Assembly (NCBI RefSeq): GCF_004785685.1
Contig: NZ_SRPF01000001.1
Location: forward strand, 310,001-374,000
Origin: Marinobacter confluentis
GTDB lineage: Bacteria > Pseudomonadota > Gammaproteobacteria > Pseudomonadales > Oleiphilaceae
DNA length: 64,000 nt
Direction: 5' to 3'
Shown: piece by piece, positions 1-64,000 of the stretch
Numbering within the stretch: position 1 is the first letter of the stretch
How the letters are laid out: the number at the start of each line of letters is the position of its first letter
Notes under the pieces: model-generated
What the model was told of the DNA's origin: nothing
The model's database searches: none
The model's input: the letters and a program-made list of their open reading frames with translations, nothing else
Position numbers and translations under genes: made by a program

Positions 1-30
1 GGACAAGGCAAAGAGGAAGGTAAAGACCGA

Positions 31-777
31 ATGTGGCAAATTTTTCACAAACTGGGATCGCCTAAATGGTTCTACGGCATTGCGTCCCGGTTGATGCCAT
101 GGTTGCTGTGGGTCGGGGTTGCGCTGTTCATCGCAGGGGTCATCTGGGGCCTGGCGTTCGCGCCACCGGAACGCCTTCAGGGCAACAGTTACCGGATCAT
201 CTATATCCATGTTCCGGCTGCGTTTCTGGCCCAGTCTGTCTATGTCATGATGGCGGTCGCCGCAGTGGTGACCCTCGTGTGGCGCATGAAGCTGGCGGAT
301 GTCTTCGTCAAATCGGTTGCGCCGATAGGCGCACTGCTGACTTTTCTGGCACTGTTTACCGGCGCGGTCTGGGGCAAGCCCACCTGGGGTACCTGGTGGG
401 TCTGGGACGCGCGGCTGACCTCCATGCTGATACTGATGTTGCTGTACGCCGGCGCGATTGCACTGGGCCGGGCCATACAGGATGAAAAATCATCGGCCCG
501 GGCGGTTGCCGTACTGGTGCTGGTGGGAGTAGTGAACATTCCCATCATTCAGTATTCGGTTGAGTGGTGGAATACGCTGCATCAGCCATCCACCTTCAAA
601 CTCACCGAGAAGCCGAAAATGGCCTCGGAGATGTGGGTGCCGCTACTGATGGCGATTCTTGGCCTGTACATGCTGTTCGGTTGGCTGGCCTGCCTGAGAA
701 TGCAGACCGAGGTGCTGGTTCGTGAAGGTCGAACACGCTGGGTGAAAGAACTGATACAGCAGGGAGGTACTCGCTAA
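31..777 (+). CDS. ccmC: Heme exporter / heme-handling protein CcmC
   Basis: Inner-membrane component of system I cytochrome c maturation; it presents heme to CcmE at the periplasmic face. The 248-residue protein is mostly hydrophobic with about six membrane segments. It carries the tryptophan-rich heme-handling signature WGTWWVWDARLT (residues 119-130), and the family's two periplasmic histidines are plausible at H60 and in the QYSVEWWNTLHQPS stretch. Length is normal for CcmC. The ATG at 31 is preceded by AGGAAGG (14-20). It is the first complete gene of a ccmC-D-E-F-G-H-I run and overlaps ccmD by one base (TAATG), suggesting coupling. ccmA and ccmB would be expected just upstream, outside the window. 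Assignment is firm from the signature plus context. Confidence 0.97.
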   Translation: MWQIFHKLGSPKWFYGIASRLMPWLLWVGVALFIAGVIWGLAFAPPERLQGNSYRIIYIHVPAAFLAQSVYVMMAVAAVVTLVWRMKLADVFVKSVAPIGALLTFLALFTGAVWGKPTWGTWWVWDARLTSMLILMLLYAGAIALGRAIQDEKSSARAVAVLVLVGVVNIPIIQYSVEWWNTLHQPSTFKLTEKPKMASEMWVPLLMAILGLYMLFGWLACLRMQTEVLVREGRTRWVKELIQQGGTR

Positions 778-1004
778 TGGCATTCGATTCCCTGGAAGCC
801 TTTATTACCATGGGTGGTCACGGACCCTACGTCTGGTCCTGCTATTTCGTCTTTTTTGCGCTGTCGCTCGTACTGATTCAGTGGTCGCGGGTTCATCGCC
901 GTTTTGTGCTGCGAACCCTGGCGCGAGGCTATGCCGAGCCAGACACCGCGGGTACCAGCAGGGCCAGCGCCGATTTCGCGCGGGTGGACACTTCAGATCA
1001 CTGA
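777..1004 (+). CDS. ccmD: Heme exporter protein CcmD
   Basis: Small 75-residue protein with one membrane segment (WSCYFVFFALSLVLIQW) and a basic cytoplasmic tail (RVHRRFVLRTLARGY). CcmD stabilises the CcmABC-CcmE complex and helps release holo-CcmE. The start overlaps the ccmC stop. The N-terminus with the MGGHGPYVWSCY motif is characteristic of CcmD. Sequence alone would be weak evidence, but size, topology, motif and position between ccmC and ccmE make the call secure. The tail is somewhat longer than in enterobacterial CcmD. Confidence 0.93.
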   Translation: MAFDSLEAFITMGGHGPYVWSCYFVFFALSLVLIQWSRVHRRFVLRTLARGYAEPDTAGTSRASADFARVDTSDH

Positions 1005-1036
1005 GCTATCGATTCAATCATTGACGGGTAGGCAAA

Positions 1037-1513
1037 ATGCATCCGATTCGTAAAAAACGGCTGACCATTGTTCTGTTTCTGGTGGTTGGCGTGTCAGTGG
1101 CAGTGGCGCTGACGACCTACGCCCTACGACAGAACATCAACCTGTTCTATGACCCCAGCCAGATTGCCGCCGGCGAAGCGCCTGTGGATGTCCGTATCCG
1201 CGCCGGTGGCATGGTCGAGGAAGATTCAGTGATCAGGGACCCGGAAAGCCTGATGGTTGAATTCAAGGTAACCGACTTTTCCTCCTCCGTGCTGGTGGAA
1301 TACACCGGCATACTTCCGGACCTGTTTGCGGAAGGTCAGGGCGTGGTTGCCATGGGGCGCCTGAATGGCCAGGGCCGGTTCGTCGCCGATCAGGTGCTTG
1401 CAAAACACGATGAAAACTACATGCCGCCGGAAGTGAATGAAGCTCTCGAGAAAGCGGCCAACAAGCGCGCCAGCGAGAGCGGCGGACAGCTTGAGACATC
1501 GGCAGGCTACTGA
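1037..1513 (+). CDS. ccmE: Heme chaperone CcmE
   Basis: Periplasmic heme chaperone anchored by one N-terminal membrane segment (about residues 9-29). It covalently binds heme through a histidine and passes it to the CcmF/H lyase. The motif [13 protein letters not shown] places the heme-binding histidine at H124 and the conserved tyrosine at Y128. An OB-fold-like beta domain (about 48-125) precedes a flexible hydrophilic tail. Length 158 is typical. The HxxxY form indicates the classical histidine-type CcmE, not the CxxxY type. Confidence 0.97.
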
Positions 1514-1546
1514 GCCGGCTGACACACAGACTTCTGGAGTAAATCG

Positions 1547-3559
1547 ATGTATCCCGAACTCGGACAGATGACGCTGATACTGGCGCTGTTGCTCGCGGTA
1601 CTGCTGTCGGTGGTGCCGCTCTATGGCTCGGTCACCGGCAGGGAGCAACTGCAGGCGTTCGCCAGGCCCTTGACCGCCGGGCTGTTTGTGTTTGTGGCCC
1701 TGGCATTCGCGCTGCTTACCCACGCCTTCCTGACCGATGATTTTTCGGTGGCCTATGTGGCCAATAACAGCAACAGCCTGCTGCCCTGGTATTACAAGTT
1801 CAGCGCTGTCTGGGGCGGCCACGAAGGGTCGCTGGTGCTGTGGATTCTGATGCTGGCAGGCTGGGCGCTGGCGGTGGCGATCTTCAGCCGCCGGCTGCCA
1901 TCAGTCATGGTGGCGCAGGTGCTGTCTGTGATGGGCATGGTGACGGTCGGTTTTCTGCTGTTCACTGTGCTGACGTCCAATCCTTTTGACCGGATTCTGC
2001 CGAACGTTCCCCAGGACGGGGCGGACCTGAACCCGCTGCTTCAGGACTTCGGGCTGATCATTCATCCGCCGATGCTTTACATGGGTTATGTGGGTTTCTC
2101 GGTAGCCTTTGCCTTTGCCATTGCGGCGCTGATCAACGGTCGCCTTGATGCAGCCTGGGCTCGCTGGTCCCGCCCCTGGACGACGGCTGCATGGGCTTTT
2201 CTATCGCTGGGTATCGCCCTGGGCAGCTGGTGGGCCTATTACGAACTTGGCTGGGGCGGCTGGTGGTTCTGGGACCCGGTGGAGAATGCTTCCCTGTTGC
2301 CTTGGCTTTCCGGCACCGCGCTGATGCACAGCCTGGCGGTTACCGAGAAACGTGGCGTGTTCAAAAGCTGGACCGTGTTGCTGGCGATCGTCACCTTTGC
2401 CCTTAGTCTGCTGGGGACGTTTCTGGTACGTTCGGGGGTTCTGACGTCCGTTCACTCCTTCGCATCGGACCCTGAGCGCGGCACTTTCCTGCTGGCCTTG
2501 CTGGCGATCACCATAGTCTCCAGTCTGACACTCTATGCCTTCCGGGCGCCGGTGGTTCATGCCCGGGCGTCCTACGCGGGGCTGTCGCGGGAAGTGTTCC
2601 TGCTGATGAACAACGTGCTGTTGGTGGCGTCAACCCTGCTGGTTCTGCTCGGTACACTCTACCCGCTGGTGCTGGACTACCTGGATATGGGCCGGCTGTC
2701 CATCGGTGAGCCCTTCTTCAACCTGACCTTCAGCCCCCTGGCTGTGGCGGCCGGGCTGCTTCTGGGCGCGGGCATTTTCTCCCGCTGGAAGAAAACCGAC
2801 GGTGGCTGGCTTGGCCGAAAGCTGCTCTGGCCCCTGGCTGTCAGTACGCTGTTTACGGCGCTGGTCATGGTCGGCTACGGCGAATTCAAACCCTGGGCCT
2901 TCGCCGGTACTTTCTCGGCGTCCTGGGTGGTTATTGCCACTTTCTGGGATCTCTGGGAAAAATCTTCGTCCCGCAAGGGCAGGCTCCACGGTCTGAAGCG
3001 CCAGACCCGAAGCTACTACGGCATGGTGCTGGGCCATCTGGGCATGGCAATTGTCATGGCCGGCGCCACCATCGCCTCTAACTATGGCATTGAACGGGAC
3101 GTCCGGATGTCACCCGGTGACACCGCTCAGGTGGGGGACTATCAGGCGCGGTTTACCGAAATCGGCAATCGGCGGGGCCCGAACTTCACCGCAGAGTACG
3201 GGCGCTTCGAGGTTCTGGACAGCGATGGCCAACTGGTGTCGGTTCAGTATCCGGAAAAACGCCAGTATCTGGTTCAGCGCAGCGTGATGACCGAGGCGGG
3301 CATTGATGCCGGTCTGTTCCGGGACATTTTCATTGCCGTTGGCGAGCGGGTATCGGACGACGCCTGGGCGATACGCCTGCAATACAAGCCACTGGTTCGC
3401 TGGCTGTGGCTGGGTTCCATCTTTATGGCCGTAGGCGGTTTCCTGGCGATTTCTGATCGTCGTTACCGGCTCAGGGACAAGGTGCCTGAATCTGCCGGTA
3501 AAGCGGCAGCAGAGGGGGGCGGCCAGGCACCCGGTAAACCGGCTGGAGCGACCTCATGA
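1547..3559 (+). CDS. ccmF: Cytochrome c heme lyase subunit CcmF
   Basis: Large polytopic membrane protein (670 residues) that with CcmH and CcmI ligates heme to apocytochromes. The hallmark tryptophan-rich WWD motif GWGGWWFWDPVENASLLPWL lies at about residues 235-255, and conserved histidines such as those in IHPPMLYMG and HSLAVTEKRG are present. More than ten hydrophobic helices are evident, with a soluble periplasmic segment near 510-610 and a final helix near 620-640. The C-terminal tail is rich in Ala/Gly/Lys. The ATG follows GGAGTAAATCG. It overlaps ccmG by four bases (ATGA). Confidence 0.98.
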   Translation: MYPELGQMTLILALLLAVLLSVVPLYGSVTGREQLQAFARPLTAGLFVFVALAFALLTHAFLTDDFSVAYVANNSNSLLPWYYKFSAVWGGHEGSLVLWILMLAGWALAVAIFSRRLPSVMVAQVLSVMGMVTVGFLLFTVLTSNPFDRILPNVPQDGADLNPLLQDFGLIIHPPMLYMGYVGFSVAFAFAIAALINGRLDAAWARWSRPWTTAAWAFLSLGIALGSWWAYYELGWGGWWFWDPVENASLLPWLSGTALMHSLAVTEKRGVFKSWTVLLAIVTFALSLLGTFLVRSGVLTSVHSFASDPERGTFLLALLAITIVSSLTLYAFRAPVVHARASYAGLSREVFLLMNNVLLVASTLLVLLGTLYPLVLDYLDMGRLSIGEPFFNLTFSPLAVAAGLLLGAGIFSRWKKTDGGWLGRKLLWPLAVSTLFTALVMVGYGEFKPWAFAGTFSASWVVIATFWDLWEKSSSRKGRLHGLKRQTRSYYGMVLGHLGMAIVMAGATIASNYGIERDVRMSPGDTAQVGDYQARFTEIGNRRGPNFTAEYGRFEVLDSDGQLVSVQYPEKRQYLVQRSVMTEAGIDAGLFRDIFIAVGERVSDDAWAIRLQYKPLVRWLWLGSIFMAVGGFLAISDRRYRLRDKVPESAGKAAAEGGGQAPGKPAGATS

Positions 3560-4095
3560 AGCGGCTGCTGATGTTTCTGCCGGTGGTGTTGGTGGTGGTT
3601 CTGGGGGTTATCCTGTTTGCCGGTATTGGCAAGGACCCGAACCGGCTGGATTCCGCGCTGATCGGCAAGCCGGTCCCTCAGTTCAGTCTGGCGGACCTGC
3701 GCGCGGCTGATCAGCAACTGGGCCCGGAGCTTTTTCAGGGGCAGGTGTCGTTGCTGAATGTCTGGGGTACCTGGTGCCCGGCCTGCCGCGACGAGCATGA
3801 TGATCTGCTATGGCTGGCCAACGAAAAAGACGTTCGCATTGTCGGGCTGAACTACAAGGATGATCGCGAGGGCGCGTTGAAATGGCTTTCTGACCTTGGC
3901 GACCCTTACGCGGTCAATATCTACGATCCGAGGGGCAGCCTGGGGTTTGATCTGGGCGTGTACGGCGCACCGGAAACCTATTTCATCGACGCCGAGGGCA
4001 TTGTGCGCTTGCGCCATGTCGGCGTGGTCAATGAGAAAGTATGGAACGAGAAGTTCCAGCCGTTGATGGAAGAGTACGGGGAGAGCCGTTCATGA
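3556..4095 (+). CDS. ccmG: Thiol:disulfide interchange protein CcmG/DsbE
   Basis: Membrane-tethered periplasmic thioredoxin-like reductant for apocytochrome c and CcmH thiols. One N-terminal signal-anchor (about 5-22) is followed by a thioredoxin fold. The active site WGTWCPAC gives cysteines C74 and C77, and the cis-proline loop GAPETYF is typical of DsbE. Length 179 is normal. It overlaps both neighbours (ATGA with ccmF upstream, ATGA with ccmH downstream), so it is probably translationally coupled. Confidence 0.97.
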   Translation: MKRLLMFLPVVLVVVLGVILFAGIGKDPNRLDSALIGKPVPQFSLADLRAADQQLGPELFQGQVSLLNVWGTWCPACRDEHDDLLWLANEKDVRIVGLNYKDDREGALKWLSDLGDPYAVNIYDPRGSLGFDLGVYGAPETYFIDAEGIVRLRHVGVVNEKVWNEKFQPLMEEYGESRS

Positions 4096-4583
4096 CCGCA
4101 CCAGCCCGAGTCGGAATATTGCTGGCGCTGATGCTGTCATCGGTATCAGTGTTTGGCCAGAGCCAGGACGTGTACCAGTTTGATTCCCGGGAACAGGAAC
4201 AGCGCTTCCAGACCCTGATCGCCGAGCTGCGCTGCCCCAAATGCCAGAACCAGAATATCGCCGACTCCAACGCGCCGATCTCCAAGGACATGCGCGAGGC
4301 GGTTTACCGGATGATGTCTGATGGCGCCAGTAACGAAGAAATCACCAATGCCCTGGTGTCCCGTTTTGGCGAATTTGTTCGCTATAAACCGGAAGTGGAC
4401 AGCCGCACCATCATGCTCTGGGCGACCCCGGCGCTGGTCGTGTTCATCGGGGTTGTTGTGGTGCTGCTTACGGTCCGCCGGTCTGGCCGGGCCGGCCCCG
4501 CTGCCGGTGCCCTGACCGATGAAGAGCGGGCGCGCGCATCCCGTCTGCTCTATGACGAAGACCAGAACGACCGCTCATCCTGA
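4092..4583 (+). CDS. ccmH: Cytochrome c maturation protein CcmH
   Basis: Thiol-disulfide component of the heme lyase. The N-terminal signal peptide (about residues 1-23) is followed by the LRCPKCQNQNIADSNAPI motif; the LRCxxC pair is C48/C51. A C-terminal membrane helix (TIMLWATPALVVFIGVVVVLL) anchors it. The start chosen is the ATG at 4092, which overlaps the ccmG stop as ATGA and begins a good signal peptide; an in-frame start 51 bases upstream would add a charged, non-signal N-terminus. At 163 residues this is the short CcmH; the TPR part found fused in Escherichia coli is encoded separately by the next gene. Confidence 0.96.
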   Translation: MTAPARVGILLALMLSSVSVFGQSQDVYQFDSREQEQRFQTLIAELRCPKCQNQNIADSNAPISKDMREAVYRMMSDGASNEEITNALVSRFGEFVRYKPEVDSRTIMLWATPALVVFIGVVVVLLTVRRSGRAGPAAGALTDEERARASRLLYDEDQNDRSS

Positions 4584-4612
4584 CCACATTTCAACCATTG
4601 ACTGACGGATCT

Positions 4613-5920
4613 ATGACACAGACCTTTTGGCTTACCGCCAGTGTGCTCATCCTGCTGGCGCTCTGTTTTATTGTTGCACCGCTGGTTTTCCACCGTTCCG
4701 GTCGGCGTGCCGCGCTGGATCTGCGGAACCAGAATCTGCTGGCCTATCGCAGTCGTCTCGCAGAGCTGGATCGTGAGCTGGAAGCCGGGACTCTTGATCA
4801 GGAAAGCTATCAGCAGCTCAGGGATGAACTGATCGGCAGCCTGACGGACGATGTACCGGACGCCGACCGGGGTATGCTGGATTCTCCCAACATGATGAAG
4901 GGTGGCAGAAGCGCCCGTGTGGTGGTGCTGGCATGCCTGATTGCAATACCGGCTGCGGCGGTGTTTTTCTACGAGCGCTGGGGATATATGGGCGAACTGG
5001 AGCAGTTTCTGACCATGCAGGAGATGGCGGCCAGCGACGGCGACAGGCGCGGCCAGATGCAGGGCCTGGCCGAGCAGTTGAGGGAGAAACTGGAAGCCAG
5101 CCCGGGCAATACAGATGGCTGGGCCATGCTTGGCCGCACTTACATGACCCTGGAGCAGTATCCGGATGCCGCCTGGGCGTTTGAACGCCTGGCCGAGAGT
5201 ATTGAGGAAGATCCACAGCGGGAGGCCACCGCCTGGGGCCTGTCGGCCCAGGCCCTGTTTTTCCAGAGTGAGGGTCAGCCCGGTGGTGAGGTACAGCGGG
5301 CCATTGAAAACGCCAGGGCCATAAACCCGGACGAGGTGAATTCGCTGGGTCTTCTTGGTATTACCGCGTTCAGCCAGCAGCAATACGAGGATGCGCTGAA
5401 TTACTGGGAGCGGATTCTGGAGGTCGCGCCCGACCATCCACAGGTTGCGTCAATTCGCCAGGGTATCGAAGAGGCCTATCAGCGTCTGGGCCAGGAAATG
5501 CCAACGACGGAAATGCCATCGACGGCCGGTTCCGCCGATGGCCAGGGATCGGCCGGGGTGCTGGTGAAAGTCGAGATTGATCCGGCCTTTGCCGATGACA
5601 TTGCCGACGACACGGCCCTGTTCGTGTTTGCCCGCCCGGTGGATGCCACCGGCGGCGCGCCGCTGGCCGTTGCCCGCTTGACCGCCGGCCAGTTGCCGGC
5701 CGTGGTGCGGCTGGATGATCGCAACGCCATGTCACCCCAGGCACGGATTTCTGATGCGGAGTCGGTTCGGGTGCAGGCGAGGTTGTCCCGCAGTGGCAAC
5801 GCCATGCCCCAGGCGGGAGACTGGCAGGGCCAGATTGATGAGCCAGTTGTGGTTCAGGAGAACGCCGGGGCAGCATCTGAGCCGGTCACTCTGGTGATTG
5901 ATACCCAGTTGACCAATTAA
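4613..5920 (+). CDS. ccmI: Cytochrome c biogenesis protein CcmI (TPR)
   Basis: Apocytochrome c chaperone of the heme lyase complex, 435 residues. Two membrane helices (near residues 4-22 and 98-116) flank a cytoplasmic coiled segment (ALDLRNQNLLAYRSRLAELD). Periplasmic tetratricopeptide repeats follow (GWAMLGRTYMTLEQYPDAAWAFERL, then NSLGLLGITAFSQQQYEDALNYWERIL). The C-terminal domain is beta-rich. The ATG at 4613 is preferred; a TTG at 4598 would add only five residues. It is the last ccm gene; the stop lies 25 bases from the stop of convergent batD with no obvious terminator hairpin. Confidence 0.95.
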   Translation: MTQTFWLTASVLILLALCFIVAPLVFHRSGRRAALDLRNQNLLAYRSRLAELDRELEAGTLDQESYQQLRDELIGSLTDDVPDADRGMLDSPNMMKGGRSARVVVLACLIAIPAAAVFFYERWGYMGELEQFLTMQEMAASDGDRRGQMQGLAEQLREKLEASPGNTDGWAMLGRTYMTLEQYPDAAWAFERLAESIEEDPQREATAWGLSAQALFFQSEGQPGGEVQRAIENARAINPDEVNSLGLLGITAFSQQQYEDALNYWERILEVAPDHPQVASIRQGIEEAYQRLGQEMPTTEMPSTAGSADGQGSAGVLVKVEIDPAFADDIADDTALFVFARPVDATGGAPLAVARLTAGQLPAVVRLDDRNAMSPQARISDAESVRVQARLSRSGNAMPQAGDWQGQIDEPVVVQENAGAASEPVTLVIDTQLTN

Positions 5921-5945
5921 TCTTGGCTGGCAGCTGCACCGAGCA

Positions 5946-7700
5946 TTATGAACGACCGGCGTCAGGGCTCAGTTCTTTCGGGTAGAGTGATGGCAGAGGG
6001 CTCCTGGCCGCCGGCCTTGCGGTCATGGCCTGTCGGCATTCAGATAGGGCCTTGACCAGCCGGTCACCCTGCCAGCCAGACGTGCTATCACTCGACTGAC
6101 CGTAAGCCCGCGCCTGCAGGTTCCGGATTTCCTCCTCCACCCTGTCATCGCCGAGTAACTGGAAGGCGTCGCCAAGGCTGACGACGGAGTGCTGGGGGTT
6201 ACTGTGCTGTACCCAGCGGATCAGGTGGTCCGGGGTTTCAGGGGCACCGACCTTCGCCGATTCACTCAGGGTTGAAAACAGGGATTTCTCGGACCTGTCT
6301 TCGCTGACCAGGGTCGCGTCCTGCCGTTTTGATGAGCGCTTCGAATACCACCAGCCAAATCCGGTCACGGCCCAGCCTGCCAGCAGTATCAGCGCCACAA
6401 TCTGCCATATGGCCGTTGAAGCCGGTGCTGTCCCGGTCTCTTCTGATGCAGGCTCCGGTTCTGGCGATGCAGGTAGCTGCGGGCTTTCGCCGTCACCAGC
6501 ACTGACGGGCGACGGAGCCGGCGCGCCCTGAACGGTCAGGGTTCTGGCCGGAAGCGTCGCAAATTTCTGGGTGTCGGTATCCGTGTCCCACCAGGGAATG
6601 CGGATTTCAGGCAGAGTGAGGTCGCCGCCGGCCACAGGCACCAGTGCCGTAGTCTGGGACAGTTTTGCGGTCAGCCCTGACTCTGTCGGCACGGTTGTCC
6701 GCTCTGCGTTCTCCGGGTAGGCCCGCAGGCCCTGGGGCATGTCATGGGTGAAGGGAGGCAGTGCTTCTGCGGGCAGGCCTTCCGCCACCAGTGACAGGCT
6801 ACGAGACAGGTTCTGCCCGGCTTCCAGGGTGGGGTCATTGGGCAAGCCGGATTCTGACAGGGTCAGATCACTGGCGGGCAGCCAGGTGTCCCCGGTGAAG
6901 CTGTCTGGTATGTCCTGGACTGGCACCGTAAAGAGTTGTTTGCTGTCCCGCAGAAACTTCAGCCTTCCCGATGAATCCCGGGTCTGCCCCTCAAAGCGGA
7001 TGGCCGGAAGGGTGAGCTCACCGGCCTGCTGGGGAAAGATTCCATAGCGGCGCTCAACGACCCGATAGCGGACACCATCACGGAATCGGGTGTACTCGGT
7101 CTGCTTGCCCAGGCTTTCGATAATGGCGTTGGGGTGCGACGGCTCCGATAGTTCGCCGCGGATCAGATTGCCGTTGAAGAAAAGTTTGACCGACAACACC
7201 ATCTGCTCCTGCACATAGACGCTGTCTTTGTCGGCTGACAGTTCGATAAAGCTGTCTCTGGGCTCTCCGCTCTGTTCCGGCGCGGTGTCTTCCACCACTT
7301 CGATGGTGACGGGGTCCGATTGCGCATCGCGGAAGGTCAGCGGTGGTATGGTTAGTTGGCCCTGGGTTTTTGGCGCCAGCTGGTAAACCCAGGTGACTTC
7401 GCCGACCATTTCGCCGTTAACGGTCTGTATCGAGTAACGCTGGTTCTGCCCCACAATGTCGAAGTCACTCTCGACTTTTTCAATGTCCGGCTGGGGCAGG
7501 CTCGAGGTATCGAAATCAAACAGATTGTCCAGGTTGATGTCGATGGTCATGGTGCCCTTGACGGTCAGGGTCAGCACTTCTCCGGCGTACAGACGTTTGC
7601 GGTCAGGTTCAACAGAGAGGGTTTCCGACGCAGCTGCAGGGGTCACCAGGGCCCAAAGAAGCGGGATCAGAATGAGTGGAAAAACCAGCCGGTTTACCAT
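5946..7700 (-). CDS. batD: BatD family protein (oxygen tolerance / aerotolerance)
   Basis: 584-residue protein with an N-terminal signal peptide (ending near AAASETL), several beta-sandwich repeats (for example RLYAGEVLTLTV and DSVYVQEQMVLSVKLFFNG), a proline-rich linker near residues 390-425, one C-terminal membrane helix (TAIWQIVALILLAGWAVTGFGWWY) and a short cytosolic tail. This layout matches BatD, the membrane partner of von Willebrand BatA/BatB proteins named from Bacteroides aerotolerance operons. Its biochemical role is not established. It is the last gene of the operon and its ATG overlaps the end of batB. Confidence 0.92.
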   Translation of the reverse strand: MVNRLVFPLILIPLLWALVTPAAASETLSVEPDRKRLYAGEVLTLTVKGTMTIDINLDNLFDFDTSSLPQPDIEKVESDFDIVGQNQRYSIQTVNGEMVGEVTWVYQLAPKTQGQLTIPPLTFRDAQSDPVTIEVVEDTAPEQSGEPRDSFIELSADKDSVYVQEQMVLSVKLFFNGNLIRGELSEPSHPNAIIESLGKQTEYTRFRDGVRYRVVERRYGIFPQQAGELTLPAIRFEGQTRDSSGRLKFLRDSKQLFTVPVQDIPDSFTGDTWLPASDLTLSESGLPNDPTLEAGQNLSRSLSLVAEGLPAEALPPFTHDMPQGLRAYPENAERTTVPTESGLTAKLSQTTALVPVAGGDLTLPEIRIPWWDTDTDTQKFATLPARTLTVQGAPAPSPVSAGDGESPQLPASPEPEPASEETGTAPASTAIWQIVALILLAGWAVTGFGWWYSKRSSKRQDATLVSEDRSEKSLFSTLSESAKVGAPETPDHLIRWVQHSNPQHSVVSLGDAFQLLGDDRVEEEIRNLQARAYGQSSDSTSGWQGDRLVKALSECRQAMTARPAARSPLPSLYPKELSPDAGRS

Positions 7701-9484
7701 GGTGTATCGCCCTCGTCAGTTTGTGTGTCCCTTTGCTGATACTGCTGAAGAAATTTTCGGCGAAGCAGCCCGCCAGGGTCATCCGGCACCCGCCTGAGCC
7801 ATTGTTCCTGGCCCTGGGAGAGGGGAGATGTTTCCAGCTCGGCGGGCGCCTCGGCGGTTTGCTGCTGGTCATTATCCTCGCCCTGGTCACCCTGGGCCTG
7901 CTGCTCCTGACCGGGCTCGGCCTGCTCATCCTGCTTTGACGGCTCACCGTTCTGGCCATTCTGCTGCTGGTTTTCTGAGGGCTCGCTCTGGCTCTGGTTT
8001 TCGCCAGACTGGTTCTGCTCGCCGTTCTGGGTGTCTGAGCCCTGCTGTTCACTGTCCTGCTGGTCACCGTTTTCGGACGATTCATTTGAATTATCGCCCT
8101 GTTGTCCGGACTCCTGTTGCTGCTGTTGTTCGAGTAACTGTTTTACCAGGTCACGGTTGAAGCGGGCGTCCTCATGGTCGGGTTGCCGCTCGAGCAGTTG
8201 CTCGTAGGTTTCCAGTGCCTCCTCCAGTTTGCCAGCCCGGGCCAGGGCGTTGGCCTGGTTGTAGGCGGCAGACGGCTCGTTGCCCCGGGCAAAGGCTTCG
8301 GCGGCGCTGTCGAATTCGCCCTGGCGATAAAGTGCGCTGCCTCTCAGGTCCGGGTCTTCCAGTTGTTGAGCCGCCTGTTCCGGGTTCTGGCGGATCAGCT
8401 CTGGCGCACGCTGGTCTTCGCGCAGCCAGAGGCTGTCCCAGGACTGTGCCTGAGCAGGGCGCGGGGTGACGGGTAGCAGGGTAAACAGCACCAGCAATAC
8501 GGCGCCCCTGCGCCACCCTAGCAGGGCCAGAGGGATGACAAGCCACAGCAGCCAGTAGCCGTCGTCCTGCCAGCGGTCAACGGTCAGGTCACGTTCGCTG
8601 TCCTGCCAGTCGTCGGAATCTTCTGAACGCAGTTCAAGCGCCCGTATATCTTCATCGGTAATAGTCATCTCACGGCTTTCACCGCCCCCGGCGTCAGCCG
8701 CTGCCTGCATGGAGCTCGGGTCCGACCGGGCAATCACTATTTCGCCCTGGTCGCGTATGAAGCCCTGGCGTGCCAGAGGAATAGGCCCACCGCCTGTTGT
8801 GCCAACCACCAGTGTGTTCAGTGGGTAGCGGCTATCGGCGAGGGCGTTTTGAAGGTTGTTCTGGTAACGCCGGGCAATGCCATCGGAGATCAACAACAGC
8901 CTGCCCTTGCCGGGTGCCCCCTGTTCCAGCAGATCCAGGGCCCGACGGATTCCGATATCCGCGCGATTGCCGGTTGCCGGCATGATGGTCGGGTCCAGCA
9001 CGTCCAACATGCCCACTATGGTCTGGCTATCATCGGTGAGTGGGGTGACAACGTGGGCGTCAGCGGAATAAACCACCAGTGCCGTCAGGCTACCTTCCCG
9101 CGCCTGCAGAATGTCGCGGATCTTGCGTTTGGCAAGGGTCAGGCGGTCTGGCTCCACGTCGGTTGCCAGCATTGACAGCGACAGGTCCAGTACGATCACC
9201 AGGCTGTCGTTCTGCTGCTGCAATGGCGCCGGGGCCTCTCGCCAGGACGGCCCGGCCAGAGCAATGGAAAGCAGCGCAATCGCCAGCATCAGCGGGACCG
9301 TAGGCGAGCGAGCTCCGCTGGCCAGCTGGCCGGATGTGCGGATTAGCGGGGTCAGTAGTCTGGCAGGAATAACCCGGCCCCAGCCGCTGTCGTTGTTGCG
9401 GAATTTGCGCAACACCAAAGGCATGAATAGCGCAGCGAGCAGCAGTAGAAGCCAGAGCGGGCGGATGAAATGGAAATCAGCCAC
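7694..9484 (-). CDS. batB: BatB/BatC-type VWA plus TPR membrane protein
   Basis: 596-residue fusion. Two N-terminal membrane helices (about 9-26 and 63-80) precede a von Willebrand A domain whose MIDAS motif is DLSLS (residues 100-104); the TPLTDDSQT and LLLISDG segments supply the other metal-loop elements. Another helix pair (WLLWLVIPLALLGW, GAVLLVLFTLLPV) follows, then TPR-like repeats (SALYRQGEFDSAAEAFARG; AYNQANALARAGKLEEALETY). Residues about 449-541 are extremely rich in Gln, Glu, Ser, Asn and Gly, before a conserved-looking basic tail (QWLRRVPDDPGGLLRRKF). In Bacteroides these parts are separate BatB and BatC proteins. It overlaps batA by eight bases and batD by seven. Confidence 0.93.
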   Translation of the reverse strand: MADFHFIRPLWLLLLLAALFMPLVLRKFRNNDSGWGRVIPARLLTPLIRTSGQLASGARSPTVPLMLAIALLSIALAGPSWREAPAPLQQQNDSLVIVLDLSLSMLATDVEPDRLTLAKRKIRDILQAREGSLTALVVYSADAHVVTPLTDDSQTIVGMLDVLDPTIMPATGNRADIGIRRALDLLEQGAPGKGRLLLISDGIARRYQNNLQNALADSRYPLNTLVVGTTGGGPIPLARQGFIRDQGEIVIARSDPSSMQAAADAGGGESREMTITDEDIRALELRSEDSDDWQDSERDLTVDRWQDDGYWLLWLVIPLALLGWRRGAVLLVLFTLLPVTPRPAQAQSWDSLWLREDQRAPELIRQNPEQAAQQLEDPDLRGSALYRQGEFDSAAEAFARGNEPSAAYNQANALARAGKLEEALETYEQLLERQPDHEDARFNRDLVKQLLEQQQQQESGQQGDNSNESSENGDQQDSEQQGSDTQNGEQNQSGENQSQSEPSENQQQNGQNGEPSKQDEQAEPGQEQQAQGDQGEDNDQQQTAEAPAELETSPLSQGQEQWLRRVPDDPGGLLRRKFLQQYQQRDTQTDEGDTPW

Positions 9485-10496
9485 GGTCAGCCTCCTGGTT
9501 ATGACTGGAGGATTTTGCCAGAATCAGCGCCCGCCCCAGTTGCAGTATCAGCCAGATCAGCACGGCCAGGCCGGCAGGCCAGAAGAACAGTTCAGTCACC
9601 GGGCGGTAACGCTTGCCGTCCAGTTCAATGGGTTCCAGCTGGTTAATGCTTTCATAGATCAGTTCCAGCTCGGGCAGGCTGCGTGCCCGGAAGTACTGCC
9701 CGCCGGTCTGCTGGGCCATGCGGGTCAGTAGGCCTTCGTCCAGGTCCCGGGATGGATTTACACGCCGTGAGCCTAACAGCCCCCGTTGGACCATGGATTC
9801 CGCGCCGATACCGATGGTGTAGATTCGCACTCCGGCGGCCTTGGCGATTTCCGAGGCCTTGTCAGGCGGTATTTCACCGGCGGTATTGGCGCCGTCGGTC
9901 AGCAGGATCACCACGCGCTGTTCCTGGGGCCGGTTGCGAAGCCGTTTGACTGCCAGGCCAATGGCATCGCCTATGGCAGTTGCCCGGCCCGCCATGCCAA
10001 TGCCGGCTTCATCCAGCAGGGTTCGCACGGTGCCCAGGTCAAAGGTCAGAGGCGCCTGAATGTAGGGTTCGGTGCCAAACAGAAGCAAACCCAGGCGGTC
10101 GCCCTGTCGTCGTTCGATAAAGTCATGCAACACCCGTTTGACGGCCTGCAAACGGTTGATGCTGCGGCCCTGCATGACCATGTCCTGCTCGTCCATGCTG
10201 GGTGAAATGTCCACCGCGAGGAGCAGGTCACGGCCGGTCACCGGAAGCTGAACCTGGTCGCCCACATGTTGTGGCCGGGCAATTGCTGCCACAAGCAGCA
10301 CCCAGATCAACAGCAGCGCCAGTTTCTGCAACAGAGAGGCTCGCCCTCCGCTACGGCTGACCCCGGGCAGGTCTGACAGCCAGTGCCCGGTTGGTAATAC
10401 CGGCGCCTCCACGGAGGGCGCCCGGCGCTTGCGGATATTCAGCAGCAGCGGCAGGGCAATCAGCAACAGTAGCCAGGGGTAGGCAAAACTCAGCAT
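9477..10496 (-). CDS. batA: BatA von Willebrand factor A membrane protein
   Basis: 339-residue protein with an N-terminal helix (FAYPWLLLLIALPLLL), a second helix near 58-74, a VWA domain with MIDAS motif DISPS (residues 96-100) and LLTDGANTAGEIP, and a C-terminal helix (LFFWPAGLAVLIWLILQL). These proteins are thought to act with a MoxR AAA+ ATPase in envelope or metalloprotein assembly; no substrate is proven. The start is placed at the ATG at 10496, which begins the typical N-terminal helix and overlaps the upstream stop; an in-frame start 75 bases upstream would prefix a polar stretch lying inside the previous gene. Confidence 0.93.
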   Translation of the reverse strand: MLSFAYPWLLLLIALPLLLNIRKRRAPSVEAPVLPTGHWLSDLPGVSRSGGRASLLQKLALLLIWVLLVAAIARPQHVGDQVQLPVTGRDLLLAVDISPSMDEQDMVMQGRSINRLQAVKRVLHDFIERRQGDRLGLLLFGTEPYIQAPLTFDLGTVRTLLDEAGIGMAGRATAIGDAIGLAVKRLRNRPQEQRVVILLTDGANTAGEIPPDKASEIAKAAGVRIYTIGIGAESMVQRGLLGSRRVNPSRDLDEGLLTRMAQQTGGQYFRARSLPELELIYESINQLEPIELDGKRYRPVTELFFWPAGLAVLIWLILQLGRALILAKSSSHNQEADRG

Positions 10497-10960
10497 CTCT
10501 GCCCTCGCAGCCAGAGCCTTGCGAATCGCAGGGCATCGTCGGTAGAACAGGTCGGCGTAGGCTGATAGCAACTGTCCACCATTGCCATAACCACCGGCCC
10601 GGACGCCACCCGTTCATTCGGGCTGGTTTCCAGCAGAAAATCGACCCAGGCCTGGCCGGTCAGGGATTCCGGTTGACGCTGGGGGTAACGGGCAATGGCC
10701 GATTGTTTCAGCAGCGCGTTCAGGTCACTGAACCACTGGCTGGTCACGGCCGCCCGGTTGGCCAGACGATCCAGATCACGGCTGGCCACCCGATGCCAGG
10801 CATTGCGTTGCCTGCGCCGACGGACTGCGACAGCGATGATCACCGCCAGGGCAATGACCGCAATCAGCAATACCCACCAACCAGGCGCGGGCGGCCAGAA
10901 ACCGCCCGGCGCCGGGATGTGAATGTCTCTGAGCTGGCTCAGTGGGTCCTGTTCCATCAT
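10490..10960 (-). CDS. DUF4381 membrane protein of the Bat operon
   Basis: 156-residue protein beginning MMEQDPLSQLRDIHIP, with the PGWWVLLIAVIALAVIIAVAV membrane helix at about 25-46 followed by a basic, helical cytosolic domain (RRRRQRNAWHRVASRDLDRL). The motif order LRDIHxPxPxxxWPPAPGWW is characteristic of DUF4381 proteins found between DUF58 and VWA genes in moxR-bat operons. Function is unknown; position suggests a subunit or adaptor of the BatA/B membrane complex. Its stop overlaps the batA start. Confidence 0.88.
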   Translation of the reverse strand: MMEQDPLSQLRDIHIPAPGGFWPPAPGWWVLLIAVIALAVIIAVAVRRRRQRNAWHRVASRDLDRLANRAAVTSQWFSDLNALLKQSAIARYPQRQPESLTGQAWVDFLLETSPNERVASGPVVMAMVDSCYQPTPTCSTDDALRFARLWLRGQRC

Positions 10961-10978
10961 CGTTCCGAAATTAGGTGG

Positions 10979-11926
10979 TTAGCCAATATGCCCCCGGGGG
11001 CCGAGCAGGGCCTGAAGGGCAATAGCGGGCTCGTCACCGGTCATGACTGTTGCCGGCTGGACGCCGGCCGTTCGAAAACACTCGTCCAGCATGGCCTGAT
11101 GTGCGGTAACTTTTTCAGCATAGGCGCGCTGAAATCGTGGGTTGCTGCCGTCGAACCAGACCGGGCCGTCTTCGCCGGCGATGGCAAATCGCCCGGTGTC
11201 CGGCAACTGGCGCTCCAGCGGATCCACAATTTGCAGGGCGCTGACGGTATTGTGCCTGGCCAGGGAACCCAGCAGTCGCGAAGTGTCGCCAGTAATGTGC
11301 ATGAAGTCGCTGATCACAAAAATCCGGCTGCCGGTGTGGGCCACGCGCCTGGCTTCACTCAAGGCCGTATCAAGGTCCGCACCGGGGGTCGCGGTTGGCG
11401 ACTCGGTACCCGGGCCCTGAATTCTTTGCTGACTGGCCAGGGTGTCCAGCAACTGCAGCACCGATTTCTTGCGCCGGGCCGGGCGCTGGACTGTCAGCTT
11501 ATGGCCATCGAAGACAAGGCCACCAACCTGGTCACCGGACCAGAGAGCCAGCCAGGCAAGAATGGCGGCTACCTGCGCGCAACGAACCTGCTTATAGGCG
11601 CCGGTACTGGCGAAAAACAGTGACGGCCCCAGATCGCACAGCAGCAATACCGGTCGTTCACGCTCTTCTTCATACAGTTTGGTGTGTGGCGATTGCCTGC
11701 GCGCAGTAACCCGCCAGTCGATACTGCGAATGTCATCGCCGGGCTGGTACTGGCGCACTTCAGCAAAGGCCATACCCCGGCCACGACGAGGTGATCGCTG
11801 CAATCCCGCCTGGCGCGACCGCACCTGCCTGGCTGACGGCAGTTTCAGTGCCCGGGCATCCGCCTGAAGGCGAATCAGTTGCGGCAGAGCAATGTGGGTT
11901 AAGGGTTCTGCGGGCGTCATGGTCAC
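10979..11926 (-). CDS. DUF58 family protein (VWA-like)
   Basis: 315-residue cytosolic protein with the DUF58 core motif GDDIRSIDWRVTAR near residues 66-79, preceded by RGRGMAFAEVRQYQPG. The later part resembles a divergent von Willebrand A fold (LLCDLGPSLFFAS; RIFVISDFMHITGDT). DUF58 proteins almost always follow moxR genes and are presumed to be partners of the MoxR ATPase. There are only five bases between the moxR stop and this start. No membrane segment is visible, unlike many longer DUF58 proteins. Confidence 0.92.
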   Translation of the reverse strand: MTMTPAEPLTHIALPQLIRLQADARALKLPSARQVRSRQAGLQRSPRRGRGMAFAEVRQYQPGDDIRSIDWRVTARRQSPHTKLYEEERERPVLLLCDLGPSLFFASTGAYKQVRCAQVAAILAWLALWSGDQVGGLVFDGHKLTVQRPARRKKSVLQLLDTLASQQRIQGPGTESPTATPGADLDTALSEARRVAHTGSRIFVISDFMHITGDTSRLLGSLARHNTVSALQIVDPLERQLPDTGRFAIAGEDGPVWFDGSNPRFQRAYAEKVTAHQAMLDECFRTAGVQPATVMTGDEPAIALQALLGPRGHIG

Positions 11927-11931
11927 CGCCG

Positions 11932-12894
11932 TCAGGCTGCTACCGGCACGTGCGCGATCAGGCGTTTGATAATGGCATCGGCGGTCATGCCCTCGGCCTC
12001 TGCTTCAAAGGTCAGCAGAATCCTGTGGCGCAGTACATCGAAGGCCACGGTTCTGACGTCATCCGGACTGACGTAATCGCGACCGTCCAGCCAGGCATGG
12101 GCCCGGGCACAGCGGTCAAGGGCGATGGTGCCACGGGGGCTGGCGCCAAAGGCGGTCCAGCGAGCCAGTTCCGGGGCAACCGCTGCCGGTGACCGGGTTG
12201 CCAGCACCAATGCCAGCAGATACTGTTCGACGGTTTCGGACATGTAGATATCCGCAACTTCGTTTCGCGCCTGGAAAACCTGATCGGCGGTGACCCGGGT
12301 CTCGGCGGCAACCTGACCGCGGCGGAAGTCGTTCCGCGCCAGGTGCAGAATCGCTTTTTCCGCCTCTGCTGACGGGTAATCAATCACCACATGCATCAGG
12401 AAGCGGTCGAGCTGGGCCTCTGGCAGCGGGTAGGTGCCTTCCTGTTCAATCGGGTTCTGGGTGGCCATGACCATGAACAGTTGGTCCAGCGGGAATGTAC
12501 GCATGCCAACGCTGACCTGGCGTTCGCCCATGGCCTCCAGCAGCGCTGACTGAACTTTTGCCGGCGCCCGGTTGATCTCATCTGCCAGCACCAGATTGTG
12601 GAAAATAGGGCCCTGCTGGAATTCAAACTGGCCGGTCTCGGCACGATAGATTTCGCTGCCGGTGACGTCGGATGGCAGCAGGTCCGGGGTAAACTGGATC
12701 CGGTGGAAATCGCCTTCCAGGTGATCGGCCAGAGCCTTGATTGCGGTGGTTTTGGCGAGGCCGGGGGCGCCTTCGACCAACAGATGTCCGTCTGCCAGCA
12801 GGGCAATCAACAGGCGATCAACAAGCTTTTCCTGACCAATTATCCTTTTCGCTAACTGAGTTCTCAGGTCGCCGAACGTATCCTGTAATGCCAT
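11932..12894 (-). CDS. MoxR family AAA+ ATPase
   Basis: 320-residue AAA+ ATPase. Walker A is GAPGLAKTT (residues 42-50), Walker B contains DEINR (from about 105), and the sensor/arginine-finger region includes MATQNPIEQEGTYPLPEAQLDRF. MoxR ATPases act as chaperone-like partners of VWA proteins in maturation or stress responses. It is the first gene of the six-gene minus-strand operon and is divergent from the glutamate dehydrogenase gene, with about 140 bases between the start codons. Confidence 0.96.
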   Translation of the reverse strand: MALQDTFGDLRTQLAKRIIGQEKLVDRLLIALLADGHLLVEGAPGLAKTTAIKALADHLEGDFHRIQFTPDLLPSDVTGSEIYRAETGQFEFQQGPIFHNLVLADEINRAPAKVQSALLEAMGERQVSVGMRTFPLDQLFMVMATQNPIEQEGTYPLPEAQLDRFLMHVVIDYPSAEAEKAILHLARNDFRRGQVAAETRVTADQVFQARNEVADIYMSETVEQYLLALVLATRSPAAVAPELARWTAFGASPRGTIALDRCARAHAWLDGRDYVSPDDVRTVAFDVLRHRILLTFEAEAEGMTADAIIKRLIAHVPVAA

Positions 12895-13036
12895 GGGTGT
12901 CGTTCACTCCAGTCAGAGACGATTTAGGTAAGTAGATGCCGCAGTTTTCGCATCTGGCCAGCAAAAATCAAGGGTTTGACTATCCTTATGTAACAGCTCA
13001 ACGGTTACGTTTATTTCACACTTTTAGAGGTTGACT
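12895..13036. promoter_or_regulatory. Divergent intergenic region moxR / NAD-GDH
   Basis: This 142-base gap must hold promoters for both directions. On the plus strand there is TTGACT at 12976-12981 but no good -10 at standard spacing. An inverted repeat GTAAC-N9-GTTAC lies at 12990-13008. The ribosome binding site AGAGG (13026-13030) serves the downstream ATG. No convincing promoter for moxR could be assigned by eye. Confidence 0.45.
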
Positions 13037-16000
13037 ATGAATGCGCTGACAATCGCCAGCAAGGAACAGTTTTTCGAGCAGCTGGCTGATGCTTTCGCAG
13101 AGAAGATCGCGAAAGCAGAAGCGAAAAAAATTACGGACTTCGCAAAGCAGCATTTCGCCCACATCCCCCTTCAAGAGCTGGCCCACCGACGATTTTCAGA
13201 TACCTACGGCGGTATTCTCTCTGCCTGGCAATTCCTGCAGAAGCGGGAACAGTATGAGTCGCCCGTGTCGGTTTTCAATCCGGACCTTGAGAGTGACGGA
13301 TGGCAGTCAACCCACACCGTCATCTTTATCCTTCACCCGAATATGCCATTCCTGATTGATTCCCTGCGAATTGCCATCAACCAGCGGGAAATTGGTACCC
13401 ACTCCATCCAGCACTCGGTTCTGCAGGTTGAGCGCAACGCCGACGGCAAGCTGAAGAACCTGCACCCGCCCAAGAAAAAAGCCGCGGATACCAGTTATGA
13501 AGCTTTCATCGTGCTGGAAATCGACCGCCACAGCAGTCCGGATGATCTGCGTGAACTGGAAGAGGTGTTCCAGAACATACTGCATGAAGTTCGTATCGCT
13601 GTGAACGATTTCCCGATTGTGACGGAAAAAGTCCATCAGATCCGTAAAGAGCTGGACAGCACTGCCGCGCGCATTGACGACGATGACAAACAGGAAGCCA
13701 AGGCGTTTCTGGACTGGTTGGTGAAAGATCATTTCACCTTCCTGGGTTACGACGAGTACGACTTTGTCAGAGACAAGAAGGGCATGGTGGTGCGCCGGGT
13801 CGAGAATTCAGAGCTGGGGATACTTAGGGTCAATAACGAACGGCCGGATATGGTCCGGCTGAACGAGCTGCCCCAGCGTACCCGTCATGAAATGACCCGC
13901 ACCGACGACATCTTTATTTTTGCCAAGTCTGCCCAGCGGTCCCGGGTGCACCGCCCGGCCTACCCGGACTACATCGCGGTCAAGAAATTCGATGACAAGG
14001 GCGAAGTTGTTGGTGAGCGCCGGTTCCTCGGCCTTTACACCTCCCGCGTCTATAACGAACGCCCTGACGAGATTCCATTGCTCAGGAAGAAGTTCCAGAC
14101 CGTGATGCGTCGCTCTGGCTTTATGCGCGACGATTACGCTGGCAAGGAACTGGATCAGATTCTGACCGTCTACCCGCGGGACGAGCTGTTTGAAATCGAG
14201 CCGTCGGACCTGCTTTCGGTCGCCAAGAACATCCTGTACATCCAGGAGCGTCGCCGCATTGAACTGTTTATGCGCGAGGACGTTTACGGCCAGTTTGTTA
14301 CCTGCCTGGCCTTCTTCCCCCGGGATATCTACAACACCGAGTTGCGCCTGAAAGTCGAGCAGGTGCTGCTGGACCGGCTGGGCGCGGAAGACATCGAGTT
14401 TGTCACCCACTTTTCCGAGTCGGTGCTGGCACGGGTTCAGTTCACCATCCGGGTGCCCCAGGTTGAAAACCGCGAACTGCCGATTCAGGAAATCCGCGAG
14501 CAGGTGATTGCGCTGGCCCAGTCCTGGCGAGACGGCCTGCTGGAATCCCTGAATGAGTCCTATGGCGAGGAGCAGGGCAATGAAATGTACCGGTTGTATG
14601 CGTCGGCCTTTCCGGCCAGCTACAAGGATATGTTTTCGCCCCGTCGTGCTGCCATTGATCTTGAGCACATAGCCCAGTCGGCGAAAGGCAAAAAGCTCAC
14701 CATGAGCTTTTACCGGGCCCTGGAAGAAGACGAAAACACGCTGCACTTCAAGCTGTTCTTCCCGGATGAAACCCTGCCCCTGTCCGACGTGATGCCAATT
14801 TTCGACAACCTGGGGTTCCGGGTGATCGGCGAGCATCCTTTTGAGGTGGTAGACCGCAGCGGTGCGGTTGTCTGGATCCACGATTTCACCCTGCAGACCA
14901 CCGGCGGAACCGTCGTGGATATCCATCGCATTCGCCCGATTTTCGAAGATCTGTTCAGCAGGGTCTGGTACGGCGATGCGGAAAACGACGCCTTTAACCG
15001 GTTGCTGCTGTCGTCCTATATGAGCTGGCGTGAGATCGCCCTGTTGCGGACCTTTGCCCGTTACATGCGCCAGATTCGCGTATCCAACAGCCAGACCTTC
15101 ATTTCCAACACCCTTGTTAATCACGTGGATCTGGCACGACTGCTGCTGGAGTTCTTCGAGGTGCGTTTCAACCCCGCGCGCTATCAGAGCCCCGGCAAGA
15201 GCCGCGCGGCCCAGCAGAAGCTGGAAATTGAATTCAATGCTGGCCTGGACAACGTAGAGAATCTGAGTGAAGACCGGGTGTTGCGGCTGTACATTGAGCT
15301 GATGCAGGCAACCCTGCGGACCAACTACTACCAGCCGGACGCCGAGGGTAATACCAAGCCCTACATCAGTGTGAAATTCGATCCTCACATGATTCCGGAT
15401 GTGCCACTGCCGCTGCCGATGTTTGAAATCTTTGTCTACTCGCCAAGGGTCGAGGGCGTTCACCTGCGGGGTGGCAAAGTGGCCCGGGGTGGCCTGCGCT
15501 GGTCAGACCGGTTCGAGGATTACCGCACTGAAATTCTGGGACTGGTGAAAGCCCAGCAGGTGAAGAACGCGGTGATTGTTCCCGTGGGCGCCAAAGGCGG
15601 CTTTGTTGCCAAACGTCTGCCTGACATGTCGGACCGCGAAGCTTTTCAGGCTGAAGGCATTGCGGCCTATAAAACCTTTATCCGCGGCCTGCTGGACATC
15701 ACTGACAACCTGGTGGATGCGGGAATCAAGCCGCCGGAATCGGTTATACGCCACGATGAAGACGATCACTACCTGGTGGTGGCGGCCGACAAAGGCACGG
15801 CCACTTTTTCGGATATTGCCAACGGTCTGGCGGCGGAATACGGCTTCTGGATGGGGGATGCCTTTGCCTCTGGTGGCAGTAATGGTTACGACCACAAGAA
15901 AATGGGCATCACCGCCCGCGGCGCCTGGGTATCGGTAGAGCGGCACTTCCGCGAGCTGGGTATTAACCCGGCGCTGGACGAATTTACCGCCATTGGGATC

Positions 16001-17923
16001 GGCGATATGGCCGGTGATGTGTTCGGTAACGGTCTGCTGTCGTCGGAAAAGACCAAACTGGTGGCCGCTTTCAACCATATGCATATCTTTGTTGACCCGT
16101 CGCCTGACCCCGAGGCGAGCTATAAAGAACGCAAGCGGTTGTTCGAACTGCCCCGGTCATCCTGGACCGATTATGACGCAAAGCTGATCTCTCAGGGCGG
16201 TGGTGTGTTTAACCGCAGCGCCAAATCGATACCGGTCAGCCCGGAAATGAAAAAGCTGCTGGGTATCAAGTCCGACCGGGTGCCGCCAAACATGCTGATC
16301 ACCCATATTCTGAAATCCCAGGTGGATCTGCTGTGGTTTGGTGGCATCGGCACCTATGTCAAAGGCAAGCACGAATCCCACGCTGATGTGGGTGACAAGG
16401 CCAACGATGCCCTGCGTGTGGATGGCTCTGAACTGCGCTGCAAGATAGTCGGTGAGGGCGGCAACCTGGGGATGACCCAGAATGGCCGGATTGAATTTGC
16501 CCTGCGCGGCGGCCGGCTGAACACCGACTTCATCGATAACTCCGGCGGTGTTGATTGCTCGGACCACGAAGTGAACATGAAGATACTGCTGAATCACGCG
16601 GTCGCCATGGGGGATCTGACCGACAAGCAGCGCAACCAGATGCTGGAAGAGATGACCGATGACGTCGCCAGCCTGGTACTGAAAAACAATTATCGTCAGG
16701 CGCAGGCAATCAGCATTGCCAGTGTGGGGGCAGCGACCCGGCTGGAAGAATACCGCCGTTTGATGAACACTCTCGAGAGCGAGGGCAAGCTCAATCGCAG
16801 CCTGGAGTTTCTGCCGGAAGATGAAACCCTGGCGGAGCGAAAGCTCGACAAAAAAGGCCTGACCCGGCCGGAGCTGTCGGTGCTGATCTCCTATGTAAAG
16901 GGTGATCTCAAGCAAACCCTGATCAATAGCAGCCTGCCGGATGACCCGCTGCTGGCCAGCGAAATGTACAAGGTGTTTCCCCAGGACCTGACCCGGAAGT
17001 TCTCGAAAGAGCTGGGTGAGCATCAGCTTCGCCGGGAGATCATTGCAACCCAGATCGCCAACGATATGGTGAACCACATGGGGATCACCTTTGTGGAGCG
17101 TTTGAAGCAATCCACCGGCGCTGACGCTGCTACCGTGGCGCTGGCCTGGATCATTGCCCGGGATGTGTTCAGACTGGACACCTGGTGGGACAAGATCGAG
17201 TACCTGGATTACTTTATCCCCGCCAGCCTCCAGATCGAGTTGATGAACGACCTTATGCGGCTGATTCGCCGGGCTGTGCGCTGGCTGCTGCGCAATCGCA
17301 GGGCAGAGCTCAGTATTCAGAGCCACATGGAACGGTTTGCTGACAATGTCTGGATGATCACCTCCGATCTGCCAGAGTATCTGGGCGACCAGGCCCGGGA
17401 AGACTGGAGGCGCCGACACGATGAACTGGTCGCCGCCGGGCTTCCGGAAGATCTGGCATCGGTGGTGTCCGGTACAAACTATCTCTATTCCTCGCTCGGC
17501 ATTATCGAGGCGCACGAGGCAACCGGTATGCCACTCAAAACCGTGGCAAACCTCTATTACGATCTCGGCGACAAGCTTGAACTGAACTGGTTCGCCAACG
17601 CCATTGCCTCTCTGACGCCCGCGTCGCACTGGCAGGCTCTTGCCCGGGAGAGTTTCCGTGAGGACCTGGACTGGCAGCAGCGCGCGCTGACCACAGGGGT
17701 GCTGCGTATCGCTGGCAAACCCGATGAGGTGAACGTGTGTGTGGAAGGCTGGATGCAGCGCCACACCACGCTGATTCAGCGATGGAAAACCATGCTTGCT
17801 GAGTTGAAGGGCGTGCGCGAGCCCGAATACGCCATGTTCTCGGTGGCACTGCGGGAGCTGCTTGACCTGGCTCAGTCCACCATGCACACCCACCATGATG
17901 AAGTGATCGCAGAGGTTCAGTAA
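13037..17923 (+). CDS. gdhB: NAD-specific glutamate dehydrogenase, large (180 kDa) class
   Basis: 1628-residue L-GDH-class enzyme that oxidatively deaminates glutamate to 2-oxoglutarate with NAD. The N-terminal half holds the ACT-like regulatory and helical domains typical of this class (for example HTVIFILHPNMPFLIDSLRI). The catalytic core includes the substrate-lysine region GGLRWSDRFEDYRTEILGL and VPVGAKGGFV near residues 820-860, and the NAD domain contains GIGDMAGDVFGNG. The C-terminal helical domain is complete. The ATG at 13037 is preferred because AGAGG sits six bases upstream; an in-frame TTG at 13031 is possible. The gene is apparently monocistronic or cotranscribed with the next gene. 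Confidence 0.97.
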   Translation: MNALTIASKEQFFEQLADAFAEKIAKAEAKKITDFAKQHFAHIPLQELAHRRFSDTYGGILSAWQFLQKREQYESPVSVFNPDLESDGWQSTHTVIFILHPNMPFLIDSLRIAINQREIGTHSIQHSVLQVERNADGKLKNLHPPKKKAADTSYEAFIVLEIDRHSSPDDLRELEEVFQNILHEVRIAVNDFPIVTEKVHQIRKELDSTAARIDDDDKQEAKAFLDWLVKDHFTFLGYDEYDFVRDKKGMVVRRVENSELGILRVNNERPDMVRLNELPQRTRHEMTRTDDIFIFAKSAQRSRVHRPAYPDYIAVKKFDDKGEVVGERRFLGLYTSRVYNERPDEIPLLRKKFQTVMRRSGFMRDDYAGKELDQILTVYPRDELFEIEPSDLLSVAKNILYIQERRRIELFMREDVYGQFVTCLAFFPRDIYNTELRLKVEQVLLDRLGAEDIEFVTHFSESVLARVQFTIRVPQVENRELPIQEIREQVIALAQSWRDGLLESLNESYGEEQGNEMYRLYASAFPASYKDMFSPRRAAIDLEHIAQSAKGKKLTMSFYRALEEDENTLHFKLFFPDETLPLSDVMPIFDNLGFRVIGEHPFEVVDRSGAVVWIHDFTLQTTGGTVVDIHRIRPIFEDLFSRVWYGDAENDAFNRLLLSSYMSWREIALLRTFARYMRQIRVSNSQTFISNTLVNHVDLARLLLEFFEVRFNPARYQSPGKSRAAQQKLEIEFNAGLDNVENLSEDRVLRLYIELMQATLRTNYYQPDAEGNTKPYISVKFDPHMIPDVPLPLPMFEIFVYSPRVEGVHLRGGKVARGGLRWSDRFEDYRTEILGLVKAQQVKNAVIVPVGAKGGFVAKRLPDMSDREAFQAEGIAAYKTFIRGLLDITDNLVDAGIKPPESVIRHDEDDHYLVVAADKGTATFSDIANGLAAEYGFWMGDAFASGGSNGYDHKKMGITARGAWVSVERHFRELGINPALDEFTAIGIGDMAGDVFGNGLLSSEKTKLVAAFNHMHIFVDPSPDPEASYKERKRLFELPRSSWTDYDAKLISQGGGVFNRSAKSIPVSPEMKKLLGIKSDRVPPNMLITHILKSQVDLLWFGGIGTYVKGKHESHADVGDKANDALRVDGSELRCKIVGEGGNLGMTQNGRIEFALRGGRLNTDFIDNSGGVDCSDHEVNMKILLNHAVAMGDLTDKQRNQMLEEMTDDVASLVLKNNYRQAQAISIASVGAATRLEEYRRLMNTLESEGKLNRSLEFLPEDETLAERKLDKKGLTRPELSVLISYVKGDLKQTLINSSLPDDPLLASEMYKVFPQDLTRKFSKELGEHQLRREIIATQIANDMVNHMGITFVERLKQSTGADAATVALAWIIARDVFRLDTWWDKIEYLDYFIPASLQIELMNDLMRLIRRAVRWLLRNRRAELSIQSHMERFADNVWMITSDLPEYLGDQAREDWRRRHDELVAAGLPEDLASVVSGTNYLYSSLGIIEAHEATGMPLKTVANLYYDLGDKLELNWFANAIASLTPASHWQALARESFREDLDWQQRALTTGVLRIAGKPDEVNVCVEGWMQRHTTLIQRWKTMLAELKGVREPEYAMFSVALRELLDLAQSTMHTHHDEVIAEVQ

Positions 17924-17956
17924 CATGCGTGGGTGTCTGACCAAGAGGAACCTCAA

Positions 17957-18631
17957 ATGGGGCAACTGGATTCGTTACTGGAAAAAAACCGGGCCTGGGC
18001 CGAAGGTATCAAGCAGGACAAGCCTGACTTTTTTCAGAAGCTCTCAAACCAGCAGGCGCCGGAATATCTGTGGATAGGCTGTGCCGATAGCCGCGTGCCG
18101 GCCAACCAGATTGTTGATCTGATGCCCGGTGAGCTTTTTGTTCACCGTAACGTGGCCAACGTGGTCGTGCATACGGATTTCAACTGTCTTTCCGTTCTGC
18201 AGTTTGCGGTTGACGTGCTGAAAGTGAAGCACGTTCTGGTTGTGGGTCACTACGGCTGCGGCGGTGTAAAAGCCGCTCTTCACAACGAGGGCTTCGGGCT
18301 GATTGCCAACTGGTTGCGCCACGTTCAGGACGTGAGGGACAAATACCAGCAGGTGCTGAACGGTATTGAAGGGGAGCAGGACCGGGTTGACCGCCTGTGC
18401 GAACTGAACGTGGTTGAACAGGTTACCCACGTTTGCCAGACCAACATCGTTCAGGAAGCCTGGGCGCGAGGCCAGCCGCTGACCGTTCACGGTTTTGTCT
18501 ATGATCTGAGAGACGGCCTGTTGCGGGATATGGGGCTTCACATCAGCTCCGACAGTGACAAGGAATGCATCAAACAGAACAGCGTGGAAGAACTGGTATT
18601 GCGGCCAGTCCGGGCAGGGCGTCAAAAATAG
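17957..18631 (+). CDS. can: Beta-class carbonic anhydrase
   Basis: 224-residue zinc enzyme interconverting CO2 and bicarbonate. The zinc ligands are visible as C42 and D44 (CADSRVP) and H98 and C101 (VGHYGCGGV), at the same numbering as I recall for Escherichia coli Can. The Asp-Arg dyad is D44/R46. The ATG at 17957 is preferred over an in-frame GTG at 17933 because AGAGGAA (17944-17950) is well spaced for it and MGQLDSLLEKNR is the usual N-terminus. It lies 33 bases after the glutamate dehydrogenase stop, so the two may share a transcript. Confidence 0.97.
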   Translation: MGQLDSLLEKNRAWAEGIKQDKPDFFQKLSNQQAPEYLWIGCADSRVPANQIVDLMPGELFVHRNVANVVVHTDFNCLSVLQFAVDVLKVKHVLVVGHYGCGGVKAALHNEGFGLIANWLRHVQDVRDKYQQVLNGIEGEQDRVDRLCELNVVEQVTHVCQTNIVQEAWARGQPLTVHGFVYDLRDGLLRDMGLHISSDSDKECIKQNSVEELVLRPVRAGRQK

Positions 18632-18770
18632 CGACATGTTTAGTGTCAAATTGTGTCAAAAATTCGTGACCTGGGTCACTTGTTGACCCCCGGCGTCATC
18701 ACAGTTATCGGTTCCACCAGTTGTTACACTCAAAGCGTGGTTGAGAGTGTATTAACCGAGGAGTGGAACC
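18632..18770 (+). promoter_or_regulatory. Motif-rich upstream region of the small protein gene
   Basis: The region holds a ten-base-phased direct repeat GTGTCAAA at 18643-18650 and 18653-18660. A palindrome GTGACC-TG-GGTCAC lies at 18666-18679, and an overlapping inverted repeat GGGTCA-N5-TGACCC at 18673-18689. The latter covers a possible -35 TTGACC at 18683-18688, with a weak TTATCG sixteen bases on. A further imperfect stem ACACTC/GAGTGT lies at 18726-18731 and 18745-18750. The combination looks like an operator-controlled promoter; the regulator is unknown. Confidence 0.4.
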
Positions 18771-18947
18771 ATGCGAGAGATCATGCAGAAAGCGTTGACG
18801 GCTATCAGCGCCCGCAAAGATGTAAAAATGTCTGACCGCAAGAATCGGTCTTCAGCCAGTGCGCCGTCCTCGTCATCAGCCTCTGAAGACTGGGGCATGT
18901 CCCCGGAAGAGGCACTGAAAGCCACCATGGTTTCCGGCTACAAGTAA
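18771..18947 (+). CDS. Small 58-residue protein of unknown function
   Basis: A short open frame starting ATG at 18771, with a strong ribosome binding site GAGGAG (18758-18763) seven bases upstream, encodes 58 residues ending SPEEALKATMVSGYK. The N-terminal half is basic and amphipathic (MREIMQKALTAISARKD); the middle is a serine-rich low-complexity linker (SSASAPSSSSASED); the end is a short acidic then hydrophobic segment starting at the only tryptophan. There is no signal peptide or membrane helix. It stands alone between can and rsmC with its own motif-rich upstream region. I do not recognise the family. The ribosome site, codon choice and lack of a competing frame support that it is real. 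Confidence 0.7.
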   Translation: MREIMQKALTAISARKDVKMSDRKNRSSASAPSSSSASEDWGMSPEEALKATMVSGYK

Positions 18948-19010
18948 ACTTTCCGTTCTGTCCCATTCCGATTAAAGTGACCCCCGGCCATCTCAAGGGG
19001 GTTCCATTTC

Positions 19011-20066
19011 ATGTCTGCGTTGCCAAATTCTCATCAGGCGCTGCTGAAAAACAGTGACTGCCTGGTCGGTCGTACCGTTTTTCTGGGGCTGAGCGACCCC
19101 GGGCTGCTTGACCGGATTGCCGGCAATGGCCTGGTTATGACCGAAAACGCAGGCACCCTGGCACTTCTGCAGTCTTCCCATCCTGACTGGCAAGCGGCTT
19201 TCGGCTATGACGACCCCATCCTCGGGCCTGGCCTGGCCGACACGGTCGCCATTTTCATGCCCAAATCCCGGACCGAGCTCTCCCTGCGGTTGGCCCTCGC
19301 GGTGTGGCTGGTCGCCGACGGCGGCCGGGTGCTTCTGGTCGGCGAAAAGAAAGAGGGTATCGCCGGAGGCGTACGGCAAATGAAGGAGGTTCTGCCGGAG
19401 TCCGGCAAGCTGGACAGTGCCCGGCACTGTCAGGTGTGGCAGGCAAAGGGTGTGTCGACCTCCCGGTTTTCTGAGTTCCGTCTGGCAGACTGGGTAAAGT
19501 GGCATACCGTTGAAAGCAATGCTCTGGCGATAGAGGTGGCGGGGCTGCCAGGAATCTTCAGTGATGGCGAACTGGATGCGGGGACGGCGCTGTTGCTGGA
19601 TACCCTGGCCCGGTCGCCCCTGGTCCCGGGCAGGGCTCTGGATTTTGCCTGCGGCGCCGGTGTGATTGGTGCCTGGCTACAGACCTTGCAGGCGCGGGAC
19701 GGGGGTGATGCCTACCCGGTCGAAGGCCTGGACGTTCAATTCCAGGCGGTAACCTGTGCCCGTTTGACCTACGACCGCGCCGGCGCCCAGGGCACTATCG
19801 CAGCCTCGGATGGCCTTCCGGCCAGCGCCGGCCCCTGGCAGTCAGTGGTAACCAACCCACCGTTTCACACTGGCGTGCGGACCGATATGTCGGTCACCGA
19901 ACGGTTTCTCGAGTCCGTAAGCCGCCATCTGGTCAAGGGCGGCGAGTTGCGGCTGGTGGCCAACCGGTTTTTACCCTATCGGCCACTGATTGAGCAGCAC
20001 ATCGGCCGGGCGAGCGTGCTGGCCGAGAACACGAAGTTTGTGGTCTGGTCCGCTTTCAAGCCGTGA
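19011..20066 (+). CDS. rsmC: 16S rRNA (guanine1207-N2) methyltransferase RsmC-like
   Basis: 351-residue SAM-dependent methyltransferase with the two-domain architecture of RsmC/RlmG: a degenerate N-terminal methyltransferase-like half and an active C-terminal half. SAM motif I is DFACGAGVIGAWL, and the catalytic NPPFHTG motif is at residues 282-288, characteristic of guanine-N2 methylation. The ATG follows a strong AAGGGGG. RsmC is favoured over RlmG because a second, more RlmG-like paralogue lies at 20691; the exact target guanine cannot be proved by inspection. Confidence 0.85.
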   Translation: MSALPNSHQALLKNSDCLVGRTVFLGLSDPGLLDRIAGNGLVMTENAGTLALLQSSHPDWQAAFGYDDPILGPGLADTVAIFMPKSRTELSLRLALAVWLVADGGRVLLVGEKKEGIAGGVRQMKEVLPESGKLDSARHCQVWQAKGVSTSRFSEFRLADWVKWHTVESNALAIEVAGLPGIFSDGELDAGTALLLDTLARSPLVPGRALDFACGAGVIGAWLQTLQARDGGDAYPVEGLDVQFQAVTCARLTYDRAGAQGTIAASDGLPASAGPWQSVVTNPPFHTGVRTDMSVTERFLESVSRHLVKGGELRLVANRFLPYRPLIEQHIGRASVLAENTKFVVWSAFKP

Positions 20067-20073
20067 TCTGCCC

Positions 20074-20099
20074 AAAAAAAAGCCCCTGGGGTAAGGGGC
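20074..20099 (-). terminator. Rho-independent terminator (minus strand)
   Basis: The stem GCCCCT/AGGGGC (20082-20087 with 20094-20099, six-base loop) is flanked at 20074-20081 by eight A residues, which become a U-run when read on the minus strand. It therefore terminates the minus-strand gene ending at 20172. It sits eight bases beyond the rsmC stop. Confidence 0.8.
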
Positions 20100-20171
20100 A
20101 AGCGTTTGTGTCCGAACAGAGGACCAAACAAAGGGAAAATGGCCTGATGCGCCAGGCGCTGACGGCAATCG

Positions 20172-20582
20172 TTACTGATCGTTCGTGGTGTCCGATTCCG
20201 CCGGTTTGCGACCGGTTATTTCTCGCAACTGAACGAACAGCCTGCGGGCTTCGGATTCGGCGCGTGCGCGGGCACTGTTGAATCTAGGTGCAACCTCGGT
20301 TTCGAAGGTTTTGCCGGCCCTGTCGTAGGCGTAGGCGGTGAGCATGTTGGCGTCCCACCACAGTTTCTTGCGAAGATCGTAAGTGGCCATGTCCAGGTTC
20401 AGCGACAGTTCGCGGAAGCTCGGGTTCTTGGCCCGGATCTGGCTGACTACCTCTTTCAGGGACCGCTCTTCATCCATAGACACGCCCAGATCCCTGAGAA
20501 CCTTCCGGAACTCGCCGGACGCCCGGTCAAATTGCGGACGGACCTGGCTCTGGTAACGCTGTTTGAGGGAATCCGGAATCAT
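20172..20582 (-). CDS. Conserved hypothetical helical protein (136 residues)
   Basis: Soluble, highly charged protein predicted to be mostly helical (SLKQRYQSQVRPQFDRASGEF; LNLDMATYDLRKKLWWDAN), with no signal peptide, membrane helix or recognised catalytic motif. The ATG at 20582 is chosen because AGAGG precedes it at good spacing; a TTG thirty bases upstream is less likely. It has its own terminator at 20074-20099 and is divergent from the RlmG-like gene, so it is probably an independent transcription unit. I do not recognise the function. Confidence 0.75.
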   Translation of the reverse strand: MIPDSLKQRYQSQVRPQFDRASGEFRKVLRDLGVSMDEERSLKEVVSQIRAKNPSFRELSLNLDMATYDLRKKLWWDANMLTAYAYDRAGKTFETEVAPRFNSARARAESEARRLFVQLREITGRKPAESDTTNDQ

Positions 20583-20690
20583 AAGAACCTCTGTGTCGGG
20601 GCTAAGTATCAATGAGCGCTAGATTAGGGTTAATTTCTAGAATAATCAGCCTAGAATGTTGGCCGATGTTCACAGTTCGCAGAAAAACGG

Positions 20691-21863
20691 GTGAAACCTG
20701 CTGTTATGCCTGAACAAATGTTTCGGATGAAAGGTGTTGAACTGGCGCTCACACGGCCGGGGCTTCACGGTGGCGAGCTGCGCGGCTGGGACAGCGCCGA
20801 CGAGCTGCTGCTGGAGCATGCCACAGAGTGTCTGAGTGCCAGGCCCGGGCAGCGGCTGCTGGTGCTGGACGATCAGTTCGGGGCATTGACTCTGGGGCTG
20901 GGCCAGTGGTCCCCGGTGACGCTGGCCGACAGCGCAACACTGGCAGAGGCCCTGACCCTCAATCACAAGCACGCCAATCCACCGACGGGACCCAGCGAGC
21001 CATTGAGCTGGTTGGCGCCCCCAGACACTGGTTTTGACCTGGTGGTGATGAGAATTCCACGACAGCTGGACTACCTGGCCTGGATGCTTCGATGGGTGAA
21101 TCAGGTACTGGACCCGGCGGGGCAGATTCTGGCCGGCGGTATGATCAAACACCTGCCGGACCAGAGTGCGAAAGTGTTTGACCAACTGGTTGTTACCCGC
21201 GCGGTGTCGCGGGCCCGCAAAAAGGCCCGGGTAATTACCGCCGGCCCTGGTACTGAAACACTTCAGGGCTGGGAAGGCCAGTGGCAGGGCTATTCTCTGG
21301 CGGAGACCGGGTTGCAGGTTGAAGGCCTGCCCGCGGTTTTTTCCCGTCGGCGGCTGGACATCGGCACTCGTGAATTACTGCCACTGGTGCAGCAAGAGGT
21401 TGTGCATTTGCCGCCGGCGGCCCGGGTGGTGGACCTGGCGTGTGGAAACGGTGTGCTGGGGCTGGCGGCGCTGGCGGCCAGGCCGGATATCGAAGTGACG
21501 TTTTCCGATGTGTCCAGCCAGGCATTGCTGAGTGCCCGCCATAATGTTCAGCGGGCGTTCCCGGGAGCCCGGGCGGACTTTGTTCATGGCGACGGCCTGT
21601 CGCCGGAGGCCGATGGTTTTGACCTGATCCTGCTGAATCCGCCGTTTCATGAAGGTGGCGTGGTGGGCGACCACATCGCCCTGGCGCTGTTCCGGCAGTC
21701 TTCTGCGGCGTTAGCGCCAGGGGGCCAGCTATTGATGGTGGGCAACCGGCATCTGGGGTATCACCGCACCCTCAAACAGCACTTTGGCCGGGTGCGGCAG
21801 TTGGCCGCAAGCCCGAAGTTTGTGGTGTTCGGCGCCGGCGATCAGGAGGCAGGGCGGTCGTAG
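20691..21863 (+). CDS. rlmG: 23S rRNA (guanine1835-N2) methyltransferase RlmG-like
   Basis: Two-domain methyltransferase of about 385-390 residues, paralogous to the gene at 19011. The N-terminal half contains the RlmG-type opening ELRGWDSADELLLEHA; the C-terminal half has SAM motif I VVDLACGNGVLGLAAL and catalytic NPPFHEG (residues 316-322 from the GTG). The start is uncertain: GTG at 20691, ATG at 20706 or ATG at 20718 are all in frame and none has a clear ribosome site. The 3' end overlaps the convergent riboflavin synthase gene by 22 bases. Confidence 0.87.
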   Translation: MKPAVMPEQMFRMKGVELALTRPGLHGGELRGWDSADELLLEHATECLSARPGQRLLVLDDQFGALTLGLGQWSPVTLADSATLAEALTLNHKHANPPTGPSEPLSWLAPPDTGFDLVVMRIPRQLDYLAWMLRWVNQVLDPAGQILAGGMIKHLPDQSAKVFDQLVVTRAVSRARKKARVITAGPGTETLQGWEGQWQGYSLAETGLQVEGLPAVFSRRRLDIGTRELLPLVQQEVVHLPPAARVVDLACGNGVLGLAALAARPDIEVTFSDVSSQALLSARHNVQRAFPGARADFVHGDGLSPEADGFDLILLNPPFHEGGVVGDHIALALFRQSSAALAPGGQLLMVGNRHLGYHRTLKQHFGRVRQLAASPKFVVFGAGDQEAGRS

Positions 21864-22456
21864 CCGAGCCGGGCCAGAGTGTCGACGATGGTCTGGGTCT
21901 GGCTGTCGATCTCGATATTCACCTGTTCTCCCACGGCGGCATCCGCAAAGGTTGTCGCTCGCAGGGTTTCCGGTATCAGGTGAATGTTGAACCGGTTTTC
22001 TGTGACGTCGCCGATGGTCAGGCTGGCGCCATTTATCGCAATATAGCCTTTCGGAAAAATATAGCGGGCCCAGACGTGAGGCACTTCGAAGGTCAGGGTG
22101 CAGTTGTTCTCCGGCCGATCTATGGCAACGATGTTGGCCGTTGTGTGCACGTGGCCGGACAAAAGGTGACCGCCGATCTCATCGCCAATGCGCGCTGCCC
22201 GTTCGAAGTTGATCCGGTCTCCGGGTTTCAGGCTTTCCAGGGTGGTCAGGCCCAGAGTTTCCTGCATGGCGTCGAAAAACAACAGGTCGCCCTGCTGGCG
22301 GGTGACGGTCAGGCAGGTGCCGTTGATAGACACAGAAGCACCGATGGTGACGCCCTGTACACGGTCAGCGGGAAACCGGATGGCAAAGCTGCTCAGACCC
22401 GGCGCTGATTGGACGTCGTCGACAACAGCGACGCCCTGAACGATACCTGTAAACAT
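21842..22456 (-). CDS. ribE: Riboflavin synthase alpha chain
   Basis: 204-residue enzyme converting two 6,7-dimethyl-8-ribityllumazine molecules to riboflavin. The N-terminus MFTGIVQG is diagnostic, and two lumazine-binding barrel repeats are visible (residues about 1-95 and 96-195, each with a GASVSINGTCLTV or GASLTIGDV style segment). The C-terminal trimerisation helix is short. GAGGATT precedes the ATG. It is a stand-alone copy, not in a rib operon. The flavin product is needed by the FMN-bearing Nqr subunits encoded further along, though the genes are not linked transcriptionally. Confidence 0.95.
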   Translation of the reverse strand: MFTGIVQGVAVVDDVQSAPGLSSFAIRFPADRVQGVTIGASVSINGTCLTVTRQQGDLLFFDAMQETLGLTTLESLKPGDRINFERAARIGDEIGGHLLSGHVHTTANIVAIDRPENNCTLTFEVPHVWARYIFPKGYIAINGASLTIGDVTENRFNIHLIPETLRATTFADAAVGEQVNIEIDSQTQTIVDTLARLGYDRPAS

Positions 22457-22569
22457 TCATAATCCTCATACGCTGATTGCGGCGCTGGCCTTGAACTCCC
22501 GGCCCGCCGATACTGAGCAGAGGATACCGGGGCGTTAAAGAAAACGCGACTCAGGCCGTTAATACGTTC

Positions 22570-23421
22570 ATGGCAGAAAACAGACGTTCGGCGACCAACA
22601 AAGCAAAATCCCTTCCTGACGAGCCCCTGCTGCGTCAGGGGCGCCCGGCTGATCCGCTGGCTGAGCCGGCAGAGCGGTCTGAAGCGTCTGCACCAGAAAC
22701 GTCTGAAGCCGATAACCAGGCGCAAGAGCCCGCTGGTTCCGCGCCAGAGGACCGTGGTCTTGCCAGGGGCATAGAGAAAACCATTGCCGAGTCCCGACAG
22801 CGCAAACTGCGTCTGATGCTGCGCCAGTGTGACCGGGTGATGCTGATGGATTTCGACATTCTTGCCATGCCGGACTGGCCAGATAACTATGCACTGGCGC
22901 TGGCCAGGCGCAGCCGGGACCTGTGGCTGTTTTTCACGTTGCTGGCTGCGGTGGTGTTTCTCAGTGGCATGACCGGTTTTGTACCCGCGTGGATTGCCGG
23001 CGCCGGCTTTGGGGTGTTTGTGATCCTGCTGCTTTCCGGCCTGCCGTCCGTTCGCAGACTGGTCACCCGAAAACCTTCCTATCTTGATCTGATCATCAAG
23101 CGACGGCGGTTGCTCGACGATGCCCGCAAGCATATTGCGCACCTCGAAGGTGGCGACGGCCTGCTCTGGCAGTGTGCGCACATGGTGGAATTCAACACCG
23201 CCTTGCGAGCGATGAGGTTCAGCGAGCTGCTGACGTTATCCGAGCGCCGGGTGCTGGCAAAGCATCTGACCCGCAGGGAGCATATCCGGCTTTATCTGAT
23301 CTACATGCTGGAAGCTGAGAAAGCCTACTCCCGGGCAGAGAAGGCGTTTTTCGAAGGCCACCAGACGGCACTGGACAAAGGCTGGGAGTCGGTCGCGCTG
23401 AGCTCTGAGAGCAAGGCTTGA
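22570..23421 (+). CDS. Membrane protein of unknown function
   Basis: 283-residue protein in three parts. Residues 1-65 are hydrophilic and disordered-looking (rich in Ala, Glu, Pro, Ser). A basic helical segment 66-116 follows (ESRQRKLRLMLRQCDRVMLMD). A hairpin of two membrane helices lies at about 118-133 and 137-157, and a long charged helical C-terminal domain ends the protein. No catalytic motif is recognised. The stop codon lies inside the -35 element of psrA, placing the two genes back to back in the same direction but with a separate psrA promoter. No clear ribosome site is seen before the ATG. Confidence 0.75.
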   Translation: MAENRRSATNKAKSLPDEPLLRQGRPADPLAEPAERSEASAPETSEADNQAQEPAGSAPEDRGLARGIEKTIAESRQRKLRLMLRQCDRVMLMDFDILAMPDWPDNYALALARRSRDLWLFFTLLAAVVFLSGMTGFVPAWIAGAGFGVFVILLLSGLPSVRRLVTRKPSYLDLIIKRRRLLDDARKHIAHLEGGDGLLWQCAHMVEFNTALRAMRFSELLTLSERRVLAKHLTRREHIRLYLIYMLEAEKAYSRAEKAFFEGHQTALDKGWESVALSSESKA

Positions 23422-23461
23422 CAGACCGACCTATCAAACGTATGTTTGAAACAGACGTTTG
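23418..23461 (+). promoter_or_regulatory. psrA promoter with two overlapping PsrA-type operator boxes
   Basis: The promoter is TTGACA (23418-23423), a 17-base spacer, and TATGTT (23441-23446). Covering the -10 are two boxes of the known PsrA form (C/G)AAAC-N4-GTTTG: CAAAC-GTAT-GTTTG at 23435-23448 and GAAAC-AGAC-GTTTG at 23448-23461. They share base 23448 and repeat with a 13-base period. Repressor binding here would block RNA polymerase, consistent with the autorepression known for Pseudomonas PsrA. Confidence 0.8.
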
Positions 23462-23481
23462 GTAGAGGCGCTGAAATTTAT

Positions 23482-24159
23482 ATGGCTCAGTCTGATACGG
23501 TTGACCGGATACTTGATGCTGCGGAAGAGCTTTTCGCGGAACGGGGATTTTCGGAAACTTCCCTCCGCATGATTACCAGTAAGGCTAAGGTAAATCTGGC
23601 CGCTGTCAATTACCATTTCGGCTCAAAGAACGCGCTGATTCATGCGGTTTTTGCCCGTTTCCTGACGCCATTCTCGGCGACCCTGGAAAACGCCTTCAAC
23701 GATCTTGAAACCCGTTGCGACGGCCAGCCGCCGACCCTGAACCAGACGCTCTGGGCTCTCACCGAAAGCGCGGTCAGAATGCCCCAGCGTAACGAGAATG
23801 GTATCTCCATTTTCATGCGGCTTCTGGGCCTGGCCTATACTCAATCACAGGGGCATCTTCGCAAGTTTCTCGAGCAGGAATACAGCCAGCCGTTCAGCCG
23901 GTTCATGCGGCTGCTGAAGGAATCCACGCCACAATTGTCGGCGGTGGACCGCTACTGGCGAATCCAGTTCATGCTGGGTGCGACGGCCTTTACCATGTCC
24001 AGCAGCGATGCCCTGCGGGACATATTGCAGAACAAACTGGGGGTTGAAACCACGGTGCAGGAAATTGCGGCCCGTCTGGTGCCTTTCCTTGCCGCCGGCA
24101 TGCAGGCGGAAGACCCCATGCTCATCATGCCCTCAGCTGGTAAAACCTCGGTTGCCTGA
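23482..24159 (+). CDS. psrA: TetR-family regulator PsrA (fatty-acid responsive)
   Basis: 225-residue TetR repressor. The N-terminal helix-turn-helix region (TVDRILDAAEELFAERGFSETSLRMITSKA, then VNLAAVNYHFGSKNALIHAVF) is very close to Pseudomonas PsrA as I recall it. PsrA binds long-chain fatty acids and controls beta-oxidation genes and rpoS. The ATG at 23482 begins the conserved MAQSDTVDRILDAAE; an in-frame start 36 bases earlier would lie within the operator. The conserved neighbourhood toward mfd and nqr further supports the identity. Confidence 0.92.
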   Translation: MAQSDTVDRILDAAEELFAERGFSETSLRMITSKAKVNLAAVNYHFGSKNALIHAVFARFLTPFSATLENAFNDLETRCDGQPPTLNQTLWALTESAVRMPQRNENGISIFMRLLGLAYTQSQGHLRKFLEQEYSQPFSRFMRLLKESTPQLSAVDRYWRIQFMLGATAFTMSSSDALRDILQNKLGVETTVQEIAARLVPFLAAGMQAEDPMLIMPSAGKTSVA

Positions 24160-24216
24160 AGCCCGCCCGGTCGGTTAATCTGCGCCTCTGGTTTTTCGCC
24201 GGGAGGCTGAACACCC

Positions 24217-24723
24217 ATGCCACAGAATCCCGCCAGGGATGTTTACCCGACCATCGACATCAGTCTGGCGAACCAGGCCCTTTCGCTGTGGACCCACCCG
24301 GGTGCCCAGCCGGTTATCTACCCCGTTTCAACGGCACTGAATGGCGCCGGTGAACGCAACGGCAGTGGTTGCACTCCACGAGGAAACCATTACATTCGCG
24401 CGATGGTTGGCGGCGACCAGCCTCTGAACACGGTCTTTGTCGGGCGACGTCCCACCGGTGAAATTCTTACCCCGGAACTTGCCGCCCGATACCCCGAGCG
24501 GGACTGGATCCTGACCCGCATACTCTGGCTGTGTGGGTGCGAACCTGGTAGAAATCGGCTGGGCCAGGTCGATAGTTTCCGCCGATTCATTTACATTCAT
24601 GGCACACCAGACACCGAACCCATGGGCATACCCCAGTCCCACGGCTGTATCCGGATGAGAAACGACCAGGTTGCGGAACTGTTCCGTCAGGTCCGACCCG
24701 GCACCCCTGTCTCCATTACCTGA
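24217..24723 (+). CDS. L,D-transpeptidase (YkuD domain) without signal peptide
   Basis: 168-residue YkuD-fold enzyme. The catalytic signature is IHGTPD (H128) followed by SHGCIRM with nucleophile C144. Such enzymes form 3-3 peptidoglycan crosslinks or attach proteins to peptidoglycan, acting in the periplasm. Here no signal peptide or membrane anchor is present, and no in-frame upstream start restores one; GGGAGG precedes the ATG at 24217. It may be exported by another route, act in the cytosol, or depend on an unrecognised start. Eight genes of this region run toward nqr in similar order to Pseudomonas, but this gene is not one I recall there. Confidence 0.88.
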   Translation: MPQNPARDVYPTIDISLANQALSLWTHPGAQPVIYPVSTALNGAGERNGSGCTPRGNHYIRAMVGGDQPLNTVFVGRRPTGEILTPELAARYPERDWILTRILWLCGCEPGRNRLGQVDSFRRFIYIHGTPDTEPMGIPQSHGCIRMRNDQVAELFRQVRPGTPVSIT

Positions 24724-24743
24724 GCGCATCACAGAGGCCGCTG

Positions 24744-27649
<2,906 letters not shown>

Positions 27650-27659
27650 CGTCGGTTTT

Positions 27660-30600
27660 TCATGTCGTTATCGGTTTGCCGCGGGCAGTCTGTTGGTCTT
27701 TTGCTGGCGCCAACTGCCCGAGCATGTCGGAAATGCCGTCGAGTTTACCATTGGTTGAGGCATCCTTCAGCCGGAAACGGAAACTGTTGGCGCCTTCCAG
27801 CCGGTAATCGTTGGGGGCGGATTGCACTTTTTTAACCAGAACCAGAGGATCCACCGGAGTTGAGCTGCCGAATTCAAAGCCGGCCCACTCCTTCCCGGCG
27901 TCCACTTTGGTGATGCCCAGGGCTTCCGCGCGAATTCTGAGTTCGGACTGGCGCATCAGGTTTTTTGCCGGTTCCGGTAATAATCCGAAACGGTCGATCA
28001 TTTCTACCTGAAGTTCTTTTAATCCGTCCCGGTCGTCCACGCTGGCAATACGTTTGTATAGCATCAGCCGGTTGTGGACGTCGGGCAGATAATCGTCGGG
28101 AATCAGGGCCGGAATTCGCAGATTCATTTCAGTGCCGTGGCTCAACGGCAGTTCTGCATTGGGGGTTCGGCCCTGGCGGATGGCCTCTACGGCTTCATCC
28201 AGCAATTGCATGTACAGGGTAAAGCCGATGCTTTCGATCTGGCCGCTCTGTTCTTCACCCAGCAGCTCGCCCGCGCCCCGTATTTCAAGATCGTGGGTAG
28301 CCAGCATGAAACCGGCTCCCAGGTCCTGGGCTTCTGCAATGGCTTCCAGCCGTTTTTTTGCATCGGCTGAAATCGATTTCGGCGGAGGCGTCAGCAGATA
28401 GGCGTAGGCCTGGTGGTGTGAACGCCCGACCCGGCCACGAAGCTGGTGCAGCTGCGCCAGTCCGAATTTGTCCGCCCTTTCAATAACAATGGTGTTGGCG
28501 CTGGGGATGTCGATGCCGGTTTCGATGATGGTGGTACACACCAGCACGTTGAAACGCTTGTGGTAGAAGTCCGACATGATCTGTTCCAGCTCGCGTTCCC
28601 GCATCTGGCCATGGGCGACGCCCACGCGCGCTTCGGGAATCAGCCGGCGCAGGTCTTCTGCGGTTTTCTGGATGGTGGCCACATCATTATGCAGGAAATA
28701 CACCTGGCCGCCCCTCAGCACCTCGCGCAGGATGGCTTCTTTTACCATGGCTTCGTCGCGCTGGCGGACAAAGGTTTTGACCGACAGGCGGCGGGCCGGT
28801 GGCGTGGCGATGATCGACAGGTCCCGCAGGTGGCCCATGGCCATATTGAGGGTTCTGGGGATTGGCGTTGCGGTCAGGTTGAGCATGTCCACTTCCGCCC
28901 GCAGGGCTTTCAGCTTTTCTTTCTGCTGAACTCCGAAGCGGTGCTCCTCATCGATAATCACCAGGCCGAGGTTCTTGAACTTTACATCGCCCTGAAGCAG
29001 TTTGTGGGTGCCGATGACAATATCAGCCTTGCCTTCTTCAATGGCCTGGATCGCCTTCGTGGTCTGGCTGCCGCTGCGGAAACGGCTCAGCAGTTCAATA
29101 GTGACGGCGGTATCGGAAAAACGGTCACGGAAGGATTCGTAGTGTTGCTGGGCCAGCAGGGTAGTGGGCACCAGCACCGCCACTTGTTTGCCGGAATAGG
29201 TCGCCATGAAAGCCGCACGCATGGCCACTTCGGTTTTACCAAAGCCTACGTCGCCACACACCAGTCGATCCATGGGTTGTTCGCTGACCATGTCCTCGAA
29301 CACAGACTCAATGGCCAGCTGCTGATCGGGCGTCTCTTCAAACGGAAAGCCGGCGGCAAAGGCGCGATAGGCTTCTTTCGGGTCTTCGAAGGCAAAGCCT
29401 TTGCGGGCTTCACGCCGGGCGTAGACATCCAGCAGTTCGGCGGCGGTGTCGCGGATTTTCTCCAGCGCTTTTTGTTTGGCATTGCTCCAGCGGTCGGTGC
29501 CCAACTTGTGAAGAGGCGCATGATCCAGGTCGGAGCCGGTGTAACGGGAAATCAGATGGAGGCTGGAAACCGGCACGTAGAGCTTGGACCCGCCGGCGTA
29601 TTCCAGCATCAGGAATTCGCTGGCCTCTCCCTCCACGGTAATGGTTTCCAGGCCCTGGTAGCGGCCAACGCCGTGGTCGATATGAACCACTGGTGCGCCA
29701 ATACGCAGCTCGGACAGGTCACGGTAACCGGAGTCGTCTGCTTCCGTCGGTTTCTGGCGGCGCCTGCGCTGCAGCACCCGTTCCCCGAAAAGCGCCGTTT
29801 CGGTAATCAGGGTCAGTTTCTGATCAGGCAGAACCAGGCCCAGTTCCATGGGGGCAATGGTAATGCCCAGGGCGCAGGACATGTCAGAAAGGAACGACTG
29901 CCAGCTGTCCAGAGTGTCCAGGGTCAGGCTCTGGTCCGCAAGGGTGTCAATCAGCGCTTCGCGCCGCCCGGAGGACTCGGCGCAGATCAGCACCCGACCG
30001 TCAAATTCATTGATGAATCGTTTCAGTCGACCAGCAGGGTCGGCGGCCCGGCCGTCCATGGCGATGTCCGGAAGCGCCTCGGTCTGGCAGTTGACCGCCC
30101 CTGCGCCCTCTACCGTTTCGGAACTGATGGTAATGCGCGGATAGTGCTTGAGCTGGGCAAATAGCTCGTCGTCTTTCAGGAACAGTTCAGACGGCGGCAG
30201 TATCGGCCGCAGCCGGTCGTGCCGACGGTCTTCGTAGCGCGCTGCGGTATCGGCAGTGAATTGCTCCGCCGCGGTGTGAAGGCCGTCGGCGGTGAACACC
30301 AGGGTCTCGTCGGGCAGGTAGTCGAACAGGGTGGCCGTCTGGTCAAAAAACAGCGGCAGATAGTATTCGATGCCCGGCGGCGTGATGGCCTGGGTGACGT
30401 CCTGATAGATAGGTGAGTCTTTATCCGCACGGGGGAAGGCCTCGAACCAGCGGTTGCGGAAGCCGGACCGCGCTTCTTTATGCCAGGGAAATTCATTGGC
30501 CGGCAGCAGTTCGACTTTTTCGATCCGGTCGATGGAGCGCTGGGTTTCCGGATCGAAAGTGCGCAGTGTTTCGATTTCGTCATCAAACAGATCAATCCGG

Positions 30601-31211
30601 AATGGCCGCGCAGCGCCCATCGGGAAAATATCGAGGATAGCGCCCCGTACTGCGTACTCGCCGTGCTCGTAGACGTTGTCAGAATGCCGGTAGCCGGCTG
30701 CCTCCAGTTGCTGGCGCCAGGTGTTGATGTCCAGAGACTGGCCAACTTCCAGAAGCAGGGTGTTGCCCTGCAGGTAGCTGACCGGTGGCAGGCGATGCAT
30801 CAGCGTTCGTGCCGGTACCACCAGCACCCCGTGACGGGTTGCCGGCAGGCGGTGAAGGGCACGGATACGCCTCGAGGTGATGTCCTGGTGGGGTGAAAAC
30901 AGGTCGTAGGGCAGTGTTTCCCAGTCCGGCAGTGACAGCAGCTCCAGCCCGTCACCGGTTACCGCGGGCTGGTCTTCCTCGGTCGGAAGCCCTAGATAGA
31001 AGCGCATGGCCTGCTCAAGCCGGATGGCCTCATCGGTATTACGGGTGATGACCAGGGTTAGCCCGACATGTTCCCGGGCAGTCTCACAGATCGCCAGGGC
31101 ATCGCTGCTGCCATGCAACTGGCCCCAGTGCCGGTGGTCTGCGGGCTGGGTCGGGGGCGTGGGCGAGAGCAGTCTGGCCGGGGCTTGGGGCCGTTTTTCA
31201 CCATTAGTCAT
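27660..31211 (-). CDS. mfd: Transcription-repair coupling factor Mfd
   Basis: 1183-residue SF2 translocase that removes stalled RNA polymerase and recruits UvrA. Domains in order: N-terminal UvrB-like region, the RNA-polymerase-interacting CarD-like domain (GAPVVHIDHGVGRYQGLE), helicase domain with Walker A GDVGFGKTEVAMRAAF and DEEH box (VIIDEEHRFGVQQ), RecG-like translocation region (QLRGRVGRSHHQAYAYLL) and the C-terminal TRCF domain (LPDVHNRLMLYKRIA). Length is normal. It begins about 200 bases from divergent gap and is followed closely by csiV. Confidence 0.98.
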   Translation of the reverse strand: MTNGEKRPQAPARLLSPTPPTQPADHRHWGQLHGSSDALAICETAREHVGLTLVITRNTDEAIRLEQAMRFYLGLPTEEDQPAVTGDGLELLSLPDWETLPYDLFSPHQDITSRRIRALHRLPATRHGVLVVPARTLMHRLPPVSYLQGNTLLLEVGQSLDINTWRQQLEAAGYRHSDNVYEHGEYAVRGAILDIFPMGAARPFRIDLFDDEIETLRTFDPETQRSIDRIEKVELLPANEFPWHKEARSGFRNRWFEAFPRADKDSPIYQDVTQAITPPGIEYYLPLFFDQTATLFDYLPDETLVFTADGLHTAAEQFTADTAARYEDRRHDRLRPILPPSELFLKDDELFAQLKHYPRITISSETVEGAGAVNCQTEALPDIAMDGRAADPAGRLKRFINEFDGRVLICAESSGRREALIDTLADQSLTLDTLDSWQSFLSDMSCALGITIAPMELGLVLPDQKLTLITETALFGERVLQRRRRQKPTEADDSGYRDLSELRIGAPVVHIDHGVGRYQGLETITVEGEASEFLMLEYAGGSKLYVPVSSLHLISRYTGSDLDHAPLHKLGTDRWSNAKQKALEKIRDTAAELLDVYARREARKGFAFEDPKEAYRAFAAGFPFEETPDQQLAIESVFEDMVSEQPMDRLVCGDVGFGKTEVAMRAAFMATYSGKQVAVLVPTTLLAQQHYESFRDRFSDTAVTIELLSRFRSGSQTTKAIQAIEEGKADIVIGTHKLLQGDVKFKNLGLVIIDEEHRFGVQQKEKLKALRAEVDMLNLTATPIPRTLNMAMGHLRDLSIIATPPARRLSVKTFVRQRDEAMVKEAILREVLRGGQVYFLHNDVATIQKTAEDLRRLIPEARVGVAHGQMRERELEQIMSDFYHKRFNVLVCTTIIETGIDIPSANTIVIERADKFGLAQLHQLRGRVGRSHHQAYAYLLTPPPKSISADAKKRLEAIAEAQDLGAGFMLATHDLEIRGAGELLGEEQSGQIESIGFTLYMQLLDEAVEAIRQGRTPNAELPLSHGTEMNLRIPALIPDDYLPDVHNRLMLYKRIASVDDRDGLKELQVEMIDRFGLLPEPAKNLMRQSELRIRAEALGITKVDAGKEWAGFEFGSSTPVDPLVLVKKVQSAPNDYRLEGANSFRFRLKDASTNGKLDGISDMLGQLAPAKDQQTARGKPITT

Positions 31212-31344
31212 GGGTGATCTGGAACTCCTGGGCTGGGTATCCGGTTCTGGGTGTCAGATCGGGCGGTCCGCTATTCTAACCGTCCGCCCGGTGGCTGTCA
31301 TGGCAGGTATGGGCACAGTCTACGAACTGAGGGACACTCCGTAT

Positions 31345-31373
31345 TTGCTGTAGGGACAATTACGTTGGATAAT
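31345..31373 (+). promoter_or_regulatory. Candidate sigma70 promoter of gap
   Basis: TTGCTG (31345-31350), a 17-base spacer and GATAAT (31368-31373) lie about 40 bases before the GTG start of the GAPDH gene in the 203-base gap divergent from mfd. The match is fair (three and five of six consensus positions). No promoter for mfd was assigned. Confidence 0.45.
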
Positions 31374-31414
31374 ACGCGGCCAATTTTCCAGGTTCCAACA
31401 GTAGGGGTTCAAGC

Positions 31415-32884
31415 GTGAGTCACGAGCAGATCAACCAGCACCTGTCTAACTGGACTGAGAGAGAGTCCACCGCGGAAGCGATGATTCCGCTTATTGGTCG
31501 TCTCTATCGCAAGAATAATGTGGTGACTTCAGTCTATGGCCGTGCCGTGATCAACCAGTCGGTGATTGATATCATCCGGGCGCACCGGTTTGTCCGCCAG
31601 GTCGAAGACAGCGAACTGTCTGTTCACGATACCCTGCCCATATTGCAGGCAATGGATCGGATGGAACTGGGCCGCGGCCATGTGGATATCGGCAAGCTGG
31701 CGGTCAGGTTCAAGGAAAACGGCGGCTCGCTGGAAGATTTCCTGAAGCAGGAAATTGGTCCGATCATTGGGCAGTACCAGGCCCAGTCTGCTGAAGACGC
31801 CGAGAGCGACACCAAAGATGTGGTCCTCTATGGCTTTGGCCGTATTGGCCGTCTGCTGGCCCGCATCCTTATCGAGAAAGCGGGCGGCGGCAACAACCTG
31901 CGTCTGCGCGCCATCGTGGTCCGCCAGGGCGGTGCCGAAAACGATCTGGAAAAACGTGCCAGCCTGCTGCGCCGGGATTCGGTTCACGGGCCGTTCAACG
32001 GCAGCATCACGGTTGACGAAGAGAATTCCGCACTGATTGCCAACGGTAACTTCATCAAGGTGATCTATTCTCCGGGTCCGGATCAGGTCGATTACACCCA
32101 GTACGGTATCAACAACGCTATCGTGATTGATAACACCGGTATCTGGCGCGACGAAGCCGGACTTGGTCTTCACCTGAAATCCAGGGGCGTCAGTCGGGTG
32201 CTGCTGACCGCGCCGGGCAAGGGCGAGATCAAGAACATTGTGCACGGTATCAACAGTGACTGGATCACCGACGATGATCGGATCCTGTCGGCGGCTTCCT
32301 GTACCACCAATGCCATCACTCCGGTGCTGAAAGCGATTCAGGACGAGTACGGCATTGAGGACGGCCACGTTGAAACCGTTCACTCCTACACCAACGACCA
32401 GAACCTGATCGACAACTACCACAAGGGCAGCCGTCGTGGCCGCAGTGCCCCCCTTAACATGGTAATTACCGAGACAGGCGCGGCGAAAGCGGTGGCCAAG
32501 GCGCTGCCGGAGCTGAAAGGCAAGCTGTCTGGCAACGCTATCCGGGTGCCTACCCCGAACGTCTCCATGGCGATTCTCAATCTCAACCTAAAAAAGGAGG
32601 TGGACGTTGAGGGGGTCAATGAGTACCTGCGTGAAATGGCGCTGCACTCCGAGCTGCAGAAGCAGATCGACTTCGTGAACTCGCCGGAAGTGGTCTCAAC
32701 GGATTTCGTAGGCTCGCGCCACGCGGGCATTGTGGACGCACAGGCCACAATTGCCAGCGGCAAGCGGCTGATCCTTTACGTCTGGTACGACAACGAAGCA
32801 GGCTACAGTGCGCAGGTTATTCGGGTGGTCAACCAGATGGCCGGGGTTGAATATCCGATATTTCCGAAGCGGGTTCGTGGCTAA
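31415..32884 (+). CDS. gap: Glyceraldehyde-3-phosphate dehydrogenase, long form
   Basis: 489-residue GAPDH. Residues 1-130 form an N-terminal helical extension (LIGRLYRKNNVVTSVYGRAVIN) absent from the usual 330-residue enzyme. The NAD-binding GFGRIGR motif lies at about 139-145 and the catalytic cysteine is C296 in SAASCTTNAITP; the active-site histidine region is likely HSYTNDQ. The start is the GTG at 31415 with GGGG upstream. This long form matches a gene I recall next to mfd in Pseudomonas (PA3001). The cofactor preference and whether it works in gluconeogenesis are inferred only. Confidence 0.93.
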   Translation: MSHEQINQHLSNWTERESTAEAMIPLIGRLYRKNNVVTSVYGRAVINQSVIDIIRAHRFVRQVEDSELSVHDTLPILQAMDRMELGRGHVDIGKLAVRFKENGGSLEDFLKQEIGPIIGQYQAQSAEDAESDTKDVVLYGFGRIGRLLARILIEKAGGGNNLRLRAIVVRQGGAENDLEKRASLLRRDSVHGPFNGSITVDEENSALIANGNFIKVIYSPGPDQVDYTQYGINNAIVIDNTGIWRDEAGLGLHLKSRGVSRVLLTAPGKGEIKNIVHGINSDWITDDDRILSAASCTTNAITPVLKAIQDEYGIEDGHVETVHSYTNDQNLIDNYHKGSRRGRSAPLNMVITETGAAKAVAKALPELKGKLSGNAIRVPTPNVSMAILNLNLKKEVDVEGVNEYLREMALHSELQKQIDFVNSPEVVSTDFVGSRHAGIVDAQATIASGKRLILYVWYDNEAGYSAQVIRVVNQMAGVEYPIFPKRVRG

Positions 32885-32911
32885 TTTTTAGCCAATCCCT
32901 GTGTTGATCTC

Positions 32912-32943
32912 AAACCCCGGCTTGCCAAGGCCGGGGTTTTTTT
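32912..32943 (+). terminator. Rho-independent terminator of gap
   Basis: A perfect ten-base stem AAACCCCGGC/GCCGGGGTTT (32912-32921 and 32930-32939) with an eight-base loop runs into TTTTTTT (32937-32943), 28 bases after the gap stop codon. Confidence 0.92.
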
Positions 32944-34562
<1,619 letters not shown>

Positions 34563-34565
34563 CAG

Positions 34566-35771
34566 ATGGCAATTCGACAGTTTCTCGATGGCATCGAGCA
34601 CCACTTTGAAAAAGGTGGCAAGTACGAGCGCTGGTACGCGCTCTACGAAGCGGTTGATACCATTTTCTATACACCCGGCAAGGTAGCTTCTACCACCTCC
34701 CATGTGCGTGACGGCGTTGACCTGAAGCGCATCATGATCACGGTATGGATGTGTACTTTTCCGGCAATGTTCTTTGGCATGTGGAACATTGGCTATCAGG
34801 CCAACAGTTTTCTCGCTGAAAATCCGGATGCCCTGATGGGCGACGGTGGCCTGCGGACAATGTTTATCAGTGCGCTGGCGGGTAATGACCCGTCCAGTAT
34901 CTTTGATAACTTTATCTACGGCATGGCCTACTTTGTGCCGGTTTACGCTGTGACCTTCATCGTCGGTGGTTTCTGGGAAGTCCTGTTTGCGACGGTACGC
35001 CGTCATGAAGTGAACGAAGGCTTCTTCGTGACCTCGGTGCTGTTTGCACTGATCTGCCCCCCGACCATCCCGCTGTGGCAGGTGGCTCTGGGTATTACCT
35101 TCGGTGTCGTTATCGGCAAGGAAGTCTTCGGCGGCACTGGCAAGAACTTCCTGAACCCGGCCCTGACAGGCCGCGCATTCCTGTACTTTGCATACCCGGC
35201 ACAGATTTCTGGTGACACGGTATGGACCGCCGTCGACGGCTTCAGCGGGGCGACCGCCCTTAGTTGGGCAGCCAGTGGTGGCGTTGAAGCGTTGGAAAGC
35301 CAGATTGGCTGGATGTCTGCTTTCATGGGATCCATTCAGGGTTCCATGGGTGAAACCTCCACGCTTGCGGTGCTGATTGGCGGCGCGATTCTGCTGGTGA
35401 TGCGAATTGCCTCTTACCGGATTGTGGGCGGTGTGTTGATCGGCATGATCGGCATGGCCGTGCTGCTGAACGTTGTCGGTTCCGAGACCAACCCGATGTT
35501 CGCGGTTCCGGCGCATTGGCACCTGGTCATGGGAGGATTCGCCTTCGGCATGATGTTCATGGCGACAGACCCGGTTTCATCAGCCATGACCAACACCGGT
35601 CGCTGGTGCTTCGGTATTCTGGTCGGTGTGATGACGGTGCTGATCCGTGTGGTTAATCCGGCGTTCCCGGAAGGCATCATGCTGGCCATTCTGTTCGCCA
35701 ACCTGTTCGCTCCGCTGATGGACCATTATGTGGTTCAGGCCAATATTAAACGGAGGCTTGCACGTGGCTAA
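34566..35771 (+). CDS. nqrB: Na+-translocating NADH-quinone reductase subunit B
   Basis: 401-residue integral membrane subunit, part of the sodium pathway; it carries covalent FMN and binds riboflavin. The flavinylation motif SGAT is at residues 227-230 ([11 protein letters not shown]), so FMN is expected on T230. About ten membrane helices are visible. The stop lies inside the nqrC start region (8-base overlap). Confidence 0.98.
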
Positions 35772-36567
35772 ACCAAAAGAAACCGTCTCCAGAACCCTGA
35801 TGGTTGCCCTGGTGCTGAGCATCGCCTTTTCGGTCGTGGTGTCAACCGCCGCCGTCATGCTTCGCCCGGCCCAGGTCAAGAACCAGAATCTGGATATCCG
35901 TTCCAACATTCTCGCGGCTGCGGGCATGCTGGAGCCGGGTGCCAGTGCCGAAGAGATCGAAGAAGCCTTCTCCCGCTTTGATGTTCGTCTGCTCGACCTG
36001 GATTCCGGTGAGTACGTAGAGCCGCAGGACGTGGGCGTGCAGGACCCAATGAAGTACGACATGTACAAGGCGGCTTCCGACCCGGCCATGTCTACGGACA
36101 TCCCGGCATCAGAAGACAAGGCCGGCATCAAGCGTCGGCCGAACGTTGCCAAGATTTTCACTCTGACTGAAAACGGTGAGCTGGTGCGCGTTGTGCTGCC
36201 GGTTCATGGTTACGGCCTTTGGTCCACGCTCTACGGGTTTGTATCACTGGAAGGTGATGCCAACACCATTGAGGGCCTTGGCTTCTACGACCATGCGGAA
36301 ACGCCGGGTCTTGGCGGTGAGGTGGACAACCCTCGCTGGAAGAAGCAGTGGGTTGGCAAAGAAGTCTACGGCGAGCAGCTTGATGAGCCTCAGATCAGGC
36401 TGGTAAAAGGCGGTGTCAGCGCTGACGCTGCTGACAAAGAGCACAAGGTAGATGCGCTCTCCGGTGCTACATTGACAAGCCGGGGGGTGGAGCAACTGGT
36501 CAACTACTGGATGGGTGACCGTGGCTACGAAACCTACCTGAAAAAACTTCGCCAAGGGGAGGTCTGA
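35764..36567 (+). CDS. nqrC: Na+-translocating NADH-quinone reductase subunit C
   Basis: 267-residue subunit with one N-terminal membrane helix ([22 protein letters not shown]) and a periplasmic FMN domain. The flavinylation motif is [16 protein letters not shown] at residues 233-236, modified by ApbE. The start is the GTG at 35764 ([12 protein letters not shown]...), with GGAGG seven bases upstream; a start 36 bases earlier would prefix nqrB-encoded sequence. It overlaps nqrB by eight bases. Confidence 0.97.
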
Positions 36568-36569
36568 TC

Positions 36570-37235
36570 ATGGCAGACGCAACCGCCAAGCAGGTTCTCT
36601 TCGAACCGATCTTCAGTAATAACCCCATCGCCCTGCAGATTCTGGGAATCTGCTCCGCGCTGGCGGTAACCACCAGCATGAACGTAACGCTGGTTATGTG
36701 CGCGGCCGTGATTGCCGTCACCGCGTTTTCCAACCTTGCGGTATCCCTGGTGCGTTCCCAGATTCCCGGAAGCATCCGGATCATCGTGCAGATGACCATT
36801 ATTGCTTCGCTGGTTATCGTGGTGGACCAGGTACTCAAGGCCTACGCCTATGAAATCAGCAAGCAGCTATCGGTATTTGTGGGTCTGATCATCACCAACT
36901 GTATCGTCATGGGTCGCGCTGAAGGCTTCGCCATGAAGAATGGCCCCTGGCTGAGCTTCCTGGACGGCATCGGTAACGGCCTGGGCTATTCGGTCCTGCT
37001 GATTTTCGTCGCATTTTTCCGCGAGCTGCTGGGTGCAGGTTCGCTGTTCGGCATTACCATCATGCCGGTGGTGAACGAAGGCGGCTGGTACATCCCGAAC
37101 GGTCTGTTGCTGCTGCCACCGAGCGCCTTCTTTATTATTGGTCTGGCGATCTGGGGCCTGCGGGTCTGGAAGCCGGAACAGGTTGAAGAGGCGGATTACA
37201 AGATGTCGCGGCACACCGCCAAGGAGGCCTTCTGA
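36570..37235 (+). CDS. nqrD: Na+-translocating NADH-quinone reductase subunit D
   Basis: 221-residue membrane subunit with six helices, homologous to NqrE; together they hold a Fe-S centre in the membrane and line the sodium pathway. A cysteine sits in the early helix ([11 protein letters not shown]) and another in [18 protein letters not shown], as expected for the intramembrane cluster. It overlaps nqrE by one base (TGATG). Confidence 0.98.
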
Positions 37236-37843
37236 TGGAACATTATATCAGTCTGATTCTGAAGGCTGTTTTCGTTGAGAACATGGCGCTGGCCTTCTTC
37301 CTGGGCATGTGCACCTTCCTGGCAATCTCCAAGAAAATCGAGGCCGCAACGGGCCTGGGTATAGCCGTTATCGTGGTTCTGACGGTCACCGTTCCGGTCA
37401 ACAACCTGCTGTACAACGGCATTCTTCGTGAAGGCGCGCTCAGCTGGGCGGGCCTGCCCAATGTTGACCTGAGCTTTCTCGGATTACTGTCGTATATTGG
37501 TGTAATTGCGGCGCTTGTCCAGATCATGGAAATGGTTCTGGATAAATACATCCCGGCACTCTATGCCGCTCTGGGTGTGTTTCTGCCGCTGATTACGGTG
37601 AACTGCGCCATCCTGGGTGCCTCACTGTTCATGGTCGAGCGTGATTACACGTTCGGTGAAAGTGTGGTCTACGGCTTTGGTGCCGGCCTTGGCTGGGCAC
37701 TGGCGATCATTGCCCTGGCCGGTATCCGTGAGAAGCTCAAGTACAGTGACGTACCCGAAGGCCTGCGCGGTCTGGGCATCACCTTCATCACGGTTGGCCT
37801 GATGTCGCTCGGATTCATGTCGTTTTCCGGCATCTCACTGTAA
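37235..37843 (+). CDS. nqrE: Na+-translocating NADH-quinone reductase subunit E
   Basis: 202-residue six-helix membrane subunit. The paired cysteine-containing half-helices are visible as [13 protein letters not shown] and [13 protein letters not shown], matching the pseudo-symmetric NqrD/NqrE pair that binds an intramembrane Fe-S cluster. Start overlaps the nqrD stop. The gap to nqrF is 37 bases. Confidence 0.98.
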
Positions 37844-37880
37844 TCAACCCGGTGATTCGATCTAACGAAAAGGCGAGACC

Positions 37881-39107
37881 ATGAACACAGAGATTATTCT
37901 TGGTGTAGTCATGTTCACCGTTATCGTACTGGCCCTGGTCGCAGTTATTCTTGCGGCCCGGTCCAGGCTGGTAAGCACCGGTGACGTGACCATTGAAATC
38001 AATGATGACCCGGAGCACACGGTGAAAACCGAGGCCGGTGGCAAGCTCCTGGGCACCCTGGCGAATCAGGGCATTTTCCTGTCTTCTGCCTGCGGTGGCG
38101 GCGGTACCTGCGCCCAGTGTAAATGCAAGGTGTTTGAGGGCGGTGGCGCCATGCTGCCAACGGAAAAAACCCACTTCACCAACCGTGAAGAAAAAGAAGG
38201 TTGGCGCCTGAGCTGCCAGGTTCCGGTGAAGCAGGACATGAAAGTGGAAGTGCCGGAAGAATTCTTCGGCGTGAAGAAGTGGGAATGCGAGGTTGTGTCC
38301 AACCACAACGTGGCCACCTTCATCAAGGAGCTTGTACTGAAGCTGCCGGAAGGCGAGGAAGTGGATTTCCGTGCCGGCGGCTATGTGCAGCTTGAGTGCC
38401 CGCCGTACGAAATCAACTTCAAGGATTTCGATATTGAAGAAGAGTTCCACGGCGACTGGGACAAGCTCGATATCTGGCGCTACAAGGCAGTCAACAAGGA
38501 AGACACCATCCGCGCCTACTCCATGGCCAACTATCCGGAAGAGAAAGGCGTCCTGAAGTTCAACATCCGTATCGCCACACCGCCTCCGGGTACGAACCAT
38601 AACCCGGGGATCATGTCCAGCTACGTGTTCGCGCTGAAGCCGGGGGACAAAGTGACGGTAATGGGGCCCTTCGGCGAGTTCTTTGCCAAGAAAACCGACG
38701 CCGAAATGGTCTTCATTGGCGGTGGTGCCGGCATGGCGCCAATGCGGTCGCACATTTTTGATCAGCTCAAGCGCCTGAACAGCAAGCGTAAGATCAGCTT
38801 CTGGTACGGCGCTCGAAGTGTCCGTGAGATGTTCTATGTGGAAGATTTCGACGGGCTTCAGGAAGAGAATGACAACTTTGAGTGGCACGTGGCACTGTCG
38901 GATGCGCTTCCCGAAGACAACTGGGAAGGCCCGACCGGCTTTATTCACAACGTGTTGTACGAAAACTACCTGAAGGACCACCCGGCGCCTGAAGACTGTG
39001 AGTACTACATGTGTGGGCCACCCATCATGAACGCATCCTGCATCAAGATGCTGAAAGATCTGGGTGTTGAGGATGAAAACATCATGCTGGATGACTTCGG
39101 GGGTTAA
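37881..39107 (+). CDS. nqrF: Na+-translocating NADH-quinone reductase subunit F
   Basis: 408-residue NADH-oxidising subunit. The N-terminal membrane anchor (about 5-26) is followed by a plant-type 2Fe-2S domain with ligands C71, C77, C80 and C112 ([20 protein letters not shown]). A FAD domain ([11 protein letters not shown]) and an NADH domain ([22 protein letters not shown]) complete it. It is the electron entry point of the pump. The ATG is preceded by AAGGCGAG. Confidence 0.98.
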
Positions 39108-39116
39108 GCAACTCGC

Positions 39117-40166
39117 ATGACATTCGGCATGACTCGACCCGTCAGGGCGGCACTGGCCAGCGTTTTAACCGCGCTGGCACTCGCCGCGCTGGCGGGTTGT
39201 TCGTTTGAACCGGAACAAAAGGTCTGGGAAATCTCTGGCCCGGTTTTTGGCACCCAATACCACATCAATGTGGTGATGGAAGACGACCAGGACCGCCTGA
39301 AAGCGCTGTCAGAAGGCATTGAGAAGGTACTTGAAACAGTGGATGCCTCCATGTCCACCTGGCGGGAAGACTCTGAGCTGTCCCGTTTCAACCGTCTGCA
39401 AAACCAGGATCAGTGGACGGAAATCTCCCCGGCGCTTTACCAGGTGCTTGCCCGGGGGCAGGAGATTTCAGAGCTTACGGATGGCGCCTTTGATGTCACT
39501 ATAGGCCCGGTAGTGAATCTCTGGGGCTTCGGCCCAGACGCAAGGCCGGAAGAGATCCCGGCAGGAGAGGCATTGGCGGCTTTGTTGGCAGCGACCGGCC
39601 ATGAAAAGCTTGAGCTGAGACCTGATCCGCCGTCGGTACGGGCCCAGCCCCGGCAATATGTGGACCTGTCAGCCATCGCAAAAGGTTATGCTGTGGACGC
39701 CGTCGCCCGTTTTCTCGCCTCCGAGGGTCTGTCATCCTTTCTGGTAGAGATCGGCGGGGAAGTCAGCGTTCAGGGTCGCAAGCCCGGTGGCGATGTCTGG
39801 CGTCTTGCCATAGAGGAACCGGTGACTGATCGGCGCCAGGTCAACCGTGTGGTTGCGATTGGTGACCGGGCAATGGCAACCTCCGGCGACTATCGTAACT
39901 ATTACGAATCGGAAGGGCGCCGGTTTTCCCATACAATAGACCCTGAAGATGGCATGCCCATCGATCACAGGCTGGCGTCGGTGACGGTCATTGCCGAAGA
40001 CTGTATGACCGCCGACGCGCTGGCAACGGCGTTCAATGTGATGGGGCCGGAAAAAGCCAGAGCGCTGGCGACACAGGAAAACATCGCCGCCTATTTTATT
40101 GTTCGGGGAGACAACGGCTTTGAAACGGATTACTCGCCGGCGTTCTCCTCGTTCCTGACACAATAG
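39117..40166 (+). CDS. apbE: FAD:protein FMN transferase ApbE
   Basis: 349-residue lipoprotein that transfers FMN from FAD to threonine in NqrB and NqrC. The lipobox LAGC places lipidated cysteine at C28. Conserved segments include FDVTIGPVVNLWGFGP, DLSAIAKGYAVDAVA and DPEDGMPIDHRLASVTV with the magnesium-binding acidic residues. It follows nqrF by nine bases, so it belongs to the same transcript. This supplies the maturation step for the upstream subunits. Confidence 0.97.
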   Translation: MTFGMTRPVRAALASVLTALALAALAGCSFEPEQKVWEISGPVFGTQYHINVVMEDDQDRLKALSEGIEKVLETVDASMSTWREDSELSRFNRLQNQDQWTEISPALYQVLARGQEISELTDGAFDVTIGPVVNLWGFGPDARPEEIPAGEALAALLAATGHEKLELRPDPPSVRAQPRQYVDLSAIAKGYAVDAVARFLASEGLSSFLVEIGGEVSVQGRKPGGDVWRLAIEEPVTDRRQVNRVVAIGDRAMATSGDYRNYYESEGRRFSHTIDPEDGMPIDHRLASVTVIAEDCMTADALATAFNVMGPEKARALATQENIAAYFIVRGDNGFETDYSPAFSSFLTQ

Positions 40167-40178
40167 CGGAGAGACCTT

Positions 40179-40427
40179 ATGGGTACTTTTCTACTGGTTC
40201 TGATGATTGTGGTGCTGCTGGTGGCAGCAATGTCTGTGGGCGTCATTCTGGGGCGCAAACCCATCAGTGGCACCTGCGGTGGTCTGGGTGCCATGGGCAT
40301 CAGCAAAAGCTGTGATATCTGCGGTGGCAGCCCCCAGAAATGTGAAGAAGAGAATGAACGCCTGTCTGCCAAGGGGCAGTCTGCGGACGAACTTACCTAC
40401 GATGCATCTAAATCCGGCAAAGGCTGA
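40179..40427 (+). CDS. nqrM: Na+-NQR maturation protein NqrM
   Basis: 82-residue protein with one N-terminal membrane helix (about 3-24) and four cysteines at C33, C45, C48 and C55 (GTCGGLGAMG, SCDICGGSPQKC), probably delivering iron for the intramembrane Fe-S centre between NqrD and NqrE. Formerly DUF539. It lies 12 bases after apbE, in the arrangement known for nqr-apbE-nqrM clusters. Confidence 0.96.
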   Translation: MGTFLLVLMIVVLLVAAMSVGVILGRKPISGTCGGLGAMGISKSCDICGGSPQKCEEENERLSAKGQSADELTYDASKSGKG

Positions 40428-40463
40428 AGCCGCGGCCGGAAGACGATAAGGAGTTATTGCGCA

Positions 40464-41855
40464 ATGGCAGAGCACCATTACGACGTTGTCGTTATTGGCG
40501 CAGGGCCTTCAGGCGAAGGCGCTGCAATGAATGCAACCAAGCACGGTCGACGAGTTGCCATTATCGAGGACAAGCAGACCGTGGGGGGCAATTGTACCCA
40601 TTGGGGCACCATCCCTTCAAAGGCGTTGCGTCATTCTGTCAAACAGATCATTACCTTCAACACCAACCAGATGTTCCGGGACATTGGCGAGCCCCGCTGG
40701 TTCTCGTTCCCTCGGGTTCTGCAGAATGCCCAGAAGGTGATTGGCAAGCAGGTCAAACTCCGCACCCAGTTCTACGCCCGTAATCGGGTGGATCTGATCA
40801 ACGGCCGGGCGGCCTTTCTGGATGCCAATCGTCTGGAAATCCGTGGTAACAAGTCCCACGAGATCGTACATTTCAAGCAGGCAGTGATCGCCACGGGATC
40901 CAGGCCATATCTTCCACCGGATGTGGATTTCCGTCATCACCGTATCTACAACTCGGATACCATTCTGAACCTTTCACACACGCCACGAACGCTGATTATC
41001 TATGGCGCAGGCGTGATCGGGTCAGAGTATGCGTCCATTTTCGCCGGTCTTGGGGTCAAGGTTGACCTGATCAACCCGGGCAGTCGCCTGCTGACCTTCC
41101 TGGATGACGAAATTTCCGATGCGTTGAGCTACCACCTGCGCAATAACGGCGTGCTTGTGCGGCACAACGAAGAATACGAGTCAGTCGACGGTGACGACCA
41201 CGGGGTTGTGCTGTCGCTGAAGTCCGGCAAAAAAATCCGTGCTGACGCCTTCCTGTGGTGTAACGGCCGCAGTGGCAACACCGAAAATCTGGGGCTGGAC
41301 TCCATTGGCCTGACACCCAATGGCCGTGGCCAGCTGGCGGTAGACGATCACTACCGCACGGACGTTGAAAACATCTACGCCGCCGGCGACGTGATTGGTT
41401 GGCCGAGCCTGGCCAGCGCCGCTTATGATCAGGGTCGTTCAGCGTCGTCTGATATTGTTAAAGATGAGTATTTCAGGCTGGTATCGGATGTACCCACTGG
41501 CATCTATACGCTGCCGGAAATCAGCTCTGTGGGCCAGACCGAGCGTGAGCTGACCGGGGCCAAAGTGCCTTATGAAGTAGGGCAGGCCTTTTTCAAGGAC
41601 CTGGCGCGGGCTCAGATTACCGGCGACCCGGTGGGAATGCTGAAGATCCTGTTTCACCGGGAAACCCGTCAGATACTGGGTATCCACTGTTTCGGTGACC
41701 AGGCCGCGGAGATCGTTCACATCGGCCAGGCCATTATGAACCAGGAAGGCGAAGCCAACTCCCTCAACTACTTCATCAATACCACCTTCAACTACCCCAC
41801 CATGGCAGAAGCCTATCGTGTGGCGGCGCTGAACGGCCTCAATCGCATTTTCTGA
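40464..41855 (+). CDS. sthA: Soluble pyridine nucleotide transhydrogenase
   Basis: 463-residue flavoprotein that transfers hydride from NADPH to NAD. The N-terminal FAD motif is [14 protein letters not shown]. The redox-disulfide region of related dehydrogenases is replaced by [15 protein letters not shown], with only one cysteine, as is normal for SthA. The second nucleotide site is [18 protein letters not shown], and the C-terminal dimerisation domain is intact. It follows nqrM by 36 bases, as I recall for Pseudomonas (PA2991). Its stop abuts the stop of the convergent gene (TGATCA, shared palindrome). Confidence 0.96.
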
Positions 41856-42638
41856 TCAGGCGTTTGAGGTCGAGGCCTCGCGGCTGGCACCGGTTGCCAG
41901 CTGCAGCCGGTTCTGGAGCCGGTTGTCGAAGAACATACGGGTACTGGTGGGAAAGTCGGTGATGATGCTGTCCACGCCCATCTCTTCCAGGCAGAGCATG
42001 TCGTGAATCCGGTTGACGGTCCAGGTAGACACCTGCATGTCCCGTCGGTGCGCTTCCTCAACGAGGGATTTGCTGCAAATCTTCCACCCCAGGCATAGAA
42101 AATCGCAGTGAAGCCGAGCAGCCGCATTTACCGGGCGGGGGAACTTCCGGTCTGTGACCAGGCCGATTTTAACCTGCCGGTCACGACGCCTGACTTCCCG
42201 CAGAAACCAGGTGTCTGAGGATGTGACGACAACCCGGTTGTACAGGCTGCGGCGCTGGATAATCTCAATGATACGGTTGCAGAGGATATTCAGCCGCTGC
42301 CGCGCGTCTTTCTTGACCTCAAGCTGAAGATGTTCCAGGTCCGGGAACTGGTCCAGCAGGTCTTCAAGGCTGGGTACGCAGGCCGGGGATGGCCAGGCGG
42401 CGGTGTTGCGCCGAGCGTCCATGGCAGCCAGCTCGGCCGCTGTAAACTTATGAACTTCGCCGGTTTTGCCCGTGGTGCGGTCGACGGTCAGGTCATGAAT
42501 AATCATCGGTTTACCGTCTTTCGACAGCACCAGATCCAGTTCGAAGTGGCGAATGCCCTGCCGGTAGGCGTGCCTGAAGCCGGCCAGTGTGTTCTCCGGC
42601 GCTTCACCTTTTGCGCCGCGGTGTCCGTACACGATCAT
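41856..42638 (-). CDS. Glycerophosphodiester phosphodiesterase
   Basis: 260-residue GDPD enzyme hydrolysing glycerophosphodiesters to glycerol-3-phosphate. The motif YGHRGAKGEAPENT gives catalytic H6 and R7 and metal ligand E13; metal ligands E33/D35 and general acid H48 (IIHDLTVDRTTG) follow. There is no signal peptide, so the enzyme is cytosolic. The ATG at 42638 overlaps the upstream DAHP synthase stop as ATGA, supporting this start over one 63 bases upstream. Confidence 0.93.
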   Translation of the reverse strand: MIVYGHRGAKGEAPENTLAGFRHAYRQGIRHFELDLVLSKDGKPMIIHDLTVDRTTGKTGEVHKFTAAELAAMDARRNTAAWPSPACVPSLEDLLDQFPDLEHLQLEVKKDARQRLNILCNRIIEIIQRRSLYNRVVVTSSDTWFLREVRRRDRQVKIGLVTDRKFPRPVNAAARLHCDFLCLGWKICSKSLVEEAHRRDMQVSTWTVNRIHDMLCLEEMGVDSIITDFPTSTRMFFDNRLQNRLQLATGASREASTSNA

Positions 42639-43762
42639 TCTGATTGGGAATCCTTCAATGTGCGGTAAATCTGTTGACGTTTCTTCCAGGTGTCGTGGCA
42701 CAGGCGAATGTCCTCCAGGTAAGCCGGAAGCTCATTCATCAGCAGTGCCTGAGGTCCGTCCACCAGGGCCTTCTCGGGCCGGGGATGGAAATCCACCAGC
42801 ACCATGTTTGCGCCTGCAATCACCCCCTGGGCCGTGGCATGCATAACGTCCAGAATGCCGTCGGGTGACTGTTCCCGGGTGCCCACCGAGTGGGACGGGT
42901 CCACGCAGACGGGCATCCGGGTCAGCCGTTTGACCGCCGGCACATGGGCAAAATCCACCATGTTGCGGTGGGGCTGCCCGGCCTCGGTTTTCATGCCGCG
43001 CAGACAGAAAATGACGTTGGCGTTGCCTTCGCTGGCCAGGTATTCCGCTGCGTTCAGTGATTCGTTCAGGGTGATGCCAAAGCCCCGCTTCAGCAGCACC
43101 GGGTAGGTGGTCTGGCGGCCAATGGCTTTCAGCAATTCAAAGTTCTGGGTGTTGCGGGTGCCCACCTGAAGCATGACCCCGGTGGGGCGCCCCAGTTTTT
43201 CCAGGCACTGGTCAATTTCCTCGATATGGCTTTCGTGGGTGATTTCCATGGCAATCACCTTGATGCCATGCTTTCCCGCCTTTTCGAAGACCCATGGCAG
43301 GCAGCCCTTGCCGTGGCCCTGGAACGAATAGGGGTTGGTTCGGGGCTTGTAGGCGCCCATACGGGTGCAGACCTCGCCGTTTTCCTCAACCGCCTTCATC
43401 ATCTGTTCGACGTGCTCCGGCACGTCGACCGCGCAAAGCCCGGCAAAAATATTCAGGTTGTTCTGATCGAAGGTCACGCCGTTGTAGGTGAAGCCGCTCT
43501 GGCGGCGGTCGTCTTTATGGCGACCCAGTATGCGGTAATCATCCGAGATGCGGATGGCCCGTTCCACCGCCGGCAGGGCCTCGATTTCTTCCTTGTTGAG
43601 ACCCTTGGTGTCGCCCAGCAGGTAGACCTCAGTCAGGCGTTGTCGCTCACCCTGAACTTCATGCACCCGAACCGTTACGCCCGGAAGATTTTCAAGAAAA
43701 TGCATGGTCTGGCGATAGGCTTCACCGTCCGTGGCGGTATCCGGGTGGAGTATGGCTAGCAT
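42635..43762 (-). CDS. 3-deoxy-7-phosphoheptulonate (DAHP) synthase, type I-beta-like
   Basis: 375-residue enzyme condensing phosphoenolpyruvate and erythrose-4-phosphate, first step of the shikimate pathway. The N-terminal ~85 residues (MLAILHPDTATDGEAYRQTM...) resemble a ferredoxin-like/ACT-type regulatory domain of the I-beta subfamily. The core includes the metal-cysteine region AGLCAVDVPEH, the KPRTNPYSFQG substrate loop and VCVDPSHSVGTREQSPD. The usual GPC before the metal cysteine is GLC here. Transaldolase two genes upstream on the same strand supplies erythrose-4-phosphate, suggesting linked function. Confidence 0.87.
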   Translation of the reverse strand: MLAILHPDTATDGEAYRQTMHFLENLPGVTVRVHEVQGERQRLTEVYLLGDTKGLNKEEIEALPAVERAIRISDDYRILGRHKDDRRQSGFTYNGVTFDQNNLNIFAGLCAVDVPEHVEQMMKAVEENGEVCTRMGAYKPRTNPYSFQGHGKGCLPWVFEKAGKHGIKVIAMEITHESHIEEIDQCLEKLGRPTGVMLQVGTRNTQNFELLKAIGRQTTYPVLLKRGFGITLNESLNAAEYLASEGNANVIFCLRGMKTEAGQPHRNMVDFAHVPAVKRLTRMPVCVDPSHSVGTREQSPDGILDVMHATAQGVIAGANMVLVDFHPRPEKALVDGPQALLMNELPAYLEDIRLCHDTWKKRQQIYRTLKDSQSE

Positions 43763-43795
43763 GGTGTCTCCTCAGACTGGCTGGATCGGAAAGGG

Positions 43796-44242
43796 TCAGC
43801 TATCGCCTTCAGCCCGATGGCGGGCCTGGATGTATTCGCGATGGTTCAGGTGCAGCAGGTCGGCCATCCGGCGGATAAGATGCGCTTCGTATTTATCGAT
43901 ACGACCGTCTGCGAAGGCTACCCGCCAGATACTCTCCAGCAGGGCCTGTTTCTGCTGCTGATCCAGATGTTCATTCAGCTGCCCTGTGAATTCGTATAAA
44001 GAGGTGGCGTCGTCCGCCTGGCTCAGTGCGTCCGCCAGGATATCTTCGGCCTCTTCCCGGGTGACCTGCTGGCTGCTTACTGCACAGTCTACAATGGTTT
44101 TGAGCTCAGCATCGTCCTGATTGCTGTCCACCCTGGACAGCTGAACCATCAGCGCGGTTGCAGCCACCGTTAACTGGTGGGCATCCGGTTTTTCCGGCGT
44201 GGTCTCGCTGGGGGCAAAAAACTGCTTCAGCCGATCTATCAT
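43796..44242 (-). CDS. TerB-like protein (tellurite resistance / COG4103)
   Basis: 148-residue helical soluble protein. The segment VAATALMVQLSRVDSNQDDAELKTI and the later IWRVAFADGRIDKYEAHLIRRMADLL are the two acidic EF-hand-like halves of the TerB fold. Its role is unknown; short stand-alone TerB proteins are common in proteobacteria and are not proof of tellurite resistance. It lies between talB and the DAHP synthase gene in one minus-strand run with gaps of about 30 bases. Confidence 0.85.
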   Translation of the reverse strand: MIDRLKQFFAPSETTPEKPDAHQLTVAATALMVQLSRVDSNQDDAELKTIVDCAVSSQQVTREEAEDILADALSQADDATSLYEFTGQLNEHLDQQQKQALLESIWRVAFADGRIDKYEAHLIRRMADLLHLNHREYIQARHRAEGDS

Positions 44243-44271
44243 AATGTCTGGTCTGCTCCTGTGGTGTGTGG

Positions 44272-45237
44272 TCAGGCAGCGTCTGACAGGCGTCTGACCC
44301 GATGCTCCAGTTCAATCTGGTCGCTGGTAAAGCGGCGAATGCCATCCGCCAGTTTTTCCGTGGCCATGGCGTCTTCATTGGATTCCCAGCGGAACAGCTT
44401 CTCGTCAATCTGGCCGGGCCGGTCGCTGGTGCTGGCGTTGTTAGCGGACAGCTTGCGCTCCAGAGTGCCGGAATCGCCGCTCAGTTGCTCCAGAAGGGCC
44501 GGGCTGATGGTCAGCCGGTCGCAACCCGCCAGCATTTCAATCTCGCCGGTGTTGCGGAAGCTGGCGCCCATCACCACGGTCTGGTAGCTGTTGGCTTTGT
44601 AGTAATTATAGATGCGCGACACCGACAGAACCCCGGGGTCTTCACTGGCGGGGAAGCTGTCGCGACCGGACGCGGCCAGGTGCCAGTCCAGAATCCGGCC
44701 GACAAACGGCGAAATCAGGAAAGCCCCGGCATCGGCACAGGCTGCAGCCTGGATGAAGGAAAACAGCAGGGTCAGGTTGCAGTTGATGCCTTCCCGCTGA
44801 AGCTGTTCAGCGGCACGGATGCCTTCCCAGGTGGCGGCAATCTTGATCAGCACCCGGCTGGTATCCATGCCGAGCTCATCGTACAGGGCAATCAGCCTGC
44901 GGGCCCGGGACAGCGTGGCACCGGTGTCAAACGACAGGCGCGCGTCCACTTCGGTGGAAACCACACCCGGAACCAGCCCCAGAATTTCCCGGCCGGCCAG
45001 GACCGCCAGCATATCGGTAGCCCAGGTCAGCTGTTCGGCGTCAGAGCCACCTTTTTTGCGGGCGGCGGCCACGGCCTGGTCCAGCATTGGCCGATAAGCC
45101 TCGGAGGCGGCTGCTTTCAGCAACAGGGACGGATTGGTCGTGGCGTCCTGGGGCTTCCACTGGGCAATGGCGTCTAGGTCGCCGGTGTCAGCGACCACCG
45201 TGGTCATGGTTTTCAGTTGCTCAAGCTTGCTGGTCAT
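44272..45237 (-). CDS. tal: Transaldolase
   Basis: 321-residue TalB-class enzyme of the non-oxidative pentose phosphate pathway. The Schiff-base lysine lies in [12 protein letters not shown], and [11 protein letters not shown] and [18 protein letters not shown] are conserved. A C-terminal extension of normal type ends at RVRRLSDAA. The ATG at 45237 ([12 protein letters not shown]...) is the family start; an ATG twelve bases upstream is possible. It is followed closely by the TerB-like gene. Confidence 0.96.
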
Positions 45238-45345
45238 TCGTCCTGTCATCCCGATAGGTTTGTTATGCAGGCCTGCTGTGCAGGCGCTTTATGAATACGC
45301 CTACAATAACGGGCTGATACTACCGTAACAAGACGGACAAAGGTG

Positions 45346-46374
45346 TCAGGCGGGGGTTGGCGCAGATATTTCCGGTTCCGGTACCTTTGCCATGGCCGCT
45401 TCAATGACTTCAATGCCGGACCCTGGTCTGTGGGCGTTCTCGCTGATGTAACGCCGGAACTGGCGGCCGCCAGGCTGGCCATGAAACAGCCCCATCAGGT
45501 GCCGGGTGATATGGCTGAGGTAAACACCCCGGTCCAGTTCTTCCTGAATAAATGGTAATACCCGGCGCAGGGCGTTGTGGCGGGAGTCCACTGGGGCGGG
45601 CTGGCCAAAGAACTCAGTATCCACGCCTGCCAGCAGCCAGGGGTTATGGTAGGCCTCACGCCCGAGCATCACGCCATCGGTGTGTTGCAGATGCTGGTGG
45701 CACTCATCAAAGGTTTTGATGCCGCCATTGATGATGATTTCCAGGTGCGGGTAGCGCGCCTTCAGTTGGTAAACCCAATCGTATTTCAGCGGCGGGATGT
45801 CGCGGTTCTCCTTCGGGCTCAGGCCCTCGAGAATGGCGATCCGCGCATGGACAATAAATGTCCTGCAGCCAGCTGCAGACACCTTGTCGATAAACTCGCA
45901 CAGATCCTCCCAGGAATCATGACCGTTGATGCCGATCCTGTGTTTGACCGTCACCGGCAGTCGGGTGGCAGCGATCATTGCGGCGACGCCATCGGCAACC
46001 CTGTCAGGGTGCTCCATCAGGCAGGCGCCAATCATGTTGTTCTGAACGCGGTCGCTGGGGCAGCCCACATTCAGGTTTACCTCATCAAAACCGAACGCTT
46101 CCGCAAGCCGCGCGCAATGAGCCAATTCACCCGGATCACTGCCGCCGAGCTGGAGCGCCAGCGGGTATTCCTTCGGGTTGTGCCGCAGAAAACGGTCGGT
46201 ATCGCCGTGAATCAGCGCGCCGGTGGTGACCATCTCGGTGTACAGCAGGGCCTGTCGGCTGAGCACCCGCGCCATAAAGCGATAGTGGCTGGTGGTCCAG
46301 TCCATCATCGGGGCCACGCAGAAGCGGCGGGAGGGTTCCCTTGCCTGGTTTTCTGAGTTCAGATTCTTGCTCAT
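45346..46374 (-). CDS. dusA: tRNA-dihydrouridine(20/20a) synthase DusA
   Basis: 342-residue FMN enzyme reducing uridines 20 and 20a of tRNA D-loops. Diagnostic features are VAPMMDWTTSHYRFMARVLS at the N-terminus and the catalytic cysteine C105 in VGCPSDRVQ, and the HARIAILEGLSPKENR segment typical of DusA. The ATG at 46374 (MSKNLNSENQ...) is favoured with AGG upstream; the frame is open for 96 more bases but with unrelated sequence. The gene is divergent from the EAL gene. Confidence 0.95.
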   Translation of the reverse strand: MSKNLNSENQAREPSRRFCVAPMMDWTTSHYRFMARVLSRQALLYTEMVTTGALIHGDTDRFLRHNPKEYPLALQLGGSDPGELAHCARLAEAFGFDEVNLNVGCPSDRVQNNMIGACLMEHPDRVADGVAAMIAATRLPVTVKHRIGINGHDSWEDLCEFIDKVSAAGCRTFIVHARIAILEGLSPKENRDIPPLKYDWVYQLKARYPHLEIIINGGIKTFDECHQHLQHTDGVMLGREAYHNPWLLAGVDTEFFGQPAPVDSRHNALRRVLPFIQEELDRGVYLSHITRHLMGLFHGQPGGRQFRRYISENAHRPGSGIEVIEAAMAKVPEPEISAPTPA

Positions 46375-46591
46375 TGACTGCCTGGTTGCGTTCTCTTGTT
46401 CAACTAAGAATGTGGGGAACATTTCACTGGACGTGATTTTATCAGGAATAGACCCGGATTTTTGACCCATGGCCAGGGGATGTCCCCAATTTTGTTGGCT
46501 TAGTGTTACCGCCCCCTTACGTCGCCTGATTCTTCGCTATACTGGTGCCTGCGCAAAACAACAACGATTCTGCCCCTGTCTGTGGTGGTAA
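46375..46591. promoter_or_regulatory. Divergent region dusA / EAL protein
   Basis: 217 bases hold the promoters of both genes. TATACT at 46538-46543 is a fair -10 for the plus-strand gene; a -35 is weak. A perfect palindrome GGGGA-TG-TCCCC lies at 46476-46487. No terminator is needed here. Confidence 0.4.
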
Positions 46592-49258
46592 ATGCACGGA
46601 TTCTGCAACGGTAAAACACCGGAATGTTGTTCTGGCCAGGCTGCTTCAACAATCTGGACAGCCGTGTTTGCTCTGCTTTTCGGCCTGCTGTTTATGGTTG
46701 GGCCGGTTCTGGCTGTTGAGGTACGTTGGGACCAGCAGGAACTGGACATTACCGGCGGCTATGAGTTCCTGAGAGAGGGTGACCGGACGCTGTCTGTGGA
46801 TCAGGTGCGTCATCCTCTCATGGCTGATCAATGGCAGGCATTGGAGGGCAAGCCGAATTTCGGCTATCTGCGGGATGCGGTCTGGTACCGGCTTGATCTT
46901 GAGGTTCTGACTCAGGGTGACATACGCCGGTATTTTGAAGTCAGTTATCCACTGCTGGATCGGGTTGAGCTTTACCACTTCGCCGATGGTCTGCCGGTGT
47001 TCAAGGCCTTGACCGGTGATAATCTGCCCCATGGCGAGCGCCCGGTTGATGTTCGCACCTTTGTGTTTCCGCTGCTGCTGGACCATGAAAAAGAGCACAT
47101 TCTGTACCTGAGGGTGCAGACCTCCGGGGCTCACCAGTTGCCGGCCAGGCTTTGGAAACCCGAGACCTTCTACTCCGCCAATGAAAAAGACATGATGTGG
47201 CGCGCCATGTTCTACGGCATGTTGCTGATCATGGCGGCGTCTACCCTGTACCTGACGTTCACCATCCGCGAGCGGAGTTTTCTGTACTTTTTTGGCGTCC
47301 AGATTTTCCTGATGGTGATCATGACCGGACTTCATGGAGTGGCGTTCCAGTATCTCTTCCCGCGCCTGCCAAGGGTCCATGAGCTGCTGATTCTGACGTC
47401 TGTTCCCCTGGGAACCATGTTGTTCTCCCTGTTCAGTATCGAATTCCTGAACCTCAGAACCCGGCTCCGATGGGGGTTCCAGTTGCTGCGGCTCATGGCT
47501 GCGCTGACTTTCGTGGCGTTTCTGGGGGGCTTTTTCCTGAGCTATGACCTGTCTACCCGCATTTCCGTCATGCTGGCGGCCATGTCCTGCCTGTCCATCC
47601 TGACTGTCGGCCTGGCGCTTTTACATAAGGGTGATCGCAGCGCGCGCCACTTTGTGGTTGCCTGGGTGGCCCTGTTGGTGGGAGTGGTCAGTCACATTCT
47701 GGGGCTGAGCGCCGTGCTGCCGGAGACCTGGCAGATTCCCTACGCGGTGGAGATCGGCAGTGTGTCTGCTTCGCTGTTGCTGTATTTCGCCATGGGCGAC
47801 CGCTTTCACACCGAACGCAGTGCCCGCATCGAGGAGCAGCATGCCCGCATTGAAGCCATGCAGGCCCGGGAGCTGGCGGAAAGCCGGGTAATGGAGGCGG
47901 CGCGGCACCACGGCCTGACCGGCCTGCCGAATCGGGTGGCCCTGGAGGAGTGCCTCCAGCAGCATCTTGGTGTTGCCGCACGCCCGGGGAAATCCCTGGC
48001 GCTGGTGCTTCTGCATCTTCGTGGGTTTGACGACATCAACAAGACCCTGGGCCATGAAAATGCCGACGCCATTCTGACCGAAATGGCCGGACGCATGGAC
48101 ACACTGGTCAAAGCTCAGCCAGGCCATCTGCTTATCGAAAACCAGGCGTCCCGGGTATTTGCAGTGGCCCATGTGGAAGGCGTGACCTTTGCCTGTGTAT
48201 TCCGGCCGCCCTGCAAGGATGATATGGCACCCCTGATGGGCGCCCTGGCAGAAGGTGTGCGCCAGCCGGTGGCGTTCCGCGGGCTGAGTGTTGATCTTGG
48301 CCTGGTGGGCGGTTGCTCGTTCTATCCCGATGACAGCCCTGATGTGCCCACCCTGTTGCGTCACGCTTTTATTGCCTTTGACCGGGCCGATGCCGAAGCC
48401 GACCACATGGCAGTGTTCACAGCGGACCTGAACCCCTACAGTGAACGTCGGCTGACGCTGATGACCCATCTGCGCATGGCGCTGGACAGCGACGACCTGA
48501 CGCTGAGTTTCCAGCCCCAGTTGTCAGTCAGCACGGGCAGGGTGTCAGGATTTGAGGCGCTGCTTCGGTGGCAGCACCCGGACCATGGTTTTGTGCCGCC
48601 GGATGAATTCATACCGATGGCAGAGCAGACCGGCCTGATCCGGCCAGTCACCGCCTGGGTTCTGGAGAAATCACTGGCATTCTGCCGCGAACTGGAGCAG
48701 GTGGGTTTCAAGGTGGGGGTGTCGGTGAACATCTCTGCGGTAAACCTGCGTGAAACCAGTTTTGTCGACATCGTGCGTGAAGCGCTGGAGCGGCATCAGG
48801 TTGCGGCCGACCGGCTGGTTCTGGAGGTGACGGAAACCGCTACCATGGTCGACCCCAAAGCGGCACTGCAATGCCTGCGGGCGCTCAATGAGGCCGGGAT
48901 TCGCCTGTCGATTGATGATTTCGGTACCGGGTATTCGTCGCTATCCTACATTCGCAAACTGCCGGTGCACGAGATCAAGATTGATCGTTCGTTCGTGATG
49001 GAGATGAGCAGCAATCGCGGCGATGCCACTATCGTTCGAGCCACCATCAACATGTGTCATGACCTTGGCTATGATGTGGTTGCGGAAGGTGTTGAAAACC
49101 AGGATACCTGCGATCTGCTATCATCCATGGGTTGCGATATTGCTCAGGGCTACCACCTGTCCCGCCCTATTCCCCGGGCGGACGTGATCGACTGGTTGCG
49201 GACCTATTACCAGGAAAGTGGCCAGCAACCCTTTCCGGCCCGGGTGCAGAGCCACTAA
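46592..49258 (+). CDS. 7TM-DISM membrane c-di-GMP phosphodiesterase (EAL, degenerate GGDEF)
   Basis: 888-residue sensor. The N-terminal signal peptide (to about residue 45) is followed by a periplasmic 7TMR-DISM extracellular domain (about 50-195) and seven membrane helices (about 200-400). A coiled segment (RIEEQHARIEAMQARELAES) leads to a GGDEF-like domain in which the GGDEF signature itself is lost (ASRVFAVAH at that place). The EAL domain is complete: FEALLRW (about 652-658), EVTETATM, SIDDFGTGYSSLSYIRK, IKIDRSF and AEGVEN. It therefore probably hydrolyses c-di-GMP, with the GGDEF domain regulatory. A paralogue of the same architecture lies at 54945-57548. Confidence 0.92.
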   Translation: MHGFCNGKTPECCSGQAASTIWTAVFALLFGLLFMVGPVLAVEVRWDQQELDITGGYEFLREGDRTLSVDQVRHPLMADQWQALEGKPNFGYLRDAVWYRLDLEVLTQGDIRRYFEVSYPLLDRVELYHFADGLPVFKALTGDNLPHGERPVDVRTFVFPLLLDHEKEHILYLRVQTSGAHQLPARLWKPETFYSANEKDMMWRAMFYGMLLIMAASTLYLTFTIRERSFLYFFGVQIFLMVIMTGLHGVAFQYLFPRLPRVHELLILTSVPLGTMLFSLFSIEFLNLRTRLRWGFQLLRLMAALTFVAFLGGFFLSYDLSTRISVMLAAMSCLSILTVGLALLHKGDRSARHFVVAWVALLVGVVSHILGLSAVLPETWQIPYAVEIGSVSASLLLYFAMGDRFHTERSARIEEQHARIEAMQARELAESRVMEAARHHGLTGLPNRVALEECLQQHLGVAARPGKSLALVLLHLRGFDDINKTLGHENADAILTEMAGRMDTLVKAQPGHLLIENQASRVFAVAHVEGVTFACVFRPPCKDDMAPLMGALAEGVRQPVAFRGLSVDLGLVGGCSFYPDDSPDVPTLLRHAFIAFDRADAEADHMAVFTADLNPYSERRLTLMTHLRMALDSDDLTLSFQPQLSVSTGRVSGFEALLRWQHPDHGFVPPDEFIPMAEQTGLIRPVTAWVLEKSLAFCRELEQVGFKVGVSVNISAVNLRETSFVDIVREALERHQVAADRLVLEVTETATMVDPKAALQCLRALNEAGIRLSIDDFGTGYSSLSYIRKLPVHEIKIDRSFVMEMSSNRGDATIVRATINMCHDLGYDVVAEGVENQDTCDLLSSMGCDIAQGYHLSRPIPRADVIDWLRTYYQESGQQPFPARVQSH

Positions 49259-49269
49259 GGAAACGCTTG

Positions 49270-50043
49270 ATGAACGAATCCATATTCATTACCGGTGCGG
49301 GTGCCGGTATTGGTCGCGAGACTGCGCTTATCTTCGCGTCAAAGGGCTGGTTTATCGGGGCCGCGGACCGCGATGAGGCGGCGCTGAAATCCTTGCAGCA
49401 GTCGCTGGGTGAAGACGCTTGTAGCATTCATGTGATGGACGTGGTGGATGAAGCGTCGGTCAAAGCCGGCCTGGCGGATTTTGCCAGGCGCACCGGCGGC
49501 CAGCTGCGGCTTCTGCACAATAACGCCGGTATTCTGAAAGTGGGCCGGTTCGAGGACATCGACATGGCGACCCATAAAGCCATTGTCGAGATCAATGTCA
49601 TTGGGCTGATGAACCTGCTGCATGCAGCTTTTCCCTACCTCAAGGCCACGCCCGGTGCTCAGGTGATTAATATGAGTTCGGCGTCTGCCGCCTTCGGGAC
49701 GCCTGACTTTGCTTCCTACTCGGCCAGCAAACACGCAGTGCGGGCAATGACAGAGGCTCTGAGTATTGAGTGGGAGCCCTACGGTATTCAGGTGGGCGAC
49801 CTGATGCCGCCGTTTGTGAATACCGGCATGGTGCAGTCCAATGAAGGCAAGTCTGCGCTTTTCGGCAATCTGGGGGTGAACCTGGGTCCGGTGGATGTGG
49901 CTGCTGCCGTCTGGCAACAGGCCTGTCAGCCCCGGTTGCATCGGCCACTGTCTGCCCAGTTCCGGATGCTCTGGCCGCTGACAAAGTCGTCACCTTCGTC
50001 CCTCACCCGCGCGGTGATGAAACGGCTGTGGCGGCCACAATGA
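49270..50043 (+). CDS. Short-chain dehydrogenase/reductase
   Basis: 257-residue classical SDR. The cofactor motif TGAGAGIG is at residues 8-15, NNAG near 84-87, and the catalytic triad S136 or S137, Y150 and K154 (YSASK). D33 after the second strand (AADRDE) suggests NAD rather than NADP preference. AAGGA precedes the ATG, and the start lies 12 bases beyond the EAL gene stop. The substrate is unknown; the C-terminus is basic and lacks a membrane helix. Confidence 0.93.
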   Translation: MNESIFITGAGAGIGRETALIFASKGWFIGAADRDEAALKSLQQSLGEDACSIHVMDVVDEASVKAGLADFARRTGGQLRLLHNNAGILKVGRFEDIDMATHKAIVEINVIGLMNLLHAAFPYLKATPGAQVINMSSASAAFGTPDFASYSASKHAVRAMTEALSIEWEPYGIQVGDLMPPFVNTGMVQSNEGKSALFGNLGVNLGPVDVAAAVWQQACQPRLHRPLSAQFRMLWPLTKSSPSSLTRAVMKRLWRPQ

Positions 50044-50077
50044 ACCTGATTGAACGGCAACGGAGAGGTGATCGGTC

Positions 50078-50995
50078 ATGGGTCTGATCGCGCAGGCCCT
50101 GGTGCCGGTCTTCTTTCTGATCCTGATGGGTTATCTGTTCAAGCGCTGGCAGTTTCCCGGGGATGGGTTCTGGCTTCAGGCCGAGCGGTTTTCCTATTAC
50201 GTGCTGTTTCCCGCGATGCTGATTTTCAAACTGGGGCAGGCCAGAGTGCCGGCGTCTGCCTATGGCGATGTGATCATCCTGGTCACGGCCATGCTGTGCG
50301 CCATGACTCTGGTGCTGATTGCTGCCCAGCGGATTTTCCGCTGGCCCGGGCCTATATTTTCGTCCGTCTATCAGGGTGGAATCCGCTTCAACTCCTTTGT
50401 TGCCATTGCTACTGCGGGCATGCTGCTCGGTGATGACGGCCTGTCGACCATGGCGATCATCATTGCCGTGATGATTCCCCTGATCAATCTGCTGTGTATT
50501 CTGATGTTCTCGCTGGTGGTCGGGCAGGGTGGTGCGCTGCGCTGGCAGCCGGTCGCCCGGGCCATTGTCACCAATCCGCTGATTATCGGGTCGATTGTCG
50601 GCGCGCTCTGGGGCTATTTCCGGATCGGTTTTCACCCTCTGCTGGCCGGCGTTCTTGAGCCTCTGAGTGACCTGGCGCTACCGCTCGGTCTGATGACCGT
50701 GGGCGCCGGCCTCCAGTTGAAAGCGCTGCGCGGTACATCCATGCCGTTTCTGGTGGCGTCGGGCCTGAAGCTGCTCGGGTTTCCGCTAATCACGGCGGGC
50801 CTGGCTCTTGCCCTTGGCCTGAGCGGCACGCTGGTACAGGCCGCCATTCTGCTGTCGACGCTTCCCACGGCAACCTCGTCTTACATTCTGGCGCGCCAGC
50901 TCGGGGGTGACGCACCGCTGATGGCTGCGATTGTCAGCGGGCAGACCCTGCTTGCAGTGGTTACCATCCCGCTGATGCTCAGCCTGTTCTGGTAG
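50078..50995 (+). CDS. AEC family transporter (auxin efflux carrier fold)
   Basis: 305-residue membrane protein with about ten helices in two repeats, typical of bacterial AEC (PIN-like) carriers of small organic acids. The start MGLIAQALVPVFFLILMGYLFKRW and later RFNSFVAIATAGMLLGDDGLSTM are characteristic of the family. GGAGAGG lies before the ATG. The transported solute cannot be assigned. It follows the SDR gene by 34 bases and may be cotranscribed. Confidence 0.92.
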   Translation: MGLIAQALVPVFFLILMGYLFKRWQFPGDGFWLQAERFSYYVLFPAMLIFKLGQARVPASAYGDVIILVTAMLCAMTLVLIAAQRIFRWPGPIFSSVYQGGIRFNSFVAIATAGMLLGDDGLSTMAIIIAVMIPLINLLCILMFSLVVGQGGALRWQPVARAIVTNPLIIGSIVGALWGYFRIGFHPLLAGVLEPLSDLALPLGLMTVGAGLQLKALRGTSMPFLVASGLKLLGFPLITAGLALALGLSGTLVQAAILLSTLPTATSSYILARQLGGDAPLMAAIVSGQTLLAVVTIPLMLSLFW

Positions 50996-51016
50996 CCTTC
51001 CAACGCCGGCCCGCCG

Positions 51017-51943
51017 TTAAAGGCAGGCCATGACCGAGGCGGCGATGGATTTCTGGAAGGCGATGTAACCGCTGGCATCTGCTTTGATATCGGAAGCCAG
51101 TGGGTCCCAGTCACTGAAGTTCACCGCAACGTCGCCAACGATCGCGTCCCAGCTTTCCGGATTGAAGGGCCTTTCAGTCATCAGGCAGGGTCGGTGGGCC
51201 TGGCGCAGTGTTTCCTGGACTTCCGCCATATGCCGGGCCCCGGGGGACAGTTCAGGATTAATAGTCAGCACCCCGGCCAGCGGCAGGTCATAGTGCTCGG
51301 CGAAGTGGTAAAAGGCGTTGTGATAGGTAAACAGCGATAGCGCCCGGGTTGGCGCCAGTTGCTGCTGGATCTGTTGCTCAGTGTCGGCCAGGGCCTGTTC
51401 AAATGCTTTCAGGTTGGCGGCCAGTGCTGCTTTGTCCGCCCCCGGCAGGCTCGCCAATACCTCGTGGATGACTTTGGCCATGTCACCGGCAGTGGCCGGG
51501 TCCAGCCAGATATGGGGATCGTTCTCGGTGCCATTGCTTTCACCATGATGGTGGTCGTGGCTATGCCCATGATCTGAGTGGTGGCCGTCATCATCGCTGG
51601 CGTTCGCTTCGCCGGGCCTGAAGGCGTGTGCCCGGGCCTGGAACTCATCCCCCTGTAGCAGGCGGGTCAGAAATGTTTCCATTTCCGGCCCGACCCAGAA
51701 GACGGCATCGGCCTCGGCAAGAGCCCGGCGCTGGGAGGGTTTCATGGAAAAGTTGTGAGGATTGGAGCCCGGCCCGACAAGCGTCGTCACGGTCGTGTTT
51801 TCGGTGGCAACAGCCCGCACCAGTAACTCAAGGGGTTTGATTGAGACCACAACTTTTTGGGCAGCCAGTGAGATTGTGGGTGACAGCGCCAGTGCCAGGG
51901 CAGCGGCTCTGAGATAAAGGGTGGGGGTATTGTGATGGCCCAT
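51017..51943 (-). CDS. znuA: Zinc ABC transporter substrate-binding protein ZnuA
   Basis: 308-residue periplasmic cluster A-I binding protein. A signal peptide (LALALSPTISLAAQ) is followed by the zinc site with H63 (NPHNFSMKPS), H144 and the HNAFYHFAEHYDLP segment. A charged, histidine-rich loop (about residues 118-133, nine histidines) is typical of ZnuA and buffers metal. The Zur-like box lies 27 bases upstream of the start. No znuB, znuC or zur lies next to it, so the rest of the transporter must be elsewhere. Confidence 0.93.
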   Translation of the reverse strand: MGHHNTPTLYLRAAALALALSPTISLAAQKVVVSIKPLELLVRAVATENTTVTTLVGPGSNPHNFSMKPSQRRALAEADAVFWVGPEMETFLTRLLQGDEFQARAHAFRPGEANASDDDGHHSDHGHSHDHHHGESNGTENDPHIWLDPATAGDMAKVIHEVLASLPGADKAALAANLKAFEQALADTEQQIQQQLAPTRALSLFTYHNAFYHFAEHYDLPLAGVLTINPELSPGARHMAEVQETLRQAHRPCLMTERPFNPESWDAIVGDVAVNFSDWDPLASDIKADASGYIAFQKSIAASVMACL

Positions 51944-51969
51944 GATGCAGGTTCCTATTAAAGTGATAC

Positions 51970-51982
51970 GTTATAATATAAC
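51970..51982 (-). promoter_or_regulatory. Zur-type box upstream of znuA
   Basis: The sequence GTTATA-A-TATAAC is a perfect 13-base palindrome and the core of known gammaproteobacterial Zur boxes. It begins 27 bases upstream of the znuA ATG, overlapping AT-rich -10-like sequence on the minus strand. Zinc-loaded Zur binding would repress znuA. Confidence 0.78.
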
Positions 51983-52116
51983 ACTACTGCTCTCGGTTAA
52001 AGCGCCTTGATTCCCTTCATGCGATTTCCTGCTGTGACCGCTATAATGCAACGCTTTTAACGCATGGCCTGTTTCAGGCATAGACTGCCTCAGGCGGAAA
52101 CAATCAGGATGCTTTC

Positions 52117-53601
52117 ATGACTGTACGTACCCGAATCGCACCGTCGCCGACCGGTGATCCCCACGTTGGCACCGCCTTCGTGGCCCTGTTCAATCTGTGC
52201 TTTGCCCGTCAGCACGGCGGCCAGTTCATTCTGCGAATCGAAGATACGGATCAGGCCCGCAGCACCGATGAATCGGAGAAAGACATTCTCGGCGCGCTGC
52301 GCTGGCTTGGCCTGGAGTGGGATGAAGGCCCGGACGTGGGTGGCCCTTACGGCCCTTACCGCCAGTCAGAGCGCAAGGATTCCTACCGCCAGTACGCCGA
52401 AGATCTGGTGACCAAGGGCCATGCCTTTTACTGTTTCCGTACGCCGGAAGAGCTGGACGCGATCCGTGAGGACCGCAAAGCCCAGGGTCTGAACCCGGGG
52501 ATTAAGGGGGATCTGGAGCTTTCGCCGGAAGAGGTGAATCGTCGTCTGGAGGCGGGTGAGCCTCATGTTATCCGGATGAAAGTACCCGAGCACGGCGTCT
52601 GCGAAATTGACGACATGCTGCGGGGCACCATTGAAATTGACTGGTCCCAGGTAGACTGCCAGATACTGCTGAAATCCGACGGCATGCCCACTTATCATCT
52701 GGCCAATGTGGTCGACGACCATGAGATGAAGATCACCCATGTTCTTCGTGGCGAGGAGTGGATCAATTCCGCCCCCAAACACCAGCTACTTTACGAGTAT
52801 TTTGGCTGGGAAATGCCGGTGCTTTGTCATCTGCCGCTGCTGCGCAACCCGGACAAGAGCAAGCTGTCCAAGCGCAAGAATCCCACCAGCATAAACTTCT
52901 ATGAGCGAATGGGCTTTCTGCCGGAAGCAGTAACCAACTATCTGGGTCGAATGGGCTGGTCCATGCCGGATGAGCGTGAAAAGTTCACCCTTGATGAAAT
53001 GATTGCTAATTTCGATATCCAGCGGGTGTCCCTGGGCGGCCCGGTATTCGATGTGGAAAAGCTGCGCTGGCTGAACGGTCAGTGGATCCGCGACGAGCTG
53101 AGCGATGAGCAGTTCATCGAGCGCATGCGCCACTGGTGGTTCAATGAACAGGCCTTGAAGGACCTGGTGCCCCACATCAAGGGGCGTGCCGAGGTATTCA
53201 GCGATGTTGCACCCATGGCGTCCTTCATGTTCTCGGGCATGTTGAATCTGAAGCCGGAGGATTTTGCCCACAACAAGTTGGACGAAGGACAGGTCAGGCG
53301 GGTGTTGCAGTTTACTTTATGGAAACTGGAGGCTCAGCGGCATTGGAGCAAGGACAACATCTTTGCTGATATCAAGACCCTGGCAAAAGCTATGGACCTG
53401 AAGATGGGGGATTTCATGTTTGCCATCTTTGTCGCGATTGCCGGTACACCGAACTCCTGGTCGGTGATGGATTCCATGGCCATGATGGGCCCGGATATGA
53501 CCCGTTCCCGCCTGCGTCATGCACTTGAAGTGATGGGAGGTTTCTCGAAAAAGGAGACCAAGCGGGTGGAAAAAGAGTACGCGGCGCTGCTGACGGAATA
53601 A
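52117..53601 (+). CDS. gltX: Glutamyl-tRNA synthetase
   Basis: 494-residue class I aminoacyl-tRNA synthetase. The HIGH-like signature is [13 protein letters not shown] (residues 9-21), and the KMSKS-like loop is KLSKRKNP (around 250). The anticodon-binding helical C-terminal domain is intact. A -10-like TATAAT at 52042-52047 lies upstream without a good -35. It is followed by tRNA-Ala and tRNA-Glu, the latter being its own substrate. Confidence 0.98.
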
Positions 53602-53625
53602 ACCGAAAAAAATCCCCGGAAAAGG

Positions 53626-53654
53626 TTGACCTCTTATAGGGCGATCCTTAATAT
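53626..53654 (+). promoter_or_regulatory. tRNA operon promoter
   Basis: TTGACC (53626-53631), a 17-base spacer and TAATAT (53649-53654), followed by a GC-rich discriminator, lie between the gltX stop and the first tRNA. The predicted transcription start is a few bases before 53668. Confidence 0.65.
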
Positions 53655-53667
53655 ACGCAGCCGTTGT

Positions 53668-53743
53668 GGGGCCATAGCTCAGCTGGGAGAGCGCAACACT
53701 GGCAGTGTTGAGGTCGGCGGTTCGATCCCGCCTGGCTCCACCA
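53668..53743 (+). tRNA. tRNA-Ala (GGC)
   Basis: 76 bases fold as a complete cloverleaf: acceptor GGGGCCA/TGGCTCC (one G-U pair), D arm GCTC/GAGC, anticodon stem CAACA/TGTTG with loop CTGGCAG (anticodon GGC), and T arm GGCGG/CCGCC with TTCGATC. The discriminator A and an encoded CCA end complete it. Confidence 0.97.
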
Positions 53744-53752
53744 AGTTTTCTA

Positions 53753-53828
53753 GTCCCCTTCGTCTAGTGGCCTAGGACTCCGCCCTTTCACGGCGGCAAC
53801 AGGGGTTCGAACCCCCTAGGGGACGCCA
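53753..53828 (+). tRNA. tRNA-Glu (TTC)
   Basis: 76 bases fold as a complete cloverleaf: acceptor GTCCCCT/AGGGGAC, anticodon stem CCGCC/GGCGG with loop CTTTCAC (anticodon TTC), T arm GGGGTTCGAACCCC, discriminator G and encoded CCA. It lies nine bases after tRNA-Ala, in the same transcript. Confidence 0.97.
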
Positions 53829-53864
53829 ATTCGGCTTGACGGTCTAGTCCACCGAAAAGCCATC

Positions 53865-53892
53865 AAAAAACCGCCTTCGGGCGGTTTTTTTT
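53865..53892 (+). terminator. Rho-independent terminator of the tRNA pair
   Basis: The stem CCGCC/GGCGG (53871-53875 and 53880-53884) with a TTCG tetraloop, extended by an A-run/T-run pair, ends in eight T residues (53885-53892). It can act in either direction. Confidence 0.93.
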
Positions 53893-53893
53893 G

Positions 53894-53948
53894 TTACGGG
53901 GTCTTACGGGGTCTGTCCCAAGGGGTCTGTCCCAAGGGGTCTGTCCCC
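53894..53948. repeat. Short tandem repeats
   Basis: A ten-base unit TTACGGGGTC is repeated twice (53894-53903 and 53904-53913), merging into a fourteen-base unit (A/C)GGGGTCTGTCCC(A/C) repeated three times (53907-53920, 53921-53934, 53935-53948). The third copy is the start of the inverted repeat arm described next. Confidence 0.93.
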
Positions 53949-54039
53949 GAACGGGGACTGACCCCATCCCATGGCCTGACTGGGGTGCGAAATTCATAGT
54001 TGGGTAATGGGGTCAGTCCCCGTTCGGGGACAGACCCCT
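53935..54039. repeat. Perfect 33-bp inverted repeat (REP-like)
   Basis: The arms at 53935-53967 and 54007-54039 are exact reverse complements, separated by 39 bases. Each arm contains its own hairpin CCCCGAACGGGG flanked by GGGGTCTGT and ACTGACCCC. This looks like a REP/BIME-type mobile repeat of the kind spread by Y1 (RAYT) transposases; no transposase is nearby. The right arm encodes the last eight residues and the stop of the minus-strand gene at 54013. Confidence 0.88.
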
Positions 54040-54885
54040 AGTAGCAACAGCCCCCTTACCAACCCCCTCATAAGCTTTCACCATAATGGTATCGTCCGGA
54101 AAGTCCGCTTTCAGCTGATCGGCGATATGCGCGGCAATCAGTTCAACCGTGGTGTCCGTAGCCAGCATATAGACCCGTTTTTCCGGCAGCGTCAGGGAAA
54201 ACTCGCCCTGTTCGGCTTCATATTCGAAACTGACGTAGGCCGTGCCGTCTTCGGCCACCCAGCGGCCGGTGACGTCCTCTTCGGTGCCCACGTAAATGTC
54301 TTCCCAGAGTCTTGCCCAGCGACGTTCCAGGTCCCGGTCACGCTGGCCGTTGCGGTCGATCCGGATGGGGGAGCGGTGGCCGTGGGCGATGCGCTGGCAG
54401 TTGCCCAGGTGCTTTTTCAGCCCGTGAACATAGTGATAGTAGGCACCTTCAATCACCTCTTCCCGCAGCTGAATGTCGATATCGGTGACGTTGCCGGGCA
54501 ACACCGCCCGCAGTTCCTGCTGCAGCAATGTGGAAACAGCGGACGGAACAACCCGGTCAGAGGATAGCCACACCACGGCTTCGTCGGGGGAACGGTGAGT
54601 CAGGGCGGTGCCGTCGGTCAGGACCCAGGAAAACGCCTGGGGGTCGTTTTCGTCCCACTGCAGGCCGCTGTAGCCACGGGGAATGACCAGGCGATGGTCA
54701 ACGCGTTCGTCGATGACACGTTTGATGGTGCGTTTGACGTTGCTGAAATCGAACACCATGCCCTGGTCGTCCAGCTCGCCACCAAGAACAACGTCCACAA
54801 TCCAGCTTTCGCCTACCAGGCCCCTTGATGCATCGAGGTAGGCGAAATCAATCACCGTGAGATTGTCTACGAAAAGGTGGTTCAT
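54013..54885 (-). CDS. 6-pyruvoyl/6-carboxytetrahydropterin synthase-like two-domain protein
   Basis: 290-residue protein with two T-fold halves. The N-terminal half has the QueD/PTPS-like FDFSNVKRTIKRVIDERVDHRLVIP. The C-terminal half has the zinc and catalytic region CQRIAHGHRSPIRI (C163, H168, H170) followed by a variable insert and MLATDTTVELIAAHIAD. This suggests a pterin- or queuosine-related synthase of unproven substrate. The ATG at 54885 (MNHLFVDNLTVIDF) is chosen. The last eight residues (RGLSPNGD) and the TGA are provided by the right arm of the adjoining inverted repeat, so the native C-terminus was probably different. Confidence 0.8.
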   Translation of the reverse strand: MNHLFVDNLTVIDFAYLDASRGLVGESWIVDVVLGGELDDQGMVFDFSNVKRTIKRVIDERVDHRLVIPRGYSGLQWDENDPQAFSWVLTDGTALTHRSPDEAVVWLSSDRVVPSAVSTLLQQELRAVLPGNVTDIDIQLREEVIEGAYYHYVHGLKKHLGNCQRIAHGHRSPIRIDRNGQRDRDLERRWARLWEDIYVGTEEDVTGRWVAEDGTAYVSFEYEAEQGEFSLTLPEKRVYMLATDTTVELIAAHIADQLKADFPDDTIMVKAYEGVGKGAVATRGLSPNGD

Positions 54886-54944
54886 TGAGCAGGTCCACAA
54901 GGGTGGGTTGGAAGATGGGCGGAGTCTAACAAAATTCTGCCAGG

Positions 54945-57548
54945 CTATCTTCCAGCCTGATCGAAAGCCAAGGGATCAGGCGGCTGATGCTTGTCAAGCC
55001 ATTGCCGCAGACCGGCGAGGGAAAGCGGGTGGCACAGCCAGAAGCCCTGGACGCGGTCACAGTTCAGATGTCTTAGTAATTCGGCGCTTTCCCGGTCTTC
55101 CACCCCTTCAGCAACCACCGAGTAGCCCAGCCCGTGAACCATGTTGATCGCGGTTTCAACGATCACTCGGGAGCTGTCGCTGGTGCAGATGTCGACAATA
55201 ATTGAACGGTCGAGTTTGATTTCGGAAGCTGGCAGCTGTTTGAGGTAAGACAGCGACGAATAGCCGCTGCCGAAATCATCAATGGATATCTGCAGGCCGC
55301 TCTCGGCCAGGTGCTGCAGGGCCTTGAGGCCTGTTTCAGGGTCCTCCATGGCGGCGGTTTCAGTCAGTTCCAGGGTAAGTCGGCTGGCTGGTAGCCCGTG
55401 GCGTTGCAGGGTCTCGGTTATCTGGTGCCGCAGCCCCGGAGAAGACAGGTCCCGGGCGGAGATATTGATTGCCAGGGTCAGTTCCGGATGCGTCGCGTTG
55501 AGCTTTGCCAGATCCGCAATTCCACGGTTGATGGCCCAACTGGTGAGTTGCATGATCACGCCGGTTTCCTCAGCCAGCGGCACAAAATCCCCGGGGTATA
55601 CCCAGCCGCGATCCGGGTGGTGCCAGCGGATCAATGCCTCAACGCCGATTACCCGACCGGTGCTGAGGCACATCTTGGGCTGATAGTGCAGTTCGGTCTG
55701 ATCCTGGTTCAGTGCTTCCCTGAGATCAGACATCAGGGTCAGCCGGCTTTCGTCGTAGATATCGTACTGGGACGAGTAGAGGCCGGTTTCATATCGATCA
55801 TGGGGTGTGATCTCCATCCCCACATGGGCATTGCGTATCAGCAGCGCCGCGTTGTCGCCGTGGCCCGGGTAGATCGCAGCGCCAAATTTCGGGTGAAGCT
55901 CAATGGCCAGGTTTTCCATCATTACCGGTTCGGCAAGCCGGCGCAGCGAACGGTTCAGGCTCTGGTAATCGTCGTCAACCTGCCTGCTGTCTATCAGCAG
56001 CCCAAAGCAATCGCCGGCCAGCTGGTAAACACGCTCTTCCCGCCCCTGGTTATCGTGAATGGAGACAACGCTCGGCAGGGACAACGCCAGGTCCATCATC
56101 TGTTGCGCAATCTGCTGAACCAGCTTTTCACTGCGGTTGAGGCCCAGGGTACGGTTGATCTCGTCCAGCCGGGTGATCCGTGTGACGCCAACAAAATAGA
56201 TGCCTTCCGGGTCCTCGCTGAGCCGCTGATTGACCATCCATTCGAAGCGGTTGCGGTTGGGCAGGCCGGTCACCGGGTCGTGGGTCATGGCTTCGGTCAG
56301 TCGGTCCTGGGCTTCATTGCGGGCCTTTTCCTTTTTCAGGCTATCGGCCTGGGCCGCAATCTTCTCCTCCCGCTCCCGGTAAAGCCGGTCGGCCAGCGCC
56401 AGGGTCAGGATAAACGCTTCCAGGCCCGACCCGATCTGCATCGCGTGTTCGGTCAGGAAATTCTCGGGGAAGAAACCGAGGGAGCGCCCTGCGGTGGCCA
56501 GAACGCCTACGGTTAATGGGGTCCAGGCGAAGGTGAAGAATGCACCGGCCCTGACGCCGGCTGCCCAGGTAATGGGCCCGGCCACGAACAGCAGAGAGAA
56601 GAACACCAGCGCAGAAATGGCAGACAGCATAACGGCGTCGTTGTAGCTGAGGGTGAGGGCGCAGATGAAATTGAGGATCTCGAACCAGATCATGGCCCGG
56701 ATAGCCACATCCAGTCGCGGGCTGTGGGCGGGAATTCGCAGGAACTGGCGGCAGAACAGCACCGAAAACAGAGCCAGGATTGGCATCGATATCAGCAGCG
56801 CCCGGGCGTGCAGGCCCGGTAAATCCGGATAGAGCAGTTGGAAGCTGTAACCCTTGATCGATGCAAAAAACAGCAGGTAGCCGCTGATCGCAAGCGCGTA
56901 GTAGAGATAGAGGCGCTCTCTCAAAGTCAGGAAGACCGCCAGGTTAATCAGAATAATGACAGTCAGGCTACCGTAGTAGAAAAAGTGAAGTTTCTGTTCG
57001 TGTGAGGCCGCCGCGAAAAATCCATGTTCGCGCCAGATATTCAGCGGAAGGATCATGGATCCCGCAGTTTTTACGCGAATGTACACCGTGGCTGTCTGCT
57101 CTGGTGCAAGAGCGAATCGCAACAGCATGTGAGGGTGGTCAACTTCCCGGGGGTAGAAGGCAAAACTGTCACCGGTGCGGAAGGTTTTCTGCAGTTGACC
57201 ACCTGAGAGGAGGTAGAAAGTCACATCGTCCAGCTGGGGGTAGGCCAGCTCGGCAACCAGGTTAAGATCTTCGCTGGTACGGTTGCTGACGTTGAATCTC
57301 AGCCAGTATGCCGATGAAGTAATACCCTGGGTTGCGCTGCCCTCGGGTGCCTGTTGCCAGTCCTTGTCGGGCCTGTGGGTAATGTCGTCCAGGCTGGCGC
57401 TGGCGCTCGGGTCCTCGAGATATTCAAAGGTGGACGCGATCGGGCCCTGCCCGGAAATCATGATCGATGGCGCACTCGCCTGTGCCATCAATGAAAAACA
57501 CAGTGACAGGAATGCCAGGACCACGGGAAGGGACGGGGCTGCTTTCAA
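54945..57548 (-). CDS. 7TM-DISM membrane EAL phosphodiesterase with degenerate GGDEF
   Basis: 867-residue paralogue of the gene at 46592. A signal peptide (to about 26), a periplasmic DISM domain (30-185), seven membrane helices (about 190-390) and a charged coiled segment (REREEKIAAQADSLKKEKARNE) are followed by a GGDEF-like domain in which the signature reads AGDCF. The EAL domain is complete (GVEALIRWHHPD, ELTETAAM, SIDDFGSGYSSLSYLKQ, IKLDRSI, AEGVED). A c-di-GMP phosphodiesterase is predicted, with the GGDEF domain non-catalytic. It lies 68 bases downstream of the receiver gene on the same strand. Confidence 0.92.
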   Translation of the reverse strand: MKAAPSLPVVLAFLSLCFSLMAQASAPSIMISGQGPIASTFEYLEDPSASASLDDITHRPDKDWQQAPEGSATQGITSSAYWLRFNVSNRTSEDLNLVAELAYPQLDDVTFYLLSGGQLQKTFRTGDSFAFYPREVDHPHMLLRFALAPEQTATVYIRVKTAGSMILPLNIWREHGFFAAASHEQKLHFFYYGSLTVIILINLAVFLTLRERLYLYYALAISGYLLFFASIKGYSFQLLYPDLPGLHARALLISMPILALFSVLFCRQFLRIPAHSPRLDVAIRAMIWFEILNFICALTLSYNDAVMLSAISALVFFSLLFVAGPITWAAGVRAGAFFTFAWTPLTVGVLATAGRSLGFFPENFLTEHAMQIGSGLEAFILTLALADRLYREREEKIAAQADSLKKEKARNEAQDRLTEAMTHDPVTGLPNRNRFEWMVNQRLSEDPEGIYFVGVTRITRLDEINRTLGLNRSEKLVQQIAQQMMDLALSLPSVVSIHDNQGREERVYQLAGDCFGLLIDSRQVDDDYQSLNRSLRRLAEPVMMENLAIELHPKFGAAIYPGHGDNAALLIRNAHVGMEITPHDRYETGLYSSQYDIYDESRLTLMSDLREALNQDQTELHYQPKMCLSTGRVIGVEALIRWHHPDRGWVYPGDFVPLAEETGVIMQLTSWAINRGIADLAKLNATHPELTLAINISARDLSSPGLRHQITETLQRHGLPASRLTLELTETAAMEDPETGLKALQHLAESGLQISIDDFGSGYSSLSYLKQLPASEIKLDRSIIVDICTSDSSRVIVETAINMVHGLGYSVVAEGVEDRESAELLRHLNCDRVQGFWLCHPLSLAGLRQWLDKHQPPDPLAFDQAGR

Positions 57549-57615
57549 AATCCGCTGACCGTTATAAATGCGTTCCTATGATCTTAGCCCAGTTTGTTGT
57601 GCCGGGTATGCAGCC

Positions 57616-58716
57616 TCAACCGAACAGGCCGGAAATATAGGCAATGCCCAGGGTAAAAATACCCAGGCTTGCGGCCAGGCCAATGGTGTAGATTCGGGAG
57701 GTCGCCGAACGCTGTTGCGAGATGAACAGGTCAATGGTGCGCTGGGCGATGTCTTCGGCGGTTTCCCGGGAAATTTCATGAGCCTGCTGGATCGCCTCTG
57801 ACTGGAGCGTCTGCCAGAACTCCGTATCAATGGTCTGAACGCTGGTGATATGGTCTTTCAGTTCCGCCATGTTTTCGGCGGTGAAGCCGTTATTCTTTGC
57901 CAGCTCCTTGCGAACGTGGGACAGCTCCTGAACCAGGTTCAGATTCACTTCGGCGGCGACGTCGTCTCGCAGGTTGGCGGTGCGGTTATCGACCATCTCG
58001 GCAACGGCGTTCAGCTTCTCATCAATGACGGCTTCCTGCTTGCGGCTGGTCTCGTCCAGCACCCGTTTCAGATGATCAAACTGTTCATCAAACAGGGAGC
58101 TCAGCAGTTCATGCAGGCGGTTGTTGATGTGGGTTTTTACTGCTGAACGGGCAATCTGTTCAATCAGGTCACTGGTCAATGGCACAACCTGTGGATGAGT
58201 GCCCTGAGCAGTTCCGTTGGTTTTTGTCTCGGATTTTGGCGACAGTTCCAGGGCCGCATCCTCCGGAATGTCCAGCAGTTCTTCTTCATCCGTCTGGCCT
58301 GCAAAGTCCAGTTCCGGTGGCTCTGGCAGGGTGCCACCGGTGACGTCCATGTTGAGCTGTTCAAGAACCGAGCTCAGCCCGTCGATCTGGGGCGGCTTGG
58401 TGAGGATGTTGTAAACGCCAAAATTCCGGGCTTCTTCGGTAAAAGACTGGGATTTCTTGGACGTACACATGATGATCGGTATACCGGCGGTTTCCGGATT
58501 CCCCTTGATCGCCTTGGTGGCCTCAACGCCATTCATTCCGGGCATGAGATGATCCATGAAAATGACATCCGGCCGGTTGTTGGCGCTCAGGTAGTCCAGG
58601 GCCTCCTCAGCCGAGCCTGCCATGTTCACTTCCATGTCTCGGCCTTCGAGCAGTTTGCTCAGGGCGAACCGGGCTACTTTGGAGTCGTCTACCAGCAGTG
58701 CGTTCTTAATCGTCAT
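57616..58716 (-). CDS. Response regulator receiver with C-terminal membrane anchor
   Basis: 366-residue protein. Residues 1-120 form a CheY-like receiver: acidic pocket D10/D11, phospho-acceptor D55 (FMDHLMPG), T85 and K107 (LTKPPQ). Residues about 121-200 are a variable linker, and 190-330 are long helices with heptad character ([29 protein letters not shown], and [27 protein letters not shown]). A single membrane helix (about 343-363, [22 protein letters not shown]) ends the protein. A receiver tethered to the membrane by its own C-terminal helix is unusual. The output may be a protein interaction; no DNA-binding domain is present. Confidence 0.88.
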
Positions 58717-58773
58717 GTCACAACCTCAACCTGTACAGCTTGCGTGTTCGTTACCGGGCCGATGCCTCTGGGC

Positions 58774-60120
58774 TTACCAGCCTTCCAGTGTCGGGCACTG
58801 AGTGGCCCGATAGCTCTTGTCCCGATAACAGACACCGGGTTCCGTGGTTCGGGCGGTGAAAATTTCACCGGCTGCTGTTGTCAGGCGAACCTTTCCATAG
58901 GGTTCGCCGTAGCGGAAGGTTGCCTGGATCGAGCTGCCGTTGGGATTACTGAGCAGACCCTTGCCGTGGAACGAACCTTCGATGTACTGACCTTCGTACT
59001 GCTTGCCATCAGCGAATACTTCCTTACCGGCACCATGGAACTCCCCGTTGGAAAATTCGCCCTCGTAAAGCCGGCCGTCAGGGTAGGTGAGGGTGCCCTC
59101 GCCGTGGAATTCATTATTGCGGAACCCGCCGACATAAAGCATGCCATCGGACGTCGTCAGGGAGCCGTGGCCATTAAGCTGTCCTTCGGCCCACTGGCCG
59201 GTCAGAATGTCGCCGTTTGACAGGGTCAGTGTGCCCTGGCCACTGAACTGGTCATCGCGGAACTGGCCGGTGTAGCGGGTGTCGTCCGCGCTTCGCCAGT
59301 TGCCTTCGCCATGGCGTTTCCCGCTAAGCCAGTCGCCTTCGTAGCGGCTGCCGTCGGGGTACCAGGCAGTGCCTTCGCCGTGGAACCTGCCGTCAACAAA
59401 GTGCCCTTCATAGCGAAGACCCTGGCTGTTCTCGAGGGTGCCGTCACCGGTTTTGACACCGCCGACCCAGATGCCATCACGAAACTCCACCTTGGTTATG
59501 GCCTCCAGACGGCCCACCAGAGTGGTTTCGTCACCGGCATCGAGAGTGACGTTGCGCTGCCAGGGTCGGTAGCCGCTCTTGCGAATCACCACATTGTAGG
59601 TGCCGGGGCTGAGTTCAAGGTCCAGACGGGTAGCGCCGTAGTTTCTGCCGTTCACCGAAACCTGATCGCCTACCACATTGGAGCGCAGCACCAGCTTGCC
59701 GGTGGTGGGTGCCGGTGTTGCGGGTACTTCTTCAACGGCAACCTGTGGCTCTGGCTCTGGTTCTGGCTCTGGCTCAGGTTCAGTCGCCAGTTCCTGTTTG
59801 GGCTCGGGTTCTGGTTTTCCGGGGGTTGCATCGGTAAGGGTCGGTGTCATGGCCGCCACGGGTTCGGCTTTTGCGACCCGCGTCGGTTGTTCAGGTATTT
59901 CGTCGATAACAAATGGCTCTGCGGTGATTTCCGGCTTGTCGTCAACAAATACGCTTTCGTCCTGCGGGTTTGCCGCAGCAACGGTTTTATCGAGTTCAGG
60001 CGTCTGCCGGTTATGACCGGCGGTGCCGGTGATATCCTCATGTACCGACGCAAAGCCTGCCGTAACCAGCAGCATCAGTGCGAGGACATTGATAAACAGA
60101 AGCGGTCTGAAATCGACCAT
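58774..60120 (-). CDS. PEGA domain plus MORN-repeat envelope protein
   Basis: 448-residue protein. An N-terminal signal-anchor (PLLFINVLALMLLVTAGFAS) precedes an acidic proline linker including a (Glu-Pro)n stretch. A PEGA domain follows (VSVNGRNYGATRLDLELSPGTYNVVIRKSGYRPWQRNVTL), and then seven or eight MORN repeats of about 23 residues (such as YEGHFVDGRFHGEGTAWYPDG and YEGEFSNGEFHGAG). The ATG at 60120 is favoured, with GAGAGG six bases upstream; a TTG at 60126 is possible. MORN proteins bind lipid or other proteins; PEGA domains often occur in surface lipoproteins. The function is unknown. Confidence 0.88.
   Translation of the reverse strand: MVDFRPLLFINVLALMLLVTAGFASVHEDITGTAGHNRQTPELDKTVAAANPQDESVFVDDKPEITAEPFVIDEIPEQPTRVAKAEPVAAMTPTLTDATPGKPEPEPKQELATEPEPEPEPEPEPQVAVEEVPATPAPTTGKLVLRSNVVGDQVSVNGRNYGATRLDLELSPGTYNVVIRKSGYRPWQRNVTLDAGDETTLVGRLEAITKVEFRDGIWVGGVKTGDGTLENSQGLRYEGHFVDGRFHGEGTAWYPDGSRYEGDWLSGKRHGEGNWRSADDTRYTGQFRDDQFSGQGTLTLSNGDILTGQWAEGQLNGHGSLTTSDGMLYVGGFRNNEFHGEGTLTYPDGRLYEGEFSNGEFHGAGKEVFADGKQYEGQYIEGSFHGKGLLSNPNGSSIQATFRYGEPYGKVRLTTAAGEIFTARTTEPGVCYRDKSYRATQCPTLEGW
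59746..59781. repeat. Hexanucleotide microsatellite within the MORN gene
   Basis: Six copies of a TGG(C/T)TC-like unit (59746-59781) encode alternating Glu and Pro in the linker of the PEGA/MORN protein. Such repeats can vary in copy number without shifting the frame. Confidence 0.85.
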
Positions 60121-60220
60121 AGGCAACCTCTCGGTACTCGTTTTTGTGCTGTTATCTTAACGAGTCAGGCTTGCCTTATGTAACATAAAGTCACTGAAGT
60201 TAACGAGAATGCAGGGCCTA

Positions 60221-60736
60221 TCACACTTTGTCCGGAAGCTGATCATGGTTGAGCTGCTCCCAGGATCGCATGTAAACGTCTGCCTCGTATTCATAGGGCG
60301 ATTTGAAGGGCGTTAACACGAAATCAAACACCAGGAAGAAGAATCCGATGGAGGCCCAGGCAATGGTCAGGGTGCTCAGGGAGGTTGCCTGCTCTTCAGG
60401 ATTGGCCTGAACGAAGTTCTGCAGAATGGGGATCAGATCTGTTGCCATGACCACCGGATTGAAGCTGGAAAGCACAAACGGCAGCCAGAAGGCGATAAAT
60501 ACGGGGAAGAAACCGAAGGACCAGAGTATGCGCCGCAGCAGGTAGATGCCCACCGCCCGCCAGAACCGCTGGCGGACTTCGGGAACCCGGCGGACTTTCT
60601 CCAGATATCGGCGGCGCTCTGCCCAATAGGCGGCAACTTCGGGTGCCTGCATGGACGCGTGACGCCCCGGGGTAGAAGCCGGTTTCGCGGCCGTCGGAGC
60701 TGATCCGGATGTTTCATCTGACGTAGTAATCGACAT
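60221..60736 (-). CDS. Small membrane protein of unknown function
   Basis: 171-residue protein: a disordered Ser/Thr/Ala N-terminus (about 1-35), a basic amphipathic segment (YWAERRRYLEKVRRVPEVRQRFW), a membrane helix near residues 68-90 (ILWSFGFFPVFIAFWLPFVLSSF) and another near 127-147 (TIAWASIGFFFLVFDFVLTPF). The ATG at 60736 is preferred with AGGA just upstream; an in-frame GTG twelve bases earlier is possible. Not recognised. Confidence 0.72.
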   Translation of the reverse strand: MSITTSDETSGSAPTAAKPASTPGRHASMQAPEVAAYWAERRRYLEKVRRVPEVRQRFWRAVGIYLLRRILWSFGFFPVFIAFWLPFVLSSFNPVVMATDLIPILQNFVQANPEEQATSLSTLTIAWASIGFFFLVFDFVLTPFKSPYEYEADVYMRSWEQLNHDQLPDKV

Positions 60737-60835
60737 TGAATCCTGCACTACCCTGTTGCGTTGCGTTTGTGCATGATAATCGAAAGTACGTGTTACCCTA
60801 CAAATCCTTTTTCATGAAAGACAGGACAGTAATAC

Positions 60836-63787
60836 ATGGCTGCAGTTATGGGGACTATGGGCACTACGGAGAATACCGCGAACAAGGTCCATCCGGCCTT
60901 CGAGCAACTCCGAAGCCACCGCATTGACACGCTGAACATTACCGTTGAGGAATATCGTCATCGGAAAACCGGTGCTCGGCACCTGCACCTTGCGGCGGAC
61001 AACGACGAGAACGTGTTCTTCGTGGCGTTGCGCACCTTTCCCATGGATTCCACCGGTGTTGCTCACATTCTGGAGCACACGGCCCTGTGTGGAAGCGAGC
61101 GGTTCCCGGTGCGCGATCCCTTTTTCATGATGATCCGCCGTTCGCTCAACACCTTCATGAATGCCTTTACCAGCAGCGACTGGACCGCGTATCCCTTTGC
61201 CAGCATGAACCGCAAGGATTTTGACAACCTGCTTACGGTGTATCTGGATTCGGTGTTCTTTTCGTCTCTGGATCCGCTGGATTTCGCCCAGGAAGGCCAT
61301 CGCCTGGAATTCGACACCCCTGACGATCCGTCCACCGATCTGGTCTATCGTGGCGTGGTTTACAATGAGATGAAGGGCGCCATGAGCTCGCCCACGTCCC
61401 AGCTGTGGCAGAACCTGTCCAGCCACCTGTTCCCGACCACGACTTACCATTACAACAGCGGTGGCGAGCCCGACCATATTGTGGACCTGAGCTATCAGGA
61501 CCTGCTCAGCTTTTATCGTCATCACTATCATCCCAGCAATGCCACCTTTGCCACCTATGGCAATATTCCGGCCTACGAGCACCACGAGCGCTTTGAAGAG
61601 CTGGCACTGAAGCGTTTTGACCGCCTGGAGATCGACCTGCCGGTGCATGACGAAAAGCGGATGTTCTCGCCGGTGCGGGTAGAGCAGGGCTATGCCATCA
61701 GTGATCAGGAAGAGACCGCCAACAAGACCCATATTGTGATGGGCTGGCTGCTAGGGCACAGCTTCGACCTGCAGGAAAACCTGGAAGGGCAGTTGCTGGC
61801 CAGTGTGCTGCTGGAGAACAGCGCGTCACCGCTGATGCGTGCACTGGAAACCACGGATATAGGCCACGCGCCATCGCCCATGTGCGGCATTGAAGACTCC
61901 AACCGGGAAATGACGTTTGTCTGCGGTATCGAGGGCACAGAGCCCGAGCAGCAGGGCGCACTGGAAACCCTGATCGAGGAAACCCTGGCGCGGGTCGTCA
62001 GCGAAGGTGTCAGCCAGGAACGGCTGGAAGCGATTCTGCACCAGCTGGAGCTGCATCAGCGTGAGATTGCCGGAGATCAGTTCCCCTATGGCCTGCAACT
62101 GATCATGAGCGCTATTTCACCGATGATTCACGGTGGTGACCCGGTCGAACTGCTTGACCTGGAGCCGGTGCTGGAGACCATGCGCGAGAAAATCCGCGAC
62201 CCCGACTATGTGCCGGGCCTGATCCGCCGCAAGCTGCTGGAGAACCCGCATCGGGTGACCCTGACCCTGCGGCCGGACCAGAAACTGGACACCCGTCGCC
62301 AGCAAACCATTCGCGAAGCTCTGGCTCGTCGCAAGGCCGCGCTGACCGAACAGGAAGTTCAGGAAATTATCGAGCGGGCCCAGGCACTGGAAGAGCGCCA
62401 GACCCGCAAGGACGATGATTCCATTCTGCCCAAGGTAGACCTGACAGACGTACCGCTGCAGCTGCCGGAACCCGAAGGCCGTTATGACGGCGATGCCTCG
62501 ACCTGGCTCTATGCCCGGGGCACCAATGGGCTGGTGTATGAGCAGATCGTGGTGCCGGTGCCGAACCTGTCCCGCGACGAACTGGTGCTGCTGCCTTACT
62601 ACACCACGCTGATTTCCGAAGTGGGCTGCGGTGATCTGGACTACCTGCAGATGCAGGACCGGATTTCGGCCGAATCCGGCGGTGTCGGCGTTTCTTTCTC
62701 GGCCAAGGGCCAGATCGATAACGTGCACAACCTCAGTGGCTACATGATTTTCAATGGCAAGGCGTTGGCGCGTAATCGTGCCGCATTGACCCGGTTGCTT
62801 GGGGACCTGTTCAATAGCGCCCGCTTTGATGAGCATGATCGTATCCGTGAACTGGTGGCCCAGATTCGCGCCCGCCGAGAGCAGGCCATTACCGGAAGCG
62901 GCCACGGCCTGGCTATGGGCGCGGCATCCCAGGGCATCAGCCCGGGAGCCTGGCTGGCATTCCGGCTGGGCGGGCTGGAAGCCATTCGTGGGGCCAAGAC
63001 CCTGGACAAATCCCTGGATGATCCGGATGCGCTGGCTGCGTTCTGCGATCAGTTGGCCAGCCTGCACAGGCGCATTCAGCAGCAGCAACAGCAATTCCTG
63101 CTGATTGCCGAATACGAGCAGCTGGAGCCAATGCTGGACGAGGTCAAAACCTTCTGGAACGGCCGGTCGGCACAGAACAGTGAAGCCTGGGTGCTTTCCC
63201 AGGACACCTATCAGGTCCAGCAGGCATGGCTGACTTCGACCCAGGTGAACTTCTGCGCCAGAGCCTTCCCGACGGTGGCCATAGACCATCCCGACGCAGC
63301 GGCGTTGACGGTTCTGGGCGGTTTTCTGCGTAACGGCTATCTGCACCGCGCGATACGTGAGAAAGGCGGTGCCTACGGCGGCGGCGCCAGTCAGGACAGC
63401 GTCAACGGCAGCTTCCGGTTCTTCTCCTACCGGGATCCTCGCCTGAGCGAAACCCTGGATGACTTTGACCGGTCGCTGAAGTGGCTGGAAGAGGAATCCC
63501 ATAACGCCCAGGACCTGGAAGAATCCATTCTGGGTGTTATCGGCCAGTTGGACCGGCCCCGCTCGCCAGCGGGTGCAGCGCGGCATGCGTTCCACAACCA
63601 TCTGTTTGGCCGCACGCCTGAGCAGCGCTCACGTTTCCGTGAACGGGTACTGGCTGTGACCATTGATGACATGAAGCGGGTAGCTGGCACCTGGCTGACG
63701 CCGGACAGGGCGAGTACAGCCGTGATTACCAGCCACGAAAACCGTGAACGGGTCGAGAAGCTGGGCCTTGAGATTCAGGAAGTCTGA
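60836..63787 (+). CDS. Insulinase-family (M16C, PreP-like) zinc metalloprotease
   Basis: 983-residue metalloprotease. The inverted zinc motif HxxEH is HILEH at residues 77-81, with catalytic Glu E80; a distal metal ligand is likely in VVYNEMKGAMSS. Four M16 domains are expected, and the size, the LCGSERFPVRDPF segment and NTFMNAFTSSDWTAYPFAS resemble the M16C presequence-protease/Cym1 subfamily. There is no signal peptide, so it probably acts in the cytosol, cleaving peptides. It begins about 100 bases from the divergent small membrane protein gene. Confidence 0.95.
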   Translation: MAAVMGTMGTTENTANKVHPAFEQLRSHRIDTLNITVEEYRHRKTGARHLHLAADNDENVFFVALRTFPMDSTGVAHILEHTALCGSERFPVRDPFFMMIRRSLNTFMNAFTSSDWTAYPFASMNRKDFDNLLTVYLDSVFFSSLDPLDFAQEGHRLEFDTPDDPSTDLVYRGVVYNEMKGAMSSPTSQLWQNLSSHLFPTTTYHYNSGGEPDHIVDLSYQDLLSFYRHHYHPSNATFATYGNIPAYEHHERFEELALKRFDRLEIDLPVHDEKRMFSPVRVEQGYAISDQEETANKTHIVMGWLLGHSFDLQENLEGQLLASVLLENSASPLMRALETTDIGHAPSPMCGIEDSNREMTFVCGIEGTEPEQQGALETLIEETLARVVSEGVSQERLEAILHQLELHQREIAGDQFPYGLQLIMSAISPMIHGGDPVELLDLEPVLETMREKIRDPDYVPGLIRRKLLENPHRVTLTLRPDQKLDTRRQQTIREALARRKAALTEQEVQEIIERAQALEERQTRKDDDSILPKVDLTDVPLQLPEPEGRYDGDASTWLYARGTNGLVYEQIVVPVPNLSRDELVLLPYYTTLISEVGCGDLDYLQMQDRISAESGGVGVSFSAKGQIDNVHNLSGYMIFNGKALARNRAALTRLLGDLFNSARFDEHDRIRELVAQIRARREQAITGSGHGLAMGAASQGISPGAWLAFRLGGLEAIRGAKTLDKSLDDPDALAAFCDQLASLHRRIQQQQQQFLLIAEYEQLEPMLDEVKTFWNGRSAQNSEAWVLSQDTYQVQQAWLTSTQVNFCARAFPTVAIDHPDAAALTVLGGFLRNGYLHRAIREKGGAYGGGASQDSVNGSFRFFSYRDPRLSETLDDFDRSLKWLEEESHNAQDLEESILGVIGQLDRPRSPAGAARHAFHNHLFGRTPEQRSRFRERVLAVTIDDMKRVAGTWLTPDRASTAVITSHENRERVEKLGLEIQEV

Positions 63788-63806
63788 ACCGGGCCGACAG
63801 TGCCGA

Positions 63807-64000
63807 CTATCGGTTTCGTTTCAACCCGGCGCTCACCATGATCCGGGTTGAAATTTCCTCCACTGAGTAGGCGGTGGTGTTCAGATAAGGAATCCGTTCA
63901 CGACGGTACATCAGCTCTATTTCCTCGATCTCGTGCATGCACTGCTTGATTGACGAGTAGCGGGAGTTGGGTTTGCGCTCGTTGCGAATGGTCGCAAGCC
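63807..64000 (-). CDS. ppsR: Phosphoenolpyruvate synthase regulatory protein (PpsR), C-terminal part
   Basis: Only the last 63 codons lie in the window; the gene continues beyond 64000. The translated end reads LATIRNERKPNSRYSS... then RRERIPYLNTTAYSVEEIST, very close to the conserved C-terminus of bifunctional PEP synthase kinase/phosphorylase PpsR (DUF299). It phosphorylates and dephosphorylates PEP synthase in an ADP/Pi-dependent way. The stop is TAG at 63807-63809. Confidence 0.9.
   Translation of the reverse strand, partial: LATIRNERKPNSRYSSIKQCMHEIEEIELMYRRERIPYLNTTAYSVEEISTRIMVSAGLKRNR

Follow-up and report, generated by a model that had tools for sequence, protein, structure and literature searches.

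A probable REP/TIR-type palindrome doublet supplies the end of a PTPS-type gene in Marinobacter confluentis

Introduction

A two-domain gene of the PTPS/QueD type in Marinobacter confluentis ends within an inverted repeat, and the question raised by this locus is whether the repeat is a mobile element that took over the end of the gene, and by which route. The gene lies in a window of 64,000 nucleotides (the whole stretch of DNA that was analysed; contig NZ_SRPF01000001.1, positions 310,001 to 374,000), to which the coordinates below refer. Stop donation by mobile palindromes is already in print, and the kind of event is known (PMC3733652, PMC2759123). GTAG REP termini often donate the stop codon to flanking ORFs, and REPs also lie inside ORFs, as described in parts of PMC3733652. 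In Erwinia carotovora, an amidase gene is reported to have lost its normal stop by fusion with an RU-1 element at its 3' end (PMC2759123, in part). Within the open-licence literature, neither the family in Marinobacter nor a series of captured ends such as the one below was found, and a term search of the main text of PMC3733652 returned no Marinobacter.

Our reading, which we hold to be highly probable, is that the feature in the window is a mobile palindrome doublet of the REP/TIR type (GGGGWSAS) that captured the end of the PTPS-type gene. It is carried by the structure of the repeat, the replaced gene end, an empty sister, the occurrence of the family in sister species and the use of its stop by other genes. 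The captured end is real and recurs in relatives; it is of an ordinary kind and unusually well documented, and the mechanism of its spread is what we infer.

Structure and setting of the inverted repeat

The repeat search recovered two arms of 33 nt each, 100% complementary and spaced 39 nt apart. They lie between convergent transcription units, the PTPS-type gene on the minus strand and the tRNA side on the plus strand. The features of the locus are listed below.

52117-53601, plus strand: glutamyl-tRNA synthetase-like ORF, named from sequence
53668-53743, plus strand: tRNA-Ala
53753-53828, plus strand: tRNA-Glu, the convergent neighbour
53865-53892, no strand: terminator-like palindrome that separates tRNA-Glu from the repeat and bounds the variable gap on its far side
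53908-53934, plus strand: two tandem 14-mers, GGGGTCTGTCCCAA, outside the left arm, the second reaching the first base of the arm
53935-53967, plus strand: left arm, the same hairpin in opposite orientation
53968-54006, no strand: spacer between the arms
54007-54039, minus strand: right arm; read on the strand of the gene, an A followed by the 30-nt hairpin GGGGTCTGTCCCC-GAAC-GGGGACTGACCCC
54013-54015, minus strand: TGA stop codon inside the hairpin
54016-54036, minus strand: codons of the repeat-encoded tail GLSPNGD
54037-54039, minus strand: AGG codon, R at the native last position, encoded by the repeat edge (the 107 relatives with R directly before the stop use CGN here)
54013-54885, minus strand: two-domain gene of the PTPS/QueD type, giving 290 aa when started at the conserved ATG

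Further partial units precede the tandem 14-mers; the feature thus extends to the left of the arms. Each arm forms its own fold with one mismatch, at -26.0 kcal/mol for the right arm on the gene strand (z -5.2) and -25.2 kcal/mol for the left arm (z -4.4). Both arms can also pair mutually, the whole 113 nt then reaching -82.8 kcal/mol (z -10.7), and in each of these cases 0 of 200 shuffles folded as well. A chance origin was rejected by these z-scores, which lie far beyond chance. Repeat search and folds together bear out the original prediction, made from the letters of the window, of a perfect 33-bp inverted repeat with a hairpin in each arm, and short stable hairpins arranged as an inverted doublet are the arrangement of a REP/TIR-type element.

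By eye, no GT(A/G)G, the classical head of GTAG REPs, stands directly 5' of the palindrome. A GTAG at 54041-54044 is found beyond the right arm (3' of it on the plus strand) and within codons of the gene; the relatives G014 and G017 do not share it (genomes and loci are referred to by G and L numbers). The terminator-like palindrome beyond the repeat was recognised by pattern in the gaps of 113 of the 121 relatives.

The PTPS-type gene

The ORF as listed spans 54013-54900 on the minus strand and opens with a TTG at 54900. The likely start is the ATG at 54885 (MNHLF...), which is conserved in the genus alignment. Fold and Pfam profile both place the product in the PTPS/QueD family: PF01242 (PTPS) matched residues 30-72 with 51 bits against a cut-off of 22.4, and a Foldseek search with the AlphaFold2 model (built with 22 relatives, mean pLDDT 92.8) retrieved PTPS chains, the best at E 7.8e-8 with a query TM of 0.38 for a target of 163 aa against 293. 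The NCBIfam QueD and PTPS models matched below their cut-offs.

The C-terminus reads ...GVGKGAVATRGLSPNGD and a stop, that is, ...GVGKGAVAT-R-GLSPNGD-TGA. As predicted, the outer edge of the right arm at 54039 coincides with a codon boundary of the gene (54039/54040). In the model, the final strand (281-286) stops at the R (model residue 286) and the tail lies beyond it, its last three residues having a pLDDT below 50. The GLSPNGD tail is probably just tolerated, because it is placed beyond the last strand of the model, at an end of low confidence.

Empty and filled gene ends across the genus

Among 124 genomes of the genus, this one included, a PTPS-type protein was found in 121, and all 121 ends were read. 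Outside GGGTC-type repeats stop 112 of them (107 after R, four after RA and one after C), the R codon of the 107 being CGC in 66, CGT in 25, CGG in nine and CGA in seven. Nine ends stop inside GGGTC-type repeats (G000, G014, G017, G018, G035, G103, G113, G075, and G115), with the tails GLSPNGD (two), GLS, VCPRGLS, and V (five); all nine keep the R at the same position, as AGG or CGG. The identical GLSPNGD tail of the PTPS-type protein occurs elsewhere only in G014, itself a carrier of the repeat. The regular expression flagged two further genomes, G095 and G090; by eye, both have no such repeat and end in R with their own stop, and they were counted as native. In G036 (L206), the PTPS-type gene matched as two overlapping pieces and may be frameshifted in the assembly.

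Because 112 ends stop outside such repeats, the R is the native last residue, to which the repeat adds GLSPNGD and the TGA. The right arm had been said to encode the last eight residues (RGLSPNGD) and the TGA: the encoding is exact, but the R is native in position and the extra residues number seven. That the repeat rewrote the C-terminus agrees with the repeat-free relatives, which end at R with their own stop, and the comparison asked for, whether relatives without the repeat encode the same C-terminal residues, found the tail absent from the 112 ends that stop outside such repeats, including those of G007 and G003. These two genomes, from the same clade, end in SR with no tail.

The clearest contrast is offered by the sister pair G007 and G017, which are 3.7% apart over the first 600 nt of the gene. 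G007 is empty; its gene ends ...SR and a stop (TCT CGC TGA), with 86 nt from the stop to the tRNA landmark and 16 nt to the terminator. G017 is filled; its gene ends ...SRGLS and a stop (TCA AGG GGT CTG TCC TAG), it carries the doublet, the distance from stop to tRNA landmark is 246 nt, and the stop falls where two tandem units join. By eye, no target-site duplication of the kind expected of a MITE of a DDE transposon was seen between the empty and the filled end, and the native end was not retained.

Copies of the repeat in this genome, the genus and beyond

Counting the 33-mer in the genome had been named as a check on the original prediction, which a lack of further copies was to refute. 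Taken literally, the count goes against the prediction, since the hairpin was found nowhere else in this genome; the same hairpin is present in 12 of the 124 genus genomes. Within two mismatches, the 30-bp core was found in this genome only at this locus; up to three mismatches, the search returned both arms and three related palindromes, all three at three mismatches. A family of copies of the exact hairpin inside this genome was therefore rejected, and the exact hairpin is a singleton doublet. The pattern GGGGTCWGWCCC matched 43 times on the forward and 44 times on the reverse strand, against 1 and 2 for the reversed control. Among these 87 matches (control, 3), those of the GTCTGTCCC/GTCAGTCCC kind are only six at this locus and one other.

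Across the genus, 56 strict copies of the hairpin are spread over those 12 genomes, this one included (reversed control, 0), with 16 copies in G103, the maximum, 14 in G018 and 10 in G113. A looser pattern found 45 copies in G103 (control, 0), grouped into 19 clusters with 38 sides. In sister genomes the palindrome is thus dispersed as a REP/TIR-type element should be, in many copies lying mainly between genes. The mobile reading survives the singleton status because the hairpin is dispersed in sister species and the related GGGGTCWGWCCC palindrome is dispersed here. REPs usually have more than 100 copies (PMC2817692, in part), and this family has fewer, with the 45 looser copies in G103.

In the species collection, the carriers belong to Marinobacter (M. 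shengliensis, M. fuscus, and others). The contig scan returned 18 stretches, four of them outside Marinobacter (two in Massilia arenosa, one in Pseudoduganella flava and one in an Actinomycetota MAG); in these four, no frame that enters the repeat on the matched strand is longer than 68 codons.

Other genes ending in the repeat

Of 53 distinct copies examined, seven provide the stop codon for an ORF that is 90 codons or longer: the PTPS-type gene in three cases, a TerB-like gene in two, and an AraC-type regulator and FolD in one each. The AraC-type regulator (Pfam HTH_18, 70.8 bits) ends ...KRSRGLSPHGD and a stop. FolD is supported by Pfam (226 bits); the TerB-like gene scores 22.5 bits, under the cut-off of 24.4, and its name is weak. 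In a comparison of 13 genomes, the FolD frame runs into the repeat and stops there in G103 (...LHRGLSPNGD) and G113 (...LHKGQSPNGD), whereas in G018 it has its native end (...LHR), with the repeat 10 nt beyond. The TerB-like end, read in 12 of 13 genomes, lies in the repeat in G103 and G018 (...PLRGLSPNGD), reads ...PPL in five (G113, G115, G035, G141, and G032) and has other endings in five.

Along the 38 cluster sides of G103, the family contains five gene ends: those of FolD, the TerB-like gene, the PTPS-type gene, an AraC-type regulator and a HAD-like gene. The AraC-type and HAD-like names come from sequence. In this count, ORFs of at least 100 codons stand in for genes, and the unit with the PTPS stop was missed by the search pattern. 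The idea that the repeat is always entered in one frame (R-GLSPNGD) was dropped, as stops in G103 follow ...RV, ...RGLSPNGD and ...GSDPKGV. Possible further captured ends, left out of the counts, are FolD of G115 (AGC GTC TGA CCC...) and the TerB-like gene of G070 (GGG GTC TGA).

One repeat thus gives the same tail to unrelated enzymes, and the genus holds a natural series from an empty sister through a repeat beside the stop to a repeat replacing the stop, which illustrates how mobile palindromes rewrite protein ends. REPs near stop codons can lower translation in E. coli. With the natural series and the shared tail in hand, it becomes directly testable what a stop codon inside a stable hairpin costs or does.

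Transposase genes

A search for a Y1 transposase of the RAYT type had been suggested, and such a gene is present: this genome has two Y1_Tnp genes, L008 and L009. The product of L008 (230 aa) matches the NCBIfam REP-associated tyrosine transposase with 84.4 bits against a cut-off of 80, and by Pfam it has Y1_Tnp only, without the C-terminal HTH of subclass 2.1. It is flanked on both sides by double palindromes of the GGGGTCAGACCCC type (GGGGTC-type). These palindromes (GGGGTCAGACCCC ... GGGGTCTGACCCC) are similar, not identical, to the hairpin described here, so that L008 is a candidate for its cognate transposase. The GTCTGTCCC hairpin itself was not seen flanking Y1 transposase genes; in G069 (L110), a single GGGTCAGTCCCC was seen some 1 kb away from the Y1_Tnp match.

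In 13 other genomes searched, Y1_Tnp was found in 12 and a GGGTC-flanked one in 10. A RAYT flanked by related GGGGTCAGACCCC palindromes occurs in this genome and in nine of the 11 other carriers; the carriers G017 and G070 are without a GGGTC-flanked RAYT, and G070 is without any Y1_Tnp match. G007 has a GGGTC-flanked RAYT, yet no strict copy of the hairpin. With 79.1 bits, the RAYT of G113 (L101) narrowly misses the NCBIfam cut-off of 80. From these associations, RAYT/TIRYT-type Y1 (HUH) transposases very probably mobilise the GGGGTC family in trans.

The stop of the RAYT gene itself lies inside the flanking palindrome at L008 2102-2109 (GGG GTC TGA), and likewise at L103 and L106. The second RAYT-like gene (L009 1015-1860, contig C64) has HTH-like matches at its C-terminus and no GGGGTC flanks within 1.5 kb; GGGTCAGGTCTTGC before it and the reverse complement after it form a candidate TIR pair.

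How the gene end may have been captured

On the preferred reading, a doublet of REP/TIR-type palindromes from the dispersed GGGGTC family, spread in trans by such transposases, would have landed between the convergent units and replaced the original end of the PTPS-type gene. Translation would now enter the first hairpin, add GLSPNGD after the native R and stop at the internal TGA. The takeover may have been one transposition event; the data would equally suit an insertion next to the stop with a small deletion after it, or a gene end imported by homologous recombination. The proposal of an insertion near the original C-terminus thus holds as far as the end was rewritten, and a single event remains one of several routes that fit.

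It is a real possibility, somewhat short of an even chance, that the capture took two steps: the repeat would first have inserted close behind the native stop, which was then lost in a small deletion that ended at the base of the hairpin and fused the frame to the repeat. In FolD, the 10 nt between stop and repeat in G018 are missing in the sister G103, where the frame enters the repeat; the PTPS-type gene of G070 ends RA (TAA) directly before AGGGTCTGACCCC, and the TAG after ...PPL in the TerB-like gene of G113 abuts the repeat. Against this, the R codon is exactly at the native last position in nine of nine PTPS carriers, so that random deletions would need selection on the residue, and no intermediate was seen in clade A.

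The distribution of the carriers was examined on a quick tree of 118 PTPS genes. Six of the nine fall in one clade (support 93), and G000, G014, and G017 are scattered in another group of 16. Parsimony needs at least four changes for the repeat state. AU tests rejected the nine carriers as one clade (p 0.0002) and G000+G014+G017 as a clade (p 0.0003), and did not reject G014+G017 together (p 0.41); the groups were chosen by trait, the latter two after the tree had been seen. With the carriers not forming one clade and no fewer than four changes required, either insertions struck this codon repeatedly or the gene end was moved by recombination.

Homologous recombination, which would have spread the repeat and the adjoining gene end between species and affected the same codon without independent insertions, is a tentative explanation. 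The AU tests and the four changes favour it. Between the PTPS genes of G103 (L126) and G113 (L128), moreover, 3 of the first 600 nt differ, against 12 of the last 90 just before the repeat (nine synonymous, three not), as an imported tract would give. Pooled over pairs, the divergence of the last 90 nt relative to the first 600 is 1.22 in 72 repeat-free pairs, 2.42 in one mixed pair and 5.28 in three carrier pairs, although these three share three genomes. Among the rows closest to G014 over its final 150 nt are carriers from the other clade (G115, G113, and G103, 0.83-0.84). For the last windows of G000, however, the nearest rows mix carriers and non-carriers at 0.77-0.80 with no clear donor; some repeat-free pairs also diverge near the end (e.g., G097/G137 and G027/G034), and G014+G017 was not rejected.

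Independent insertions into a preferred target, the gap from the gene end to the tRNA terminator acting as a hot spot for palindromic elements, are unlikely but would account for the four or more changes. By crude patterns, the 113 gaps with a recognisable terminator comprise 30 of the GGGTC type (including the nine carriers), 14 of the AAAACACGCCGTG type, six of the GGGGACGGATTT type and 63 with none of these. No target motif was found, however; the counts cover the PTPS gaps, and FolD and other gaps in the same species likewise hold many repeats. In 14 genomes, the gap after the PTPS gene holds a different conserved palindrome, of the AAAACACGCCGTG ... TTTTGGGAG type (e.g., L017, L021, and L031).

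We regard it as very unlikely that the repeat is drawn to gene ends and that the stop-bearing hairpin with an RGLSPNGD-type tail is a 3' module shared by several genes, acting in translation termination, ribosome stalling or protein turnover; if it were, gain of the module would make species differ in the regulation of these genes, including two of pterin/folate metabolism (PTPS-type and FolD). Most improbable is a bidirectional terminator or RNA-stability element of the PTPS-type gene, kept for function and not mobile, which would suit the high stability of the hairpins and their place where convergent genes end, but the repeat is absent from most of the 121 relatives, has no T-run by eye, has a separate terminator-like palindrome just beyond it and recurs as the same hairpin beside many unrelated genes in sister genomes.

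Relation to known repeats

The doublet resembles the TIRYT repeats. Certain Y1 transposase genes have inverted repeats on either side with a common GGGGWSAS motif (TIRYT/TIRtron; PMC3733652, in part), and the starts GGGGTCAG or GGGGACAG fit this motif by reading; dimers or clusters and a flanked Y1 transposase gene are further likenesses. A hairpin with an internal TGA sets the present repeat apart from TIRYT repeats as described in the parts of PMC3733652 considered. It differs from the stop-donating GTAG REPs of the same source, again as far as those parts go, by the TGA inside the hairpin, the repeat-encoded tail and the lack of a visible GTAG head. Of the TIRYTs, 20 of 26 were assigned to the HTH-bearing subclass 2.1 (PMC6006769, in part), which L008 does not resemble in this respect.

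With REP doublets (BIME, REPIN) and their RAYTs, the locus shares two inverted hairpins, a short spacer, a RAYT in the genome and, in the sections of PMC2817692 and PMC6006769 drawn on, REPs very near the stop codons of RAYTs; the heads of those doublets are tagged with GT(A/G)G, and none was seen in the repeat of the window. RU-1 differs in being a 127-bp MITE-like unit with a longer extension and unrelated sequence (PMC2759123, in part).

Like the Rickettsia palindromic elements (RPE), the palindrome is read in frame as protein; RPEs are about 150 bp long and inserted inside ORFs (PMC10969869, in part), and the internal case in Marinobacter is an MBL-fold-like gene. This gene, named from sequence, reads in frame through copies of the repeat (...GVSPQGDRPR...), an internal insertion found at L071, L083, and L092 on the minus and at L081 and L207 on the plus strand. 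Apparent read-through ORFs at these five loci lie opposite the MBL-fold-like gene and were discarded, and those at L090 and L093 were judged spurious by eye. In some genomes, the MBL-fold-like gene has about 30 or more additional residues beside the repeat.
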